From an uncultured Pelagibacteraceae bacterium (GTDB lineage Bacteria > Pseudomonadota > Alphaproteobacteria > Pelagibacterales > Pelagibacteraceae): DNA of 64,000 bases. The stretch covers positions 1-64,000 of the forward strand of contig CACAHE010000006.1 of assembly GCA_902532195.1 (NCBI GenBank). The letters are read 5' to 3'. This document shows, piece after piece, positions 1-64,000 of this stretch. The notes beneath the pieces were generated by a model, which ran no database searches, was not told the DNA's origin, and saw only the letters and a list, made by a program, of their open reading frames with translations. Every line of letters starts with the position of its first letter. The first letter of the stretch is position 1. The translations under genes and the position numbers were made by a program.

Positions 1-354
1 ATGCTTTTTTATGATAAGGACGAAAAAATTCAAGTAAGATTAAAAGTGGAATGTACAGTTAATCATAAAAATGAAATAACAAAAGAATCTTGGAGTAAGA
101 CAGGTCATATAAGTAGAAAATGTTATTTAGTTGATAATGGTCCTGGAACCAAGTCTCCTACTCCAACATCTGGATTAAAACCTGAATTAGATAATTTTGA
201 ATTTACAATGAAACAAAGCGAGGAAGGTTATAAAAACTTTACTGTTATTCAATGTAAAATAAAAAGTATTGAGTGGCTTTACTTGGCAGCTAAAGGCCAT
301 AGAAGAGCTAGGTTTGAAATTGATACTAATAAAGAGCATTGGCTGGTTCCTTAA
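1..354 (+). CDS. Pyridoxamine 5'-phosphate oxidase-like (PPOX family) protein, probably truncated at the window edge
   Basis: C-terminal HRRARFEI...HWLVP resembles the PPOX/PdxH-like C-terminus; ORF begins at nt 1. Confidence 0.55.
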   Translation: MLFYDKDEKIQVRLKVECTVNHKNEITKESWSKTGHISRKCYLVDNGPGTKSPTPTSGLKPELDNFEFTMKQSEEGYKNFTVIQCKIKSIEWLYLAAKGHRRARFEIDTNKEHWLVP

Positions 355-356
355 GA

Positions 357-557
357 ATGATAAAATTTATTTTTTATCTATCCCTCATAATATTAGGTAT
401 GTTCGCAATGAGATTTGGGATAATTCAAATAAGACAATACAAACAAGGTAAAACTAAAATTAAAAAGAAATTTCTCGAACAAATTGCTTTTGGAATTTTT
501 TTTATAATAATTTTAGGATTAATTATTTATTCTATTAATGGCTTGCTTTTTAGTTAA
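357..557 (+). CDS. Small hypothetical membrane protein
   Basis: Hydrophobic ORF; ATG at 357 gives MIKFIFYLSLIILGMF. Confidence 0.5.
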   Translation: MIKFIFYLSLIILGMFAMRFGIIQIRQYKQGKTKIKKKFLEQIAFGIFFIIILGLIIYSINGLLFS

Positions 558-1066
558 AATATTGACTTTGAATATTTTTTCCAATTATTTTGATAATGAA
601 TTGCGTTCTCTTTAATTTGTTTTATCTCTTCTTCCGTAACTTTTCGGATAATTTTTCCAGGAGAGCCAACTACGAGTGAGCTATCTGGTATCTCTTTATT
701 TTCAGTTATAAGAGCTTTTGCACCTATAATGCAATTATTTCCAATTTTAACATTGTTTAAAATTACAGCCCCTATTCCAATTAAACTATTATCTCCAATA
801 GAACATCCGTGAAGCATAGCTAAGTGTCCAATAGTAACATTTTTTCCAACTTTTAATGGATAGCCTGGGTCTGTATGTAAAACACTTCCATCTTGGACAT
901 TAGAACCCTCGCCTATATGAATATTTTCAATATCTCCTCTTAGGGTTGCATTAAACCAAATACTTGAATTTTTTTCTAGAGTAACATCTCCAATAACAAC
1001 AGCATTCGGTGCTACCCAATTTTCACCTGAATTTTTTGGTTTTTTATTTTCCAAATCGTAAAACAT
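554..1066 (-). CDS. Gamma carbonic anhydrase family / hexapeptide-repeat protein
   Basis: Left-handed beta-helix hexapeptide repeats, IGHLAMLHGCSIGDNSLIGIGA motif. Confidence 0.88.
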   Translation of the reverse strand: MFYDLENKKPKNSGENWVAPNAVVIGDVTLEKNSSIWFNATLRGDIENIHIGEGSNVQDGSVLHTDPGYPLKVGKNVTIGHLAMLHGCSIGDNSLIGIGAVILNNVKIGNNCIIGAKALITENKEIPDSSLVVGSPGKIIRKVTEEEIKQIKENAIHYQNNWKKYSKSIF

Positions 1067-1085
1067 ATCCTATATAATACCTAAC

Positions 1086-1643
1086 ATGTCGCTTACAAAA
1101 ACACCAATATGTGATTTTGGCAAGAAAGCTGAAAATTTCCAATTAAATTCAACTAGTAATAAAATTGTTTCTCTTAAAGATGTTAAGGGTGAAAATGGTA
1201 CATTAATAATGTTCATATGTAATCATTGCCCATATGTTAAAGCGGTAATTACAGAGATTGTTCAAGATTGTAAAAAGCTAGAGTCAAATGGGGTTAAGGC
1301 TGTAGCTATTTGCTCCAATGATGTAAAAAATTATCCTGAAGACTCTTTTGAGAACATGGTTAAATTTTCAAAAAATCATAACTTTAATTTTCCTTATCTT
1401 TTTGACGAAACTCAAGAAATTGCCAATAACTATGGTGCTGTGTGTACTCCTGATTTTTTTGGCTACAATAAAAACCTAGAATTACAATACAGAGGAAGAA
1501 TAAGAGAATTAAAAGATTTAAAACCTGTTGGTAGTGGTGATAGTGATTTGTATAAAGCAATGAAACAAATTACCGAGACTGGCAATGGTCCCAGGGAACA
1601 AATTCCAAGTATGGGCTGTAATATCAAGTGGATAAATAGTTAA
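1086..1643 (+). CDS. Thioredoxin-like (AhpC/TSA-type) family protein
   Basis: FICNHCPYVKAV motif, DFFGYNKNLELQYRGRI. Confidence 0.85.
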   Translation: MSLTKTPICDFGKKAENFQLNSTSNKIVSLKDVKGENGTLIMFICNHCPYVKAVITEIVQDCKKLESNGVKAVAICSNDVKNYPEDSFENMVKFSKNHNFNFPYLFDETQEIANNYGAVCTPDFFGYNKNLELQYRGRIRELKDLKPVGSGDSDLYKAMKQITETGNGPREQIPSMGCNIKWINS

Positions 1644-2728
1644 TGTATTTAATAGTCACAAGATCTTTTCCTCCAGAAGTTGGTGGCATGCAAAATTTAA
1701 TGTGGGGTTTGGCAAATTCAATTTCAAAATATAACTTAACTAAAGTATTTGCAGATTATCAAGAAAATCATAAAGAATTTGATAAAAAAGTTTCTTTTTC
1801 AATTGAAAGAATAAGTGGAGCAAAATTGTTTAGAAAATATAGAAAAGCTTACCTAGTAAATGATTTTATAAAACAAAATAAAAATATTAATTGCGTAATT
1901 GCTGATCATTGGAAAAGTATTGAATTAATAAAAACTAATAAAAAAAAAATTTGTCTTATTCATTCAAAAGAAATAAATCATGATAAAGGAACTAGGTTAA
2001 ATAAGAGAGTACTAAATGTCCTTAATAATGTTGACTGCGTAGTTTCAAATTCAGAATACACAAAAAATTTAGCTATAGAAAAAGGTGTAAAATCCGAAAA
2101 CATAAAAGTAATTAATCCTGGCATTTATCCTACTAAAGAGATTGATAAAAAATTTTTAGATGAAGCAGAAAAGCTTTTAGGCAATAAAAATCCTAGATTA
2201 ATTACAGTTTCAAGATTTGATAAACGAAAAAATCACGAAAAAATTATAATGGCCCTTAGAAATTTAAAACAATTGTATCCAAATATTGTTTATTCCTGTG
2301 TAGGTCAGGGAGATGAAGAAGAAAATATTAAAAAATTAGTAAAAGAATTGTTTTTAGAAAACCAAGTTTTATTCTTTAAAAATATTTCTCAAGATTTAAA
2401 AAATGCTTTAGTAGCAAAATCAAATTTATTTGTAATGCCATCTGTAATTTATAAAAAATCTGTTGAAGGTTTTGGTATTGCTTATGTGGAAGCTGCTCAA
2501 CATGGGATTCCTTCTATTGGAGGAAAAGATGGTGGTGCATCAGATGCTATTGTGGATAAAGAAACGGGTATTATCTGCGATGGAAATAATCTTGAAGATG
2601 TTTATTCAAGCATAGACTCAATTTTAAAGGACAGTTCATACAAAAAGTTTGGGGTAAAAGCTAAAGAGTATGCAAAAAAATTTGAGTGGGATAATACAAT
2701 AAAAGAATATTTAAAAATTTTATCTTAA
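1643..2728 (+). CDS. Glycosyltransferase family 4 protein
   Basis: N-term PPEVGGMQN; C-term ES/EGFGIAYVEAAQHGIPSIGG. Confidence 0.88.
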   Translation: MYLIVTRSFPPEVGGMQNLMWGLANSISKYNLTKVFADYQENHKEFDKKVSFSIERISGAKLFRKYRKAYLVNDFIKQNKNINCVIADHWKSIELIKTNKKKICLIHSKEINHDKGTRLNKRVLNVLNNVDCVVSNSEYTKNLAIEKGVKSENIKVINPGIYPTKEIDKKFLDEAEKLLGNKNPRLITVSRFDKRKNHEKIIMALRNLKQLYPNIVYSCVGQGDEEENIKKLVKELFLENQVLFFKNISQDLKNALVAKSNLFVMPSVIYKKSVEGFGIAYVEAAQHGIPSIGGKDGGASDAIVDKETGIICDGNNLEDVYSSIDSILKDSSYKKFGVKAKEYAKKFEWDNTIKEYLKILS

Positions 2729-2739
2729 TTAAATTTTTT

Positions 2740-4233
2740 TCATTTTTTAAAACTTTTAAAAGCTTGCCAGCTTATTATTATTATTGTGAATGCTAGTATA
2801 ATTGCAGTTAATGGTCTATCCCATAAAAAGTTAAATGAACCATCGCTTATAAGTAATGATCTTCTTAAATTCTCCTCCATTAAACCTCCAAGCACAAATG
2901 CAAGTATAAGTGGGGGCATAGGAAAATTATAAAGTCTTAAAAAAGTTGCAACAACTGCAATTCCGATCATTAAAAAAATATCAAAATTATTAAATGACAT
3001 TAAATAAATTCCAGTAACTGAGAAAAATAAAATTAAAGGGATTAAAAAGTTTTTAGGTGTAGCAAGTACTCTTGCAATATAAGGAATAAGGGGAAGATTT
3101 AGAATTAATAATATGACCATTCCAATATACATTGACATGATAACTGACCAAAAAATTTCTGGATTAGTCATATAAAGTCTGGGTCCTGGTTGTATACCAA
3201 AACCTAAAAGTGCACCAAGCATAACAGCAGTTGTTCCACTTCCTGGTATTCCTAAGGTTAATAAAGGAACAAATGATCCAGAACAGGCTGCATTATTTGC
3301 TGTTTCTGGCGCTGCTAAACCATGAACACTTCCTTTACCAAACTTTTGTTTTTCCTCTTCATTTACATAATTTCTTTCCATTCCATATGCTAAAAATGAT
3401 GCAATGGTTGCTCCTGCACCTGGGAGAACACCTATTAAAAAACCTAAAACAGAAGATCTGGGAATAGCTTTTAGCATTTTGTTTCTCTCATCTTTATCTA
3501 AACTAATAGAGCCTAATTCAGAAAGAGAAATTTGTTCAGTTGCGCGGCTTGGATCTTTTCCTTTAAGAATAATTGTTAACGCCTCACTCATTGCAAAAGT
3601 TGCCATTACAATTAATACAAAGCTAATTCCGTCAGTTAAATTCATATTATTAAAAGTAAATCTTGTTATATCTGATAAAGAATCTTGTCCTACTGTTGCT
3701 AACATTAAACCAAGGATTACCATCATCATTGCTTTTAAGAATTGTCCTTTAGAAGAAAAAGCTGATACAGCAGTTAACCCTAACACCATTAAAGCAAAAT
3801 AATCTGGAGATCTAAAAGCCAAACTAATTTTTGATAAACTTGGTGCAGCAATTAATAAAAATATTGCAGAAATTGTTCCACCAGCAAAAGAACTATAAGC
3901 GGCGATTGCTAATGCCTTACCTGCTTTACCTTGTTGTGCCATTGGATAGCCATCAAAAGCTGTTGCTACAGTTCCAGGAACTCCTGGTGCATTAATTAAA
4001 ATAGATGAAGTTGAACCACCAAATACTGCGCCATAATAAACTCCTGCCATTAAAATTAAACCAGTTGATGGTTCAAAACCATAAGTTATTGGGATCATTA
4101 ATGCTATTGCAGTCATTGGTCCAAGACCAGGGAGCATTCCAATAATGGTTCCAAAAAAACATCCCATCATCACCATTAAAATATTTTTTAAACTTAAAGC
4201 AGTTTGCAAACCTATTAATATTCCTTCAATCAT
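2740..4233 (-). CDS. tctA: Tripartite tricarboxylate transporter permease, TctA family
   Basis: GxxxGxxPGLGPMTAIALMIP, SSILINAPGVPGTVATAFDGYPMAQQGKAGKAL. Confidence 0.95.
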   Translation of the reverse strand: MIEGILIGLQTALSLKNILMVMMGCFFGTIIGMLPGLGPMTAIALMIPITYGFEPSTGLILMAGVYYGAVFGGSTSSILINAPGVPGTVATAFDGYPMAQQGKAGKALAIAAYSSFAGGTISAIFLLIAAPSLSKISLAFRSPDYFALMVLGLTAVSAFSSKGQFLKAMMMVILGLMLATVGQDSLSDITRFTFNNMNLTDGISFVLIVMATFAMSEALTIILKGKDPSRATEQISLSELGSISLDKDERNKMLKAIPRSSVLGFLIGVLPGAGATIASFLAYGMERNYVNEEEKQKFGKGSVHGLAAPETANNAACSGSFVPLLTLGIPGSGTTAVMLGALLGFGIQPGPRLYMTNPEIFWSVIMSMYIGMVILLILNLPLIPYIARVLATPKNFLIPLILFFSVTGIYLMSFNNFDIFLMIGIAVVATFLRLYNFPMPPLILAFVLGGLMEENLRRSLLISDGSFNFLWDRPLTAIILAFTIIIISWQAFKSFKK

Positions 4234-4700
4234 CCTATTATTCCTAACATTTTAAGAAGCGGATCCCTTAGATAAACATCCAAAATGCCGTGTAATAAAT
4301 ACATAAAGATAGCTACAAGTGGGAAAGATAAAATAAACATCCAAATCCATCTCCTTTCACCTAAAAAATAATATGAAAAAAATAAAAATAATGAAGTTGA
4401 TAAAAAGAAGCCTGCTTTTAATATTACAAATCCATATACAATAGTAATTATTACTAAATATAAGGAACTTTTATAATCTAAAACTTTGTGATTAACTATA
4501 GATGGATTTTTTTCTGGTAAAACTACATACAAAACTGACAAAAACATCCCAAGGTAAGCCAGAAAAGTTGGAAATGTTTTTGCATTAAATGGTGCATGCT
4601 CATCAAATGAAAATACTTGGATTTGATATGTTTGATAAAGATAAAATACTGATAAAATAAAAAAAAGCAGTGAGATAATTTTATCTGTACTAATTCTCAC
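4230..4700 (-). CDS. tctB: Tripartite tricarboxylate transporter TctB family protein (GTG start)
   Basis: Four-TM small subunit between tctC and tctA; ATGA-type overlap with tctA. Confidence 0.85.
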   Translation of the reverse strand: MRISTDKIISLLFFILSVFYLYQTYQIQVFSFDEHAPFNAKTFPTFLAYLGMFLSVLYVVLPEKNPSIVNHKVLDYKSSLYLVIITIVYGFVILKAGFFLSTSLFLFFSYYFLGERRWIWMFILSFPLVAIFMYLLHGILDVYLRDPLLKMLGIIG

Positions 4701-4709
4701 TGCTTTTTT
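4661..4709 (-). terminator. Hairpin overlapping the tctB start codon, with U8 tract on the minus transcript
   Basis: 15-bp perfect inverted repeat aaaaaagcagtgaga (4661-4675) / tctcactgctttttt (4695-4709). Confidence 0.6.
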
Positions 4710-4733
4710 CCCAAATTAATAATCCTAAAAGGA

Positions 4734-5708
4734 TTATATAACTCCTAATTTTTTCATAAGAGCTGTCATTTCTACAGTTTGTGTTTCTAAAAATTTAACA
4801 AACTTATCACCTGGATTATAAATATTTACCCAAGCGTTTCTTTTTCTAACAGCTTCCCATTCAGGTGTTTTTTGTACATCGCCAAGCATTTTTGCAATTT
4901 TATTTTTCATAGAATTGCTCATACCTGGAGGTCCAAAAAATCCTCTCCAGTTAACGAATTGAACATCGTAACCTTGTTCTTTTAATGTTGGAACTTCTGG
5001 AGCATCAGCTACTCTTTTAGGAGCGGTAATACCAATAATTCTTACTTGGTCTCTTGCACCCATAACTTCTCCCAATCCTGTTGAAAGAATTTGAGTTTCA
5101 CCTGATAACAATCCAGCTAGTGCTTTACCACCCGCATCATAAGGAACATATATAACTTTATTTGGGTCAGCTCCCGCTACTTGGAAAGCTAAAGCTCCAA
5201 TTAAATGGTCCATACTTCCTCTAACAGATCCGCCAGCCATTTTTACTGAACTTGGATCTTTTTTGTATGCATCTACAACATCTTTAAAGTTTTTAAATGG
5301 TGAGTTTTTAGCTACTGCTATTGCACCATAATCTCCAATAACTCCTGCGATTGGTACAACATCTTTATAAGAAAGAACACCATCACCTTTAACGTAACCT
5401 TTGTGTCTAGTTATTGATCTTAAAACCAATGGAGTTGATTGAACTAAAATCGTATCAGCTGGTTTATTGTTGATCATAAAAGCTAAAGCTTTTCCTCCTC
5501 CACCACCTGACATATTTTCAAAAGATGCACTTTTAAGCATTCCTGCTTTTGTTAAAGCTTCTCCAGTTCCTCTAGCGGTACCATCCCATCCACCACCAGC
5601 ACCACCACCAATTACAAAGTGTAATTTATCTATTGCAAATGAATTGGTTGCTGAAAGCAAAAGAATTGCTGAGAATAAAACTGAAAAAAAAGTTTTTAAT
5701 AGTTTCAT
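4734..5708 (-). CDS. tctC: Tripartite tricarboxylate transporter substrate-binding protein
   Basis: Signal peptide, GGGAGGGWDGTARG, VPYDAGGKALAGLLSGE. Confidence 0.93.
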   Translation of the reverse strand: MKLLKTFFSVLFSAILLLSATNSFAIDKLHFVIGGGAGGGWDGTARGTGEALTKAGMLKSASFENMSGGGGGKALAFMINNKPADTILVQSTPLVLRSITRHKGYVKGDGVLSYKDVVPIAGVIGDYGAIAVAKNSPFKNFKDVVDAYKKDPSSVKMAGGSVRGSMDHLIGALAFQVAGADPNKVIYVPYDAGGKALAGLLSGETQILSTGLGEVMGARDQVRIIGITAPKRVADAPEVPTLKEQGYDVQFVNWRGFFGPPGMSNSMKNKIAKMLGDVQKTPEWEAVRKRNAWVNIYNPGDKFVKFLETQTVEMTALMKKLGVI

Positions 5709-5781
5709 TATTTCCTCTCTTTATTATTATTAATAGTTAATCATAAAATGCAAATTAGAACAACAACCATTAACTGAATAC

Positions 5782-6861
5782 ATGTCAAACGCGATTCCAT
5801 TGAATATAGAAAATTTAAAAGCACTATTTTCAAAAAACTTTCTTTTTGTCATATTAATTTCAATTCCAAGTGCAATTATTGCTGATTATTTAAATGTGCC
5901 TCTTGCATGGATGCTGGGACCCATGATCGTAATTTCAATAGCTGCACTAATGGGATTAAAAGTAGTAATGCCAAAACTAATGTTAAGTGGAATTTTAATA
6001 ATTCTAGGACTTTATATTGGTAATTACATAGATCAAAATTTAATTAACCAAATGATTAATTGGATTTGGACAAGTATAATTATGTTTTTTTATATTCTTG
6101 TCAGTATACTTGTTGTTTCAAAATATCTTCAGAAATTTTCAAATTACAAAGAAAATACATCTATTTTTTCAGCTGCACCTGGAGCACTTGGTCCACTATT
6201 AATATTGGCTGAATATGAAAAATCAGATCTATCTCATGTAGCAACGGCACACTTGATAAGATTAATAATTATAATTACTTTATTTCCTTTTATAATTGTT
6301 AGTTTTGCATCAACAGAACCTTTGGAAATAGAAAAATTTAATTACATAGATCAAAATCATTTTAATCTTATAATTTTATTAATTGGATCAATTATTTTAA
6401 TTTTATTATTTGAAAAAATTAAAATACCTGCCGCACTACTATCAGGAACACTTGTTGCAAGTGGTATTTTACAAATTACAGAAGTTGCAACTTATAAATT
6501 GCCAGATGAGTCAATTAATTTCTGTTTATTAATACTTGGTGCCTCTGTTGGTTGCAGATTTGCTGACAAAACTATAAAAGAAATTGCAAAAAATAGTTTT
6601 CATGGTTTGATTGCAACTTTTTTACTAGTGGTTTTAGGAATACTATCTGCATACATTGCTACATTTTTTGTTAATAATGATTTTTTAACTTTAGTGTTAT
6701 CATTTTGTCCAGGTGGTATTTATGAAGTTGCGGTAATAGCAATAGCATTTGATTTAGATCCTAACTTTGTTGCATTTCATCATATTATAAGATTGCTAAT
6801 AATATTGTTTCTTGTTCCTATAATTTTAAAATTTATTAATAAAACTAATTTAAAAAATTAG
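5782..6861 (+). CDS. AbrB family (duplicated AbrB transmembrane domain) putative membrane regulator/transporter
   Basis: NVPLAWMLGPMI...SFCPGGIYEVAVIAIAFDLDPNFVAFHHIIRLL. Confidence 0.85.
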   Translation: MSNAIPLNIENLKALFSKNFLFVILISIPSAIIADYLNVPLAWMLGPMIVISIAALMGLKVVMPKLMLSGILIILGLYIGNYIDQNLINQMINWIWTSIIMFFYILVSILVVSKYLQKFSNYKENTSIFSAAPGALGPLLILAEYEKSDLSHVATAHLIRLIIIITLFPFIIVSFASTEPLEIEKFNYIDQNHFNLIILLIGSIILILLFEKIKIPAALLSGTLVASGILQITEVATYKLPDESINFCLLILGASVGCRFADKTIKEIAKNSFHGLIATFLLVVLGILSAYIATFFVNNDFLTLVLSFCPGGIYEVAVIAIAFDLDPNFVAFHHIIRLLIILFLVPIILKFINKTNLKN

Positions 6862-7786
6862 TTATTTTTTCTAGAACTTTTGATGCACTCAATTTTGATA
6901 AATCAGAAACTTGAATAACTTTAAAATTGTGTCTTTCTATACTTACTTTGAATGCAGTAGTATGTGATCCAAACAATGTAATACCTTTAACATTTAAATG
7001 AGCTGCCATATGTGCGGGTCCAGTATCATTCGCAACAACAAATGAACTTTCTTTTATTAAAGAAGCTAGTTGTGAAATATTTAAAGGTTTTTCATTATCT
7101 AATATAATTGTAGCATCAATTTTATTTGCATCTTCGATTTCATTTGGTCCTGGAGCAACAACAATTTTAAATTGTTCATTATACTTTTTTTTTATTAACG
7201 CAATGAGTTCATTATAATATGGCCATTTTTTTAAAGTTAAGTGTGGTGAGCAAAAAGGGAATAATATTATATATTTATCTAAATTAAATTTAGATTTTAT
7301 ATTTTTTATATCAATGCAGCTCCATGAGAAATCTGGAAACATAGTATTTTTTGTTTTAAGTCCAGAAGTTCTTAATTGATGATCAAATCTATCTAGAACT
7401 GGTTTTTTATCAAATTCTTCTTTTGTCTTATCTTGTGGTAACGTCGTTTCAGATGATGACCAAATGTTTAAATTAGAATTAGGAAATAATATTCTTTTAT
7501 AAAAAGATGTTCTTGAAGAATTTTGGAGATCATAAACTTTAATAAAATTTAATTTTTTTATTTTTCTCATAAGAGAGTAAAGATAGAATAAATTAAATCT
7601 TGAAAGCCTTTTATCTAATATAACATCAGTCAAATTTGGATTTTTCTTAAATAATTCATAATAAGGTTGAGTTGTTAATAAATATATACCTTGATCTTTA
7701 TGATTTTCAAAAATATCTTGAATTGCACCACTTGCTTGGGCTATATCTCCTAAGGAGCCATGTTTGATGATTAAAATATTAGACAT
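6845..7786 (-). CDS. Glycosyltransferase family 9 (heptosyltransferase-like)
   Basis: MSNILIIKHGSLGDIAQASGA start, FVVANDTGPAHMAAHLNV motif. Confidence 0.88.
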   Translation of the reverse strand: MSNILIIKHGSLGDIAQASGAIQDIFENHKDQGIYLLTTQPYYELFKKNPNLTDVILDKRLSRFNLFYLYSLMRKIKKLNFIKVYDLQNSSRTSFYKRILFPNSNLNIWSSSETTLPQDKTKEEFDKKPVLDRFDHQLRTSGLKTKNTMFPDFSWSCIDIKNIKSKFNLDKYIILFPFCSPHLTLKKWPYYNELIALIKKKYNEQFKIVVAPGPNEIEDANKIDATIILDNEKPLNISQLASLIKESSFVVANDTGPAHMAAHLNVKGITLFGSHTTAFKVSIERHNFKVIQVSDLSKLSASKVLEKITNFLN

Positions 7787-7818
7787 ATTTTTAACAACAT
7801 AACACACTATATAAAATT

Positions 7819-8208
7819 ATGAATAAAATTTTAGTTGAAGTATCTGTTGGTGAGCTTTTAGATAAAATTAGTATTTTAGAAATAAAAAAAGAAAAAATTA
7901 AAGATCTAGAAAAGCTTAAATTCATAAATGATGAATATAATGTTTTAAAAACAGAGCTTAAAAATAATATTAAGTTTGATGAAAAATTAAAAAAATTATT
8001 TACCTCATTAAAAGAAATTAATTCTAAATTATGGTTTATTGAGGACGACAAAAGAATGTGTGAAAAAAACTCTGATTTTGGTGACAAATTTATTAAAATT
8101 TCAAGAGAAGTACATTTTTTAAATGACGAAAGATCAAAAATTAAACTTGAGATAAATAATATGACAGGATCTAAAATTAAAGAAATAAAAGAATATACAA
8201 GCTATTGA
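7819..8208 (+). CDS. DUF6165-like protein
   Basis: VEVSVGELLDKISILEIKKEKI. Confidence 0.7.
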   Translation: MNKILVEVSVGELLDKISILEIKKEKIKDLEKLKFINDEYNVLKTELKNNIKFDEKLKKLFTSLKEINSKLWFIEDDKRMCEKNSDFGDKFIKISREVHFLNDERSKIKLEINNMTGSKIKEIKEYTSY

Positions 8209-8876
8209 AAACTATATTTTTTTTCAAGATATTTTATAAAGCTGTGAATCACAAAAGTCATAAATAAGTAAATACTTCCAGCTACAATAAACACTTCTAT
8301 TGGTTTAAATGTTGTTGATATAATGTATTTAGCTACTCCAGTTAAATCCATTAGTGTAACAGTACTAGCTAAAGATGTTCCTTTAAGCATTAAAATAATT
8401 TCATTACCATAAGCTGGTAATGATTGTCTAATTGCAATTGGAATTTGAATTTTATAAAAAATTATCTTACTTGATATGCCTAAACTTTTTCCAGCTTCAA
8501 TAAAACCTGGTTTAATTGTTTGAAAGGCTGATCTAAGTATTTCAGAAGTATAAGCACCTGTATTTAATGAAAATGCTATAATTGCACACCAGTAAGGTTC
8601 CTTTAAAACTACCCAGAGAACTGTTGATCTTAGATATTCAATTTGTCCAAGACCGAAATAAATAATAAATATTTGTACTAATAAAGGTGTACCTCTAAAC
8701 AAATATGAATAACCATAAGCAAATTTATTTACAAAAATATTCTTATTTAATCTAAGTATTGCAAATATTAGGCCAATAAATAAACCAAAAAACAATGATA
8801 AAGATAATAGTTTCAGTGTTATTACTGTTGCGCTTAAAAGTTTGGGAATACTTGATGACATTAATTCTAGATCCAT
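8202..8876 (-). CDS. Amino-acid ABC transporter permease (HisM/HisQ family)
   Basis: FRGTPLLVQIFIIYFGL, EAGKSLGIS. Confidence 0.92.
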   Translation of the reverse strand: MDLELMSSSIPKLLSATVITLKLLSLSLFFGLFIGLIFAILRLNKNIFVNKFAYGYSYLFRGTPLLVQIFIIYFGLGQIEYLRSTVLWVVLKEPYWCAIIAFSLNTGAYTSEILRSAFQTIKPGFIEAGKSLGISSKIIFYKIQIPIAIRQSLPAYGNEIILMLKGTSLASTVTLMDLTGVAKYIISTTFKPIEVFIVAGSIYLFMTFVIHSFIKYLEKKYSFQ

Positions 8877-9568
8877 CAGTACCCCCTGCTATATTTAAGT
8901 TCTAATCTATTAATTAACTTCATGCTTAAAAATGTTAGCAATAGATAAAGAACTGCAGCAAATGAATAAAAAAATAAAGGATCCCTTGTAGATCCAGCTG
9001 CTATGTATGATTGTCTCATAATTTCTACTAAACCAGTAACAGAAATCAAAGATGTGTCTTTTAAAGTAATTTGCCAAACGTTACTTAAATTTGGAATTGC
9101 TAACCTTAGCATTTGAGGCATAATTACTTTTAAAAATTGAATATTTTTTTTTATACCTAAAACTTTTGAAGCTTCGTACTGACCTCTATCAATTGATTGT
9201 AAGGCTCCTCTAAAAACTTCAGTAGAGTAAGCTCCTGATATGATACCTATAGCAAATGAGCCAGTTAAAAATGCATTGATTTCAATATACTCATTGTATC
9301 CAAAAATTGATGCAACAAACATAATTGCACCACTTCCACCAAAGAAAAAAAGATAAATTACCAATAATTCTGGAACTCCTCTAATAACTGTTGTGTAAAA
9401 ATTCCCTATTAAATTTAAAAATTTATTTTTTGATAATTTTAAGGGGGTAAAAATTAATGCAAACAAAAAACCAATTAACATTGCAGTTACTGAAACTGCT
9501 ATTGTCATTAGGGTAGCAATAAATAATTCGTCTCCCCAACCTGTTTTTCCAAATGCTAGAAGATCCAT
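8876..9568 (-). CDS. Amino-acid ABC transporter permease (HisM/HisQ family)
   Basis: IRGVPELLVIYLFFF, YEASKVLGI. Confidence 0.92.
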   Translation of the reverse strand: MDLLAFGKTGWGDELFIATLMTIAVSVTAMLIGFLFALIFTPLKLSKNKFLNLIGNFYTTVIRGVPELLVIYLFFFGGSGAIMFVASIFGYNEYIEINAFLTGSFAIGIISGAYSTEVFRGALQSIDRGQYEASKVLGIKKNIQFLKVIMPQMLRLAIPNLSNVWQITLKDTSLISVTGLVEIMRQSYIAAGSTRDPLFFYSFAAVLYLLLTFLSMKLINRLELKYSRGY

Positions 9569-9570
9569 AT

Positions 9571-9604
9571 AGAATGGCGACTATATATTATAGTCGCCCA
9601 TTCT
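9571..9604 (-). terminator. Intercistronic hairpin between substrate-binding-protein and permease genes
   Basis: agaatggcgactata (9571-9585) / tatagtcgcccattct (9589-9604), one bulged C. Confidence 0.6.
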
Positions 9605-9611
9605 TAAATAA

Positions 9612-10463
9612 TTACATAGAAGCGTCGAAGCCAAACCATTTAACAGCAAGTTTACTAATAATTCCTTTTTTTCTAGCTGTATTAATAGCTCTATTGAAAT
9701 CTTTTAAAAGTTTCGCATCTTTTTTACCAATTGCATCATCTCCACCTTTTCTGATTCCAACGCCAACGCCATTACCAAAAGCTCCACCTGAAAATGTAGG
9801 ACCTACTAAGACAACAGCTTTTCCAGATTTTTCTGCATAATCAGTAAATGCTACAGCTGCAGCTAAAGCAGCGTCACATCTTCCAGCAGCTAAATCTAAG
9901 TTAACTTCATCTTGAGTTTTATAAGTTCTTACATCTATCTTACCTACATCACCTGATTCTAAAAAGTTTTGGTGAATAGTAGCTGTTTGAACACAAACAG
10001 TTTTTCCAGCAAGAGCGCCCGTTAAAGTTTTCAATGCTTTTTTTACATCGCCACCGCCTAAAGTAAGATTTATTCCCTCTGGAGTATCTATTCCTTCTAG
10101 ACTAGATCCTTTCATTACTGCTAAAGATGCAACTTCGTCAGCATAACCTTGTGAGAAGTTTATAGTTTTCATTCTTTCATCAGTAATTGACATTCCGGCC
10201 ATGATTGCATCAAACTTTCTCATTACAAGAGCAGGTATCATTCCATCCCAATCTTGTTCAACAATGGTACAATCATGTTTCATGATTGTGCAAAGTTCTT
10301 TTGCCAATTCAACTTCAAAGCCAATTAAATTGCCAGACGCATCTTTAGAATTCCAAGGCGGGTAAGCACCTTCCGTTCCAATTTTAATTTTATCAGCATT
10401 AGCTGAAATTGATAAAAATAGTGAAATCAATAATCCTAAGCTGAATTTTTTTAATATGTTCAT
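9612..10463 (-). CDS. Amino-acid ABC transporter substrate-binding protein (HisJ/ArgT-like)
   Basis: Signal peptide; IGTEGAYPPWNSKDASGNLIGFEVELAKELC. Confidence 0.93.
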   Translation of the reverse strand: MNILKKFSLGLLISLFLSISANADKIKIGTEGAYPPWNSKDASGNLIGFEVELAKELCTIMKHDCTIVEQDWDGMIPALVMRKFDAIMAGMSITDERMKTINFSQGYADEVASLAVMKGSSLEGIDTPEGINLTLGGGDVKKALKTLTGALAGKTVCVQTATIHQNFLESGDVGKIDVRTYKTQDEVNLDLAAGRCDAALAAAVAFTDYAEKSGKAVVLVGPTFSGGAFGNGVGVGIRKGGDDAIGKKDAKLLKDFNRAINTARKKGIISKLAVKWFGFDASM

Positions 10464-10520
10464 ATTCCCTCCAAATAATATTTAAATATTATTTCATAAA
10501 AAAATTGATTTAAAAAGAAA

Positions 10521-11561
10521 TTATTTATTTAATGAAGAAGCAAAATTCCATGAACAATCAAAACTTGGGATATAAATTCTATCAAGGGATGTATTGCCAA
10601 AGCTTTTATCGAACAATTTAAGCCATTTATCTACTTGTTGTGGTTTTTTGTCTATACTGCCTACTTGAGCAGTAATGGTTCCGTTTGGTTTTAAAATTCT
10701 TTTTAGGGATTTAATATTTTTGGCAGCAAGGTCTATACAATACTGATCATCATTGAGATCTACAAAAATTTTATCATATTTGTTATCTTCTACTTTTTTT
10801 ATACTTTCAAATGCATCTCCCCAAATACACTGCACAGAATTTTTTCCTGTAGCTTTTTTTCCAATTTTTGAAAGATGTTTTTCACATACAGTTACTACTT
10901 CTGGATCAAGTTCATACCAATCAATAAAGTTAAAGTTTTGAGAAATACATTCTCTTGCTATTCCCCCATCTCCTCCTCCAATTATAGCTGAATTTTCCTT
11001 TTTTGGATTTAGTTTTATTCCTGAATTTACAAAAGTTGAACTGTATAAATGTTCATCTTTTTCGGCAACTTGAAGTTCACTATCTATAAATAATGATTTA
11101 CCAAATTGTTCTAATTCTAATATTTCAATATGTTGACCTGCTTTTGATGTAAAGTCTTCTAAAACATTATTTACTATATAGAATTTTTTAAGACCTGGAG
11201 AGCTATATATATCGTCATAATAGGCAACTGTATCTCTATTTAACTCTTTTTTAACAATCCTTTTATGTTTAATTTCTTTTTTTAATATATCTAAAGCAAT
11301 TATTGGGTTTATTTTACCACAAGTAAAAAAATCAAAACTTATAATTCCTTTCTCTGGGAATGTGTGAAAGCTTATATGGCTCTCTGCTAATAAAGCAACT
11401 AGAGTAAAACCTTGAGGTTCAAATTTATATTTTGAAATTTCTAATACAGTAACTTTTGCTTTTTTTGCAATCTTGTAAACTAATTTTTCAAAAAAATTTG
11501 GCTCATACTCTTTGCTTGTGCCAATAATATCAAGAGTGATGTGCTCCCCTACTTTTGTCAT
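10521..11561 (-). CDS. Fused S-adenosylmethionine decarboxylase (SpeD-like) – spermidine synthase (SpeE-like)
   Basis: N-terminal LLAESHISFHTFPEKG (pyruvoyl-type Glu-Ser cleavage site) followed by AIIGGGDGGIARECI and IFVDLNDDQY spermidine synthase motifs. Confidence 0.88.
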   Translation of the reverse strand: MTKVGEHITLDIIGTSKEYEPNFFEKLVYKIAKKAKVTVLEISKYKFEPQGFTLVALLAESHISFHTFPEKGIISFDFFTCGKINPIIALDILKKEIKHKRIVKKELNRDTVAYYDDIYSSPGLKKFYIVNNVLEDFTSKAGQHIEILELEQFGKSLFIDSELQVAEKDEHLYSSTFVNSGIKLNPKKENSAIIGGGDGGIARECISQNFNFIDWYELDPEVVTVCEKHLSKIGKKATGKNSVQCIWGDAFESIKKVEDNKYDKIFVDLNDDQYCIDLAAKNIKSLKRILKPNGTITAQVGSIDKKPQQVDKWLKLFDKSFGNTSLDRIYIPSFDCSWNFASSLNK

Positions 11562-11586
11562 AACTCCCCTTTTAAATTATAAAAAA

Positions 11587-12249
11587 CTATCCTTTTTTAT
11601 AATGTATTATCTTATCCAAAATCTTACTCATTTCTGTTTTAGAAAGAATCTTCGGATTACCAATTTTTAAAGCAATTATGTATTGATGGCAAATATTTTC
11701 TACTTCTTGTGCAAGTTCAAAAGCTTGTTTTAAATTTGGTCCGAAAGTTATCTGACCGTGATTCGACATTAAACAAGCTTTTCTATTTTCTAAAGCTTTA
11801 AGAAGATTAATTGATAGTTCCGGCGTTCCAAACGTTGCGTATTCTGCGCATTTTATGTCATCTCCTCCAGCTAATGCTACCATATAATGAAATGCTGGAA
11901 TTGATTTTCCATGTGCAGATACAGCTGTTGCGTGAGGTGAGTGAGCATGAACAATTGCTTTTGCCTCAGGTTTTTTTCGATAAATGTCTTGGTGGAATCT
12001 CCATTCAGATGATGGATTTAAAGATGAATTAAACATTTTAAGATTATTGTATTCTTCTCGCAATGATAGAAAAACTATATCATTTGTCTTAAGAGTTTCG
12101 TATTTTATTCCTGAAGGAGTTAAAAGAAAACCATCAACATCATCTTTTCTTGCTCTAATTGAAACATTTCCTGATCTTAAAGGAGACAAATTTGTAGTAT
12201 TAAGCTTTTGAGCAAATGTAATAACTTGTTGTTTTAATTCTTCAATCAT
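11587..12249 (-). CDS. Class II aldolase/adducin family protein, FucA-type (candidate Ald2)
   Basis: SGNVSIR, AIVHAHSPHATAVS, IPAFHYMVALAGGDDIKCAEYATFGTPELS, MSNHGQITFG. Confidence 0.85.
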   Translation of the reverse strand: MIEELKQQVITFAQKLNTTNLSPLRSGNVSIRARKDDVDGFLLTPSGIKYETLKTNDIVFLSLREEYNNLKMFNSSLNPSSEWRFHQDIYRKKPEAKAIVHAHSPHATAVSAHGKSIPAFHYMVALAGGDDIKCAEYATFGTPELSINLLKALENRKACLMSNHGQITFGPNLKQAFELAQEVENICHQYIIALKIGNPKILSKTEMSKILDKIIHYKKG

Positions 12250-12442
12250 TTTTTAGTTTTTGTATTTCTTTATCACAAAAATTTTTAATTTCTTCTATAC
12301 TTTTGGCTGTTGTACGTTTTTGAGCCAATATACATGCTTTGGTTGATTTTTCTAAACTATAAGAACCATATATATTTTTTGTGAGGTATAATGCAAAGAT
12401 GGCAATAATTATAAATAAAATTGTTACAAGATTTTTTTTCAT
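12242..12442 (-). CDS. Small single-TM hypothetical protein inside the MTA-salvage operon
   Basis: 66 aa, overlaps both flanking ORFs, N-terminal TM segment. Confidence 0.6.
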   Translation of the reverse strand: MKKNLVTILFIIIAIFALYLTKNIYGSYSLEKSTKACILAQKRTTAKSIEEIKNFCDKEIQKLKND

Positions 12443-13509
12443 TTATATAATTTTTTTAATCCTTTTTCTGATGCTTCACATATACCTTTCTCAGTAATTA
12501 AACCAGTTACATATTTAGCTGGAGTAATATCAAATGCTAAATTCATAGCTTTACTTTTTTTTGGGTATATTTGTATTTTTTTTAAACTATTGTTTTCATC
12601 AAGTCCTTCTATGTATGATAATTCTTCAGAATTTCTTTCTTCTATAGGAATATCTTTAAAATTTTTAATATCCCAATCGATAGTTGAGCTTGGTAATGCT
12701 ACATAAAAAGGTACTTTATTATCATTTGCCGCAAGAGCTTTAAGGTAAGTTCCAATCTTATTGCAAACATCTCCATTTGCTAAAGTCCTATCTGTACCAA
12801 CAATACAAATATCTACTTCTGCTCTTTGCATTAGTATTCCACCAGTATTATCAGCAATAATTGTATTGGGTATTTCTTCTTCATTTAATTCATAAGAAGT
12901 TAAATTTGCACCCTGATTTCTTGGTCTTGTTTCATCTACCCAAACGTGAACTGGGATTCCTTTTTTGTGAGCATGATAAATTGGAGACGTTGCCGTACCC
13001 CAATTAATTGTAGCTAGCCAACCTGCATTACAGTGGGTTAAAATATTTACAGTGCTTTTTTTTTTATTATAAATTTCTTGTATTAATTTTAATCCGTTTA
13101 AACCAATATTTTCACAAAATTTTATATCTTCTTCACAAATTTCTTGTGCTTCTTTTATAGCAATATTTAATTTTTCATTACTATTAACTCCTGACAATTT
13201 TTTCATCATTCTATCTACAGCCCATTTAAGATTAATAGCTGTTGGCCTAGACATAATTAGATCTTCGCTACTTTTTTTCAGAAAAGACTGATCGTTGTTT
13301 TCTATAATTGCTAAAACTAAACCATACGCTGCGGTCGCTCCTATTAGAGGTGCTCCTCTAACCTCCATAACTTTTATCGCATTGATAGCGTCTTTTACAG
13401 TTTTAAGATCTTTAATTATAAATTGATGAGGAAGTTTTGTTTGATCAATAATTTTTACAACTTTATTTTCAAACCATATTGTTCTGTATTCTTTTCCATT
13501 TATTTTCAT
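12439..13509 (-). CDS. mtnA: S-methyl-5-thioribose-1-phosphate isomerase
   Basis: VRGAPLIGATAAYG, THCNAGWLATINWGTA, VDETRPRNQGANLTSYEL, IVGTDRTLANGDVCNKIGTY. Confidence 0.95.
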   Translation of the reverse strand: MKINGKEYRTIWFENKVVKIIDQTKLPHQFIIKDLKTVKDAINAIKVMEVRGAPLIGATAAYGLVLAIIENNDQSFLKKSSEDLIMSRPTAINLKWAVDRMMKKLSGVNSNEKLNIAIKEAQEICEEDIKFCENIGLNGLKLIQEIYNKKKSTVNILTHCNAGWLATINWGTATSPIYHAHKKGIPVHVWVDETRPRNQGANLTSYELNEEEIPNTIIADNTGGILMQRAEVDICIVGTDRTLANGDVCNKIGTYLKALAANDNKVPFYVALPSSTIDWDIKNFKDIPIEERNSEELSYIEGLDENNSLKKIQIYPKKSKAMNLAFDITPAKYVTGLITEKGICEASEKGLKKLYK

Positions 13510-14307
13510 TTAATTTCTCCAAACAACAGGAAACCAATCTTCTCGCATTTTTGAACCTGTTTTTAAATCTATTCCTTTAAATGGTGGAGATGTTTCTTCG
13601 CCTCTATCTATATATTTTACATCATCGCCAATAAAACGCATAGAAAAAGCCCTTCTAGGTAAACTTCCTGTATTCCCTGGAGCAGAATGTAATACTTTAA
13701 AGTTAAATAATATTGCATCTCCTAAATTCATCTCAGGATTTAATATATTGTTTTCCATTGCTTTAATATCTGGCATGTCCATAAAATTATCATCACTACA
13801 ATACCAAGGTTGATTGTTAGACCATTTGGTAGGTCTAACTAACTTAGGAAATTTGTGTGAGCCTAATAATACTCGTAAAGAATTATCTTTTGATATTGAG
13901 TCTAGTGGTATCCAAAAGCTACCAGTATCATTTCCATCTACACAATAATATGGCATATCTTGATGCCACGGAGTTTCTTTTGATGTTCCAGGATCTTTAA
14001 CAAATATATGTTCGTGAAATAACTGAATTGATTTAGAACCAGTTGCTTCTGCAACAATTTGGGCTGCTGGGGACTCCTTTATACATTTTTTAAATTCAGG
14101 TATACGTTCCCAATTACAATAGTCTTCAAAAAAACGTCCTTCTCCTTTTGTTTTAACATTTTCACGAGCGTGCGAACCGGGGTTGGTTAAAACTTTATCA
14201 AAACCTTTTTGTAAACTTTTAATCCAAGGTTTAAAAACATTTTTTATTACAATTGCACCATAATTTTTATAATTTTTTTTTTGTACTTCGCTTAGAAAAT
14301 TATTCAT
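13510..14307 (-). CDS. Phytanoyl-CoA dioxygenase (PhyH)-like Fe(II)/2OG oxygenase
   Basis: HxD in TPWHQDMPYY, distal His in FKVLHSAPGN, RRAFSMRF. Confidence 0.85.
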   Translation of the reverse strand: MNNFLSEVQKKNYKNYGAIVIKNVFKPWIKSLQKGFDKVLTNPGSHARENVKTKGEGRFFEDYCNWERIPEFKKCIKESPAAQIVAEATGSKSIQLFHEHIFVKDPGTSKETPWHQDMPYYCVDGNDTGSFWIPLDSISKDNSLRVLLGSHKFPKLVRPTKWSNNQPWYCSDDNFMDMPDIKAMENNILNPEMNLGDAILFNFKVLHSAPGNTGSLPRRAFSMRFIGDDVKYIDRGEETSPPFKGIDLKTGSKMREDWFPVVWRN

Positions 14308-15176
14308 TTATTTAAAACTCTGCCGGCAACAGTATTTAATTTTTCTATAGTTTTTTTAGTTCTTTTTTTAGGATCTGTAATTATGGCTACATCCAAACAA
14401 TTAGTTGTTGGGTCTTTTGGATCTATATGATTTTCAAAATTATCTATTAAGTTCTTAATCATATTTTTTGCTTTTGCTGCATTATCTAAAAGTACTTTAA
14501 TAACTTTTTGAACATCTACATTTTCATGTTCTGGGTGCCAACAATCATAATCGGTCACCATAGATACTGAAGCGTATCTAATTTCAGCTTCTCTAGCTAA
14601 CTTCGCTTCTGGCATATTTGTCATTCCAATAACATCAGCTTTCCAGGATCGGTACAAGTTTGACTCTGCCAAAGTTGAAAATTGCGGGCCTTCCATAACT
14701 ACATAAGTACCATTTTTTTGGTAAGGAATATTTTCTTTTTTTATAGCCTCTTCGCATGCATTCATTAAACCACTTGATGTAGGATGTGCCATTGATACAT
14801 GGGCAACTATCTCATCATCAAAAAAAGTTTTGTTTCTTGCAAAAGTTCTATCAATAAATTGGTCAACAATAACAAATTTGCCTGGATTTAATTCTTCTTT
14901 AAGAGATCCGACTGCAGAAACTGAAACTATGTCAGTAACTCCGAGTTGTTTTAGTGCATCAATATTTGCTCTAAAATTTATTTTTGATGGAGAAATAAAA
15001 TGTCCTTTCCCATGCCTTGGAAGAAAATAAATTTCTTTTCCATTATATTTAGTCCTTAAAATTTGATCAGATGGTTTACCCCAAGGTGTATTTAAATCTA
15101 AAAGCTCTCTATCCTTAAATTCTTCAACATCATATAGGCCACTACCGCCAATTATTGCTAATTTATTGTTTGCCAT
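14304..15176 (-). CDS. mtnP: S-methyl-5'-thioadenosine phosphorylase
   Basis: IGGSGLYDV, PRHGKGHFISPSKINFRANI, VVMEGPQFSTLAESNLYRSW, IGMTNMPEAKLAREAEI. Confidence 0.95.
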   Translation of the reverse strand: MANNKLAIIGGSGLYDVEEFKDRELLDLNTPWGKPSDQILRTKYNGKEIYFLPRHGKGHFISPSKINFRANIDALKQLGVTDIVSVSAVGSLKEELNPGKFVIVDQFIDRTFARNKTFFDDEIVAHVSMAHPTSSGLMNACEEAIKKENIPYQKNGTYVVMEGPQFSTLAESNLYRSWKADVIGMTNMPEAKLAREAEIRYASVSMVTDYDCWHPEHENVDVQKVIKVLLDNAAKAKNMIKNLIDNFENHIDPKDPTTNCLDVAIITDPKKRTKKTIEKLNTVAGRVLNK

Positions 15177-15219
15177 AATTTAAAAATAATTTATTTATCA
15201 ATATATAACGTAAACAATT

Positions 15220-15747
15220 ATGGATTTAAAAGAATATATTAGATCAATTCCGGACTATCCCAAAAAAGGAATACTTTTTAGGGATATAACAACTTTAATT
15301 AAAAATGAAAAAGCTTTTACTAATTGTATCGATCAAATAGTTGAAAAATCTAAAAAATTTAAATTCAACAAAATAGCTGCAGTTGAATCTAGAGGATTTG
15401 TTTTTGCTTCTGCAGTTTCTTACATATTAAATAAACCTTTCATTTTACTTAGAAAAAAAAATAAACTACCAGCTGAAACACACTCTGTAGATTTTGAATT
15501 GGAATATGGAACTGCTACGATAGAAATGCACAAAGACTCTATTAGTAAAGAGGATTCTGTAATTATAATTGATGATTTAATAGCAACAGGCGGAACAGCA
15601 GAAGCTGCTGCAAAACTAATAAAAATATCTAATGGAAAAGTTTCAGGTTTTATATTTGTTATTAATCTTTTTGATTTGGGTGGTTGTGATAAACTTATCA
15701 AAGATGGATTTAAAGTTGAGAATTTAATTGAATTTCCTGGTCATTAA
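15220..15747 (+). CDS. apt: Adenine phosphoribosyltransferase
   Basis: IRSIPDYPKKGILFRDITTL, VESRGFVFASAV, VIIIDDLIATGGTAEAA. Confidence 0.95.
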   Translation: MDLKEYIRSIPDYPKKGILFRDITTLIKNEKAFTNCIDQIVEKSKKFKFNKIAAVESRGFVFASAVSYILNKPFILLRKKNKLPAETHSVDFELEYGTATIEMHKDSISKEDSVIIIDDLIATGGTAEAAAKLIKISNGKVSGFIFVINLFDLGGCDKLIKDGFKVENLIEFPGH

Positions 15748-15758
15748 TTATTTTTAAA

Positions 15759-16463
15759 TCATAAACTCATTATTTCATTTATTTTATTTTCATAAGACTG
15801 GTCTATATAAATTAATGAAACACCAAATTTAGAAGCTAAAAAATATCCATTATTAGTCAAATGCTTATGTGTAGATGTTTCTAAAATTTTTTGTGTATTA
15901 TAATTATTTTCTTCAATGCATATCAATGAAGGTTTTATTTCAATAAGATTTAATGTTGATAAAACTTTAAAATCAAAACCCTCAACATCAATATTTAAAA
16001 AATCAATTTTTTTTAAATTATTTTCTTTTAAAATTGTTGATAATTTAAATGCTTTAATAGGTATTTTTTTTAAATTAGAATTTTCATTTAAAGAATTTTG
16101 TTGATTAATGAAACCATTTTCATAATAAAAAGTTTCTCCATCGAAATCAGTTATAGCTGCTTGGATGTTTATATCGTTTGGTCTAGACAATTTAAACAAA
16201 TCTATAGACACTTTGCTCAGATCTATATTTAAACCAGTCCATCCTTTTTTAAATAATTTATATGTTAAAGAACCTTTTATTGGATGATAACATCCTATAT
16301 CGACATAATTACCTTTTAATTTATTTTTAAAAAATCTCGATATAAAAATATCCTCCCCAAATTCACCGAGATGTTCCTTGGTTTTTTTTGATTTTAATAT
16401 TTTTATTTTTTTATAAAAATAATAAAGAAAATTATTGTTTATTATTTTATTTTTAAATGACAT
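15759..16463 (-). CDS. FkbM family methyltransferase
   Basis: YVDIGCYHP, IDFLNIDVEGFDFKVL. Confidence 0.85.
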   Translation of the reverse strand: MSFKNKIINNNFLYYFYKKIKILKSKKTKEHLGEFGEDIFISRFFKNKLKGNYVDIGCYHPIKGSLTYKLFKKGWTGLNIDLSKVSIDLFKLSRPNDINIQAAITDFDGETFYYENGFINQQNSLNENSNLKKIPIKAFKLSTILKENNLKKIDFLNIDVEGFDFKVLSTLNLIEIKPSLICIEENNYNTQKILETSTHKHLTNNGYFLASKFGVSLIYIDQSYENKINEIMSL

Positions 16464-16467
16464 CTTA

Positions 16468-17358
16468 TTAATCTACTCTATACCAAGAACTCATTCCAAT
16501 GATAGAAGAAATTAAACCATAGCTTCTAAAAAAGTATTTAACAAATTCTGTTTTTTTAAAAAAAACTAAATAAAAAATTGATTTTAAAATTGATCTAATT
16601 AAAGGACCGATTGATTTAATTAATGCATATAAAAAATTGTGGTTTTTTTTGTCATAATAAAATTTTGACCACATTAAATGCCAATTTCTAATTTTAATAA
16701 ATTTTATAATTGATAGATCATCTTCTAAAGATCCTTTTGCTCCAAGATGATCTACTTTTAATTTTCTACTAGTATATACCTGGTGACCAATTTTTTTTAA
16801 TCTTAGACATAAATCCTTTTCTTCATAAAAAAGAAAATATTTTTCATCAAATATTTTTTTTGAATCAAACTTTTTAAGATCAACTAGTATTGAACAACCA
16901 ACAACCCAATCAACTTTTTGTAGATTGTTAGCGTCTTCTTCCATATTGTAGTCGAATTCTTTATTGTTAAAAAAAAAAGCAGGTTTATAACTCAGTTTTT
17001 CATAATATTGGGATCCTATAATGGAAAAATCAACTGATCCATCTAAATAAGTATTAATATTATGAAAATAATTCTTATCACATATTATATCAGGATTTAA
17101 AATTAAAGCATATTTTGTTTTTACTTTAGAAAGACCAAAATTATTTCCTGGTCCCATTCCTAAATTTATGTTGGTACACACAACTTCAACATTTGAAAAT
17201 TGATTTAAGATCTCTTGCTCGTATTTTAATTCACTAGAATTTTCTACTATTATAGTTTTTACTTGTCGATCAATTGATTGAAGACAGTTCCTAAGAATCT
17301 CAAAGTTTGTTTTATAAGTAACGATTATAACTGTAAGCTCTGATAAATAGTTATTCAT
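16468..17358 (-). CDS. Glycosyltransferase family 2 (rhamnosyltransferase-like)
   Basis: TVIIVTYKTN, NINLGMGPGNNFG, LILNPDI, FDEKYFLFYEEKDLCLRLKK. Confidence 0.9.
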   Translation of the reverse strand: MNNYLSELTVIIVTYKTNFEILRNCLQSIDRQVKTIIVENSSELKYEQEILNQFSNVEVVCTNINLGMGPGNNFGLSKVKTKYALILNPDIICDKNYFHNINTYLDGSVDFSIIGSQYYEKLSYKPAFFFNNKEFDYNMEEDANNLQKVDWVVGCSILVDLKKFDSKKIFDEKYFLFYEEKDLCLRLKKIGHQVYTSRKLKVDHLGAKGSLEDDLSIIKFIKIRNWHLMWSKFYYDKKNHNFLYALIKSIGPLIRSILKSIFYLVFFKKTEFVKYFFRSYGLISSIIGMSSWYRVD

Positions 17359-17412
17359 AATTTAGACTTAATTAATTATATACTTCTTTTTTTATTAATG
17401 TAAAAAATATAA

Positions 17413-18438
17413 ATGAAAAAATTTATAGTTACTGGCGGTCTTGGCTTTATTGGTAGCAATTTAATTAAAATTTTATTAGATAAAAATTATTATGTAATTA
17501 ATATCGATAAAATTACATATGCATCAAATTTTTATAATGTTAAAAACTATAAAAAAAATAGAAATTATAAGTTTATAAAGTGCGATACTAGGAATCAAAA
17601 AAAAATACTATCAATCTTTAAAAAATATAAGCCAAAAGGTATATTTAATTTAGCTGCAGAGACTCATGTTGACAGATCCATAGATGGTCCTAGAACATTT
17701 ATAGAAAATAATATTAATGGAACTTTTTCAATTCTTGAGGCAACTAGAAAATATTTAAAAAAAAATAAAAACTTTAGACTTCTTCATGTATCAACAGACG
17801 AAGTATATGGAGACGTTTTAAAATCAAGATCAAAGGAAAAAGACGCTTACAAGCCAAGTTCTCCTTATGCCGCTAGTAAAGCTTCATCAGATCATCTAGT
17901 ATATTCTTACATAAGAACATACAAAATAAATGCTGTAATTACAAATTGCTCAAACAACTATGGACCAAATCAACATCCTGAAAAATTAATTCCAAAATTA
18001 ATTTATAATATTTTAAATAACAAAGAACTTCCTATTTATGGAAAAGGTAAAAATTCAAGAGAATGGATACACGTTGAAGATCACTGTAATGCTTTGTTGA
18101 AAGTTTTGTTAAAAGGAAAAACAGGAGAGTTTTATAACATTGGGTCAAATACAAATTATAATAATTATGATTTGGCAAAAAAATTATTAAAAATTTCAAG
18201 AAGAAAATTAGTTTTAGGAAAAAAAGTAAGGATTAGATTCGTCAAAGATAGACCAGGTCATGATATGCGTTATGCAATAAACTCAGATAAAATTAAAAAA
18301 AGATTAAAATGGAAGCCAAAAATAAACTTAGATAAAGGTCTACTAAATACTTTTGAATGGTATATTAAAAACAAAAAATTTTTTAAAAACATAAATAAAA
18401 AACAGATTATAAAAAGATTGGGCATCATAAATGATTAA
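17413..18438 (+). CDS. rfbB: dTDP-glucose 4,6-dehydratase
   Basis: TGGLGFIGSNLIK, AAETHVDRSIDGP, STDEVYGD, SPYAASKASSDHLV, GREWIHVEDH-like motif. Confidence 0.93.
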   Translation: MKKFIVTGGLGFIGSNLIKILLDKNYYVINIDKITYASNFYNVKNYKKNRNYKFIKCDTRNQKKILSIFKKYKPKGIFNLAAETHVDRSIDGPRTFIENNINGTFSILEATRKYLKKNKNFRLLHVSTDEVYGDVLKSRSKEKDAYKPSSPYAASKASSDHLVYSYIRTYKINAVITNCSNNYGPNQHPEKLIPKLIYNILNNKELPIYGKGKNSREWIHVEDHCNALLKVLLKGKTGEFYNIGSNTNYNNYDLAKKLLKISRRKLVLGKKVRIRFVKDRPGHDMRYAINSDKIKKRLKWKPKINLDKGLLNTFEWYIKNKKFFKNINKKQIIKRLGIIND

Positions 18439-19315
18439 AAAAGGAATTATATTATCTGGAGGATTGGGTACTAGAATGAGTCCTTTAACCAAAGCAGTTA
18501 ACAAACAACTTTTACCTATTTATGATAAGCCTTTAATATTTTATCCTTTGTCAGTCTTAATGTTGTCAAAGATAAAAAATATTTTAATTGTTGTTAACAA
18601 AGGACAGCTTCACCAATACAAAAAATTATTACCTAATGGAAAAAATTTAGGCATCAATATTAGCTATATAGAACAATCCAAACCTAGAGGTTTGCCAGAT
18701 GCATTTATATTAGGAGAAAAATTTATTGGTAAAGATAATGTTGCATTAATCTTAGGAGATAATTTTTTTTATGGTCAAAATTTAACTTCTAAACTTTTGA
18801 AATGTGTGAAACTTAAAAAAGGTGCAAAGGTATTGTTGCATAAAGTAAATGATCCAGACAAATATGGTGTTGCGAAGATTAAAAGAAATAAAATTATAAA
18901 AATTGTTGAGAAGCCAAAAAAATTTATATCTGATTATGCTATAACTGGATTATATTTTTTTGATAATAAAGTGATTAATTTTTCAAAAAAATTAAGACCT
19001 TCGAGACGTGGTGAAATTGAGATAACAGATTTATTAAATCATTATAAAAAAAACAACAACCTTTATGCAGATTTTATTGGCAGAGGTGGAGCATGGCTAG
19101 ATACTGGATCGATCGAAGATTTTTATAAAACTAGTTCTTTTGTTTCAGCTATTGAAAATAGGCAGGGTTTTAAAATAGCTTGCCTTGAGGAAATTTCTTT
19201 AATGAATCAATGGATTGGCAAAAAAGAAATTCAAAATTCAATAAAATTTTATGGAAAATGTGAATATTCCAATTATTTAAAAAAATTGATTAAAAATTTT
19301 AAGAAAAAAAAATAA
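18431..19315 (+). CDS. rfbA: Glucose-1-phosphate thymidylyltransferase
   Basis: GIILSGGLGTRMSPLTKAVNKQLLPIYDKPLIFYPLSVLM. Confidence 0.95.
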   Translation: MIKKGIILSGGLGTRMSPLTKAVNKQLLPIYDKPLIFYPLSVLMLSKIKNILIVVNKGQLHQYKKLLPNGKNLGINISYIEQSKPRGLPDAFILGEKFIGKDNVALILGDNFFYGQNLTSKLLKCVKLKKGAKVLLHKVNDPDKYGVAKIKRNKIIKIVEKPKKFISDYAITGLYFFDNKVINFSKKLRPSRRGEIEITDLLNHYKKNNNLYADFIGRGGAWLDTGSIEDFYKTSSFVSAIENRQGFKIACLEEISLMNQWIGKKEIQNSIKFYGKCEYSNYLKKLIKNFKKKK

Positions 19316-19333
19316 TAAAATAATCAAAAAGTT

Positions 19334-20140
19334 ATGACAATTAAATATATGTATTGCTTATGCTTACACAATGAGCTTTTAAATATTATTAAAAAATTAT
19401 CTTATATTCCAGTTGGATTGGGAGAAAATAAATTTGATATAGAATGGGTAAGAGATAATACTGGAGAAAATATTTCAAAAAAAAATAAATTTTATGGGGA
19501 ACATACTTTTCATTATTGGTTTTGGAAAAATGAATTGGATAAAATCAAAGATAATGAATGGATAGGTTTTTGTGCTTATCGAAGACTTTGGGTAAATAAA
19601 AATTATTCTGAAAATAAATCAATTTTCGAAAATTCTTTAAAAGAAATACCAGACGAATGGGCAAATTACGATACAATCTTAGGAGATGAAATGAACCTTA
19701 CTCATCTTAAACTAATGAAAGTTTTAAAATATGGGAAGTTAGCATTATTAAGAAATCCAAAAGCAATATTAGAAAAAGGAAGAACTATTCGTTTTCATTT
19801 TGATATGCATCATGGAAACGGAATAATTGATAAAGCTACAAAACTTCTAGGATCTGAGGATCGAGATGATTTTGAATTTTATATTAGAAATAATACTTCA
19901 TTTAATAAAGGTGTAATGTTTATTTGTAAATCTAAAACTATAATAAAAAAATACTATGAAACAATATTTGAATGGTTATATAAATGTGAAAAAGAATTTG
20001 GATTTAACATGGAAGGATACGGAAAAATAAGGCTGTATGCTTATTTAGCTGAAAGATTTTTACCTTATTGGTTTAAAAAAAATAGTAAATATTTAGAATG
20101 GCCAATAGTATTTTATGATTTAAAAAAAAATGAAACTTAA
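19334..20140 (+). CDS. DUF4422-like putative glycosyltransferase
   Basis: WIGFCAYRRLW; location in sugar cluster. Confidence 0.5.
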   Translation: MTIKYMYCLCLHNELLNIIKKLSYIPVGLGENKFDIEWVRDNTGENISKKNKFYGEHTFHYWFWKNELDKIKDNEWIGFCAYRRLWVNKNYSENKSIFENSLKEIPDEWANYDTILGDEMNLTHLKLMKVLKYGKLALLRNPKAILEKGRTIRFHFDMHHGNGIIDKATKLLGSEDRDDFEFYIRNNTSFNKGVMFICKSKTIIKKYYETIFEWLYKCEKEFGFNMEGYGKIRLYAYLAERFLPYWFKKNSKYLEWPIVFYDLKKNET

Positions 20141-20648
20141 AAAAACAAAATTTAAAGATCTTGTTATTATTGAAGGAATATCACATAAAGATCAAAGAGG
20201 TTATCTCAGGGAAGTTTTGCTAGAAAGAGTAATAAAAAAAAAATTTAAGTTTTTTATTACTTCAAAATCAAAAAAAAATGTTTTACGTGGTTTACATTTT
20301 CAAAAAAATGAGCCTCAAGGAAAATATATATCTGTGATAAAAGGCAAAATATTTGATGTTACAGTCGATTTAAGAAAAAAATCAAAAACTTTTGGAAAAA
20401 GTTTTTCAATAATTTTAAGTGATAAAAATTGTAAATCTTTATATGTGCCTCCAGGATTTGCACATGGTTTTTTAACTTTGGAAAAAGAAAATATTGTCAC
20501 TTATTCTTGCACTGAATATAGATCTGTTGGTAACGAACATGCTTTAAACTATAATGACCCTGTCTTAAAAATAAAATGGCCTAAAAGAAAAATTGTAATA
20601 ACAAAAAAAGATAAAAAAGCAAAAAGTTTTCAAGAATTGTTTAAATAA
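20130..20648 (+). CDS. rfbC: dTDP-4-dehydrorhamnose 3,5-epimerase family protein
   Basis: DQRGYLREV, VLRGLHFQKNEPQGKYISVIKGKIFDVTVDLR, YVPPGFAHGFLTL. Confidence 0.93.
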   Translation: MKLKKTKFKDLVIIEGISHKDQRGYLREVLLERVIKKKFKFFITSKSKKNVLRGLHFQKNEPQGKYISVIKGKIFDVTVDLRKKSKTFGKSFSIILSDKNCKSLYVPPGFAHGFLTLEKENIVTYSCTEYRSVGNEHALNYNDPVLKIKWPKRKIVITKKDKKAKSFQELFK

Positions 20649-20652
20649 AATT

Positions 20653-21561
20653 TTATCTTAAAATTTTTTCTCTAAAATAAGCATCAATTAATATTCTTTT
20701 GTGGTAGTAAAAAAAATTTTTTTCATTAATTTTTTTTATTACTTCATTAAAAAAATTTGAAAAACAGTTATCTCTTTTGATTTTCATTTTCATTTTTTTT
20801 CCATTGCTATTAACAAATATAGATAAGTCATTTTTTTCTGGAGGAGAAAATACTCTTTCAATTTTGAATGATTTATTTGTTAAATTAACAATTAATTCAT
20901 TTTTGTAATCTCCGCCAAATTTAAATAAACCGTTATATATTAATTTATTAAAGATAATTTTAAAATTTATAGAAACTATTAAATTATTTTTATTTTTTGA
21001 AATTTGAATTTTTTTTGATTTAATTTTATTTAAATTAAACAATCTTGGAACTGCTGCAATATATGGCCCCATATCCATTAAAGCACCTCCACCAAGTTTA
21101 TTTGATGTTCTTATGCCCCTTTTAGGAAATGGAATTACAAATTTTGCATTTATTTTATCTATATGTTTAGAAGAACAAAGATTTAATAATTTTTTTACCT
21201 GTTTATGGTAATTGAAATAAGTTGCTTCAGCAATTATTCTTTTATTTTTTTTAGAAAGATTTATTAATTCTTTAACTTGATTAAATTTTGCACAAATAGG
21301 CTTATCTACAATTACATGATATTTCATCATCAATGCTTTTTTGGCCCAATAAAAATGGTGTGAGTTTGGTAGAGAAATATAAATTATATCTGCTTTTGAA
21401 AAACGTATACCTTTATCGTAAGAATTAAATTGCTCATAAGAACCATCAATTTTTTCTTTATAAGATTTAGTTGCAACTGAAAACTTTATTTTTTTTTGTA
21501 AAAAGAAATTAATTATTCTTTTTCTTGCAATTGCTGAATAACCTAATAATAAAACTTTCAA
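20653..21561 (-). CDS. Gfo/Idh/MocA family oxidoreductase (candidate NDP-hexose 3-ketoreductase)
   Basis: VDKPICAKFNQVKELI, GGGALMDMGPY. Confidence 0.85.
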   Translation of the reverse strand: MKVLLLGYSAIARKRIINFFLQKKIKFSVATKSYKEKIDGSYEQFNSYDKGIRFSKADIIYISLPNSHHFYWAKKALMMKYHVIVDKPICAKFNQVKELINLSKKNKRIIAEATYFNYHKQVKKLLNLCSSKHIDKINAKFVIPFPKRGIRTSNKLGGGALMDMGPYIAAVPRLFNLNKIKSKKIQISKNKNNLIVSINFKIIFNKLIYNGLFKFGGDYKNELIVNLTNKSFKIERVFSPPEKNDLSIFVNSNGKKMKMKIKRDNCFSNFFNEVIKKINEKNFFYYHKRILIDAYFREKILR

Positions 21562-21571
21562 TTTTGTATAG

Positions 21572-22834
21572 TTATGTTGTTTCTTTAATGTTTAAAATAC
21601 CAAATAATAGTCTTGCTTCTATATCTATTTTTCTTTTACGTATTAACTCTATCATTTGATTTTGTGAAATCCATATATAAGAATTTGGCTTATTTAAATT
21701 TTGATTTGACTTCAAATAAATTGCCTTATAATTGATTTGAGAATGATAAAATCTCCCTCCTTCTTCAGATAATATATTATTGTAAATAAAATTTGTTTTT
21801 TTATTTAAAAAAAATTCTTTTATTATTTTTTTTTGAAAGTTTGAAAGTGTATTTAGTTTTTTATAATTTTTTATATCAGAGGTATTTACAGTGCAGGAAA
21901 TAGTACTTTTATTTGACCCAGGTTTTAATATGTATCTGCATAAATAATGACAAGTTTTATTAAAATCTTTCATTATAAATCCTGCAAGAGACATGTCCTT
22001 TCCTTTGATTATTGGTTGGGACCATTTTTTAACTTCTCTTGTATTAGAAATAATATTTAAACCAATTATTGAAAAAAAATTATTATTTTTATGAATTATT
22101 TTATCCTTAGTTATATTCCAATCTTTTAAGTCTGAGATAGCTTTAATTTTAGTTTTTAAATAATATTTTTTGTCATTATTCAAAATCCACCTTTTTATAT
22201 CTTTTGAATTATTAACTGGTAGATCTAAACTTCTTTTTTTTATAAAACATGAGAAAACAGATAGTGTGTCCATATTAATTAAATTTTTCTTTTTTAATAA
22301 CCAAAAAATTTCGTCTTTTTTAAACCATTTAAATTGATTTGAATGGTCAATTTTTCTATTAGTATTTAATAAGATATTTGCATTGTTTTTATTATAATAT
22401 CTAAATGCTTGCTCTGATTGAATAGATTTAAATTTTTGTTTACCTAGGAAAAAATTTAAAAATAACACTCTTTTTCCACCATGAACTATTGAATAATTAC
22501 TTTTAGTTGCTTGTAAAGTAGGTGAGAGTTGAAGCTTATTAATATTACCAGGTTCAATTTTTGCCTGTAATAAATATTTATTCTCTTTTATATTTTTAAT
22601 TATACCTAAAATTCCTATTTCATTTTGTTGAATAATTGGCTGATCCCAACCTTTTTTAAAAAAATTTGTTTTAATATTTATTCCAATAATTTTAAAAAAT
22701 TTTTTACTAACATGAAACAACATATATTTATCATATTTCCATTTATCCAGTTTAGAAATCTTATTTATTTTAATTTTAATTTTTTGTTTAATTTTTTGTT
22801 TTCTTATCCAATTTAAAGAATTTATTGATATCAT
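21572..22834 (-). CDS. NDP-hexose 2,3-dehydratase family protein
   Basis: Two internal repeats each with W(D/S)QPII; QAKIEPGNINKLQLSPTLQATKSNY; EEGGRFYHSQINY. Confidence 0.85.
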   Translation of the reverse strand: MISINSLNWIRKQKIKQKIKIKINKISKLDKWKYDKYMLFHVSKKFFKIIGINIKTNFFKKGWDQPIIQQNEIGILGIIKNIKENKYLLQAKIEPGNINKLQLSPTLQATKSNYSIVHGGKRVLFLNFFLGKQKFKSIQSEQAFRYYNKNNANILLNTNRKIDHSNQFKWFKKDEIFWLLKKKNLINMDTLSVFSCFIKKRSLDLPVNNSKDIKRWILNNDKKYYLKTKIKAISDLKDWNITKDKIIHKNNNFFSIIGLNIISNTREVKKWSQPIIKGKDMSLAGFIMKDFNKTCHYLCRYILKPGSNKSTISCTVNTSDIKNYKKLNTLSNFQKKIIKEFFLNKKTNFIYNNILSEEGGRFYHSQINYKAIYLKSNQNLNKPNSYIWISQNQMIELIRKRKIDIEARLLFGILNIKETT

Positions 22835-22835
22835 T

Positions 22836-24023
22836 TTAAATTATATGTGTTTTGGGAACGTGAGAAATAAATTTTAATCCTCTTTTAATATTCTGTTTTT
22901 CTTTATTTAGTATTTCTCTCTTAAAATTCCATGCACCTAAAAAAGCGTAGTCTACAGTATTATTTATTCCAATTTTCGGTGATATAATAGGAATATGTGT
23001 TCCAGGTGTAAACTTCCCTTGTTTATTTTTTGTAGTATCGGTTACGTAATCAAAAAGATTTGAATTAATTTTACAGTAGTTAAATACGGTAGTTGACTTA
23101 TAAGTAGCTCCATAACTGATAATTTTTTTATTTTTTAATTTTATTTTTTTTATTAGTTCTTTTAGTTGATTTTTAGATTTTTCAACCTTAATAGCAAATT
23201 TTTTATAAGTTAAGAATTTATTTAATTTATTTTTTTTTTCTAATTTAATAAAATTTATTAATTTACTAGTGGATTTATATTTAGAATTATTTTTACAAAT
23301 ATAATATCTTAAGGATCCACCATGGGTAGATATTATATCAATATCAAAAAGTCTTAAATTAAATTTTTTTAATATGTTTTGCATTGCGATAGCAGAAAAA
23401 ACATATACATGTTCATCATAAAATTGATCATAAGAATTATTTTGAATAACTGATAGCAAAGATGGGTCTTCTATAATCATCACACCTCTATCAGATAAAA
23501 CATTATTAATTGCTAAAAAAGTCTCTTTTAAGTTTGGAATATGAGAAATTGTATTTGCTGAAAAAATTAAATCAAATTTGTTATTTTTATATTTAAGTAT
23601 TTTTTTTGACAGTTTAATATTCCAAAATTCTGGAAAAGTTTTAAATTTTTTCCTTGTAAGTTTTGCTAGATTTTTACATGGTTCAACTGCAACTACTTTT
23701 TTTGGAGAAAAATTTTTTAAAAAAACTCCATCATTGCTTCCGATTTCCATAATTAAGTTTGGCTTAAATTTTTTATTTAATTTATATGCAATTTTTTTAA
23801 ACGCATTTCTCATTGTTTTAGATTCTGATGCTCTATGAGCGTATTTGTTGGTATATTGTCTTTTTGGATTAACGGGAGTATGTACAGAAACTAAATAGCT
23901 ATAAATATCAAAACTTATTTTTAAATTATAAAAAAACTCATTTTTTAATGTTTTTTTACTTAAATCGTTTAAAAAAGAATTGGCAAGTGGTTGTTTGCCT
24001 AAATTTAGAAATATTTTTCTCAT
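22836..24023 (-). CDS. NDP-sugar C-methyltransferase (TylC3/KijD1-like class I SAM methyltransferase)
   Basis: LGKQPLANSFL, MEIGSNDGVFLKNF, DEHVYVFSA, GATYKSTT, KQGKFTPGTHIPI. Confidence 0.85.
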   Translation of the reverse strand: MRKIFLNLGKQPLANSFLNDLSKKTLKNEFFYNLKISFDIYSYLVSVHTPVNPKRQYTNKYAHRASESKTMRNAFKKIAYKLNKKFKPNLIMEIGSNDGVFLKNFSPKKVVAVEPCKNLAKLTRKKFKTFPEFWNIKLSKKILKYKNNKFDLIFSANTISHIPNLKETFLAINNVLSDRGVMIIEDPSLLSVIQNNSYDQFYDEHVYVFSAIAMQNILKKFNLRLFDIDIISTHGGSLRYYICKNNSKYKSTSKLINFIKLEKKNKLNKFLTYKKFAIKVEKSKNQLKELIKKIKLKNKKIISYGATYKSTTVFNYCKINSNLFDYVTDTTKNKQGKFTPGTHIPIISPKIGINNTVDYAFLGAWNFKREILNKEKQNIKRGLKFISHVPKTHII

Positions 24024-24086
24024 AAGTTATTAGTTCAAAGATTAATACCATTAATATATAAAGTTAATAAAAAGCAAATAAAAAAA

Positions 24087-24794
24087 TTGAAATTAAACTC
24101 AAAAAAAATAGTGGTTACAGGTGGCACGGGTAGATTCTGCCAGATATTAAGAAACTCTAAAATAGGTAAAAAATATTATTATCCCAAAAAAAATGAATTA
24201 AATATTTTAAATATAAAAAGTATAGAAAAATACTTAAAAAAAATTAAACCAAGAATAGTAATTCATTGTGCTGGTTTATCCAGACCAATGAATATTCATG
24301 ATAGTAAAATTGATAAAAGTATTGATCTCAACATTATTGGAACATGTAATATTGTTAAGATATGTCAAAAATATAATATTAAGATGATTTATTTCTCAAC
24401 TGGTTACGTTTATCAAGGAACAAAAGGAAATTATAAAGAAACTGATCCAGTTTATCCGTTTAATAGCTATGCATGGTCTAAGCTTGGTGGCGAGTGCGCT
24501 GTTAAATTATACAAAAATTCTTTAATACTAAGATTTATAATGTGTGAAAAACCTTTTATTCATAAAACAGCTTTTTACGATGTAAAAACAAATTTTATAT
24601 TCCATGATGATGTGGTTAAAATAATTCCAAAAATATTAAATCAAAAAGGTGTGATAAATGTTGGTGGAAAAATTCAAAGCCTTTATAAATTTGCAAAAAA
24701 ATATAACAAAAAAATTAGAAAATCGTCTGGAATAAAATTTTACCCCCCAAATCCTTCTATGAGCATATCTAAATTAAAAAAAATTATTTCCTAA
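24087..24794 (+). CDS. SDR/RfbD-like NDP-4-keto-6-deoxyhexose reductase (TTG start)
   Basis: VVTGGTGRF, VIHCAGLSRP, FSTGYVYQGTKGNYKETDPVYPFNSYAWSKLGGE. Confidence 0.75.
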   Translation: MKLNSKKIVVTGGTGRFCQILRNSKIGKKYYYPKKNELNILNIKSIEKYLKKIKPRIVIHCAGLSRPMNIHDSKIDKSIDLNIIGTCNIVKICQKYNIKMIYFSTGYVYQGTKGNYKETDPVYPFNSYAWSKLGGECAVKLYKNSLILRFIMCEKPFIHKTAFYDVKTNFIFHDDVVKIIPKILNQKGVINVGGKIQSLYKFAKKYNKKIRKSSGIKFYPPNPSMSISKLKKIIS

Positions 24795-24818
24795 AATCAA
24801 ACAACCAAAAAAGAATGC

Positions 24819-25271
24819 TTAAATATTAGCTTGATTCTTTATTCTCCATCTAGATCCTTCTCTAACAATAAAACCAACGCAATTTTTAGACCTACACTTA
24901 CAAACATAATCTTTATAATCACTATTAAAACTAAATCCATAATCATAAGTTAATTCTTCATTTTTTTTTATGTTCCTCAATGCCGTAATCCATATCCTTG
25001 ATTTACTTTCTTCAACAGCCTCACAATTAGGTTCACATGAATGATTTGCTAATCTAGCAATATTAAACTTAAAATCTCCATCTAAAACAAATTTTTTATT
25101 TATTATGAATAAATAAGTAATGTCGTAACCATACTTTGAATCTTCTTCTGCTTTTTTGTGAGTAATTTTTTTTCCAATATATTCAATTATTTTTTCACCT
25201 TTTTTTATATTTCGTGAAGCACAAAGACCTTTTCGATGAATGTTTGATTTTATAATTTTATAGGGTTTCAT
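24819..25271 (-). CDS. SET domain protein with post-SET-like Cys motif
   Basis: GLCASRNIKKGEKIIEYIG, RLANHSCEPNCE, NEELTYDYGF, CKCRSKNCVG. Confidence 0.88.
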   Translation of the reverse strand: MKPYKIIKSNIHRKGLCASRNIKKGEKIIEYIGKKITHKKAEEDSKYGYDITYLFIINKKFVLDGDFKFNIARLANHSCEPNCEAVEESKSRIWITALRNIKKNEELTYDYGFSFNSDYKDYVCKCRSKNCVGFIVREGSRWRIKNQANI

Positions 25272-25351
25272 TTTTCTAGTTAATAAATTTTATGATTTAA
25301 TAATCCATGTGACATATTTGTTTAAATGTTAAGATGATCTAGTGGTAATTA

Positions 25352-25395
25352 GAAGTTGGATCGAACCACTGACCTCGGGCTTATGAGTCCCGCGC
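25352..25395 (-). repeat. Displaced tRNA-Met 3'-half fragment (att-like direct repeat copy 1)
   Basis: 44 nt aligning to 27585-27628 with 1 mismatch (38 nt perfect: 25358-25395 = 27591-27628). Confidence 0.9.
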
Positions 25396-25460
25396 CATAA
25401 AAATTTATAACAGTTTTATTGGATAATTTCTAAGAAATTTTTAAAAATTTGCTTCTCATT

Positions 25461-25476
25461 GACGCCTCAGTGACGC
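25461..25476. repeat. Paired GACGC motif (11-bp period), left end of the tRNA island
   Basis: gacgcctcagtgacgc; counterpart at 27537-27552. Confidence 0.6.
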
Positions 25477-25526
25477 ATAAAAACAAGATGACAACGGGAA
25501 TTCTTTTTGTATTCCCGCGGACTTTT

Positions 25527-25784
25527 TCATTTAGCTAATTTATCTTCCTGATCAGGATCTTCCATAAATTTCTTATCAAACTCTGCTTGATCTATTTTAA
25601 ACCATTCAAAAAGTTCTTTATGACTAACGTTTGTAGATCGAGCTTCATCATTATGGTTGAGCCAAAAAACAAAATAATACTTTTCATTTTCAAATTCTGA
25701 ATTGTAGCCAATTAACTCGATTTCTTTAACTTCACCATAAACCCATTTATCAACTTTTTTGTATTTAGGTTCGGGTCTGGTCAT
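25527..25784 (-). CDS. Hypothetical protein (island)
   Basis: 85 aa acidic ORF, no recognised motif. Confidence 0.55.
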   Translation of the reverse strand: MTRPEPKYKKVDKWVYGEVKEIELIGYNSEFENEKYYFVFWLNHNDEARSTNVSHKELFEWFKIDQAEFDKKFMEDPDQEDKLAK

Positions 25785-25788
25785 TATA

Positions 25789-26340
25789 TCAACTTTCCAA
25801 AGGTTTCATTTGATTGCAAAGTCTATTTGCTTTTTGAATTGATGGAACTAAATAATTAAGCTTCCAATTATTAACTGTTATATCAAAATATTTTTTAGCT
25901 TTAAAATCTTCGCCATCAACGATTTCAATTTCATATTTTTTTATTTTTTTATAAAATTCATCAAGGAAACCGATATAATCTTTAATTGGAAAAGCACCTA
26001 AACTAAAAATAATATGGTTTCCGTTTAAAATAGGATTAACTGCAATAATTCTAGCAGTTAGACCTACTTTTCCATTAAGTTTCAAAGGAATGTCTTTGTC
26101 TATTAATTGCTTAAGATCTTTTGGATTTTCCCAAGTATAAAATGAAAATGTATTTGTCACTCTTTCACAATTATCAGATGGATCTAATATAAAGATTAAT
26201 TTGTCTCCATATTGTATCTCACCTGATACAGCTGCATAACTATAACCATCGTATGCTTTGACTGACCACTCTTCTTCTGCATGAGAATTTGAAACGTTAA
26301 ATATAAAAAGTGAAAATAAGATCAGGATGATTCTGAACAT
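25789..26340 (-). CDS. Hypothetical secreted protein (island)
   Basis: N-terminal signal peptide FRIILILFSLFIFNVSNSHAEE. Confidence 0.6.
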   Translation of the reverse strand: MFRIILILFSLFIFNVSNSHAEEEWSVKAYDGYSYAAVSGEIQYGDKLIFILDPSDNCERVTNTFSFYTWENPKDLKQLIDKDIPLKLNGKVGLTARIIAVNPILNGNHIIFSLGAFPIKDYIGFLDEFYKKIKKYEIEIVDGEDFKAKKYFDITVNNWKLNYLVPSIQKANRLCNQMKPLES

Positions 26341-26370
26341 ATTTAAGGATAAATCTAATATTTGGCGAAT

Positions 26371-27519
26371 TTATGTCTTATTTTTTTTTTTATAAACTTT
26401 TTTTATATTTTCGATAAAATCGAGAACATTATCATTATTCTCATTTTCATTTTTTTCTTTTTTATTGCTTAGTTCAAAATCAATTTTTTCTTTATTTTTA
26501 TAGTATTTAATTAATCTTGGTATTTCAGACTCTAGTTTTTCAAAAGTTGGTTTCAACTCTTCTGGGGTTTTAAAAGAAGTTGAAATTATTCGATTAAATA
26601 TTTTAAGCCAATCTTTTGGATCATGATTTCTATTCAATAATCCCCTTAAACCCTCGATTATTTTATTTTCATTATATAATTCTTCAAAAGAATATTCAAT
26701 TTTCCTGATCAACCTTAGAGATTTAATTCTTCTAATTGATTTATATTCATCACGTTCATACCACCATCGTAGATCTTGTATTCCTTTTCTTTCTGGATAT
26801 TTTTTTAATATAAATTTATTATTTTTTAAATGATTATAAATGATTTCAAGTGCTTTAAATTTAGTATGATCTATATCTTCAGCTTTAAAAATCTTATTTA
26901 ATTTAAAATTATTTTTAAAAAATAAATTTAGTTGATCATCTGAATAAGAGATCGTTTTTCCATAATATTTGTCACTTAAATGTTTTTGATATAACTTGTT
27001 ATAATCATTCAGTTTAATTTTATTTAGATTTAAATATCTTAAAATAATTTTATAAGAACCGTCTTCATATTTATATTCTTCTTTGTTTTCATTGTATACA
27101 AAGTCTAATTTTGCTATAGGGGTAAAACTATGATGTGGCACTCTACCAAGTCTTTGGGAAAGATTATATCCCGAATAAGGTAGTTCTTTTGTGAAATAAT
27201 AATCAGATAAATAAAAAGTATAGCCTTCCCAAAAAAAATGAAGATATTGGTTGGTATGTTGATACTTTAAAAAATGTTTATAAATAATATCAGATTTTAA
27301 TTTATAACATTCGCTCTTTCCTATTCTAAAATAATTAAATTTTCTTTTAAATGACTCTTCTATAGATTTTCCATGTTTAACTTCAGAAAAAAATAATATT
27401 TCAGTATTAGGATTTGCAGATCTATAATTTGTTAATCTCGCTTTAATATTTGTCTCTGAATCGGCTATTCCAATTTTGTAGTAGTTGTTTATTTTCGTGG
27501 TACAATAAAAATAATTCAT
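26371..27519 (-). CDS. Hypothetical protein with possible N-terminal GIY-YIG/T5orf172-like domain (island)
   Basis: NYFYCTTKINNYYKIGIADSETNIKARLTNYRSANPNTEILFFSEVKHGKSIEESFKRKF. Confidence 0.55.
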   Translation of the reverse strand: MNYFYCTTKINNYYKIGIADSETNIKARLTNYRSANPNTEILFFSEVKHGKSIEESFKRKFNYFRIGKSECYKLKSDIIYKHFLKYQHTNQYLHFFWEGYTFYLSDYYFTKELPYSGYNLSQRLGRVPHHSFTPIAKLDFVYNENKEEYKYEDGSYKIILRYLNLNKIKLNDYNKLYQKHLSDKYYGKTISYSDDQLNLFFKNNFKLNKIFKAEDIDHTKFKALEIIYNHLKNNKFILKKYPERKGIQDLRWWYERDEYKSIRRIKSLRLIRKIEYSFEELYNENKIIEGLRGLLNRNHDPKDWLKIFNRIISTSFKTPEELKPTFEKLESEIPRLIKYYKNKEKIDFELSNKKEKNENENNDNVLDFIENIKKVYKKKNKT

Positions 27520-27536
27520 TTAAAGACTTTATCAAT

Positions 27537-27552
27537 GACGCATGAGAGACGC
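27537..27552. repeat. Paired GACGC motif (11-bp period), right end of the tRNA island
   Basis: gacgcatgagagacgc. Confidence 0.6.
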
Positions 27553-27575
27553 AAATTTAGGCAGATAGTCTAGAA

Positions 27576-27652
27576 TGGTAGCGGGAAGTGGGATCGAACC
27601 ACTGACCTCGGGCTTATGAGTCCCGCGCTCTAACCAACTGAGCTATCCCGCC
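27576..27652 (-). tRNA. tRNA-Met (CAT anticodon), CCA encoded
   Basis: Minus strand: GGCGGGATAGCTCAGTTGGTTAGAGCGCGGGACTCATAAGCCCGAGGTCAGTGGTTCGATCCCACTTCCCGCTACCA; cloverleaf arms pair. Confidence 0.95.
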
Positions 27653-27738
27653 AATAGATTATAAAGATATATAAAGGTTTTTATTTGTGAAGCAATAATT
27701 ATTGATGCTGAATTGTAATAATATCTTATATTACAATA

Positions 27739-28551
27739 ATGAAAAGAAATGAAAAATATACAATATTTGGACATAATGGTTTTTTAGGAAAAAATATAGT
27801 TCATTATTTAAAATCTAAAAAAATAAAATACTTTCTGCCTGGAAAAAAAATTAAATTTTCTAAAAATTTAAATAATGTTATTTACTGTATTGGTGTATAT
27901 GATGTGTTAAATAATCCTTCAAAAGCAATAGATGCAAGTATAAAGCTGTTAAGCCAAATAATAGTTAATAATAAATTTAAAAGTTTCCTTTTAATATCAA
28001 GCACTAGACTATATTTAAATACAAATAAGACAAGGGAAATTGATAATATTTTAATTAATCCACATTCTAAAGATTATTTTTTTAATAGTTTAAGATTGAT
28101 AGCAGAAAATTTTTGCCTATCTCAGAGCAATAAAAAAATAAAAGTAGTAAGGATTTCCAATTTATATGGAGGTTTTTTCAAAAATCAGAAATATTTTTTA
28201 CCAAACTTAATTAGGAATTCTATTAAAAAAAAATCAATTCATATAACAATAAATAAAAATTCAAAAAAAAATTATTTAAATGTTAATGATGCAATTCAAA
28301 TTATTTTTAAAATTATAAATAAGGGAAAATATAGATTGTATAATGTTGCGTCAAATCAAAGATATTCATTAGATTTTATCTCAAGCACTATACAAAAAAT
28401 TACCAAGTGCAAGATAAAGTTTAGCAATCAAAAATATAGATATGATGAGCCAATAATTAATATAAAAAGAGTAAAAAAGGAGTTTAAATTTAAACCAAAA
28501 AACGATTTCAAAGAAAAATTACAATATATTATTAAAGAATTTAATATTTAA
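27739..28551 (+). CDS. NAD-dependent epimerase/dehydratase (SDR) family protein
   Basis: TIFGHNGFLGKNIVHYLKSK, LLISSTRLY, VRISNLYGGF. Confidence 0.75.
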   Translation: MKRNEKYTIFGHNGFLGKNIVHYLKSKKIKYFLPGKKIKFSKNLNNVIYCIGVYDVLNNPSKAIDASIKLLSQIIVNNKFKSFLLISSTRLYLNTNKTREIDNILINPHSKDYFFNSLRLIAENFCLSQSNKKIKVVRISNLYGGFFKNQKYFLPNLIRNSIKKKSIHITINKNSKKNYLNVNDAIQIIFKIINKGKYRLYNVASNQRYSLDFISSTIQKITKCKIKFSNQKYRYDEPIINIKRVKKEFKFKPKNDFKEKLQYIIKEFNI

Positions 28552-28621
28552 TGTATTTATTTGTTTATATCTTAAATATTTAATTTGTAATTAGTATTCC
28601 TCTCTGTATAAGTTCGGCCTT

Positions 28622-29656
28622 GTGAGAATAGAAGAAGATCTTAAACTTGATTACTCTGATGTTTTATTCAGACCAAAGCGAAGCACCCTTTCAAGTAGAA
28701 AGGATGTAGATCTTAACAGAACTTATAAATTTAAATATTCAAAAAATGAGTGGTCAGGAATTCCAGTTATGGCTGCTAATATGGATGGTGTTGGTGAATT
28801 AGGTATTGCAGAAAAGTTGTCTGAATACGGAATGATTACGTGTCTTACCAAACAACATGATTTTCATAAAATTAATAAATTTAAAAAAATCAAATCAATA
28901 TATAAAAATATTGCTTTAAGCATAGGTACAAAAAAAGAAGATTTTGAAAGATTGGATAAAATCTTAAAAGAATTTAGTTTTTTTAACTTTATTTGTATTG
29001 ATGTTGCCAATGGTTATTCTGAGCACTTTAGTGGTTTTTTAAAATCGATAAGAGATAAATATCCAACTAAAACTATAATTGCCGGAAATGTTGTAACTGC
29101 AGATATGGCTCAAGAATTAGTATTAAGTGGAGCTGATATTGTAAAAGTTGGAATTGGACCCGGAAGTGTTTGCACTACAAGAATCCAAACAGGAGTTGGA
29201 TATCCTCAGCTAAGTGCAGTTATAGAATGTGCTGATGCTGCCCATGGACTTGGGGCACATATAATTGCAGATGGTGGATGTACTTGTCCAGGAGATGTTG
29301 CAAAAGGTTTTGGAGGAGGTGCAGATTTTGTAATGTTGGGTGGTATGTTTGCGGGCCATGATGAAGGAGACGGAAAAATAGTTAAAGTAAATGGAAGTAA
29401 GTATATTGAATTTTATGGATCTAGTTCTGATACTGCAAATAAAAAACATTATGGTGGACTATCAGATTATAGAAGCAGTGAAGGAAGAACAGTAAGAGTA
29501 AAATACCGAGGAAAAATTAAAGACTCTGTACAAAATATTTTAGGTGGATTAAGAAGCAGTTGCACTTACGTTGGTGCTCCATCTCTAAAACAATTAAGCA
29601 AATGTACAACTTTTGTAAGAGTTGCTAGACAATACAACGATACTTTTGCAAAATAA
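28622..29656 (+). CDS. guaC: GMP reductase (GTG start)
   Basis: [51 protein letters not shown], no CBS insertion. Confidence 0.92.
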
Positions 29657-29830
29657 TTGAAAATTCAATATTTATTTTTAATAATTTTACAATTCAAATA
29701 TATAAAGCATATAAATAATTTAATAGATAAGAGCATATAATGCTCTAGATATAAGAAATTTCCTTAAAATTGGTGTAAAGTTTAGTACATTTAGCTTGAA
29801 ATTAAATCAAAATCTTATTTATTTCTATAT

Positions 29831-30787
29831 ATGCAAATTAATGAAGTTAAATTTTCCAAGTTTCTTTACGAAGATGATGTATATAAAATTTTTACAAAAA
29901 ATTATGCTCAATCAATTATTCTTTGGTATGAATTTCAAAGAGTATGGTATCATAGAGCAGTAACTACATTTAATGATGTAGATAAATTTTTTATTTTAAT
30001 TTATTTCTTTAAAAAAACATTTAGTGCTTATAACGAGCATTTTGTTAACAAAAGTTTTGATGAATTCTATTCACAAGAAAATCTAGAAATTCAAAAGTTT
30101 AATATAGTAGATTTAGCAAGAGAATTAAAATTTTCAAAGGAAACAGTAAGACGTAAGCTACTTGAGCTTGAAAGAGCAAAAATTATTATTAAAGAAAATA
30201 AAAATGTAATTATTAATTTTAAATCGTTTCTAACAAGAGCTGATGCTGAAGTTAAAGGTTTTGCAAGATTAATATCATTATTTACAAAAATTTTATATGA
30301 TAAAAAACAAATTGAAAAAATATATTCAGAATCAGAAGTAGAACAAGTGATTAAAGAAAATTTCACTAGATATTGTTTACCTTTTTTAGATTTTCAAATT
30401 AAGTACACATTAAGACAAAGAACAGTATTTAAAGATGCGGAAACTTGGTTTATCTGGGGACTACTAGTTTATAATCAAACACTAAACCTTACAAAAAAAT
30501 TAAAAAATTCTAACATGGAAATTGACTTTGTAAGTTTTACTAAAGCGATTCCAGCTGAAGAACCAGGTTTAAATGCTATGACTATTTCTGATTTAAGCGG
30601 TATACCTAGGCCAACTGTTCTAAGAAAGTTAAATTATTTAATTAAAGATAAAGCAGTTTTAAAATCAAAAAAATCTTTATACGTATTAAGTCAGGGTAAA
30701 TTATTAAAAAAGACAGAGCACTTAAGAATAGCAAATAATAAAGAATTATGTTCCTTGATAACAAAAATGATTAATTTACTTATTTAA
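29831..30787 (+). CDS. Predicted transcriptional regulator with two winged-HTH segments
   Basis: NIVDLARELKFSKETVRRKLLELERAKII and MTISDLSGIPRPTVLRKLNYLIKDKAVL. Confidence 0.7.
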   Translation: MQINEVKFSKFLYEDDVYKIFTKNYAQSIILWYEFQRVWYHRAVTTFNDVDKFFILIYFFKKTFSAYNEHFVNKSFDEFYSQENLEIQKFNIVDLARELKFSKETVRRKLLELERAKIIIKENKNVIINFKSFLTRADAEVKGFARLISLFTKILYDKKQIEKIYSESEVEQVIKENFTRYCLPFLDFQIKYTLRQRTVFKDAETWFIWGLLVYNQTLNLTKKLKNSNMEIDFVSFTKAIPAEEPGLNAMTISDLSGIPRPTVLRKLNYLIKDKAVLKSKKSLYVLSQGKLLKKTEHLRIANNKELCSLITKMINLLI

Positions 30788-30789
30788 AA

Positions 30790-30996
30790 TTAAAGAGAAA
30801 CTATTATTCCAGTCACAACTATTACAGTAGCAACCAAACAAACAAATATTATATTTTCAAATTTTTCTTTTTTCTTTTCTATTCTGACTTTATTTAAGAG
30901 AACATTTATATCTACTTTTCTTTTTGATAAAAAATTTTGATTTTCTTCTTTTTTGACTTCTTGTGTTTCAGTATTTATTAAACGTTCCCCACTCAT
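30790..30996 (-). CDS. Small single-TM hypothetical protein
   Basis: 68 aa with C-terminal TM IIFVCLVATVIVVTGIIVSL. Confidence 0.55.
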   Translation of the reverse strand: MSGERLINTETQEVKKEENQNFLSKRKVDINVLLNKVRIEKKKEKFENIIFVCLVATVIVVTGIIVSL

Positions 30997-31085
30997 AAGA
31001 TATAGTTAATCATACTTACACAACCTGTGCTATTTAATTATGTTCATTTTGAGTTTACTTTGTTAAATAGAGATTTGTCTATATT

Positions 31086-33524
31086 TTATAAGTTTTTTAT
31101 ATCTTTATCATTAAGAGGTTTGGTTAAAATTGTTGCTTGATACTTAATTTTTTCCACTTCTATAAAAATATTTTTGTCTTCTATTTTTTCAAGTTCATCA
31201 ATTTGAATATATCCGTATGTTAAATTTTTGTTAAAACAAAATGAAAAATTTCCAGATGTTGTTCTTCCAACTATTTTATCATCAAAATAAATAGGCTCAT
31301 CATGTAAAAGTAAAGGTTCACCTGGTTTACTATTATTTAAAGTTAGCATTATTAATTTTTTTGTAGGTTTTTTTTCTTTCAATTTAATCAGTGCATCTTT
31401 TCCAATAAAATTTACATTTTTTTTAAAACTTACAGCAAATCCAAGTCCAGCTTGATATTGATTTTCTTCAGGTGATATATCATGACCCCAATGTAAATAT
31501 CCGGTTTCCATTCTCATTGTATCCATTGCAAACATACCACATAAAGAAAGATTAAATTCTTTGCCTTTATCAATGATTAAATTGAAAATTTCTTTTGAAT
31601 CTTTCATATCTAAATATAATTCAAATCCAAGCTCACCAACGTAAGACAACCTTTGAGCTATAGTCTCTTTATTATTTATTATAATCTTTTTACAGTTTCC
31701 AAATTTTATGCTTTCGTTAGAAAAATCTTCGTCTGATAATTTGGACATTAAGTCTCTACTTTTAGGACCAAATACTCCAAAACAAACTATTTCATCTGTA
31801 ACATCTATAAATTCTACATCTTTGGATAGATGCTTTAATATATGAAATTTATCACGTTCTCTATTTGCTGCAGAAGATATTATTCTAAAATAATTTTTAT
31901 CAAGACAAACAACTGTCAAATCTGTTTCTATACCACCATCTTTATTTAACATTTGAGTATAAGTTGTTTTTCCAATTTCATTTTTAATATTCGCAGTACA
32001 TATTTTTTGGAGTTCGTCATGTGTCTTTTCACCTTTTAAATCGTATTTAGAAAAAGCTGTTAGATCAAAAAGACCAACATTTTTTCTAGCATTATTTGTT
32101 TCAAAATTCACTGATGGATACCAATTTTGATAATTATAACTATATTGAAATTCTGGTTTTTCATTATTTCTAGCAAACCACATTGGTCTTTCATAACCTG
32201 ATGATTGACCAAAACATGCTCCAGCTTTTTTTAATTCTTCGTGATAAGGAAATAATTTTATATCTCGTGATGTTTTATGCTGTTTATACGGCCAGTGCAT
32301 TCCGTATAAATCTCCTAGAGTTTCAGTTATTCTTTCTTTAATAAAATTGATATCGGAGTGAAATTTTTGAAACCTTTTAATGTCATAAATAAATAAATCT
32401 TCATTTATATGTCCATTTATTAACCATTCGGCTGTTACTTTACCAACGCCTCCTCCACTTCCAATTCCAATACTATTTAGACCACAACAAGCAAACAAAT
32501 TTTTTATTCCTGGAACTTCTCCTAAAAGAGTATTTGTGTCTGGTGTAAATGATTCGGGACCTGCAAAAAATTTTCTAATTCCTGCCTTTTCTAAAATAGG
32601 TACTCTTTTCAAAGCAGCTTCTAAATAAGGTTCAAAATGTTCAAAATTTTCTGGGAATTCTCCATATGAAAAATCAACTGGAACTCTATTAGTTTTGTTA
32701 AAAGCCGGAATTGATTTGCCTTCAAATATTCCTATTAACATTTTGCCAGCATCTTCTTTTAAATATAAACTGTCATCAAAATCTCTTAAAACAGGAATAT
32801 TTTTTGGAAGCTCATTTATTCCTTCAGTGATTACATAAAAATGTTCAGCTGGATATAAAGGAATACTAAAACCAGAATCTTCACCTATTTGTCTAGACCA
32901 CATTCCTGTTGCCAATACAATATATTCACACTCTATAGTTTGACCATTTACTTTTACACCTGCTACTTTTCCATTTTTTTTTAATATTTTTTCTACTGGA
33001 GATTTTTCAAATATTTGAACGCCTTCTTTTCTCGCAGCTTTTGCTAACAAGTTGGTAACTCCTATTGGATCTGCCTGCCCATCACCTGGCATAAAAATAC
33101 CACCCAAAATCTCACTTTCATTAATTATAGGATATATTTTTTTTATCTGATCTAAATCTAAAACTTCAACATTCACGTCAAATAATTGAGCTGTGGTTGC
33201 TTGTCTTTTAAGTTCCTGCCATCTTCCTTTTGTTGTAGCAATGGATAATGCTCCGTTTAATTTTAGTCCGCTTGAAAAGTCTATTTCCTTTTCTAATTTT
33301 TTATATAACTCAAGTGAATATTTTCTAATTTTTGTAATTCCGGCAGATGGTCCAAGCTGACTAACTAGTCCAGCTGCATGCCATGTAGTTCCTGAAGTTA
33401 ATTGATCTCTTTCAAGTAAAATAACGTCTTTCCATCCAAATTTTGCTAAATGATAAGCGCACGAAGTTCCAGAAACTCCGCCTCCAATTACAACAACTTT
33501 TGTTGCACTTGGTAATTTTTTCAT
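31086..33524 (-). CDS. FAD-dependent oxidoreductase fused to GcvT-like domain (dimethylglycine/sarcosine dehydrogenase-like)
   Basis: VVVIGGGVSGTSCAYHLAKFG, GTTWHAAGLV, C-terminal GcvT: YVGELGFELYL, DTMRMETGYLHWGHDIS. Confidence 0.92.
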   Translation of the reverse strand: MKKLPSATKVVVIGGGVSGTSCAYHLAKFGWKDVILLERDQLTSGTTWHAAGLVSQLGPSAGITKIRKYSLELYKKLEKEIDFSSGLKLNGALSIATTKGRWQELKRQATTAQLFDVNVEVLDLDQIKKIYPIINESEILGGIFMPGDGQADPIGVTNLLAKAARKEGVQIFEKSPVEKILKKNGKVAGVKVNGQTIECEYIVLATGMWSRQIGEDSGFSIPLYPAEHFYVITEGINELPKNIPVLRDFDDSLYLKEDAGKMLIGIFEGKSIPAFNKTNRVPVDFSYGEFPENFEHFEPYLEAALKRVPILEKAGIRKFFAGPESFTPDTNTLLGEVPGIKNLFACCGLNSIGIGSGGGVGKVTAEWLINGHINEDLFIYDIKRFQKFHSDINFIKERITETLGDLYGMHWPYKQHKTSRDIKLFPYHEELKKAGACFGQSSGYERPMWFARNNEKPEFQYSYNYQNWYPSVNFETNNARKNVGLFDLTAFSKYDLKGEKTHDELQKICTANIKNEIGKTTYTQMLNKDGGIETDLTVVCLDKNYFRIISSAANRERDKFHILKHLSKDVEFIDVTDEIVCFGVFGPKSRDLMSKLSDEDFSNESIKFGNCKKIIINNKETIAQRLSYVGELGFELYLDMKDSKEIFNLIIDKGKEFNLSLCGMFAMDTMRMETGYLHWGHDISPEENQYQAGLGFAVSFKKNVNFIGKDALIKLKEKKPTKKLIMLTLNNSKPGEPLLLHDEPIYFDDKIVGRTTSGNFSFCFNKNLTYGYIQIDELEKIEDKNIFIEVEKIKYQATILTKPLNDKDIKNL

Positions 33525-33965
33525 TTAGATCATTTGTAAACCTACTCCAGTTTTAGGGTAGGTATATAGATTATAATTAGCAGTAAGTTCTTCTCCTGCT
33601 TTAACATCTCTTACAGTCACCATAAACATATATTGTGCATCAATCTTATCTTGTAAGTTATAATACATATTTTCTCTATCAGTTTTTCCATCTTTTATCT
33701 GTTTGCCAGCCATTTTTGGATCTACCACGTCCCCAAACTTTAATTTAGGCAGAAAATCTGAAACCATTCTCATTACTGTTGGATTATTTGAATGATTATA
33801 AAAACCACCTAGCGGTGTTCTAATATACTTATTGTCAAATTGTTCATCTCTAATATGAGTTATTCCAATAAATGTATTTTTTTTAATTTCTACATTTGTA
33901 AATAAGCCTAGACCTTCAATAGGTGAATTTTTTATAGTTAGTCCGTCTGGTAATGGTCTGTACAT
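33525..33965 (-). CDS. SET domain protein
   Basis: IEGLGLFTNVEIKKNTFIG, GGFYNHSNNPT, GEELTANYNLY. Confidence 0.82.
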   Translation of the reverse strand: MYRPLPDGLTIKNSPIEGLGLFTNVEIKKNTFIGITHIRDEQFDNKYIRTPLGGFYNHSNNPTVMRMVSDFLPKLKFGDVVDPKMAGKQIKDGKTDRENMYYNLQDKIDAQYMFMVTVRDVKAGEELTANYNLYTYPKTGVGLQMI

Positions 33966-35080
33966 TATCTTACCGCATCATTAGGTGAAACAAATTTATG
34001 TCCAAATGTATCAGCAACTGCTTTGTAAGTTACATTGCCTTTATGTACATTTAATCCTGCTAAAAAATTTGGATCATTTTTAAGTGCTTTTTTATAACCA
34101 TCTTTCGCAAGTATAGATAAAAAAGGTAGGGTTGCTTTATTTAATGCTAAAGTAGATGTTCTAGGAACTCCACCTGGCATATTAGCTACACAATAATGAA
34201 CAACATCATCTACGATATAAGTTGGTTCTGCATGAGTTGTTGGTTTACTTGTTTCAACACAACCACCTTGATCTATTGCTACATCAACTATAACTGAACC
34301 TCTTTTCATATTTTTTAACATTGACTTAGTAATTAATTTCGGTGCTTCAGCTCCTGGAATTAAAACTCCTCCAACTAATAAATCGCATTCGGAAATTAAT
34401 TTTTCTAAGTTAGTACTATCGCTATGTTGAGGAATTATTTTATCACCAAATACTTTAGTTAGTTGTTCTAATCTTTCTTTAGATTTATCTACTATATGCA
34501 CTTTAGCTTTCATGCCTGTAGCTATAATTGCAGCATTTTCTCCAACAACTCCTCCTCCTAAAATTACTACATTTCCTGGTTCAACTCCTGGAGCTCCACC
34601 TAAAAGTAGTCCTCTACCCTTTTGGTTTTTTTCTAGACAGTGTGCTCCAGCCTGAACAGACATTCTTCCAGCTACTGCGCTCATAGGAGCTAATAAAGGA
34701 AGTCTTCCGTTGTTGTCTGTGACTGTTTCATAAGCAATACATACTGATTTTGAATTAATTAATCCTTGGGTTAATTCTTTAGCGGCTGCTAAATGTAAAT
34801 AAGTAAAAACAATTTGATTCTCTTTAATCATTTTTACTTCATTAGATAATGGTTCTTTTACTTTAACAATAATTTCTGCATCATTAAAAATATCTTCTGC
34901 TTTATCAATTATTTTTGCACCTGAAGATTTATATTGCTCATCATCAAAACCGGCTTCAAATCCACCATTTTTCTCAACTAATACTTCGTTACCATTTGAA
35001 ACTAAAACTTTTACACTTTCAGGGGTTAGACCAATTCTATTCTCTTGAGGTTTTATTTCTTTTGGAACACCAATTTTCAT
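33965..35080 (-). CDS. ald: Alanine dehydrogenase
   Basis: MKIGVPKEIKPQENRIGLTPESV, VILGGGVVGENAAIIATGM, VDVAIDQGGCVETSKPTTH. Confidence 0.95.
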   Translation of the reverse strand: MKIGVPKEIKPQENRIGLTPESVKVLVSNGNEVLVEKNGGFEAGFDDEQYKSSGAKIIDKAEDIFNDAEIIVKVKEPLSNEVKMIKENQIVFTYLHLAAAKELTQGLINSKSVCIAYETVTDNNGRLPLLAPMSAVAGRMSVQAGAHCLEKNQKGRGLLLGGAPGVEPGNVVILGGGVVGENAAIIATGMKAKVHIVDKSKERLEQLTKVFGDKIIPQHSDSTNLEKLISECDLLVGGVLIPGAEAPKLITKSMLKNMKRGSVIVDVAIDQGGCVETSKPTTHAEPTYIVDDVVHYCVANMPGGVPRTSTLALNKATLPFLSILAKDGYKKALKNDPNFLAGLNVHKGNVTYKAVADTFGHKFVSPNDAVR

Positions 35081-35089
35081 AAATGAAAA

Positions 35090-36436
35090 TCAATTTTTTT
35101 TACTTTTGGAGTAATTTGTTATTCCTGTTCTAAGTTTATCGACTATTTCATCAATATGTTTTTTTTCAGAAATAAACATTGGAGCAATTATTAAACAATC
35201 TCCTGTTGCTTTAAAATTAATTCCAACTTCGTAACAATGCTTAAAGCAGGTAAAACCAGCTACTCCAGGTTTTTTATCCATCTTAATATCGATTCCCCCC
35301 ATCATTCCATATCCACGTATGTTATCCACTGCATCTAAATCTTTTAACGAAAATAATGCTTTTTGAAAATATGGAGCCATCTCTTTTGATCTTTTGAAAA
35401 TATCTTCTTTTTCAAAAATATCTTGAACTGCTAGTGCAGCTGCAACTGAAATAGGTATTCCTGAGTAAGTGTAACCATGAAATAATTCGATTGTTCCTTT
35501 TGGAGAACCATCCATAATTGCATCATAAATTTCTTCTTTGCATGCAACGACTCCCATTGGAACGATACCATTAGTAGTTGCTTTAGCCATCGTCATTAAA
35601 TCAGGTGTTACTCCGAATTCTTGGGATCCAAATGGTGAACCCATTCTTCCCCATCCTGTAATAACTTCGTCAAAAATTAATAATATTCCGTGCTTATCAC
35701 ATATTTCTCTTAATCTTTGTAAATATCCTTTTGGAGGAACAAGCGTACCTGTAGATCCTGCAACTGGTTCTACAATACAAGCTGCTATATTTTCTGCTCC
35801 AAAATTTGCACAAATTCTCTCTAAATCGTTTGCAAGTTCTGCTCCAGTTTCGGGTTGGCCTGAAATAAATTTATGTTCTGGTAAGTGAGTATGTCTCATA
35901 TGAACAACTCCTGGCATTAAAACACTAGCAAATGTTTTTACATTGTTTACCATACCACCAACAGATGTAGCTCCAATGTTCATTCCATGGTAAGCTCTTT
36001 CTCTACCTACAAATCTGAATCTATGACCTTCTCCTCTTGCTTTATGATATGCTATAGCAATTTTAATTGCAGTCTCTACTGCTGTTGATCCACATATAGT
36101 ATAAAAAATCTTATTTAAATTTCCTGGTGTATGTTTTGAAATTCTAGTGGCTAACTCAAATGATCCACCAAAACCTTGTTGAAATGGTTGGCAATAATCT
36201 AATTTATTTAATTGATTGGTAATCGCATCTATAATCTCTTTTCTTCCATGTCCCAGTGGATTGCAAAATAGACCTGAACTTGCATCTATTTGAGTTTGAC
36301 CCTCATGATTTTTTAAATAACAACCTTTTGCCTCTGTTATTAATCTTGGGTTGGCTTTAAAATCTTTATTGGATGTAAAAGGCATCCAATGTTCATTTAA
36401 AGAATTTGGTATCGATGATTTATTTTCTGAACTCAT
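35090..36436 (-). CDS. Class III aminotransferase (omega-amino acid/taurine:pyruvate type)
   Basis: HWMPFTSNKDFKANPRLI, LLIFDEVITGWGRMGSPFGSQEFGVTPDLMTMAKATTNG. Confidence 0.9.
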   Translation of the reverse strand: MSSENKSSIPNSLNEHWMPFTSNKDFKANPRLITEAKGCYLKNHEGQTQIDASSGLFCNPLGHGRKEIIDAITNQLNKLDYCQPFQQGFGGSFELATRISKHTPGNLNKIFYTICGSTAVETAIKIAIAYHKARGEGHRFRFVGRERAYHGMNIGATSVGGMVNNVKTFASVLMPGVVHMRHTHLPEHKFISGQPETGAELANDLERICANFGAENIAACIVEPVAGSTGTLVPPKGYLQRLREICDKHGILLIFDEVITGWGRMGSPFGSQEFGVTPDLMTMAKATTNGIVPMGVVACKEEIYDAIMDGSPKGTIELFHGYTYSGIPISVAAALAVQDIFEKEDIFKRSKEMAPYFQKALFSLKDLDAVDNIRGYGMMGGIDIKMDKKPGVAGFTCFKHCYEVGINFKATGDCLIIAPMFISEKKHIDEIVDKLRTGITNYSKSKKN

Positions 36437-36515
36437 AAATATTAAAAAATCAATATTTAGACTAATTTATTTAAATTAACTAGAAAAATATAATGAATGT
36501 AGCACAACTCATGAT

Positions 36516-36523
36516 TGTATACA
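36516..36523. promoter_or_regulatory. Possible operator upstream of tauA
   Basis: Perfect 8-bp palindrome TGTATACA within catgattgtatacatgatt. Confidence 0.35.
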
Positions 36524-36600
36524 TGATTAATTAGCGTTTACATCGGTCCTATAATCAACTTTAATCTTGTTTTTAAATTTAAATTTAAAGAGGAGATTAA

Positions 36601-37542
36601 ATGAAAAAAATAATAAGTTTTCTTCTAGGAACTATTGTTGCTCTTAACTTATCTATTTCTGTTGCAAATTCTGCAGCAAAAGAAGTTAGAGTAGCTTTCT
36701 TCTTAGAGTGGCCTACTCCAAACCAAGAAGATAAAGTAAAAAAACTTTTTGATAAAGCTTTGGGTGTGCCAGTTAAATGGACAAACTTTGCAAACGGTGG
36801 TGCGATGACTGACGCTATGTTAGCTGGAGACATCGATATTTCTTATTCGCAAGGCTTAGTACCATTTATAAATGCAGTTAAATCTAAAGCACCTTTGAAA
36901 CTTGTAGATATAGCTATGGAATACGGTATGGGTGGAACAACTTGTGTTACATCTAATGCATCTGGTATTACAAAAGCTAATGCTTCTGAATTAGAAGGCA
37001 AAAAAGTTGCTGTTCCACTAGGAACAATGGCTGAGTATGTTTTTGATGAAAGTATGAAAGTTGTAGGAGCTGATAGATCTAAAATGGATGTTATTCAAAT
37101 GGACCCTGAAGAAGGAGCTGCTGCGTTAGTAAGTGGTGATGTTGTTATGGCATGTTTATTTGGTGGTAACTCTATCAAAGCTGCTGTAGCAGTTGGATCA
37201 AGACTATTAACAGTTCAAGAAGCTCGTGATGCTGGTATTCTTGGTATAGATATTACATCTGTTACTGACAAATTCATGAAAGAAAACCCAGGTATGCTTA
37301 GAACTTTCATAGAAGTAACTCATGAAGCTAATGCTAGATATGCTTCAGGCAAAAGTGACCTGAACGTTATAGCTAAAGATGCTGAAATGAAACTTGGAGA
37401 TATGAAAGAAACTATAGGTGGATTTAAATTTTTAACACCTGCAGAAACTAAGAAATCTATGGAAAGTGGTAATCTTGCTGGATTCCTAAATGCGATGGAT
37501 ACACCTAAGGGTGCAGTAGATACTAGTTTTTTACCTTTATAA
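36601..37542 (+). CDS. tauA: Taurine-type ABC transporter substrate-binding protein
   Basis: Signal peptide; KEVRVAFFLEWPTPNQ, GDIDISYSQGLVPF; followed by TauB/TauC-like genes. Confidence 0.9.
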   Translation: MKKIISFLLGTIVALNLSISVANSAAKEVRVAFFLEWPTPNQEDKVKKLFDKALGVPVKWTNFANGGAMTDAMLAGDIDISYSQGLVPFINAVKSKAPLKLVDIAMEYGMGGTTCVTSNASGITKANASELEGKKVAVPLGTMAEYVFDESMKVVGADRSKMDVIQMDPEEGAAALVSGDVVMACLFGGNSIKAAVAVGSRLLTVQEARDAGILGIDITSVTDKFMKENPGMLRTFIEVTHEANARYASGKSDLNVIAKDAEMKLGDMKETIGGFKFLTPAETKKSMESGNLAGFLNAMDTPKGAVDTSFLPL

Positions 37543-37563
37543 TTTAAAGGTTTAGATAAATTT

Positions 37564-37598
37564 AAATAGGCGCCAATTTAATAAATTGGTGCCTATTT
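37564..37598 (+). terminator. Strong rho-independent-type hairpin between tauA and tauB
   Basis: aaataggcgccaattt / aaattggtgcctattt with one G·U pair, 3-nt loop, T-rich tail. Confidence 0.8.
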
Positions 37599-37628
37599 TT
37601 TTAGCAGAAATTCAATTATATTATTTGT

Positions 37629-38426
37629 ATGAGTGATCTAGTTTCTCAAAATTTAAATATGATTTTTAAAACTCCGAAAGGAGAAACTGTTCATGCATTA
37701 AAAGATTTAAATTTTACACTTAAAAAAGGAGAGCTTTTAACTGTACTAGGCCCTTCAGGTTGCGGAAAAACAACTTTATTAAATATTGCAGCAGGATTTC
37801 TAAGACCCACATCTGGTTCAATTGTTTTAGGTGGAAATGAAATAAATGGTCCTGGCGTTGAAAGAGGAATGGTTTTTCAACAAGGTGCTTTATTTGAATG
37901 GTTGACAGTAGCTGAGAATGTAAATTTTGGTCTAAGAATGAAAAAAGAAGATTCAATTAAAACAGCAAAGAAAGTTGAAGAATGGTTAAATATAGTTGGT
38001 CTTCAAGGATTTGGAAATACACCAACCTATCAATTATCTGGTGGAATGCAGCAAAGAGTTGCTTTGGCAAGATGTTTAATTAACGATCCTGATTTAATTT
38101 TAATGGATGAACCTTTGGGTGCTCTTGATGCTTTAACTAGAGAAAAAATGCAGTCTTTAGTTTTAAAAATTTGGAAAGAAACTGGAAAAACAATAATTTT
38201 AATTACTCATTCAGTTGAAGAAGCTTTGCTACTTGGAGAAAGATTGTATGTAATGGCTCCAAGACCTGGCCGTATACATAAAGAATATAGGCTGCCCTTT
38301 GCATCAATGGGATTAGATGGAGATTTAAGAGAAATTAAAAAGCAAAAAGAATTTTCAAGCAAAAGAGAAGAAATATTAGCCATGATTTGGAATATGGAAG
38401 AAGAAATTATGGGAAAAGATATTTAG
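37629..38426 (+). CDS. tauB: Taurine-type ABC transporter ATP-binding protein
   Basis: Walker A GPSGCGKTTLL, LSGGMQQRVALARCL, LMDEPLGALDALT. Confidence 0.93.
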   Translation: MSDLVSQNLNMIFKTPKGETVHALKDLNFTLKKGELLTVLGPSGCGKTTLLNIAAGFLRPTSGSIVLGGNEINGPGVERGMVFQQGALFEWLTVAENVNFGLRMKKEDSIKTAKKVEEWLNIVGLQGFGNTPTYQLSGGMQQRVALARCLINDPDLILMDEPLGALDALTREKMQSLVLKIWKETGKTIILITHSVEEALLLGERLYVMAPRPGRIHKEYRLPFASMGLDGDLREIKKQKEFSSKREEILAMIWNMEEEIMGKDI

Positions 38427-38427
38427 T

Positions 38428-40338
38428 ATGTTTACTCAAATAATAACATTTTTGATTTTTTTTGCAGTTATAGGATGCATTCTTTACGGAAGAAAACTAA
38501 TTAGAACTGAAAGAGTTGATGCTGTATTTGGAAATCCTGAAAGAGCAAAAGGAGGAATACATTGGGTTATCGTTGGAAGTAGTTTTTTGTTACTTACATG
38601 GCTTTATTATTCGTGGGATATAGCAAAAGCTTTTTACCCAAAATCAGCTAATGAGCTATGTCAAGTTGGAAAGGTTAATGACTCATTACTATCTTTAAAG
38701 TATCTTTTTCCAATAGAAGAAAGGCAGTATAAAAGCACCTTCGTAATTAAGAGTGAAAATAAAAATATTGATAAGTTAGCAAAAGAAATTGACAATACAG
38801 AAGGTTTAAGAACCCAAGATAAAAATAAACTTTTAAATTTAATTAACAAAACTAAAAAAACAATTCCATTATTAACTAACGAAAATCTTCTTCAGAATAC
38901 TAATAAAATTAAAATTAATGAAATAAATAATAAAATTATTCAGTTAACAAAAGAATTCCAAAAAACAAACTACCCTGGAGAAAGTTCTGAAGAAAAAAGC
39001 AAAAGAATAGAAGATGCAAAAAAAGAAGGAAATTGGGGAGCTTCTGGAACTGCTGTTGAACAAACTATAGAAATTCCAATTATTCCTAAAACTAATAAAG
39101 GATTAAAGTTCGATGCAGCTGCAAAAGAATTAAAAATAATTAGTGATGAATTCTTTAAATTAAGAAACCATAATCCGCAGTATAAGAAAGCGATGAAAGA
39201 AATTAAAGACGAAATCAAACAATACAGATCAGATTTAGATGAATCTCATGAAGTTGCTTCAACTTATGCAAAAGATATTCTTAAAGTTGCAAGAAGGATT
39301 GAATACGCAAGTATTTTTCCACCCAATACTCTAGAAGAAATGCAAAAATCTCTTATAGAATTTGATAAAGTTCAAAAAAAAGAACAAGGATACTTAAGGT
39401 TCGTGGATATTTTTTTATTCCCTTCTGGAACTATTGTTTCAAGTGGTCCCAGTTGTTCTGAACAAGGTTCAGGTAGATGGTTGCCAAAACCTTCTGATAC
39501 TTTAAATAAATTTGTTCTTTTATTAAAACCAAGTGTTGGATTTAAAAATATTCCATTAATTTGGTATGAAATGATGGACGTAAGTCAAATAATTGGTTTT
39601 ATACTTCCAGATTGGATTGCAGATATAGTGCCAGGTAAATATCCAGTTCACAGCGAAGATGGAACGGTAAAACCAAATTTTAAAAGTAAAGTTTTAAATA
39701 TTGTAACCGGTGAATTTAAATTATTTAAAATACCAGTGCCTATGGGTCATATATGGGACTCATTTTTAAGAGTATTTTTAGGTTTGGTGTTTGGAATAAT
39801 AATTGGTGTTCCCCTGGGTTTATTTATGGGTTTAAATAGATTTGCTAAAGGATTTTTTGATCCATTAATTGAATTATATAGACCAGTTCCACCATTAGCC
39901 TGGGCACCATTAGTAATTTCTGTTCTAGGTATAGATAATGTTGGAAAAGTATTTTTATTATTTATGGTTTCTTTATCTATAATGATTATTTCAGCAAGAG
40001 CTGGAGCTTCGGGAACACAACTATCAAAAATTCATGCAGCCCATTCTTTAGGTGCTTCGAGATGGCAAATATTAAGACATGTTATATTTCCAAATTCTCT
40101 GCCTGAAATATTAACTGGTGTTAGAGTTGCTATTGGTATGTGTTGGGGAACATTAGTAGCTGCAGAATTTCTAGCAGGAACAACAGGTATTGGATTTGTT
40201 GAAAACGTTGCTAAAAAATACTTTCAATATGAAGTTATTTGGATAACAATATTTGTTATGGGTATGCTTGGACTACTGTTTGATGTTACTCTTAGAAAAA
40301 TAATAGATAAAACTATTCCATGGCGAGGAAAAGGATAG
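38428..40338 (+). CDS. tauC: Taurine-type ABC transporter permease with ~400-aa N-terminal extension
   Basis: C-terminal RVFLGLVFGIIIGVPLGLFMGLNR...YRPVPPLAWAPLVISVLGI permease; long N-terminal TM plus Lys/Glu-rich region. Confidence 0.9.
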   Translation: MFTQIITFLIFFAVIGCILYGRKLIRTERVDAVFGNPERAKGGIHWVIVGSSFLLLTWLYYSWDIAKAFYPKSANELCQVGKVNDSLLSLKYLFPIEERQYKSTFVIKSENKNIDKLAKEIDNTEGLRTQDKNKLLNLINKTKKTIPLLTNENLLQNTNKIKINEINNKIIQLTKEFQKTNYPGESSEEKSKRIEDAKKEGNWGASGTAVEQTIEIPIIPKTNKGLKFDAAAKELKIISDEFFKLRNHNPQYKKAMKEIKDEIKQYRSDLDESHEVASTYAKDILKVARRIEYASIFPPNTLEEMQKSLIEFDKVQKKEQGYLRFVDIFLFPSGTIVSSGPSCSEQGSGRWLPKPSDTLNKFVLLLKPSVGFKNIPLIWYEMMDVSQIIGFILPDWIADIVPGKYPVHSEDGTVKPNFKSKVLNIVTGEFKLFKIPVPMGHIWDSFLRVFLGLVFGIIIGVPLGLFMGLNRFAKGFFDPLIELYRPVPPLAWAPLVISVLGIDNVGKVFLLFMVSLSIMIISARAGASGTQLSKIHAAHSLGASRWQILRHVIFPNSLPEILTGVRVAIGMCWGTLVAAEFLAGTTGIGFVENVAKKYFQYEVIWITIFVMGMLGLLFDVTLRKIIDKTIPWRGKG

Positions 40339-40355
40339 ATAAAATTTCTTAATTA

Positions 40356-41267
40356 ATGAGACAAAATATCAAAAAGAAATTAAAAATTTCTGTTCATATC
40401 CCTTTTTATTTAAACAAAGATAAATTTAAAAAATTTAGAATATTAAAAAAAGTTTGTAATTCCTATTTAAAACTATCTAAAGAAACAAAAATTTTTATTC
40501 ACACAAATATAAGATTTAAATCAAAAAATAAAAAAATTAAAATATTATTTTATAATTTAAAAAATATTCACCCATTTAGATTAACTTGGTTTCCAAGAAA
40601 ATTGATGAAAAAACAAACTAATAATTTTGATATATTCATATATGCTGAAGATGATGTTTTATTTACTAAAAAAAATTTGAAATATTGGTTGAATCATAAA
40701 AATGTCTGTATAGAAAATAAATTTAATCTTGGTTTTTTAAGAATTGAAAAAAATAATCATTTATTTGCAATAGATCAAATTAAAAAATTTTCTTTTTTTA
40801 AAAAAATTAATAATAAGCGGTTTGCTATTGTTGAAAATCCTTATTGCGCAATGTGGATTTATGAAAAAAAAGAATTTAAAAAATTTATTAAATCAAAATA
40901 TTTTAATTTTAAATGGGATATGAATAAAATTGGAAAAGTAAACTTAGATAGAGAAATGTCTGGAATTGGATGGCACGGTCAAGATATTAAAAAAGGTTTT
41001 AATATGGGTCATTATATTGCAACGATAATCCCAATAAATAAGAATAAATTAGATACTGGATCCTATATAAAACATTTGCCAAATAATTATTCAAAAAATC
41101 CAGCTGGTTTATTTGGAACTATTAAATTAAATGACCTTATGAAAAAAAACTTAACTAAATTTAAAAAACCTTCTAAAATGAAATTGTTAAGTTATAAAAC
41201 ATTATTTAATTTATATTCATTATTCAGAATTAATTTAAAAGATTTGAAAAAAGGACTTATTAATTGA
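40356..41267 (+). CDS. Hypothetical protein, possibly a glycosyltransferase
   Basis: ISVHIPFYLNKDK, IFIYAEDDVLFTKKNLKYW. Confidence 0.55.
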   Translation: MRQNIKKKLKISVHIPFYLNKDKFKKFRILKKVCNSYLKLSKETKIFIHTNIRFKSKNKKIKILFYNLKNIHPFRLTWFPRKLMKKQTNNFDIFIYAEDDVLFTKKNLKYWLNHKNVCIENKFNLGFLRIEKNNHLFAIDQIKKFSFFKKINNKRFAIVENPYCAMWIYEKKEFKKFIKSKYFNFKWDMNKIGKVNLDREMSGIGWHGQDIKKGFNMGHYIATIIPINKNKLDTGSYIKHLPNNYSKNPAGLFGTIKLNDLMKKNLTKFKKPSKMKLLSYKTLFNLYSLFRINLKDLKKGLIN

Positions 41268-42265
41268 AAGTTAAAACATTAAATAAAATTTTAAATAAAA
41301 TATTTAAAAAGCATAAGCTCAGCCATAAAGACTCATTGATATGTTCTAATGCTATAATCAATGCAGAACTTGTTGGGGCTCATTCACATGGTTTATCAAG
41401 ATTAAAAATGTACTGCGAAAGAATAAATAGAAAAGTAATTAATCCAAAACCTAAAATCAAAATTAAAAAAATTTCTAATTCAATAACTTCTATAGATGCT
41501 AATAATAGTATTGGTTTTGTGGCAGCTGATATTGGAATTAAACAAGCAATTATAAATGCAAAAAAAACTGGCATAGGTTTAGTTGGAATTAAAAATAGTG
41601 GGCACTATGGTTTATCTGGCTACTATGCTGAACAAGCAGTTAAAAAAAATTTAATTGCTTTTTGTTTTACTAATGCACCTCCTGCAATTGCTCCTCACGG
41701 TGCCAAAAAAAGTTTATTTGGAACAAATCCAATTTGTTTTGGAACTCCAACGGCATCTAAGGTTCCATTTATTTTGGACACTTCTGTATCAGTTATAAAT
41801 AGAGGAAAAATAAGAGTAGCTGCGAGAACTGGTCAAAAAATACCTCATGGTGTTGCACTAGATAAATCTGGAAAAATAACTACAGATGCAAAAAAAGCTC
41901 TGAAAGGTGTTCAGTTACCAATAGCTGGTTTTAGAGGATCGGGTCTAGCATGGATGGTTGATATTTTAAGTGGAGTTATAACTGGTGGAAACCATGGAGG
42001 AAAAGTAAAGGATCCTTTTGATGACTTTTCTGGACCTCAAAATATTGGTCATTTATTTTTAGTTTTAAAACCAAATCTATTTGTTGGAAACTATAACAAA
42101 AGAATAAAAGAAAATATTAAAAGAGTAAAAAGATTGCCTAAAATAAACGGTGTAAAAGAAATATTATATCCAGGACAAAGTAAATTTAGACGTTTTAAAA
42201 AAAATCATAAAAAAGAAATAAAAGTTTCATCAAATATTACTAAAGATTTAAAATTATTAAGTTAA
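41264..42265 (+). CDS. Ldh family (malate/L-lactate/sulfolactate-type) oxidoreductase, TTG start
   Basis: ELVGAHSHGLSRLKMYCERI, VGIKNSGHYGLSGYYAEQA, FGTNPICFGTP, GFRGSGLAWMVDILSGVITGG. Confidence 0.88.
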   Translation: MKVKTLNKILNKIFKKHKLSHKDSLICSNAIINAELVGAHSHGLSRLKMYCERINRKVINPKPKIKIKKISNSITSIDANNSIGFVAADIGIKQAIINAKKTGIGLVGIKNSGHYGLSGYYAEQAVKKNLIAFCFTNAPPAIAPHGAKKSLFGTNPICFGTPTASKVPFILDTSVSVINRGKIRVAARTGQKIPHGVALDKSGKITTDAKKALKGVQLPIAGFRGSGLAWMVDILSGVITGGNHGGKVKDPFDDFSGPQNIGHLFLVLKPNLFVGNYNKRIKENIKRVKRLPKINGVKEILYPGQSKFRRFKKNHKKEIKVSSNITKDLKLLS

Positions 42266-42268
42266 AAA

Positions 42269-43330
42269 ATGAAGTTAAATTTTCTCATAATAATTTTTTT
42301 ATTTTTAACTAAAGTTGCAATAGCAGAAGAATTTAAATTTAATAAAATTATTAAATTAGATAAACCTTGGGGATCTACTTTTATTAACAATGATCAAATA
42401 TTAGTTACCGAGAAAGGTGGAAAAATAAAATTAATTAGCATTGGAAAAAAAGATATTAAAATTATAGATCATAATCTCAATTTTTTGGAATACGGACAAG
42501 GTGGTTTATTAGATATAATATATAAAGATAAAATAGTCTGGATCTCATACACAGAAAATAGAGAAAATTGGAAAACAAGTACATCAATAGCAAAAGGTTT
42601 TTTTAACGAAGAAAAAATTAAGTTTGAAAATATTTTTCAAGCTAATCCACCAATAGACTCTGGTTATCATTTTGGATCTAGACTCGCAATTAAAGATAAT
42701 TACCTTTTTGCGTCTGCTGGTGAGAGAGGAAAAGGAATGATAGCTCAAGATGCTTCAAAACATCCAGGCAGTATTATAAGAATTCATTTGGATGGGAGTA
42801 TTCCAAAAGATAATCCTAAATTTTTAAACAAAAAAAATTGGCTACCTGAAATTTATCAAATTGGCGTTAGAAACCCTCAAGGACTAACTGTATCTCCGTT
42901 TGATGGAAAAATTTACATAAGTAATCATGGAGCAAAAGGTGGTGATTGGTTTGGAGAAGTAAAAAAAGGAGAAAATTATGGATGGAAAATATTAGGATGG
43001 GGAGGAAAAAATTACAGTGGAACCAAAATTGGTCCTAAATGGAAACCTGGTTTTACAAAAGCAATACAATATTGGGTGCCTTCGATAGCTACCAGTGCAA
43101 TTACAATCTATAAAGGAGAAGAATTTAATGAGTGGAATGGATATGCTCTTGTCACTTCATTAAAAGATAAATCATTAAGAAAATTAGATTTTTCAGACCA
43201 AAAAAATGTTAAAGAAGAAATAGTTTTTAAAAATAAAATTGGGAGAATAAGAGATATTCAAATACACCCATCAAATGGTAAATTATTTTTTTTAAGTGAA
43301 AATGCTCTATGGTTAATGGAAAAAAATTAA
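42269..43330 (+). CDS. PQQ-dependent sugar dehydrogenase (glucose/sorbosone dehydrogenase family)
   Basis: LDKPWGSTFI, QIGVRNPQGLTVSPFDGKIYISNHGAKGGDW, GENYGWKIL. Confidence 0.9.
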   Translation: MKLNFLIIIFLFLTKVAIAEEFKFNKIIKLDKPWGSTFINNDQILVTEKGGKIKLISIGKKDIKIIDHNLNFLEYGQGGLLDIIYKDKIVWISYTENRENWKTSTSIAKGFFNEEKIKFENIFQANPPIDSGYHFGSRLAIKDNYLFASAGERGKGMIAQDASKHPGSIIRIHLDGSIPKDNPKFLNKKNWLPEIYQIGVRNPQGLTVSPFDGKIYISNHGAKGGDWFGEVKKGENYGWKILGWGGKNYSGTKIGPKWKPGFTKAIQYWVPSIATSAITIYKGEEFNEWNGYALVTSLKDKSLRKLDFSDQKNVKEEIVFKNKIGRIRDIQIHPSNGKLFFLSENALWLMEKN

Positions 43331-44475
43331 GAAAAAAGTTTATCTGAAAGATTTTCTAATTTTTCTCCCCAAAAAACTTCTTTTTGTATTCTTTTAAAGT
43401 CAAGGTCAAAGACTGTAGACATGGCTGATGCATAAATAGATCTAGCATCAATTGTTGAATTTAAGTCTCTACCCTCAAACAGTTCTTTTCTTTTTAAACC
43501 TGGCCAATCTGAATAAACTTGGGCTTTTTTAACTAAACCACCTGCCATTAATACTGCAGATGCATACCCATGTTCGGTTCCATTACTGCTATTTTGTTTA
43601 ATTGTTCTTCCAAACTCAGTCAGAGTAACAATTAAAGAGTTTTTAAATGTTTCACTGTTCATTGATTGTTTTAAACCTTTTAAAATATTATCAAATTCGT
43701 GCAGGCAGTCAGCATGTGCGCCATTTGTAGCTCCTTGAGCTGCATGAGTATCAAATCCATCAACTTCGAATACGGCAACTCTTGGACCATTAGGTTTTGA
43801 AAGTTTTTTTCCAGCGTTTAACGCTAAATCAAAATTATCTCTTGAACTATAAGCATCAAATTCTCTTTTTTTGATTATTTCGAGTGTATCATTTAAAAGT
43901 TCTTCGTTATGTTCTATATAAGATCTTTTAATCTCATCTAAAATTTCTGCTCTAGGTATTGTACCTTTGACAGGGTAATAATTATCATTCATGGGTACAC
44001 CTCTAATAAGCAGAGGCATCGGTAAAGCTAAAGCTAATCCATCTCCTTTCAAATTGGCTAGTTTCATTCCTCGACCAAGCCATCCTGTTTTAATTTGATA
44101 AGGGACATTTCCTCCAGACTCCATCAAGTTTTGACCATCAAAATGAGATCTTCCTGTATAAGGGATGCTTGTAGCATGTACAGCTGCAGCTAAATTTTTA
44201 TCCCATAGTCTTTTAAAATCATCTAATGCTGGATGTAAATCAAAATCATTTGTTAAAGTTAGTGTACGATCAAGATTAATTTTACTTCTTAATTTTTCAA
44301 ATCTTTTATCATTTTTAACTGGTATAGCACAAAGACCATCCATACCTCCACGTAACATAATTACTATTAAGTTTTTTTTATTTTTATTACTTCCTAATAA
44401 AGGAGATCCAAAACCTGCAAAATATAATGAGGTAAATATAGTTGATTTTAAAAAATTTCTTCTATTTATTTTCAT
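43327..44475 (-). CDS. DUF1501 domain-containing protein
   Basis: NRRNFLKSTI N-term, LIVIMLRGGMDGLCA, DGFDTHAAQG, LTEFGRTIKQNSSNGTEHGYASAVLMAGG. Confidence 0.9.
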   Translation of the reverse strand: MKINRRNFLKSTIFTSLYFAGFGSPLLGSNKNKKNLIVIMLRGGMDGLCAIPVKNDKRFEKLRSKINLDRTLTLTNDFDLHPALDDFKRLWDKNLAAAVHATSIPYTGRSHFDGQNLMESGGNVPYQIKTGWLGRGMKLANLKGDGLALALPMPLLIRGVPMNDNYYPVKGTIPRAEILDEIKRSYIEHNEELLNDTLEIIKKREFDAYSSRDNFDLALNAGKKLSKPNGPRVAVFEVDGFDTHAAQGATNGAHADCLHEFDNILKGLKQSMNSETFKNSLIVTLTEFGRTIKQNSSNGTEHGYASAVLMAGGLVKKAQVYSDWPGLKRKELFEGRDLNSTIDARSIYASAMSTVFDLDFKRIQKEVFWGEKLENLSDKLFS

Positions 44476-45911
44476 GCTTTTAAAAACTCCGGATGGTTAA
44501 ATAATAATGTATGTTTGTCGTAAGGTTGATAGCTATCCTTATTATTTAAATATTTTAATATTTTATCAGGATTACTAAAGTTTTTTGAAACAATTTTTTC
44601 ATAAAATTCAAAATTATTATTATCTGATTTCTTATAAGCATAACTTCTATTAGCATAAACTAATCTTCTTATTAACAATTCTGGAGATAACCAATCTACA
44701 GAATCATCTGACCATCCGTTAGGTTGTTTCGCTCTATAAGGATGGTGACCAAGTTCTTTAAGTAACTTTTCTGGAGCTCTTTGTTGTTTTGTTGGTCTGT
44801 GACCCAAAGTATAGCTATCCATTATTTCTTTTGATGGCGGCCATTTTAAATCTGCTATTTTAGCTATTTGAACAAACCAGTTTTCAGGGGTCTGAAATTT
44901 TTTATATTTATCATTGTATTCAAATGCAACTTTAATTGCGGCTTTATGTATCTCTGGTAAAAAACCATCAGATTTTTTAAAAGCTTTAATGATTGGATCT
45001 TTCATAGATTGTGTGGGTTGATCTGTGATCAAGAATTTACACAATCTCATTGCGACAAAATCCCTACAATTTGGATGATTAACCAAATCTTTAATTATAG
45101 TTGCTAATGATTTTTTTCCTGATTTATATTCTTTTCCTAAAACAATTTTTTTTCCTGGTTGGTGATAGTCATAATTAAACCAAATGTTACCAGTTTCTAG
45201 TTGGCTTCTACTCCACTTTCGCTGCCATCCAGTCATAATATAAGCAAGTTGAATTACATCTTCTTGAGTATAACCTGCAGTAGGAGAAACAGTATGTAGC
45301 TCCAAAAGTTCTCGTGCATGGTTTTCGTTTATGCTCGCTGGTTCTTTCTTTTTTATTCTCCATTGAGCTCTAGCAGTTTTGCTCTTTGGGCCAGCACTTT
45401 CACTATTATCCAAATGGTGGATCATTGCCCAGGAGGTAGTCACATCGTAAACCATTTTATCAAATGATTGATTTAAGTTAGGTCTGATTATTTCTCTATG
45501 ATATGCACCTGTAGAATAATTCGCTAAAAAATCTTTTTCACTTATTGCAAAAAAATTACTCCAAAAATACCAAAGTTTTGTTAGAACTGGATTTAATCCA
45601 TTAATTGCTTCATCATGTCTAATACTTATTTCCAAAGACTCCCAAAATTTTTGTCCAGTTTCATGTCTTAATTGATTTTTTTTAATTTTGTAAATAACTT
45701 TATCATTTTTATATTTTTTTCTTAATTTTTTTCTATCATTATAAATATAATCTCTGTAATGTTTTCTTAATTCTTTTTCTAAATAAATTTTTCCATTCCA
45801 AGATAATTTTGGAACATTATTTACTTGGTCTAAAGCCCAATTTAAAGGATCTTCAGGTATAACTTCGCTCGGTGCTATACCAAATGCAACTTTTCTAAAA
45901 AAATTTTTCAT
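44472..45911 (-). CDS. DUF1800 domain-containing protein
   Basis: KLWYFWSNFFAIS, NENHARELLELHTVSPTAGYTQEDVIQLAYIMTGW. Confidence 0.9.
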   Translation of the reverse strand: MKNFFRKVAFGIAPSEVIPEDPLNWALDQVNNVPKLSWNGKIYLEKELRKHYRDYIYNDRKKLRKKYKNDKVIYKIKKNQLRHETGQKFWESLEISIRHDEAINGLNPVLTKLWYFWSNFFAISEKDFLANYSTGAYHREIIRPNLNQSFDKMVYDVTTSWAMIHHLDNSESAGPKSKTARAQWRIKKKEPASINENHARELLELHTVSPTAGYTQEDVIQLAYIMTGWQRKWSRSQLETGNIWFNYDYHQPGKKIVLGKEYKSGKKSLATIIKDLVNHPNCRDFVAMRLCKFLITDQPTQSMKDPIIKAFKKSDGFLPEIHKAAIKVAFEYNDKYKKFQTPENWFVQIAKIADLKWPPSKEIMDSYTLGHRPTKQQRAPEKLLKELGHHPYRAKQPNGWSDDSVDWLSPELLIRRLVYANRSYAYKKSDNNNFEFYEKIVSKNFSNPDKILKYLNNKDSYQPYDKHTLLFNHPEFLKA

Positions 45912-45976
45912 ATTTAATAAGTTTAAGTTAATATATATAATTTGTAATTAAAACTAAAGATTTATAAAAATGAAAA

Positions 45977-46570
45977 ATGCTTAATAAGATTAAATTAATA
46001 AATATTTTTCAAAAATTATTGGATGAAGCTAAAAATTCTTATGATGAATTTAATTCAGTAGATGGAAAAATTGGAGATGGCGATTTAGGGGTTACAATTC
46101 TACATGGTCTAGAAGAAGTAAATAACAACATTGGTAAATTTAGTGATGATATGGGTGCAAATTTTATGCTCTGTTCTCAGGCATTTGTTAAAAAATCTGG
46201 CTCTAGCTTCGGTACTTTAATAGCTTTTTCATTTATGAATATATCAAAAAATTTAAAAGGAAAATCAGAGTGCAACCATGAAGATATCCTATCTATTTTT
46301 GAAATTTCATTAAAAACAATTCTTGAAAGAGGAAAGACTAATCTTGGAGATAAAACTATAGCTGATAGTTTAGATTTAATAATAAAAAAGCTAAAAGATA
46401 CACAAAATTATTCAGAAGCATTTAAGTCTGCAACAAAACAGGCTTTAGATGATTTTAAAGGAAAAAAAATCAAGATAGGACGAGCGAGAATGTTTGAAGA
46501 TAAAACTAAGGATTTGGATGATCCTGGAATGTTTGCTTTAAACAAACTATCTTCTATTAAAATTGAATAA
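45977..46570 (+). CDS. dhaL: Dihydroxyacetone kinase subunit DhaL-like
   Basis: LNSVDGKIGDGDLGVTILHG-like DhaL motif, RGKTNLGDKTIADSLD, GRARMFEDKTKDLDDPGM. Confidence 0.85.
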   Translation: MLNKIKLINIFQKLLDEAKNSYDEFNSVDGKIGDGDLGVTILHGLEEVNNNIGKFSDDMGANFMLCSQAFVKKSGSSFGTLIAFSFMNISKNLKGKSECNHEDILSIFEISLKTILERGKTNLGDKTIADSLDLIIKKLKDTQNYSEAFKSATKQALDDFKGKKIKIGRARMFEDKTKDLDDPGMFALNKLSSIKIE

Positions 46571-46613
46571 TTATTGTCTTGATTGAAGATTTATAAACAA
46601 ATAAAGTAAATAT

Positions 46614-46778
46614 ATGCAAATAATCGGATACATATTAATTGGACTTGGAATAATAGATTTCTTATTAGGAAATTTTGGAAACATGAATCTAACTGGATTT
46701 ATGGGACCACTTTCATCTTTTACACCTATCATATTGATAGTAGTTGGAGGTTTGTTAACTAGAGTCGGAAACCAATAG
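46614..46778 (+). CDS. Small membrane protein, 54 aa (not in ORF track)
   Basis: MQIIGYILIGLGIIDFLLGNFGNMNLTGFMGPLSSFTPIILIVVGGLLTRVGNQ. Confidence 0.6.
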   Translation: MQIIGYILIGLGIIDFLLGNFGNMNLTGFMGPLSSFTPIILIVVGGLLTRVGNQ

Positions 46779-46784
46779 ATATTA

Positions 46785-46937
46785 ATGTCTCAATACGGAT
46801 ATAGTTTTAAAGGTAAATATTTTATTTTAGGTGCTATTGGTGTGCTTGGTTTAATTTTTACTGATGGATGGTTGCAAATTATTTTTGGTATTTACACATT
46901 AGGATGTGTTATTGGTGCAATAAAAGGTGATAATTAA
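46785..46937 (+). CDS. Small membrane protein, 50 aa (not in ORF track)
   Basis: MSQYGYSFKGKYFILGAIGVLGLIFTDGWLQIIFGIYTLGCVIGAIKGDN. Confidence 0.55.
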   Translation: MSQYGYSFKGKYFILGAIGVLGLIFTDGWLQIIFGIYTLGCVIGAIKGDN

Positions 46938-47020
46938 GTTTATCTATCAATAAATATTCCCTTAAAATCAACAATAAAATTTATAGACTAAGTTATTAGG
47001 TTAATGATATTTTATTAATA

Positions 47021-47161
47021 ATGGAATCTGATGATAACAATAATAAAAAAAATAAACCTCTTAGTATTCGGGGTATACCTATTATAGCGATAGTTTTTCC
47101 GCCTCTAGGATTATTAATGTTATTAAAATATTTGTTAAACAAAAATAAAAAGGAGGATTAA
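47021..47161 (+). CDS. Small single-TM protein, 46 aa (not in ORF track)
   Basis: MESDDNNNKKNKPLSIRGIPIIAIVFPPLGLLMLLKYLLNKNKKED. Confidence 0.5.
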   Translation: MESDDNNNKKNKPLSIRGIPIIAIVFPPLGLLMLLKYLLNKNKKED

Positions 47162-47338
47162 ATGGAAAGATTGGGTGGTTTATTTGGAATGTTGTTAATT
47201 GCAGCAAGTACTGCTGCATGGTTTACTCATTTATTTGTGTGCTTTTCTGATGACAGATGGGGTTTTTTAATTGCAGGAGCAATTATGTTTCCAATAGCAA
47301 TTGTACACGGTGTTGGTATTTGGTTTGGCGCTTGGTAA
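47162..47338 (+). CDS. Small membrane protein, 58 aa (not in ORF track)
   Basis: MERLGGLFGMLLIAASTAAWFTHLFVCFSDDRWGFLIAGAIMFPIAIVHGVGIWFGAW; preceded by aaaggagg. Confidence 0.6.
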   Translation: MERLGGLFGMLLIAASTAAWFTHLFVCFSDDRWGFLIAGAIMFPIAIVHGVGIWFGAW

Positions 47339-47374
47339 ATATCAATTTGGGTTAATAAAGAAAGAATTTGATAA

Positions 47375-47770
47375 ATGAAAAAAATCTATTCAAAGGTAGT
47401 TACCTTAATTTTATTTTTAGTTATCTGTAATTATTCTTTTGCTGTAGAAAAAATGTACTATTGTTCAGAAATAGAAACCCGAGGATTTGAACCAACGGAA
47501 AAATTTAAATCATATAAATATAAACCCGGACGGTTTAAAGCAAAAATTGATATTAATAATAATTTTTTTAGTAGCGAAGATCTTATGTTGACTCATACAA
47601 AATGTGAAAGAATGATAAGTAAATGGAAAGATTTAATGCAATGCAGAACTACATATGGATCTTTTTTTGTATTAAATACAAAGAATCTTAAATTTGCTTA
47701 TACTAATTTAATAGGCATATATGGTAATGACAGTGTTCTTTTAGCACATGGAACATGTGAGGAGTTTTAA
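47375..47770 (+). CDS. Hypothetical secreted protein
   Basis: Signal peptide VVTLILFLVICNYSFAVEK. Confidence 0.6.
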   Translation: MKKIYSKVVTLILFLVICNYSFAVEKMYYCSEIETRGFEPTEKFKSYKYKPGRFKAKIDINNNFFSSEDLMLTHTKCERMISKWKDLMQCRTTYGSFFVLNTKNLKFAYTNLIGIYGNDSVLLAHGTCEEF

Positions 47771-47820
47771 AAGCAGACAACTTCATTTACAGAATATATA
47801 AATTAGTTTATTAATTCATT

Positions 47821-48186
47821 ATGAATTTTACTCAGTCAATAGAAGTATGTTTTAAAAAATTTTCTGTTTTTGATGGCAGAGCAAGAAAATCTGAGTTTTG
47901 GTGGTTTCAATTATTTTGTATAATTGCACAAATTGTTGGAGGAGTACTTGATCAGTTATTTGGTTATACTGAAACTGGAGCATTTGAATGGGTAGCATAC
48001 ATCATAATACTTTTACCAAGTTTAGCAGTTGGTGCGAGAAGACTTCATGATACTGGTAGATCGGGTTGGTGGCAACTTCTATATCTTACAATTATAGGTG
48101 TTATTGTTCTTATAGTTTGGTGGGTTGCAGATGGAGAGAAGAAAAATAATAAATTCGGACAACCAATTAAAATAAAAAAAAGTTAA
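47821..48186 (+). CDS. DUF805 family membrane protein
   Basis: FDGRARKSEFWWFQLF, LPSLAVGARRLHDTGRSGWWQLL. Confidence 0.92.
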   Translation: MNFTQSIEVCFKKFSVFDGRARKSEFWWFQLFCIIAQIVGGVLDQLFGYTETGAFEWVAYIIILLPSLAVGARRLHDTGRSGWWQLLYLTIIGVIVLIVWWVADGEKKNNKFGQPIKIKKS

Positions 48187-48227
48187 AATCACCTGGCAAC
48201 AGAACGCCCCTATTCTTTAGTTATAAA

Positions 48228-48476
48228 TTATCCTTTAGAAAATTTTTTTATTATTGTTTTAAAGTTATGAATCAGACCACCTAGTCCAAATACTATAGGT
48301 AAAACAATTATATAAAATTGAAGACCTCCCTTATATTTATCTTGTAGAAAAACTTCAAAAGAATTAGCAAGACCAATAAAATCCAATATGAACATAATTG
48401 CAATCAAACCAACGCAACCTTTCCAAAAATATGTCATATTAAGAAATGGCATTTTTTCATTTTCTAGAGATCTCAC
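48228..48476 (-). CDS. Hypothetical membrane protein
   Basis: 82 aa with two predicted TM segments. Confidence 0.5.
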   Translation of the reverse strand: MRSLENEKMPFLNMTYFWKGCVGLIAIMFILDFIGLANSFEVFLQDKYKGGLQFYIIVLPIVFGLGGLIHNFKTIIKKFSKG

Positions 48477-49449
48477 TATCGACAGTTAGTATTTTATCAT
48501 TAATAAGACTTTCTCTAATAAATTCTAAAACTAGTTTCTGGTGTGGCCATGAACATTTGGAAAATACTATCCAATGACCATTTTTTAATTTTTGACCATC
48601 CCAACGTTGTTTACATTGCTTTCCATTTACTTTAACACCTTTTTCATACTCAAACCATTTTACTCCTGGAATATCAGCAATCCATTTAAGGTCTGTTGAA
48701 GTTGCTTTCCAGTCATGAGTAAGATCATCCGGACTTGCAAAAACTAAAGAGTTTGCATGCTCTGCAGTTTTTAATTCATCTACTAAATATTGTCTAACAG
48801 GATTATTTTCTTCACTAGGCCAACAATTAGGATTAAACGCAATGGTTCCCCCAAATAGTTCTTTTTTAAATGCTGCATATCTTATTGCATTCCAAGCACC
48901 ACAAGAATGACCTGCTAAAAAAATTTGTTTAAAAGGAACTCCATTAGAGTTAAATTTTTTAACCACTTCTTCAGTAACATTCATCCGAACATCAGTTGAG
49001 AGGTTTCTTAAATACTCTTGCCAATAAGGACATTTTAAAGTGTGCCCAAAACCCTTTTTAATACATTTTTTAGCTGAAGCTTTAAATTTTCGTCCAGCCT
49101 CTCGTCCTCCTGTTGCATCAAGATGTCTAGTGTTTGTAATTAAACAATTCATCCACACAACTACTTCTTTATCTCCAATTTTTGCTCCTGAGAGCATAGA
49201 AATAAAGGTTAGATCTTCGCTTTGGTTACAAAATTTTTCTTTCGTTTCATTGCCACCATGATTCCAAATTAATAATATTTTGTTTTCAGGATTGTCAATA
49301 TTATAACCTTTAGTCAATTTAAATGCTTTACCCTTTAGGTCAGATGAAATAAATCCACTACTTTTTGAACCAAGTTGCTTGGCCTGGACTGATAAACTTA
49401 TATTGAAAAATAACAAACCCAGAACCACGATCCCTAAAAGTTTTTTCAT
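48457..49449 (-). CDS. Secreted alpha/beta-hydrolase-like protein
   Basis: Signal peptide; nucleophile elbow LAGHSCGAWNAIRYA. Confidence 0.7.
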   Translation of the reverse strand: MKKLLGIVVLGLLFFNISLSVQAKQLGSKSSGFISSDLKGKAFKLTKGYNIDNPENKILLIWNHGGNETKEKFCNQSEDLTFISMLSGAKIGDKEVVVWMNCLITNTRHLDATGGREAGRKFKASAKKCIKKGFGHTLKCPYWQEYLRNLSTDVRMNVTEEVVKKFNSNGVPFKQIFLAGHSCGAWNAIRYAAFKKELFGGTIAFNPNCWPSEENNPVRQYLVDELKTAEHANSLVFASPDDLTHDWKATSTDLKWIADIPGVKWFEYEKGVKVNGKQCKQRWDGQKLKNGHWIVFSKCSWPHQKLVLEFIRESLINDKILTVDSEISRK

Positions 49450-49610
49450 TTATTCTTGTTTCTCGTTTCTTCGTTTATGCTTTCACCGTAGTTTTTGATT
49501 TTTTCGTGCTCTTCTTGTTGTGCTTGTTTTTTCTCTTTAGCACGTTTTAAACTATAAACGATTATAAAAATAAACATTGCAAGACCAATAATGGTTAATG
49601 CTGTATTCAT
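49446..49610 (-). CDS. Small single-TM protein, 54 aa (not in ORF track)
   Basis: MNTALTIIGLAMFIFIIVYSLKRAKEKKQAQQEEHEKIKNYGESINEETRNKNK; ATGA overlap with the downstream gene. Confidence 0.6.
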   Translation of the reverse strand: MNTALTIIGLAMFIFIIVYSLKRAKEKKQAQQEEHEKIKNYGESINEETRNKNK

Positions 49611-49680
49611 TTATTCGAAAGATACCATATTAGAGCTACTATTTCGATAACAATAATTACTTCGATCTTTTAAACTATAC

Positions 49681-50178
49681 TTATAGTTTATTAATTTTAG
49701 CTATCATTCCAGACTCGTAATGACCTGGTACGTTGCATGCTGCTTCAATATCAGTATCAGTGTTAAATTTCCAAATTAACTCAGCACTTTGACTTGGTTC
49801 TAATAAAACACTATTTGAGTGAGAATGACTCATTGAATGATCTGTTTTAGCTAATTCTTTCATTTTTTTTTTATCAATTCTATCACCCAATAAAATTTTA
49901 TTTTCTAGCATCTTCATCATTTTAGACTGATGTTTTAAATGCATTTTTTTAGTAGCTATATTAAATTCGTGAACTAATTCTCCATAATTGTAAACTATAA
50001 ATTTTATTGTTTCTCCTTTTTTTATTTTTATTTCTTTAGGTTCGTAATAATTGTCATACATTTTTACCTCAATGGTTCTATTTACTTCAGATAAGATTCC
50101 TTTCTCACCTATCATCTTCATGGATGAAGCAAATACAATGTTTGGAATTATAAAAAATATTAAGATTAATTTTTTCAT
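49681..50178 (-). CDS. Cupredoxin-domain copper-binding protein
   Basis: YEPKEIKIKKGETIKFIVYNYGELVHEFNI, EAACNVPGHYESGMIAKI. Confidence 0.88.
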   Translation of the reverse strand: MKKLILIFFIIPNIVFASSMKMIGEKGILSEVNRTIEVKMYDNYYEPKEIKIKKGETIKFIVYNYGELVHEFNIATKKMHLKHQSKMMKMLENKILLGDRIDKKKMKELAKTDHSMSHSHSNSVLLEPSQSAELIWKFNTDTDIEAACNVPGHYESGMIAKINKL

Positions 50179-50179
50179 A

Positions 50180-50635
50180 TTAATTTGATGGCTTAAAAAT
50201 TAAACAAAGACCATTGTTACAAAATCTCTTACCATTCTCACCAGGGCCATCTTCAAATACATGACCATGGTGTGCTCCACATTTTGCACAGTGATATTCA
50301 GTTCTTTTCATCCCAAATGAGTAGTCAATTTTGGTTTTAAATGCTCCTGGAAGAGCTTCAGAAAATGATGGCCACCCGGTACCACTGTCATATTTTGCAT
50401 TAGAGCTAAATAATTTAGCCTCGCAATTAGCACAGTGATAAAAACCAGATCTCTTTTCATGTAATAATATGCTAGTAAAAGGCTTCTCCGTACCTTCGTG
50501 AAAAAGTATTTTTTTTTGCTCTTCCGTAAGATTTTGATTTATTATTTTTTTTGTAGCTGAGTACAAATATTTATATGGCAGAAATAGCAATGAGAATATT
50601 GATAAACTAAATAATTTTAGAAATTTTCTTCTCAT
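50180..50635 (-). CDS. msrB: Peptide-methionine (R)-S-oxide reductase, exported
   Basis: GFYHCANCEAKLFSSNAKYDSGTGWPSF, RTEYHCAKCGAHHGHVFEDGP; RRKFLKL N-term. Confidence 0.93.
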   Translation of the reverse strand: MRRKFLKLFSLSIFSLLFLPYKYLYSATKKIINQNLTEEQKKILFHEGTEKPFTSILLHEKRSGFYHCANCEAKLFSSNAKYDSGTGWPSFSEALPGAFKTKIDYSFGMKRTEYHCAKCGAHHGHVFEDGPGENGKRFCNNGLCLIFKPSN

Positions 50636-50714
50636 CTTTTTAAAATATAATTTTTTATATGGAATTACAATGAGCTCCATTGACACAATATAATTTTCGT
50701 ATATTTAATTTTAA

Positions 50715-50816
50715 ATGAAAAAATATTTAAAATTTACGATTTATGGGATTGTCTATTTAGTTATAGTCTTAATTTTAGCTTATTATTTTTATAAAGAGGG
50801 AATCAGTATATTTTAA
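50715..50816 (+). CDS. Possible 33-aa single-TM peptide
   Basis: MKKYLKFTIYGIVYLVIVLILAYYFYKEGISIF. Confidence 0.35.
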   Translation: MKKYLKFTIYGIVYLVIVLILAYYFYKEGISIF

Positions 50817-51525
50817 TTAAATTAGATTCAGATCTTTGTATGGGAGGATGAGTATTTGTTTGTATTTTTTTTACAAAAAATACTAAGGTTAATCTTTCCT
50901 CTTTACCTGAATAAAAAGAATTACATTTATGAAAATCTTTACCCGTATAAGTAATTAATCTATTAAATATATTATTAAACCTTACGCTTTCATCAAAATT
51001 TTTATTTGTGTCTATAATTAATTTTTTATAATCCTCTAAATCTTTTTCTGATAGTTCATTTTGTGATTTTTTATATAGAGTCACTTTTTTTTCTGCTAAT
51101 TCCTCTTCATGTTTATATTGATTGTTGGGCAACATTATAGATGTACCTGAATCTACATCTGCGCCTTCAGTCAAGTAAACCAAACCCACTATTGGATAAT
51201 CCCCGTCCTGATGTATTAAACCAGTATTTAAAATATTATTTTTATCTTTAGGATCAAAAGCACAAGTTTTTTGAAAGTACATTCCAACTTCATTCCAACT
51301 AACTTTTGTATGATTATAATCAAAAAATAAAGCAAAAAGTTTTGTTAAAAAAGAATTAAAAAACTGATTATGATTAATATGCAATTCTTCACTTCTTTTT
51401 CCTGGCCAAAATCCATTTGGACCTTTTTTATATTCAAATGAATTTGCAAATTTGACAACTTCTTCAGGTTTGCTAAAAAAATTATCTACTGATTGTACTT
51501 GAAAATACTTCGGTTGTTTTTTCAT
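50803..51525 (-). CDS. Hypothetical protein, 2OG-Fe(II)-oxygenase-like fold possible
   Basis: GLIHQDGDYPIVGLVYLTEGADVDSGTSIML (HxD-like) and distal CNSFYSGKEERLTLVFFV. Confidence 0.5.
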   Translation of the reverse strand: MKKQPKYFQVQSVDNFFSKPEEVVKFANSFEYKKGPNGFWPGKRSEELHINHNQFFNSFLTKLFALFFDYNHTKVSWNEVGMYFQKTCAFDPKDKNNILNTGLIHQDGDYPIVGLVYLTEGADVDSGTSIMLPNNQYKHEEELAEKKVTLYKKSQNELSEKDLEDYKKLIIDTNKNFDESVRFNNIFNRLITYTGKDFHKCNSFYSGKEERLTLVFFVKKIQTNTHPPIQRSESNLIKIY

Positions 51526-51550
51526 TTTTTAAAACTAAATTATCACAATT

Positions 51551-52342
51551 TTAATTTGCATCAAGAACAGCATGAAGAAACTGTTTTGTTCTTTCATTTT
51601 TTGGATCACCAAATAATTGTTCAGGTGGACCTTGTTCAAAAATTTTTCCTTCATTAAAAAAACATACCCTATCAGATATTTCTCGAGCAAAACCCATTTG
51701 ATGGGTTACCATTATCATTGTAAGGTTATGTTCTTTATTTAATGATCTAATCACATTTAAAACTTCTCCAACTACTTCGGGGTCTAGGGCTGAAGTAATT
51801 TCATCTAGAAGCATTACCTTTGGTCTCATTGCCAATGCTCTTGCAATTGCAACACGTTGTTGTTGTCCTCCTGATAATCTTGATGGATGTTGGTCTTTTT
51901 TATCTGTTAAACCAACTAATTCTAATAAATCAAGAGCTCTTTCCTCCGCATCTTCTTTTTTCATTCCAAGAACTTCTACTGGAGCTTCAATACAATTTTG
52001 AAGTGCTGTCATATGAGGAAACAAATTAAATTGTTGAAACACCATGCCAATTTTTGATCTTCTTTCTCTTAAATATTTTTCATCAGCTTCAATTAATTTT
52101 CCATTTGAAGTCATATGAGTAAGTGTTTCACCATCTAAATGGATTACTCCTCCATTAATTTTTTCTAAAGTCATTAAAACTCTTAAAACAGTTGTTTTAC
52201 CAGAACCTGATGGACCAATAATTGAAACCATTTCATTTTTTTTAATATCTAAATTAAGTTTATCTAGAACTACAAGGTCGCCATACTGTTTAGTTACCTC
52301 ATCAAACTTAACTATAATTTCACCTGATTTTTTATTTTCCAT
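51551..52342 (-). CDS. ehuA: Amino-acid/ectoine-type ABC transporter ATP-binding protein
   Basis: [53 protein letters not shown]. Confidence 0.85.
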
Positions 52343-52356
52343 AATCTAAACCATTA

Positions 52357-53034
52357 TTATTGTTTAATTTTTCCTTGAGCTAAATTTACTTTAGTTTCCA
52401 ATCTTCTAACCCACATAGCTGCTGGTACAGAAAGAATTAAGAATATTATACCAACCATTGTGTAAGGTTCCAAATATCTATAATTATAGCCTCCAACTGC
52501 TGTAGCAGCATGAAACAACTCTGCGACACCAATTGTTGATAATAGAGGAGTATCTTTAAAAATTCCGACTAAATAATTTCCCATTCCTGGTATCGCTATA
52601 GGAAAAGCCTGAGGCAAAACTATTCTTCTATAGGTATAAATAGTTGAGAAATTTAATGCCCTACATGCTTCCCATTGAGTTTTTGGCACACCTTCTAAGG
52701 CTCCTCTATAAACTTCAGAAAGATAAGTTCCAAAATGTAAACCAATTGTAATCATTCCACAAAGCCAAGCTGAAAGAGTTATTCCAAATTGAGGTAATAC
52801 AAAGTAGACAAAGAACAATTGTATTAAAAGTGGAGTTGAACGAACAAATTCTACTATTTCTCTATTAATTATGTTTACAATTTTAAAAGGAGTTCTTTGA
52901 CCTAATAGAAAAAATAAACCTACTACTAAAGCAATTGCATAACCTACTCCTGCAGCAATTATTGTGTTTAAAGTTGCCCATAGCATTTGAGGCAATATTT
53001 CATAAGCAAAATCCCATCTAAAACCCATTTCCAT
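52357..53034 (-). CDS. ehuD: Ectoine/hydroxyectoine-type ABC permease
   Basis: VRSTPLLIQLFFVYFVLPQFGI, WEACRALNFS. Confidence 0.8.
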   Translation of the reverse strand: MEMGFRWDFAYEILPQMLWATLNTIIAAGVGYAIALVVGLFFLLGQRTPFKIVNIINREIVEFVRSTPLLIQLFFVYFVLPQFGITLSAWLCGMITIGLHFGTYLSEVYRGALEGVPKTQWEACRALNFSTIYTYRRIVLPQAFPIAIPGMGNYLVGIFKDTPLLSTIGVAELFHAATAVGGYNYRYLEPYTMVGIIFLILSVPAAMWVRRLETKVNLAQGKIKQ

Positions 53035-53038
53035 ATAA

Positions 53039-53710
53039 TTATGCCTTTCCTCTTCCAACTTTTTTTGCTGCTAAAACTTCTAACCATCTTAAAAAAGGAA
53101 CAAGCGCAAATCTTGCCATAAAATAATAAATAAGTAATGCTGTTCCAAAACATTGAGCAGAAAGCCAAGTAATAGAATTAATTTGTTTTGCTTCAAAAGT
53201 TAAATCAACAACTGTAACCAATGCCACAAGTGCTGTTGCCTTTAAAAGTTCTACCGTTAAATTAGCGGCTGGGGGCAAGATAATAGGAAAAATCTGTGGA
53301 ATAATAATTCTCTTAATTCTTTTTGCTGGGCTAAAATTAAGTGCATGTGCAGCTTCCCACTGCCCTTTGGGAACTGCTAGAATACCTCCTCTAACTATTT
53401 CAGCTCCATATGCACCAAAATTTAAACCTAGTGCAGCTACACCTGCTGTAAAAGCTTCTAATGAAATACCAAAAAAAGGTAACACATAATATGCCCAAAA
53501 TAATTGAACTAATAAAGATGTCCCTCTAAAAAATTCTATATAAACAGTTGCTGTGCCTTGTATAATTGGATTCTTTGATAAACGCATTAAACCAAAAATC
53601 ATTGAGATAATTACATAAAGAATTATAGAACAGACTAATACTTTAATGGTAGTGACTGTTCCTAATAACAATGTTGTTCCGTGCTCTGCTAAGAATGCAA
53701 AATAACTCAC
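53039..53710 (-). CDS. ehuC: Ectoine/hydroxyectoine-type ABC permease
   Basis: FRGTSLLVQLFWAYYVLPFFGI, WEAAHALNFSP. Confidence 0.8.
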   Translation of the reverse strand: MSYFAFLAEHGTTLLLGTVTTIKVLVCSIILYVIISMIFGLMRLSKNPIIQGTATVYIEFFRGTSLLVQLFWAYYVLPFFGISLEAFTAGVAALGLNFGAYGAEIVRGGILAVPKGQWEAAHALNFSPAKRIKRIIIPQIFPIILPPAANLTVELLKATALVALVTVVDLTFEAKQINSITWLSAQCFGTALLIYYFMARFALVPFLRWLEVLAAKKVGRGKA

Positions 53711-53736
53711 AGTATAACCTTTTGTAATTTAAAAAT

Positions 53737-53766
53737 AATCAGGCGACCTTCTTTAGTCGCCTGATT
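53737..53766 (-). terminator. Intercistronic hairpin between ehuB-like and ehuC-like genes
   Basis: aatcaggcgac (53737-53747) / gtcgcctgatt (53756-53766), 8-nt loop. Confidence 0.75.
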
Positions 53767-53787
53767 TTTTAATTATGTTAATTAATA

Positions 53788-54633
53788 CTACTTAGTTGAA
53801 CAAGCCCACTCAGTAGTCATGTCTGGAGGCGGAAGTTGAGCTTTATCATACCCATACTTACCAGCTCTCTCTAACATTTTAGCTGGATTAGCTAAAACTT
53901 TTGCTAAAGCAGCATTAAATGCTTCTCTAAATTTATCGTCACTTTTTCTAAATCCAATACCAACCACATTTACAGTTTCTTTTGGCATTAATTTAGGGTC
54001 AGTCACTTCAAATTTACCACCACTTTTTTCTTCATGTTCTTTTGCACCAAAAAAAGTTTGAACTGCCGCATCAGCTCTTCCTGCTTTCATAGCAGCAAGT
54101 ATTCCTACTTCACCTTCTACTAATAACATTTGACTATCAGGTACACCAAATTTTTTAGCAGCTTCTACAGTATTGAAACCAGTACCGGTAACAAGTGTAG
54201 CTCCTGTTCTGATAACATCAGCATAGTTATTAATTCCTTTTGGATTTCCTTTAGGAACTAACATTGCATCACCAAATACTCCAATAGGATCTGAAAAGTC
54301 TATATTTTCACATCTAGTTTTTAAAATGTACATACCGCCAGTAATCATATCTGAACGATCTGCATTTATACCTGGAATTAATCCCGACCATTCAAAAACT
54401 TTAGTTTCATGTTCAGTAATTCCCATTTCTTCTAAAACAGTTAAAGCAATCATGTTAACAAAACCTAATGCTTCACCATTATCACCAGCATAAGCCCATG
54501 GCACAGCAGTACCAAAACCAAGTCTTAACTTGTGACCATCAGCTAATCTTTCAGTTAGAGTTTTCGCACTAACAGAAGAAATACTGAAAAGAAGAACAAG
54601 TAAAACTGTAATCGATTTAAAAAATTTACTCAT
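53788..54633 (-). CDS. ehuB: Ectoine/hydroxyectoine-type ABC substrate-binding protein
   Basis: LADGHKLRLGFGTAVPWAYAGDNGEALGFVNMIALTVLEEMG, KPMLERAGKYGYD-like C-term. Confidence 0.82.
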   Translation of the reverse strand: MSKFFKSITVLLVLLFSISSVSAKTLTERLADGHKLRLGFGTAVPWAYAGDNGEALGFVNMIALTVLEEMGITEHETKVFEWSGLIPGINADRSDMITGGMYILKTRCENIDFSDPIGVFGDAMLVPKGNPKGINNYADVIRTGATLVTGTGFNTVEAAKKFGVPDSQMLLVEGEVGILAAMKAGRADAAVQTFFGAKEHEEKSGGKFEVTDPKLMPKETVNVVGIGFRKSDDKFREAFNAALAKVLANPAKMLERAGKYGYDKAQLPPPDMTTEWACSTK

Positions 54634-54741
54634 TATTTTCTCCCTATATTTGTTAATTAAAAAAATATTTTAACAAAAAAAATTGTTGTTTGTATATAAC
54701 AAATAATTCAATCAGAGGTTGATGAAACAAAAAAATTTAAT

Positions 54742-55521
54742 TTATTTGATTAATTCAACTGCGTCACCTTGATTTATAACTCCATCACCTACTGCGGTTA
54801 AATATATCCCCATATCAAAATGATTAAATGTAGTTTTCAATGATTTTAGTAGATTTAAACTATTGTCATCTGTTTTTGGTTTAAGATTTATAGCTACACA
54901 TCTAGGAATATTTTTCTTAACCTCAAAAGAAACATTGTTAATTTTTATAATTTTATTAATCCAATTTCGCTCTTCCCATGCTTCAAGACCTTCAATATAA
55001 AAGTTTCCTCTAAATCTTTGATATTCAACTTTATTATTTATCTTTGTCTCAAAATCTTTAACGCTGTTAAGATTTATTAAAGATATGGAGTTAAAAATGT
55101 TGTTTGAATGTGAAGTGTCGTAAAAAGGATGATCATTGTTTTTTAATAGAAAAATTGGTTTTATTAATGATTCTTCTAATTCTGATATTTTATTAGCTAA
55201 AGATGAAACTTCATCAGAGTTTTCAGGAGATATGGATATTATTTCTTTTCGATCAATTGTTAAGGTAAGTTTTTTATTTTCATAAATAAAGTTATATTTA
55301 TTTAACACAGGAGAATTTTTTAAAGTTAAAAAATTATTTAATTTTCTTTCTTTTGGATTTTTTTCAATTGATTTAGCTTGTTGAAGATCAATTCCTCTAG
55401 AAAATGCAAAAATTCTATCGTTCGGCATTCCTAAATTTTTTTTAATATTGCATGATTTTACACTTTGAAAAGATAAAGATTTAACAGGACAGTAATGTAT
55501 ATATTTGATTGTACAGTTCAT
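54742..55521 (-). CDS. MOSC domain-containing protein
   Basis: IKYIHYCPVKSLSFQSV, FRGNFYIEGLEAWEERNW, RCVAINLKPKT. Confidence 0.85.
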   Translation of the reverse strand: MNCTIKYIHYCPVKSLSFQSVKSCNIKKNLGMPNDRIFAFSRGIDLQQAKSIEKNPKERKLNNFLTLKNSPVLNKYNFIYENKKLTLTIDRKEIISISPENSDEVSSLANKISELEESLIKPIFLLKNNDHPFYDTSHSNNIFNSISLINLNSVKDFETKINNKVEYQRFRGNFYIEGLEAWEERNWINKIIKINNVSFEVKKNIPRCVAINLKPKTDDNSLNLLKSLKTTFNHFDMGIYLTAVGDGVINQGDAVELIK

Positions 55522-55523
55522 GA

Positions 55524-56348
55524 CTAATATTTTCCTATTTTTTCTGATCCTCTATAAAAAATTTTTGATAATTCATCATTTGCTTTTTTTCTATTTAAAA
55601 TATCTTTTTGATTCATTAATTCACTTGGGATAGCTACATTTTCATGATGATTAAATGTATCTTTTCCTCTAGCTAACTGAACATACATTTTGCCCAATAC
55701 TTGGTCAACATTCGTTCCTATGTAACTTTGTACAACAAATCCTATTCTTCTATCTCTACTTTTATTTAACCCAGATCCATGAACAACCTTTGGGTGGTGA
55801 AGGGACATTTGTCCAGCTTTTAGAATTACTGGATTAGTTTTTTCAATTTTTACATTTTCTATTGTTTGTCCTCGAGTTAATAAATTATTTTCATCAAATT
55901 TTTGATTATGATGTCTTAAATTTTCTTTATGGGAACCTGCCAACATTCTCATACAGCCATTTTCTTCATTTGCATCTGTTACCGCTATCCACGCAGTTAC
56001 CCAATTATGTGGCTCTAAACCAATATATTTTGCATCTTGATGAAAGCTAACAAAACCTTGCTCGTTTGCATTTTTTATAAAAAGAGTTGTTCCACATATA
56101 AGTATATTTTGACCTATTATAGATTCAACTGCGTTTAAAATTTTTGGTTTATAACAAATTTTATTAAATACTGGTGAAATTAAATGAACATAGTTTCTTC
56201 CTAATCCTTCTAATTCCTCTGGCCATTTTTTTTCGATATATTCAATTTCATCTCTTATTTCATTAGCTTCTTCTTTAGACAAAACATCGATAGGAGCAAC
56301 ATATCCATCTTGTTCATACTGCTTAATTTGATTAGAACTTAAATGCAT
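55524..56348 (-). CDS. Phytanoyl-CoA dioxygenase family protein
   Basis: FVSFHQDAKYIG, TAWIAVTDANEENGCMRMLAGSH, LHHPKVVHGSGLNKSRDRRIGFVVQ. Confidence 0.92.
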   Translation of the reverse strand: MHLSSNQIKQYEQDGYVAPIDVLSKEEANEIRDEIEYIEKKWPEELEGLGRNYVHLISPVFNKICYKPKILNAVESIIGQNILICGTTLFIKNANEQGFVSFHQDAKYIGLEPHNWVTAWIAVTDANEENGCMRMLAGSHKENLRHHNQKFDENNLLTRGQTIENVKIEKTNPVILKAGQMSLHHPKVVHGSGLNKSRDRRIGFVVQSYIGTNVDQVLGKMYVQLARGKDTFNHHENVAIPSELMNQKDILNRKKANDELSKIFYRGSEKIGKY

Positions 56349-56368
56349 TTTATAACGCAAGTTATTTA

Positions 56369-56944
56369 TTAATTTTTTTTCCAGTCTACACTAAACATTG
56401 CTTCATTTCTTCTGAGAAAAGGTAATGTAAAAGGTCCGTTATAAGTTGCCTTAATGGGAGGTCCTTTAATTAAAATTTTATCCTCTAAAAGTTTATTTTC
56501 AAGCATATTGCTATGCTTTAGAAAATTATATTCTGATGCTCTACCAGAATAATTTATAACTGCAAAAAATCCTTCTTCTATTTTTGCTATTTTTATTTCT
56601 TGATTAGAGGGAATTGGTATTGTTTCTTTTCTAAATTTTGAAGGAAGATAAAATTGCATATAAGTTTTATTATTTTTTTTTGTTTGAGTTACAGGTATTG
56701 TCATTTTTATTTTTTCTTTTGCTACATTTTCTCCAGAAATATAATTAAAAAGCTTTCTAAAACTATTGTTGTCATTACTATTGATTACTTCGACAATTAA
56801 TCGATCTGAATAATGACGAATTTCATACATATTAGTTTTATGTACTACATCATATCTAGCTTCTTCATTTGCCATTGTAATAGAATATGGGAAAAGGAAA
56901 AATAGGTAAACTATAAAACTAATTAATAATATTATTTTTTTCAT
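56369..56944 (-). CDS. SOUL-family heme-binding protein
   Basis: YDVVHKTNMYEIRHYSDRLIVEV, IKMTIPVTQTK, MQFYLPSKF. Confidence 0.9.
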   Translation of the reverse strand: MKKIILLISFIVYLFFLFPYSITMANEEARYDVVHKTNMYEIRHYSDRLIVEVINSNDNNSFRKLFNYISGENVAKEKIKMTIPVTQTKKNNKTYMQFYLPSKFRKETIPIPSNQEIKIAKIEEGFFAVINYSGRASEYNFLKHSNMLENKLLEDKILIKGPPIKATYNGPFTLPFLRRNEAMFSVDWKKN

Positions 56945-56950
56945 TGTATT

Positions 56951-57940
56951 TTAAATTTTAGAAATCCATTTTTTCTTTTCTGTTTCATTTAAAAAGGAGG
57001 ATTTAAATGAATTAACAAGGAGAGTTTTTACTTGTTCATGCGAAAGATTCAAAGCTACTTGTGTTTCAGTTAAATTTTTATTTAAATAACCGCCAAAATA
57101 TGCAGGATCATCTGAATTCACCATAACCATTAATTTTTTATCTAGCATTTTTTTTAAATTATGTTCTTCCAGTTTATTAAATACTTTTAATTTTACATTT
57201 GAAAGTGGACATACTGTTAAAGGAATTTGACTTTTTGATAATATTTCAACCAATTTTTCATCTTTAAGACATTGAACTCCATGGTCAATTCGATGAACAT
57301 TTAAAAAATTTAAAGCTTCCCAAATGTACTCTGGTGGCCCTTCTTCTCCAGCATGAGCAACTGTTATAAATTCATTTTCTAATGCTTTTTTAAATAATTT
57401 TTCAAATTTCTTAGGAGGATTACCTGTCTCTGATGAATCTAATCCAACACCAAAAATCTTATCTTTGTGGGCCAGTGCTTTATCTAAAATTTTAAAACAT
57501 TCATCTTCATTTAAATGTCTTAAAAAGCACATTATAATTTTAAAACTTAAACCAAATTCTTTTTCAGCCTTTTTAAAAGCATTAAAAATTCCATTTATAA
57601 CAGTATCAAAATTAATTCCCCTGTCTGTATGGGTTTGTGGATCAAAAAAAATTTCAGTATGCACTATATTATCTTCTTTGCACTTTAATATGTAGGCCCA
57701 TGTGAGATCGAAAAAATCTTGTTCTTTTATTAATACTTTGGCACCCTCATAATATATTTTTAAAAAAGAGTCTAAATTACTAAAATTATAAGCTTTTTTT
57801 ACATCATCTACATTTTTAAAAGGAATCTCAATATTATTTCTTTTTGCTAAAGAAAACATAAGTTCAGGTTCTAATGTTCCTTCGATATGCAAATGTAACT
57901 CAGCTTTTGGTGATTTTTTTATAAATTTTTCCAGGTTCAT
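56951..57940 (-). CDS. Adenosine/adenine deaminase family protein (adenine-deaminase-like motifs)
   Basis: KAELHLHIEGTLEPELMF, EIFFDPQTHTDRGI, AHAGEEGP, HRIDHGVQ, CPLSNVKL, NSDDPAYFGGYL. Confidence 0.92.
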   Translation of the reverse strand: MNLEKFIKKSPKAELHLHIEGTLEPELMFSLAKRNNIEIPFKNVDDVKKAYNFSNLDSFLKIYYEGAKVLIKEQDFFDLTWAYILKCKEDNIVHTEIFFDPQTHTDRGINFDTVINGIFNAFKKAEKEFGLSFKIIMCFLRHLNEDECFKILDKALAHKDKIFGVGLDSSETGNPPKKFEKLFKKALENEFITVAHAGEEGPPEYIWEALNFLNVHRIDHGVQCLKDEKLVEILSKSQIPLTVCPLSNVKLKVFNKLEEHNLKKMLDKKLMVMVNSDDPAYFGGYLNKNLTETQVALNLSHEQVKTLLVNSFKSSFLNETEKKKWISKI

Positions 57941-59076
57941 AAAGTCTTTCCAAATTCTCTAATGTCTTTAATCAATAAATCTGGTTGCTCTAAAGCTGCA
58001 AAATGTCCACCCTTAGGCATTTCAGTCCAACGTTTAATATTATAAATTCGCTCTACATAAGATCTTGGAGCCCATTCTAAATACTCTTTAGGAAATAAAG
58101 CTACTGCAGTAGGAACTTTTAAAGGAAGATGTTCCTTTGGCAAAGTTCTTCCACCTTCTTCTCTTCTTCCATAATAAATCCATGATGCAGTATTAAAAGT
58201 TTTAGTTACAAGATAGATCATGATATTAGATAATAAAATATCTTTTGAATAAACGCTTTCAATATCTCCATTTTTTATATCTGACCACCCTCTCATTTTT
58301 TCAATTATCCATGCTGCAACTCCAACAGGACTATCCATCATTGCATAACTTAATGTTTGTGGTTTTGTAGCTTGTTGAGTTCTATAACCATCTTCAATTC
58401 TTTGTTCTTTTTTAAATCTTTCTTGCCATTCTTTTTCTTCTTCATTTTGTGGTCCGTCTGGATGGCGGATAATAAAAATATTTACGTGTATTCCAAATAA
58501 ATTTTTTGGAAAATCATATGCTAGCCAAGTTGCTATTGTTCCTCCAAAATCTCCTCCTTGGACAATATATTTTTTATATCCAAGAACTTTTGTCATTAAC
58601 GAATTAAATGTAGTTGCAATTTTTCTAGGTCCTATTGGTCTTGGAGGTCTTCCAGAAAATCCATAACCAGGCAGAGATGGAACTATTACATCAAAAGCAT
58701 CTTCTTCTTTTCCTCCATATTTCTCAGGATGTGCAAGCTGATCAATAATATTTAAAAATTCTATAATTGAACCAGGCCAGCCGTGACTTAATAACAAAGG
58801 TTTAGGATTTGAACCACTTCCTTTTTCATGAATAAAATGAATATCGATTCCATTAATATTAGATTTAAAATTTTTAAATTTATTTATTCTTTCTTCTGTT
58901 TTTTTCCAATCAAATTTAGTAACCCAATAAGCACAAAATTCTTTCATATAATCTAAGTTTGTTCCATAGTCCCAACCTCCATCATCGGGCATCTCGTGCC
59001 AGGGGAAGTTTTTCACTTTTGAATATATATTTTGTAAAATTTTATCTGAAATTTCTAATTTAAATGGTTTTATCAT
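57937..59076 (-). CDS. Epoxide hydrolase (EHN-domain, alpha/beta fold)
   Basis: N-terminal EHN; LLSHGWPGSIIEFLNII, VVPSLPGYGFSG, VQGGDFGGTIATWLA. Confidence 0.93.
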   Translation of the reverse strand: MIKPFKLEISDKILQNIYSKVKNFPWHEMPDDGGWDYGTNLDYMKEFCAYWVTKFDWKKTEERINKFKNFKSNINGIDIHFIHEKGSGSNPKPLLLSHGWPGSIIEFLNIIDQLAHPEKYGGKEEDAFDVIVPSLPGYGFSGRPPRPIGPRKIATTFNSLMTKVLGYKKYIVQGGDFGGTIATWLAYDFPKNLFGIHVNIFIIRHPDGPQNEEEKEWQERFKKEQRIEDGYRTQQATKPQTLSYAMMDSPVGVAAWIIEKMRGWSDIKNGDIESVYSKDILLSNIMIYLVTKTFNTASWIYYGRREEGGRTLPKEHLPLKVPTAVALFPKEYLEWAPRSYVERIYNIKRWTEMPKGGHFAALEQPDLLIKDIREFGKTL

Positions 59077-59119
59077 TTTAATAGTATATATATTTTTATA
59101 ATTAAAATATAATTTAGTC

Positions 59120-60115
59120 GTGAAAAAAATTATCAATAATCCTAGTAATTTTGTTGAAGAGTCTATAGATGGGCTTATTAAATCTCATCCTGATATATAT
59201 GCTTTAGCAAAAGACAATAGCAGAGTAATTACTAGAGCAAAAAAAGCTTCAAATAAAGTTGGGATTGTTACAGGTGGAGGATCGGGACACCTTCCGGTCT
59301 TTACTGGTTATGTTGGTAAAGGTTTTTTAGATGCATGTGCAATAGGATCTGTTTTTGCTTCACCATCTGTAGAACAAATGGTTTCAGCAATTAAAAATGC
59401 TGATAATGGCAACGGTGTTTTGTGCGTTATTGGAAATTACGGTGGCGATGTAATGAATTTTGAAATGGCATGTGAAATGGTTGAAGCAGAAGGTATTAAA
59501 ACAAAAAAAGTAATTGTTGCTGATGATATAGCTAGCGCAAGTGAATCTGAAAAATCAAAAAGAAGAGGTATTGCAGGTATGATTTTTGTTTTTAAAATTG
59601 CGGGTGCAATTGCTGAAACAGGAGCATTGCTTGAAGAAGTTTTCAATACCACAACTGAAGCAAATGCTAATATAAGAACGCTTGGAGTTGCTTTATCTCC
59701 TTGTATATTACCAGAGGCAGGCAAACCAACATTTGAAATAAATAATGATGAGATAGAAATTGGAATGGGAATACATGGAGAACCAGGAATTAAAAGAGAA
59801 AAATTAAGACCTGCAAATGACTTGGTAGATGATCTTTATAAAAGGATTATTGATGACTCTAAATTAAAATCAAATGACAATATTGCCATAATGATAAACA
59901 GTTTAGGTGCTACACCTCTAGAGGAATTATATATTGTATCAAAAAGAGTAAATGAAAACTTATATAATTCAAAAATTAACAATATTAAAACTTATGTCGG
60001 AAGATATGCGACTTCAATGGAAATGGCAGGTATGTCAATTACAACTTTAAAACTATCAGATAAATTGAAAAAAAATCTTTTTGCTGCGAGTGAATGTCCA
60101 TTTTGGAATAATTAA
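59120..60115 (+). CDS. dhaK: Dihydroxyacetone kinase subunit DhaK (GTG start)
   Basis: KKIINNPSNFVEESIDGL, VGIVTGGGSGHLPVFTGYVGKGFLDACAIGSVFASPS, GMGIHGEPG. Confidence 0.95.
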   Translation: MKKIINNPSNFVEESIDGLIKSHPDIYALAKDNSRVITRAKKASNKVGIVTGGGSGHLPVFTGYVGKGFLDACAIGSVFASPSVEQMVSAIKNADNGNGVLCVIGNYGGDVMNFEMACEMVEAEGIKTKKVIVADDIASASESEKSKRRGIAGMIFVFKIAGAIAETGALLEEVFNTTTEANANIRTLGVALSPCILPEAGKPTFEINNDEIEIGMGIHGEPGIKREKLRPANDLVDDLYKRIIDDSKLKSNDNIAIMINSLGATPLEELYIVSKRVNENLYNSKINNIKTYVGRYATSMEMAGMSITTLKLSDKLKKNLFAASECPFWNN

Positions 60116-61027
60116 ATGATTTCAGATAAAGAAATAGTCTGCCCAAATAATCTTTTAGATGTTGCACATAAAAAAAAAGGTGTAAACGCTGGAATAGTTA
60201 ATGCTGGAAAAACTTTACCAATGTTGTCAGTTATGGATGCTGTTAAAGAAGATTTAATTGTTCCAACTTTCATTGGTGATAAAAAGGAAATACTGAAATG
60301 TGCAAGTGATCTTAAATTTGACATTTCCAAATATGATATTGTCGACGAACCTGATGAAAATAGCACAGCAAAGATTGCGGCAAAACTCGCTTCTAAAAAT
60401 AAAATTAAAATAATTGTTAAAGGTCATATTCATACAGATGTATTAATGAAAGAAGTTATTAAAAAAGAATATAATCTAATTGGAAAAACAAGGTTAAGCC
60501 ATATCTGGCATATGACACTAGATAAAGAAGACAAGCCTTTAATTATTACAGATGGTGCTCTTAATGTATTGCCAAATATTAAAACAAAAATGCACATATT
60601 AAAAAATGTCGTAAATTTTTCTAATAGAATTGGAATTGAAAAACCAAAAGTTGCAGTGCTATCAGCTACTGAAGAAGTTCTTGATAGTGTCCAGAGCTCA
60701 TTAGATGCAAAAGAAATAACTGAGTTAGCTTTAAAAGAAAAAATAAATGCAGATGTATTTGGTCCTCTAGCGTTTGATAATAGTGTTTCAAAAAAATCAG
60801 CAGCAATCAAAGGAATAAAAAATTTAGTAGCTGGTCGAGCTGATGTTTTGTTAGTTCCTAATGTGGAAACAGGAAATGCTTTGGTTAAAATGATGATTTA
60901 TTTCATGGGTGCTTGTGCCGCGGGGGTAGTAGTTGGTGGTAAAGTTCCAGTCGTTATTACAAGTAGATCTGATGAAGCGCCAGCAAGATTAGCATCTATG
61001 GCTGCTGCAGTTGTTGCATTAGATTGA
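60116..61027 (+). CDS. Phosphate acetyl/butyryltransferase family protein
   Basis: IIVKGHIHTDVLMKEVIKKE, LSHIWHM, DGALNVLPNI, DVFGPLAFDNSVS, GRADVLLVPNVETGN. Confidence 0.88.
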   Translation: MISDKEIVCPNNLLDVAHKKKGVNAGIVNAGKTLPMLSVMDAVKEDLIVPTFIGDKKEILKCASDLKFDISKYDIVDEPDENSTAKIAAKLASKNKIKIIVKGHIHTDVLMKEVIKKEYNLIGKTRLSHIWHMTLDKEDKPLIITDGALNVLPNIKTKMHILKNVVNFSNRIGIEKPKVAVLSATEEVLDSVQSSLDAKEITELALKEKINADVFGPLAFDNSVSKKSAAIKGIKNLVAGRADVLLVPNVETGNALVKMMIYFMGACAAGVVVGGKVPVVITSRSDEAPARLASMAAAVVALD

Positions 61028-61053
61028 TTTATGATTTAAATTTTTAAAAAATT

Positions 61054-62340
61054 ATGGCTATAAAATATTTAAAAAAATCACCAAAAACTTCATCTACAGA
61101 TGACTCTAAAACAAGAGAAATTGTAGAGAATATTTTAAAAGATATAGAAAAAAAAAAAGAAGAAGGTTGTAAAGAACTGGGTAAAAAATTCGATAAATAC
61201 GATGGTGAAATAATAATATCTAAGGAAAAAATTGAAGAGATAAAAAAAAATTTAGATCAAAAAACAAAAGATGATATTCAATTTTCTCACGAAAGAGTTA
61301 GAAAATTTGCTGAAGCACAATTAAAAAATTATGGCCAAGATTTTGAAGTTGAGCTTTCAGATGGTTTATATGCAGGCCAAAAACTAATACCAGTTAATAC
61401 AGCTGGATGTTATGTACCAGCTGGAAGATATGCTCATATAGCATCTGCGGTAATGAGTGTAACTACTGCAAAAGTTGCTGGTGTAAAAAATATAATTGTT
61501 TGTAGTTCTCCAAAACCAAACGTAGGAGTGCACCCTTCAATTGTTTATACAGCTGATTTATGTGGTGCAGATGTAATTATGAATTTAGGAGGAGTTCAAG
61601 CAATAGCGGCAATGACAAATGGATTATTTGGTAATGCTCCAGCTGATATTTTAGTTGGTCCTGGGAATCAATTTGTTGCGGAAGCTAAAAGAATATTATT
61701 TGGTAAAGTGGGTATAGACCTTTTTGCTGGTCCTACAGAAATTGCAATTATAGCAGACGAAACAGCAGATCCAGAAATTGTTGCTTACGATTTAGTAGGA
61801 CAAGCTGAACACGGTTATAATTCTCCAGCTTGGCTATTTACAAAAAGTAAAAAATTAGCTGATGATGTAATTAAAAGAGTTCCAGAATTAATTGCTGATT
61901 TACCAGATCTTCCAAAACAAAGTGCAGGAGATGCATGGAGAGATTTTGGTGAAGTTATTTTGTGTGATACTGATGAAGAAATGGCTAAAATTAGCGATCA
62001 ATATGCTCCCGAGCATTTAGAAGTTCAAACTAAAAATTTAAAATGGTTTCATGATAGACTAAAAAATTATGGTTCTTTATTTATAGGAGAAGAAACAACA
62101 GTAGCCTATGGAGATAAATGTTCAGGGACAAATCATATACTTCCAACAAAAGGTGCGGGCAGATATACAGGTGGATTATTTGTAGGAAAATTTATTAAAA
62201 CTTTAAGCTTTCAAAGAATGACAAAAGAATCTACCAAAGAAGTAGGAGCGGCTGCAGCAAGAATTTCAAGATATGAAGGAATGGAAGCTCATGCTAGAAC
62301 TGGTGATGTAAGACTAAGAAAATATGGTTTTTCAAATTAA
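61054..62340 (+). CDS. Histidinol-dehydrogenase-family enzyme, HpsN-like (sulfopropanediol dehydrogenase candidate)
   Basis: VNTAGCYVPAGRYAHIASAVMSVTTAKVAGVKNIIVCSSP, GGVQAIAAMTNG, SGTNHILPTKGAGRYTGGLFVGKFIKTLSFQRM. Confidence 0.82.
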   Translation: MAIKYLKKSPKTSSTDDSKTREIVENILKDIEKKKEEGCKELGKKFDKYDGEIIISKEKIEEIKKNLDQKTKDDIQFSHERVRKFAEAQLKNYGQDFEVELSDGLYAGQKLIPVNTAGCYVPAGRYAHIASAVMSVTTAKVAGVKNIIVCSSPKPNVGVHPSIVYTADLCGADVIMNLGGVQAIAAMTNGLFGNAPADILVGPGNQFVAEAKRILFGKVGIDLFAGPTEIAIIADETADPEIVAYDLVGQAEHGYNSPAWLFTKSKKLADDVIKRVPELIADLPDLPKQSAGDAWRDFGEVILCDTDEEMAKISDQYAPEHLEVQTKNLKWFHDRLKNYGSLFIGEETTVAYGDKCSGTNHILPTKGAGRYTGGLFVGKFIKTLSFQRMTKESTKEVGAAAARISRYEGMEAHARTGDVRLRKYGFSN

Positions 62341-62946
62341 ATTGATAATATCCAAAAATACATAACTAGATAAAACAGTCATAAATATTATAATAAAAAA
62401 ATTTATAATTTTCCAAGCTTTTGATTTAATCAAATAATTTGAAAAAAATTTTGCTAAATAACCTAAAGAGAAAAAAAATAAAAAAGAAGCAATAGAAGCT
62501 CCTATTCCAAAAAGGTATTTGTGAGAAATTAAAAAGTTCTTAGAAAAATTACCTAAAAAAAAAACTGTATCAGAATATACATGTGGATTTAAATATGTAA
62601 AACCAAGAGTTTTAGCTATTATATTTTTAAGTGATAATTTATTGATTTCAAAATTAATTTCAGAATTATTATATAATGATCTTATTTTATTATAAATAAA
62701 GTGAACTAGAAAAATAAAAAGTAATATATTAAAAATTAACTCAACATTTTTAGTGAAAAAAACTCTAAAATATTCAAATAGAAATATTCCTAAAAAAATT
62801 AAAATTAAATCTGATACAGAACAAATCAAACATACTAAAAATATATATTGTTTTTTTAAACCCTGCTCCATTACAAATATATTTTGAGCTCCTATAGCTA
62901 AAATTAAACTTAAACCTGTAAAGAAACCTAAAATTAAAAAGTACAT
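62332..62946 (-). CDS. LysE/ArgO family amino-acid exporter
   Basis: GFFTGLSLILAIGAQNIFVMEQGLK, FTYLNPHVYSDTVFFLG. Confidence 0.9.
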   Translation of the reverse strand: MYFLILGFFTGLSLILAIGAQNIFVMEQGLKKQYIFLVCLICSVSDLILIFLGIFLFEYFRVFFTKNVELIFNILLFIFLVHFIYNKIRSLYNNSEINFEINKLSLKNIIAKTLGFTYLNPHVYSDTVFFLGNFSKNFLISHKYLFGIGASIASFLFFFSLGYLAKFFSNYLIKSKAWKIINFFIIIFMTVLSSYVFLDIINLI

Positions 62947-63710
62947 TAAAAAACTTTAATATGTAAAAAATTTTTTACTATTTCATTGAATTTTTCAGAA
63001 AGCTCAAGATGTACATTATGTGAACATCCTTCAAATATTTCTAATTTACTATTTTTTATATTTTTATTTAATGTATCAACTTGATCATAGTTGTAAGCAG
63101 TATCTTTATTTCCCCAAATAATTAATGTTTCATTATTAATATTTTTTAAATTATCTATACCTTTCCAATTTTTTAAAGCCTTTAATGCGTTGTCAGCAGC
63201 CTCTTCTGTGGTTGATTTATTTGCATTATCACACAAATAAAAATTTTTAGCTTTGTCTCCTTCAACAAACCATTTTTTTGAAATTCTGTTAGCTGTTTTT
63301 TCAATGCCTTCTTTTTTTAACTTTTCTCTAGATATATCTATTGTTTCGAACCTACCCGGTATATCTCCTACAGGCCCCGTTGCGTAACAAATTAATTTGT
63401 TTATTTTATTACCTGATAATTTTGTCATTTCCTGAACAATCATTCCTCCCATTGAATGTCCCATTAAATTAAATTTATTAATTTCTTTCTTTTCTAGAAG
63501 TTCTAATATTTTTGTTGCCATAGCATTAATACTATCGAGTGATTTTAATTTTGAACTTTCTCCAAATCCAGGTAATGCAGGAGTTATAATTCTAAAATAT
63601 TTACTTAAATATTTTTTTTGTGGATCCCACATTGCTGACGATCCAAGAAATCCATGAACTAAAACTAATGGAAAACCTTCTCCTATATCATCTACGTACA
63701 TCTCTTGCAT
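62946..63710 (-). CDS. Alpha/beta hydrolase
   Basis: LVLVHGFLGSSAMWDPQ, LMGHSMGGMIVQEM, IIWGNKDTAYN, GCSHNVHLE. Confidence 0.92.
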   Translation of the reverse strand: MQEMYVDDIGEGFPLVLVHGFLGSSAMWDPQKKYLSKYFRIITPALPGFGESSKLKSLDSINAMATKILELLEKKEINKFNLMGHSMGGMIVQEMTKLSGNKINKLICYATGPVGDIPGRFETIDISREKLKKEGIEKTANRISKKWFVEGDKAKNFYLCDNANKSTTEEAADNALKALKNWKGIDNLKNINNETLIIWGNKDTAYNYDQVDTLNKNIKNSKLEIFEGCSHNVHLELSEKFNEIVKNFLHIKVF

Positions 63711-63713
63711 AAT

Positions 63714-63980
63714 TTATAATTTTTCATTTACAACTAAATATAATTTTCTTGGAAACTTACCTTCATCAAATTCTTCAATTAACATATTTTTAAAGCCAGA
63801 AAGTAATGATTTAATTTTATTTTCAGAAAAAAAATGAACAATAAAACCATCATTTTCAAATAAATCTTCACCTCTATGAATACCTTTTTTGTAATCCCCA
63901 TCATGAGTATTTCGAACAGTATAAATATTTATTCCATTGGGTTTTAATACTCTACAAATTTCATTATTAAGATTTTTCAA
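63714..63980 (-). CDS. Class I SAM-dependent methyltransferase, C-terminal part; continues beyond the window
   Basis: EICRVLKPNGINIYTVRN; runs to the window edge. Confidence 0.7.
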   Translation of the reverse strand: MKNLNNEICRVLKPNGINIYTVRNTHDGDYKKGIHRGEDLFENDGFIVHFFSENKIKSLLSGFKNMLIEEFDEGKFPRKLYLVVNEKL

Positions 63981-64000
63981 TTCATTACTTGTTAAAGCCA

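Follow-up and report, generated by a model that had tools for sequence, protein, structure and literature searches.

In the 64,000-nucleotide stretch of DNA analysed here (the window), from an uncultured SAR11 bacterium, a gene for a PhyH-family oxygenase lies between mtnP and mtnA. Does the enzyme serve methionine salvage, or does it occupy this place for another reason? The gene and its surroundings are as follows.

8202-8876, minus strand: amino-acid ABC permease 2, after which PhyH is placed instead in most orthologous loci
8876-9568, minus strand: amino-acid ABC permease 1
9612-10463, minus strand: periplasmic substrate-binding protein (SBP) of the Lys/Arg/Orn-octopine-nopaline type (8hqr_A, 500 bits)
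10521-11561, minus strand: SpeD-SpeE fusion (AdoMet decarboxylase and aminopropyltransferase), an MTA-producing enzyme
11587-12249, minus strand: class II aldolase, by its position a putative Ald2-like MTRu-1-P aldolase
12439-13509, minus strand: mtnA, 5-methylthioribose-1-phosphate isomerase (TIGR00512, 418 bits against a cut-off of 279)
13510-14307, minus strand: PhyH-family (PF05721) Fe(II)/2-oxoglutarate (2OG) oxygenase, 265 residues, profile match, with His-115, Asp-117, His-207 and Arg-218
14304-14307, minus strand: 4-bp overlap of the mtnP stop with the PhyH start, a generic mtnP 3' junction at which many genes are inserted in SAR11
14304-15176, minus strand: mtnP, MTA phosphorylase (NF006492, 445 bits against a cut-off of 437)
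15220-15747, plus strand: divergent apt-like adenine phosphoribosyltransferase ORF, named by eye, conserved in position

Active site of the PhyH protein

A profile search placed the product in PF05721 with 85.3 bits against a cut-off of 22, and the model was covered over its full length. His-115, Asp-117, His-207 and Arg-218 are invariant in alignments of 23 and of 41 SAR11 orthologues, which bears out the original prediction that the HxD motif, the distal histidine and the arginine are retained. The iron triad HxD...H and the distal 2OG arginine also align with those of MysH. From these conserved residues the gene is predicted to encode an intact Fe(II)/2OG oxygenase. The canonical methionine-salvage dioxygenase MtnD (acireductone dioxygenase, a cupin) was ruled out as its identity: PhyH was the sole Pfam match of the protein, a family that is not the cupin family, and the NCBIfam models gave no match. 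The genome (0.97 Mb in 34 contigs, 78% complete) also carries a second, distant PhyH-family gene at 55524-56360 of the window, which is its best PF05721 match (108.8 bits) and has a further amino-acid ABC importer close by (52357-54633).

An operon for import, polyamine synthesis and MTA salvage

The operon runs mtnP, PhyH, mtnA, class II aldolase, SpeD-SpeE fusion, SBP and two permeases, with the apt-like gene divergent from it. PhyH overlaps mtnP by 4 bp and its stop abuts the mtnA start with a gap of 0, as had been described, and these junctions make joint translation of mtnP, PhyH and mtnA, also proposed at that time, plausible. The aldolase scored 60 bits against a cut-off of 137 for MtnB, an identity that was therefore rejected. 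The SpeD-SpeE fusion of Pelagibacter is active experimentally and makes spermidine and spermine/thermospermine (PMC11107197); thus MTA is made by the same operon that degrades it. The operon joins arginine/opine-type uptake, polyamine synthesis by SpeDE and MTA salvage by MtnP, MtnA and the aldolase, and the apt-like product would reuse the adenine freed by MtnP. An Rfam scan of 7500-17500 returned zero matches, promoter-like sites around the operon occurred at the level of shuffled sequence, and the number of terminator-like sites (9 versus 3.2 expected) was uninformative for the reading of the locus.

Several variations on this layout were seen. No ATPase gene adjoins the importer genes (8202-10463), either in the window or at the SAR11 loci inspected. 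Some genomes without the Ald2-like aldolase encode a 677-residue fusion of an aldolase with a short-chain dehydrogenase (SDR, PRK08324 type), in opposite orientation, between mtnA and speDE (L059, 5516-7549, with equivalents in G096, G078, G190, G195, G133, G042 and others); this two-domain protein looks as if it substituted for the Ald2-like aldolase and converted the aldehyde too. One PhyH-carrying SAR11 group has a sulfatase-like gene (527 residues) and a small membrane protein after mtnA, and the sulfatase-like gene adjoins a TRAP-type transporter (L088, L087, L082 and L055-L058).

The mtnP-mtnA junction is an insertion hotspot

The junction was surveyed in 90 SAR11 genomes of the genus that have mtnP and mtnA on one contig. 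The two genes are uninterrupted in 53 and interrupted in 37, and PhyH makes up 8 of these 37 inserts. Exported alpha/beta hydrolases and GFA-like, glycosyltransferase-like, FkbM-like, glycoside-hydrolase-like and antisense beta-barrel-like genes make up others, under names judged by eye from the translations, mostly without a profile scan. At least eight kinds of gene have been inserted here (14304-14307 in the window; L212-L231), nearly all with the identical 4-bp overlap with mtnP. That overlap, of the form ATGA or GTGA, is formed by mtnA itself at 37 loci, by PhyH at 22 and by four other families at 20. Among the fetched loci, a set biased to PhyH carriers, insertions were found at mtnP-mtnA in 52% and at mtnA-aldolase in 27%, and also at the operon end, versus 0-1% between the aldolase, speDE, the SBP and the permeases.

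The 4-bp overlap was consequently rejected as a feature specific to PhyH. Because mtnA and unrelated inserts have the same overlap, neither it nor the abutment singles PhyH out, and because unrelated genes commonly land at this junction, position alone is no proof of sulfur recycling. The original prediction had described PhyH as 'locked' between mtnP and mtnA; with 37 of 90 junctions interrupted, mostly by genes other than PhyH, this placement is not supported as a sign of a role in sulfur salvage.

PhyH orthologues occupy four positions in SAR11

An orthologue of PhyH was found in 32 of the 197 genomes of the order, the window's own counted, always as a single copy and with 65-69% identity for the others. 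When 85,000 species genomes were scanned, 80 PhyH loci came up, all from SAR11 or from single cells labelled merely as alphaproteobacterial; a search of phage records returned no homologue. The commonest position is the operon end, directly after the second permease (47 of the 80 loci), where PhyH starts 1-9 bp past the permease or overlaps it by 4 bp. Seventeen loci have the gene beside mtnP/mtnA, 14 beside a glycosyltransferase-TauD-TrpB-like-DUF1015-SerC-SerA cluster, and in two it is an orphan. In a tree of 103 distinct sequences, obtained by a quick search with no bootstrap, each of the four positions corresponds to one clade. The operon-end clade comprises 63 sequences (support 100) and the mtnP/mtnA clade, which includes the window gene, 24 (support 91); the two are sisters (SH-aLRT 96). 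The original prediction had staked itself on close homologues keeping company with MTA genes, and the nearest orthologues do so, being in the operon and at mtnP/mtnA in 24 of 24 cases, but the rest lie elsewhere, so that the outcome for this prediction is mixed.

Outside SAR11, homologues of 43-53% identity were collected from other Alphaproteobacteria and some Burkholderiales, on 7 plasmids and at 20 genome loci. Neither mtnP nor mtnA was found within about 8 kb of the homologue on any of these plasmids and genome loci, two of the latter being loci at which the PhyH ORF was unrecovered. At least 12 of the loci adjoin a LysR regulator, and in the closest group the neighbours are LysR and an aromatic amino-acid lyase. 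On the Ti plasmid Rhizobium pTiB21_90, a 46% identical PhyH homologue is followed by an SBP, two permeases and an ATPase; the SBP and permeases share 40-49% identity with those of SAR11, and this SBP, too, is nearest to octopine/nopaline-binding proteins. The Rhizobium importer thus differs from the SAR11 one in having an adjoining ATPase gene. Elsewhere in the Alphaproteobacteria, no close pairing of PhyH with orthologous SBPs was found, the nearest case being a 34% homologue about 6 kb away (G252). A general importer-PhyH pairing beyond SAR11 was rejected on comparing these loci, and the importer link outside SAR11 therefore hangs on the one Rhizobium locus.

One complete genome retains PhyH without the MTA salvage genes

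Across the genus, mtnA is present in 96 of 117 genomes. It occurs in 31 of the 32 PhyH carriers versus 65 of 85 non-carriers (Fisher p 0.006, uncorrected for phylogeny). Where PhyH lies outside the operon and the assembly reaches 0.9 Mb or more, mtnA was present in 12 of 12 genomes, counting G193; this agreement is weak because the base rate of mtnA is high enough to allow it (0.09 expected). Together with the sister relationship of the two operon clades, the co-occurrence is a hint that a link with MTA metabolism is genuine.

A complete, single-contig genome (G026) speaks to how strict such a link is. It has PhyH at the operon end, and mtnP, mtnA, ald2 and the aldolase-SDR fusion are all absent. 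Its PhyH is under purifying selection, with differences of 0.065 at codon position 2 versus 0.317 at position 3. Since a constrained PhyH is retained without mtnP, mtnA or the aldolases, the products of MtnA or of an aldolase are not required by the enzyme, and PhyH can hardly be an obligatory step in MTA or methionine salvage. In G026 the speDE operon opens instead with an MTA/SAH nucleosidase-like gene (175 residues), in the place of mtnP, mtnA and the aldolase (L054, 5253-5780).

The reading that we favour, and consider probable with some reserve, is that PhyH is an accessory oxygenase kept in an arginine-import, polyamine and MTA operon with no obligatory step in salvage. It draws on the observed conservation of the active site, the insertion hotspot, the mobility of the gene between positions and its retention without mtnP, mtnA and an aldolase. 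The gene would have reached the mtnP-mtnA site by insertion at an operon junction open to many unrelated genes, and we infer that it is co-transcribed with the operon there.

The strongest competitor, less probable but to be taken seriously, is that PhyH is unrelated cargo, with a substrate foreign to the operon, which merely supplies expression. The range of unrelated genes accepted by the junction agrees with this, as do the SAR11 orthologues that stand alone or beside glycosyltransferase, TauD, SerC and SerA genes and the homologues elsewhere that are stand-alone, often with LysR. Both operon clades are nevertheless sisters that stayed in one operon, which would be unexpected under random placement unless the moves were local.

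A more specific proposal, which we regard as unlikely, makes PhyH the missing aerobic enzyme of the DHAP-methanethiol shunt, freeing methanethiol from 2-(methylthio)ethanol or (methylthio)acetate. In this scheme MtnP, MtnA and the aldolase would convert MTA to DHAP and 2-(methylthio)acetaldehyde, and the aldehyde would be reduced or oxidised; PhyH would then hydroxylate the sulfur-adjacent carbon, and the product would collapse to methanethiol and glycolaldehyde or glyoxylate. The chemistry is reasonable, and the aerobic route of R. palustris proceeds through MtnP, MtnA, Ald2 and 2-(methylthio)ethanol to methanethiol with the enzyme or enzymes of the last step unassigned (PMC5893883). The window matches that route in having MtnP, MtnA and a non-MtnB class II aldolase, Ald2-like if its position is a guide, in one operon along with the MTA-producing SpeDE; PhyH carriers that lack ald2 mostly have the aldolase-SDR fusion, and the mtnA counts given above (31 of 32, and 12 of 12) lean the same way. 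However, no oxygenase is defined in R. palustris, and in SAR11 PhyH is missing from some genomes with mtnP and mtnA, being present in merely 31 of about 96 mtnA-positive genomes of the genus. The expectation that PhyH is kept only alongside MtnA/aldolase products fails in G026, the homologues outside SAR11 lie away from MTA genes, and the junction itself is an insertion hotspot.

The importer and MysH suggest a class of substrate

Under the favoured reading of an accessory oxygenase, the substrate would enter through the linked importer or arise in polyamine metabolism. The operon's SBP matched 8hqr_A, which we take to be an arginine/lysine-binding protein of Pelagibacter, over its whole mature length, and octopine- and nopaline-binding proteins ranked next; the importers of these opines (OccJ, NocT) are thus its nearest relatives after its own SAR11-like orthologue. 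The Rhizobium Ti-plasmid locus, too, pairs PhyH with such an importer. We know of no member of the PhyH clade in described octopine or nopaline catabolism.

When the family profile was compared with the PDB, the nearest solved relative of PhyH was MysH, the palythine synthase (9c9n/9pze, E 1.7e-33). The two share the HxD...H...R layout; they differ in that MysH serves biosynthesis of mycosporine-like amino acids in cyanobacteria, and genes for that pathway were found neither in the window operon nor in the annotated neighbour clusters. For MysH, the proposed reaction places a hydroxyl group on an N-linked glycine, after which the side chain is lost and the amine remains (PMC10510106). By analogy, PhyH may hydroxylate a small metabolite in a 2OG-driven reaction, probably at a heteroatom-adjacent carbon, and this could release an amine together with an aldehyde or keto acid. 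The SBP type and the MysH chemistry therefore favour heteroatom-adjacent hydroxylation of a basic amino-acid, opine-like or polyamine-linked compound, which we name, tentatively, as the likeliest class of substrate.

In a narrower form, the favoured reading has PhyH hydroxylate either a polyamine produced by SpeDE or the precursor of one. speDE is within the operon in both operon clades, and in G026 it persists where mtnP and mtnA do not; yet nearly all SAR11 genomes that lack PhyH have speDE as well, and it is about 10 kb distant in several genomes of the mtnP/mtnA clade, so that we hold this form to be improbable. Least credible is an action on free nucleosides such as demethylation of 2'-O-methyladenosine, an activity described for PHYHD1 and some bacterial PhyH-like enzymes on free 2'-O-methyl nucleosides (PMC12709175): PhyH has mtnP and the apt-like gene as neighbours and shares the PF05721 fold family and a predicted 2OG dependence with PHYHD1 and the FJS demethylases of that study, but most orthologues lie away from mtnP or apt, and the absence of any PHYHD1 chain from the PDB matches of the family profile up to E 1 leaves membership of a PHYHD1-type group unsupported by sequence similarity.

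Discussion

There are precedents for PhyH enzymes, for methionine-salvage operons and for variable gene slots in SAR11. Our literature search found no paper tying PhyH to methionine salvage in SAR11, nor a description of this gene setting. The hotspot weakens the appeal of the claim originally built on the placement of the gene, and it carries a caution for SAR11: since the mtnP-mtnA junction accepts unrelated genes with the identical ATGA overlap, such a 4-bp overlap within an operon is uninformative on function and should not be taken as evidence of a common one. A description of the operon for arginine import, polyamines and MTA salvage, in which two alternative aldolases occur, is useful in itself.

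SAR11 cells are short of reduced sulfur. Given this shortage and a last aerobic shunt step that lacks an assigned enzyme, a candidate oxygenase in the right operon merits an assay. If the shunt proposal were true, abundant marine bacteria would gain an O2- and 2OG-dependent route from polyamine waste to methanethiol.

Follow-up and report, generated by a model that had tools for sequence, protein, structure and literature searches.

The window, i.e. the whole stretch of 64,000 nucleotides that was analysed, originates from an uncultured Pelagibacteraceae bacterium (assembly GCA_902532195.1, contig CACAHE010000006.1) and harbors an intact tRNA-Met(CAT) gene on the minus strand at 27576-27652 (ARAGORN; Rfam RF00005, 65.9 bits). 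A displaced 3' fragment of this tRNA is found on the same strand at 25343-25395, on the 3' side of the intact gene and 2.2 kb downstream of it. In a search of the whole 974-kb assembly, the displaced copy aligned over 25352-25395 (minus strand), corresponding to tRNA positions 25-68, with 98% identity (E 9.3e-16). Beyond these conserved positions the tRNA homology runs on to 25343, across a decayed acceptor end (25343-25351) with four clustered changes; the fragment is slightly longer than the 25352-25395 given in an earlier sequence-only reading of this DNA. The pairing of intact tRNA-Met and displaced 3' fragment noticed in that reading was confirmed by ARAGORN, Rfam and the assembly-wide search, and its description of the roughly 2.2 kb in between as three ORFs without a recombinase also holds. 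The fragment folds no better than shuffled sequences. We call the junction at the intact gene attL and the fragment attR. Just past the fragment, a SET-domain protein is encoded at 24819-25271 (Pfam E 2.8e-26), and the far boundary of the locus is the apt gene for adenine phosphoribosyltransferase (15220-15744, plus strand), the product of which is 81% identical to the protein of relative G043.

The three ORFs of the island are all located on the minus strand and encode polypeptides of 382 amino acids (26371-27519, no family match), 183 amino acids (25789-26340, with a hydrophobic N-terminus) and 85 amino acids (25527-25784, no known function). Convincing matches in Pfam, PHROGs or PADLOC were obtained for none of them, and inspection of the ORFs and family searches revealed no recombinase or integrase gene within the island. 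Likewise, no integrase, excision regulator or replication gene of its own and no remnant ICE or IME genes were recognised, and a scan for terminator-like sites inside the island found none. The N-terminus of the 382-aa protein is weakly GIY-YIG/T5orf172-like; 18 of 2000 shuffled sequences score equally high, and a GIY-YIG identity was set aside as weakly supported. The AlphaFold prediction for this protein is unusably poor (mean pLDDT 38), and a sequence search of the PDB returned a single weak match to which we attach no weight. Searches of phage records with the 382-aa ORF (tblastn) and the distal end of the island (blastn) gave nothing, or short tRNA-Met-like matches in unrelated phages.

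Paired repeats that the sequence-only reading had not mentioned are present at both ends of the island. On the minus strand, the CCA end of the tRNA is followed after 23 bp by GCGTCTCTCATGCGTC, the proximal pair GCGTC-TCTCAT-GCGTC at 27537-27552, and the distal pair GCGTCACTGAGGCGTC (GCGTC-ACTGAG-GCGTC, 25461-25476, minus strand) is positioned about 65 bp ahead of the displaced fragment. The linker from the distal pair to the core (25396-25460, minus strand) is of a type common to the islands of G434, G316, G244 and L090. Both pairs are direct repeats with a period of 11 bp and follow the pattern GCGTC-N6-GCGTC, of which the window holds exactly two copies, with 0.00 expected from shuffled sequences, and the whole 974-kb assembly only these two, one per island end. 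The arm-type sites of lambda-type tyrosine integrases resemble such period-11 direct-repeat pairs flanking a core. By this analogy, the GCGTC pairs are putative arm-type integrase sites.

Pattern searches identified a GCGTC pair after tRNA-Met in G434, G316, G244, G376, G263, G124, L090 and L094, and all eight records are uncultured Pelagibacteraceae whose isolates are named in the AG- series. The first seven of these and G017 have the motif of the proximal pair at the same position as the window. The distal ends are of two types. The first is shared by the window, G434, G316, G244 and L090, with 55-93% identity over the 130 bp before the core; the window is the most distant member (55-62% to the other four, which are 72-93% identical among themselves). 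A DNA search with the distal end of G244 gave three real matches, the rest being AT-rich noise. The sister type (82-95% identity) is found in G376, G263 and G124, in second islands of G316 and L090 and in both G017 islands. Core to core, the islands of both types measure 1.07 to 3.36 kb, apart from those of G017 with 5.2 and 10.8 kb. The four relatives with the distal end of the window carry no integrase in their islands, and the five islands of this type have differing cargo but keep both repeat pairs at a fixed spacing. Among islands with the sister end type, there is one integrase-bearing element (in G017) and there are several islands without integrase. The cargo comprises an ArsP permease with an ArsR-type regulator, a dienelactone-hydrolase-like protein, small membrane proteins and unknown proteins. 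Some cargo is common to different islands: membrane proteins in G434 and G316, the last ORF in G244 and L090, and the 183-aa protein of the window, which is distantly related to a 161-aa protein carried by the mini-island of G244 (phmmer E 5.7e-5 in a set of 89 proteins). The 10.8-kb island of G017 (L037, 7932-18792 in reverse-complement coordinates) has sister-type ends and no recognised integrase, and contains, as judged by eye, TRAP transporter and aldehyde dehydrogenase-like genes.

Comparison of the tRNA-Met locus across about 34 relatives, the comparison of empty and occupied sites that the sequence-only reading had proposed, showed extensive variation. In four relatives (G043, G035, G144 and G141), none of which is near-identical to the window genome, the site is empty and the tRNA-Met is directly followed by a convergent apt gene. 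Other relatives carry islands at this place, with varied DNA between tRNA-Met and apt, including sugar-nucleotide genes like those that follow in the window. An absence of empty-site variation among close relatives, which would have spoken against a mobile element, is thus not what the locus displays. An additional partial or full tRNA-Met copy occurs, among the matches listed, in 8 of 26 genus genomes including that of the window, and in many genomes the displaced fragments begin at the anticodon stem (positions 25-33).

Movement is best documented by a sister island. An integrase-less island of 1.64 kb with the ArsP permease and ArsR-type regulator is present in G376, G263 and G124. The G124 and G263 copies are 98.5% identical, and the G376 copy shares 97.0% identity with either of them. 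The flanks on the apt side are 76.7% (G263/G124), 76.1% (G376/G263) and 88.1% (G376/G124) identical. Because the island is 97-98.5% identical and the flanks are 76-88% identical, the sequences indicate that an island without integrase moved recently between hosts. When the G376 flanks are joined at the core, they give the empty tRNA-apt junction as it occurs in G043, and the 400 bp upstream in G376 are 99.2% identical to G102, where the island is missing and a different 169-aa gene is found at this place. For the window island itself, movement is deduced from its ends.

The window segment is thus probably a non-autonomous integrative mini-island that carries a complete attachment site of a tyrosine integrase without the integrase itself and is mobilised in trans. 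In circular form, the island would contain the 3'-half core of tRNA-Met between two GCGTC pairs, one at a distance of 23 bp and the other at about 65 bp. The integrase would come from a helper element, phage or island, that belongs to the G017 family. Its N-terminal domain would bind the arm pairs, and recombination between the circular island and the tRNA-Met core would take place at the anticodon stem. The outcome would be a restored tRNA (attL), the 3' half of which would be derived from the element, and the displaced 3' fragment (attR). The ends, the repaired tRNA, the variation between empty and occupied sites and the horizontal movement of one integrase-less sister island belong to the observed part of this scheme; the circular intermediate, the identity of the integrase, its activity in trans and a vehicle for transfer from cell to cell belong to the proposed part.

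The sequence-only reading had left a choice between a decayed element and one mobilised in trans, of which the evidence favors the latter: several islands with differing cargo keep intact ends without an integrase, and a sister island moved recently. It is unlikely that the island is a decayed CIME in the strict sense, the resident leftover of a once-autonomous element whose integrase gene was deleted. Such an origin would agree with the lack of an integrase and the decayed acceptor end of the displaced fragment. No identical or near-identical copy of the island was found when its ends were searched in 399 genus genomes, nor an identical copy of the 382-aa ORF in 147 family genomes, which also fits a remnant. 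However, five integrase-less islands keep both repeat pairs and their spacing, and independent decay would hardly give such uniform ends; the recent spread of the integrase-less sister island also argues against it. Because no near-identical copy was found and the acceptor end of the fragment is decayed, the copy in the window may nevertheless be old. Movement only in cis, in which the island is excised and carried together with a neighboring integrase-bearing element accreted at the same tRNA, is considered very improbable. Tandem arrays do occur at tRNA-Met, in G124 (a prophage and then the ArsP island), G316, G244, L090 and G017, but the ArsP island that stands behind the prophage in G124 is alone at the tRNA in G376 and G263, and no integrase element adjoins the window island. 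The possibility that tRNA-Met was duplicated in tandem long ago and the second copy then decayed, which the sequence-only reading had named as a possible refutation, is already contradicted and can hardly be credited: G051 does have a second full tRNA-Met copy nearby, but the displaced fragments are 3' halves joined to conserved integrase-type end sequences instead of tRNA 5' sequence, and the empty sites consist of a single tRNA adjoining apt.

For mobilisation in trans, the source of the integrase has to be considered. In the window assembly (77.6% complete), Phage_integrase matches a single 325-aa ORF, which is located on another contig. Nearly every relative has one ORF of about this size, and the size and single copy are as expected for XerC or XerD. 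XerC/D was considered unlikely as the recombinase, as it is a single core-like gene present nearly everywhere and it is other integrases that the arm repeats follow. In G434, G316, G244, G376 and G263 (genomes 69-81% complete), no integrase beyond at most one gene of XerC/D size was found, and G124 has an additional weak integrase-like match in its prophage. Since no helper is visible in the assembled part of the carriers, it is probably transient, although most island genomes are 69-81% complete and a resident helper could be located in a gap.

The nearest helper candidate, as suggested by a proximal repeat pair of the same motif, is found in G017. Here a 5.2-kb element bounded by the sister-type end encodes a 337-aa tyrosine integrase (Pfam 5.6e-23, with a weak arm-binding domain match), the start of which overlaps or closely follows the same proximal pair. 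Integrases related to it were found in 18 of the 399 genus genomes, and several of these integrases, located beside tRNA-Met, have their own period-11 pair at the integrase start (GTGTGATCA, GGGCACA, TGTGACA). On phage contig L085, CGTACC pairs flank the tRNA-Met core at distances of 58 bp (before) and 126 bp (after), beside a 436-aa integrase. Because these integrases are accompanied by pairs of their own, repeat motif and integrase vary together. An integrase-bearing element with exactly the distal end type of the window was not found in the 399 genus genomes, nor was an attP of its kind in the viral contigs searched. An exact search of viral contigs gave no hits when the tRNA core extended into the 5' side of the anticodon stem, and with the core from position 33, a start chosen since several displaced copies begin there, it gave four contigs. 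The CGTACC pairs belong to a prophage family at tRNA-Met with integrases of 424-436 aa, represented by L038/L039 (G124) and the viral contigs L083, L085 and L086; L083 and L086 contain a complete tRNA-Met copy. Beside the G017 integrase, a 422-aa T5orf172 (GIY-YIG) protein is encoded (L037, 4047-5315 in reverse-complement coordinates) that matches the PADLOC candidate PDC-S57 (E 4e-25).

SAR11 bacteria are among the most abundant bacteria of the ocean and have streamlined genomes with few obvious mobile elements. How they gain and swap accessory genes is an open question, for which recombinase-free islands with recognisable ends offer a concrete route, and the arm-repeat motif predicts which integrase moves which island. 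We give even chances to the broader proposal that the integrase-less mini-islands of SAR11 (mostly 1-3 kb, up to 10.8 kb) form a cassette-like class. Their standardised att ends, with arm repeats that match each end type to its integrase, would exploit the tyrosine integrases of passing phages or islands, and the islands would stack in tandem at one tRNA-Met and shuttle accessory genes from cell to cell. As the islands lack a recombinase, island finders that start from integrases would miss them, and for the same reason similar elements may be common elsewhere.

Of the hallmarks of tRNA-integrated islands, the window island displays the restored tRNA with a displaced 3' fragment and the empty sites in relatives, and it lacks an internal integrase. 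Its way of working resembles that of a CIME, CALIN or MITE. The CIMEs of ICE/IME loci keep attL and attR without integration or transfer genes and accrete in tandem at one site (PMC5704250). Similarly, the window island retains attL and attR without genes for integration or transfer, and islands of its type are stacked at one site. CIMEs are described as decayed ICEs or IMEs, whereas the SAR11 islands are mostly 1-3 kb and have uniform ends although their cargo is unrelated; one or more of them spread between hosts without encoding an integrase. The ssrA islands of Dehalococcoides are also arranged in tandem and bounded by RNA-gene repeats, and 15 have no integration module (PMC3146451); these use a serine recombinase (DsiB), unlike the SAR11 islands, for which the candidate is a tyrosine integrase with arm-type repeats. 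CALINs and MITEs possess recombination sites alone and obtain the enzyme from elsewhere (PMC11389934), but the sites are integron attC sites or transposon ends, in contrast to the tRNA core and arm pairs of a phage-type attP in SAR11. Tycheposons, including tRNA-Met islands of Methylophilaceae, are cargo islands of streamlined plankton, described with a tyrosine recombinase and a length of 4-200 kb (PMC10872708); the window island has the border tRNA but not the recombinase. PICMI phage satellites are small, marine and helper-dependent and encode an integrase, AlpA and a primase (PMC10803314), none of which is recognisable in window-type islands; the window island thus also differs from phage satellites in general (PICI, P4, PICMI), which have an integrase, excision or replication gene of their own. 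Additionally, in Pelagibacterales a tyrosine recombinase and tRNA genes are found beside a recently transferred phosphonate operon (PMC12416821). A description of this SAR11 tRNA-Met system was not found in the open-licence literature; an earlier one in subscription papers is possible.

Islands of opposite polarity occur at the same tRNA-Met in G003 (L036, 2049-5920), G093 (L043, 7145-9876) and G124 (L038, 2077-3688; all in reverse-complement coordinates). In these, a 5' fragment covering positions 1-63 is located upstream and an intact tRNA at the downstream end, and GGTCCAC pairs occur close to either end. No integrase was recognised in the three islands, and the one in G003 encodes a helicase-like protein of 1090 aa. 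Another island, in G026 (L042, 6828-10304 in reverse-complement coordinates), has three GCTCCA repeat pairs, of which the internal one suggests two fused islands, and encodes pilin-like and globin-like proteins as judged by eye.
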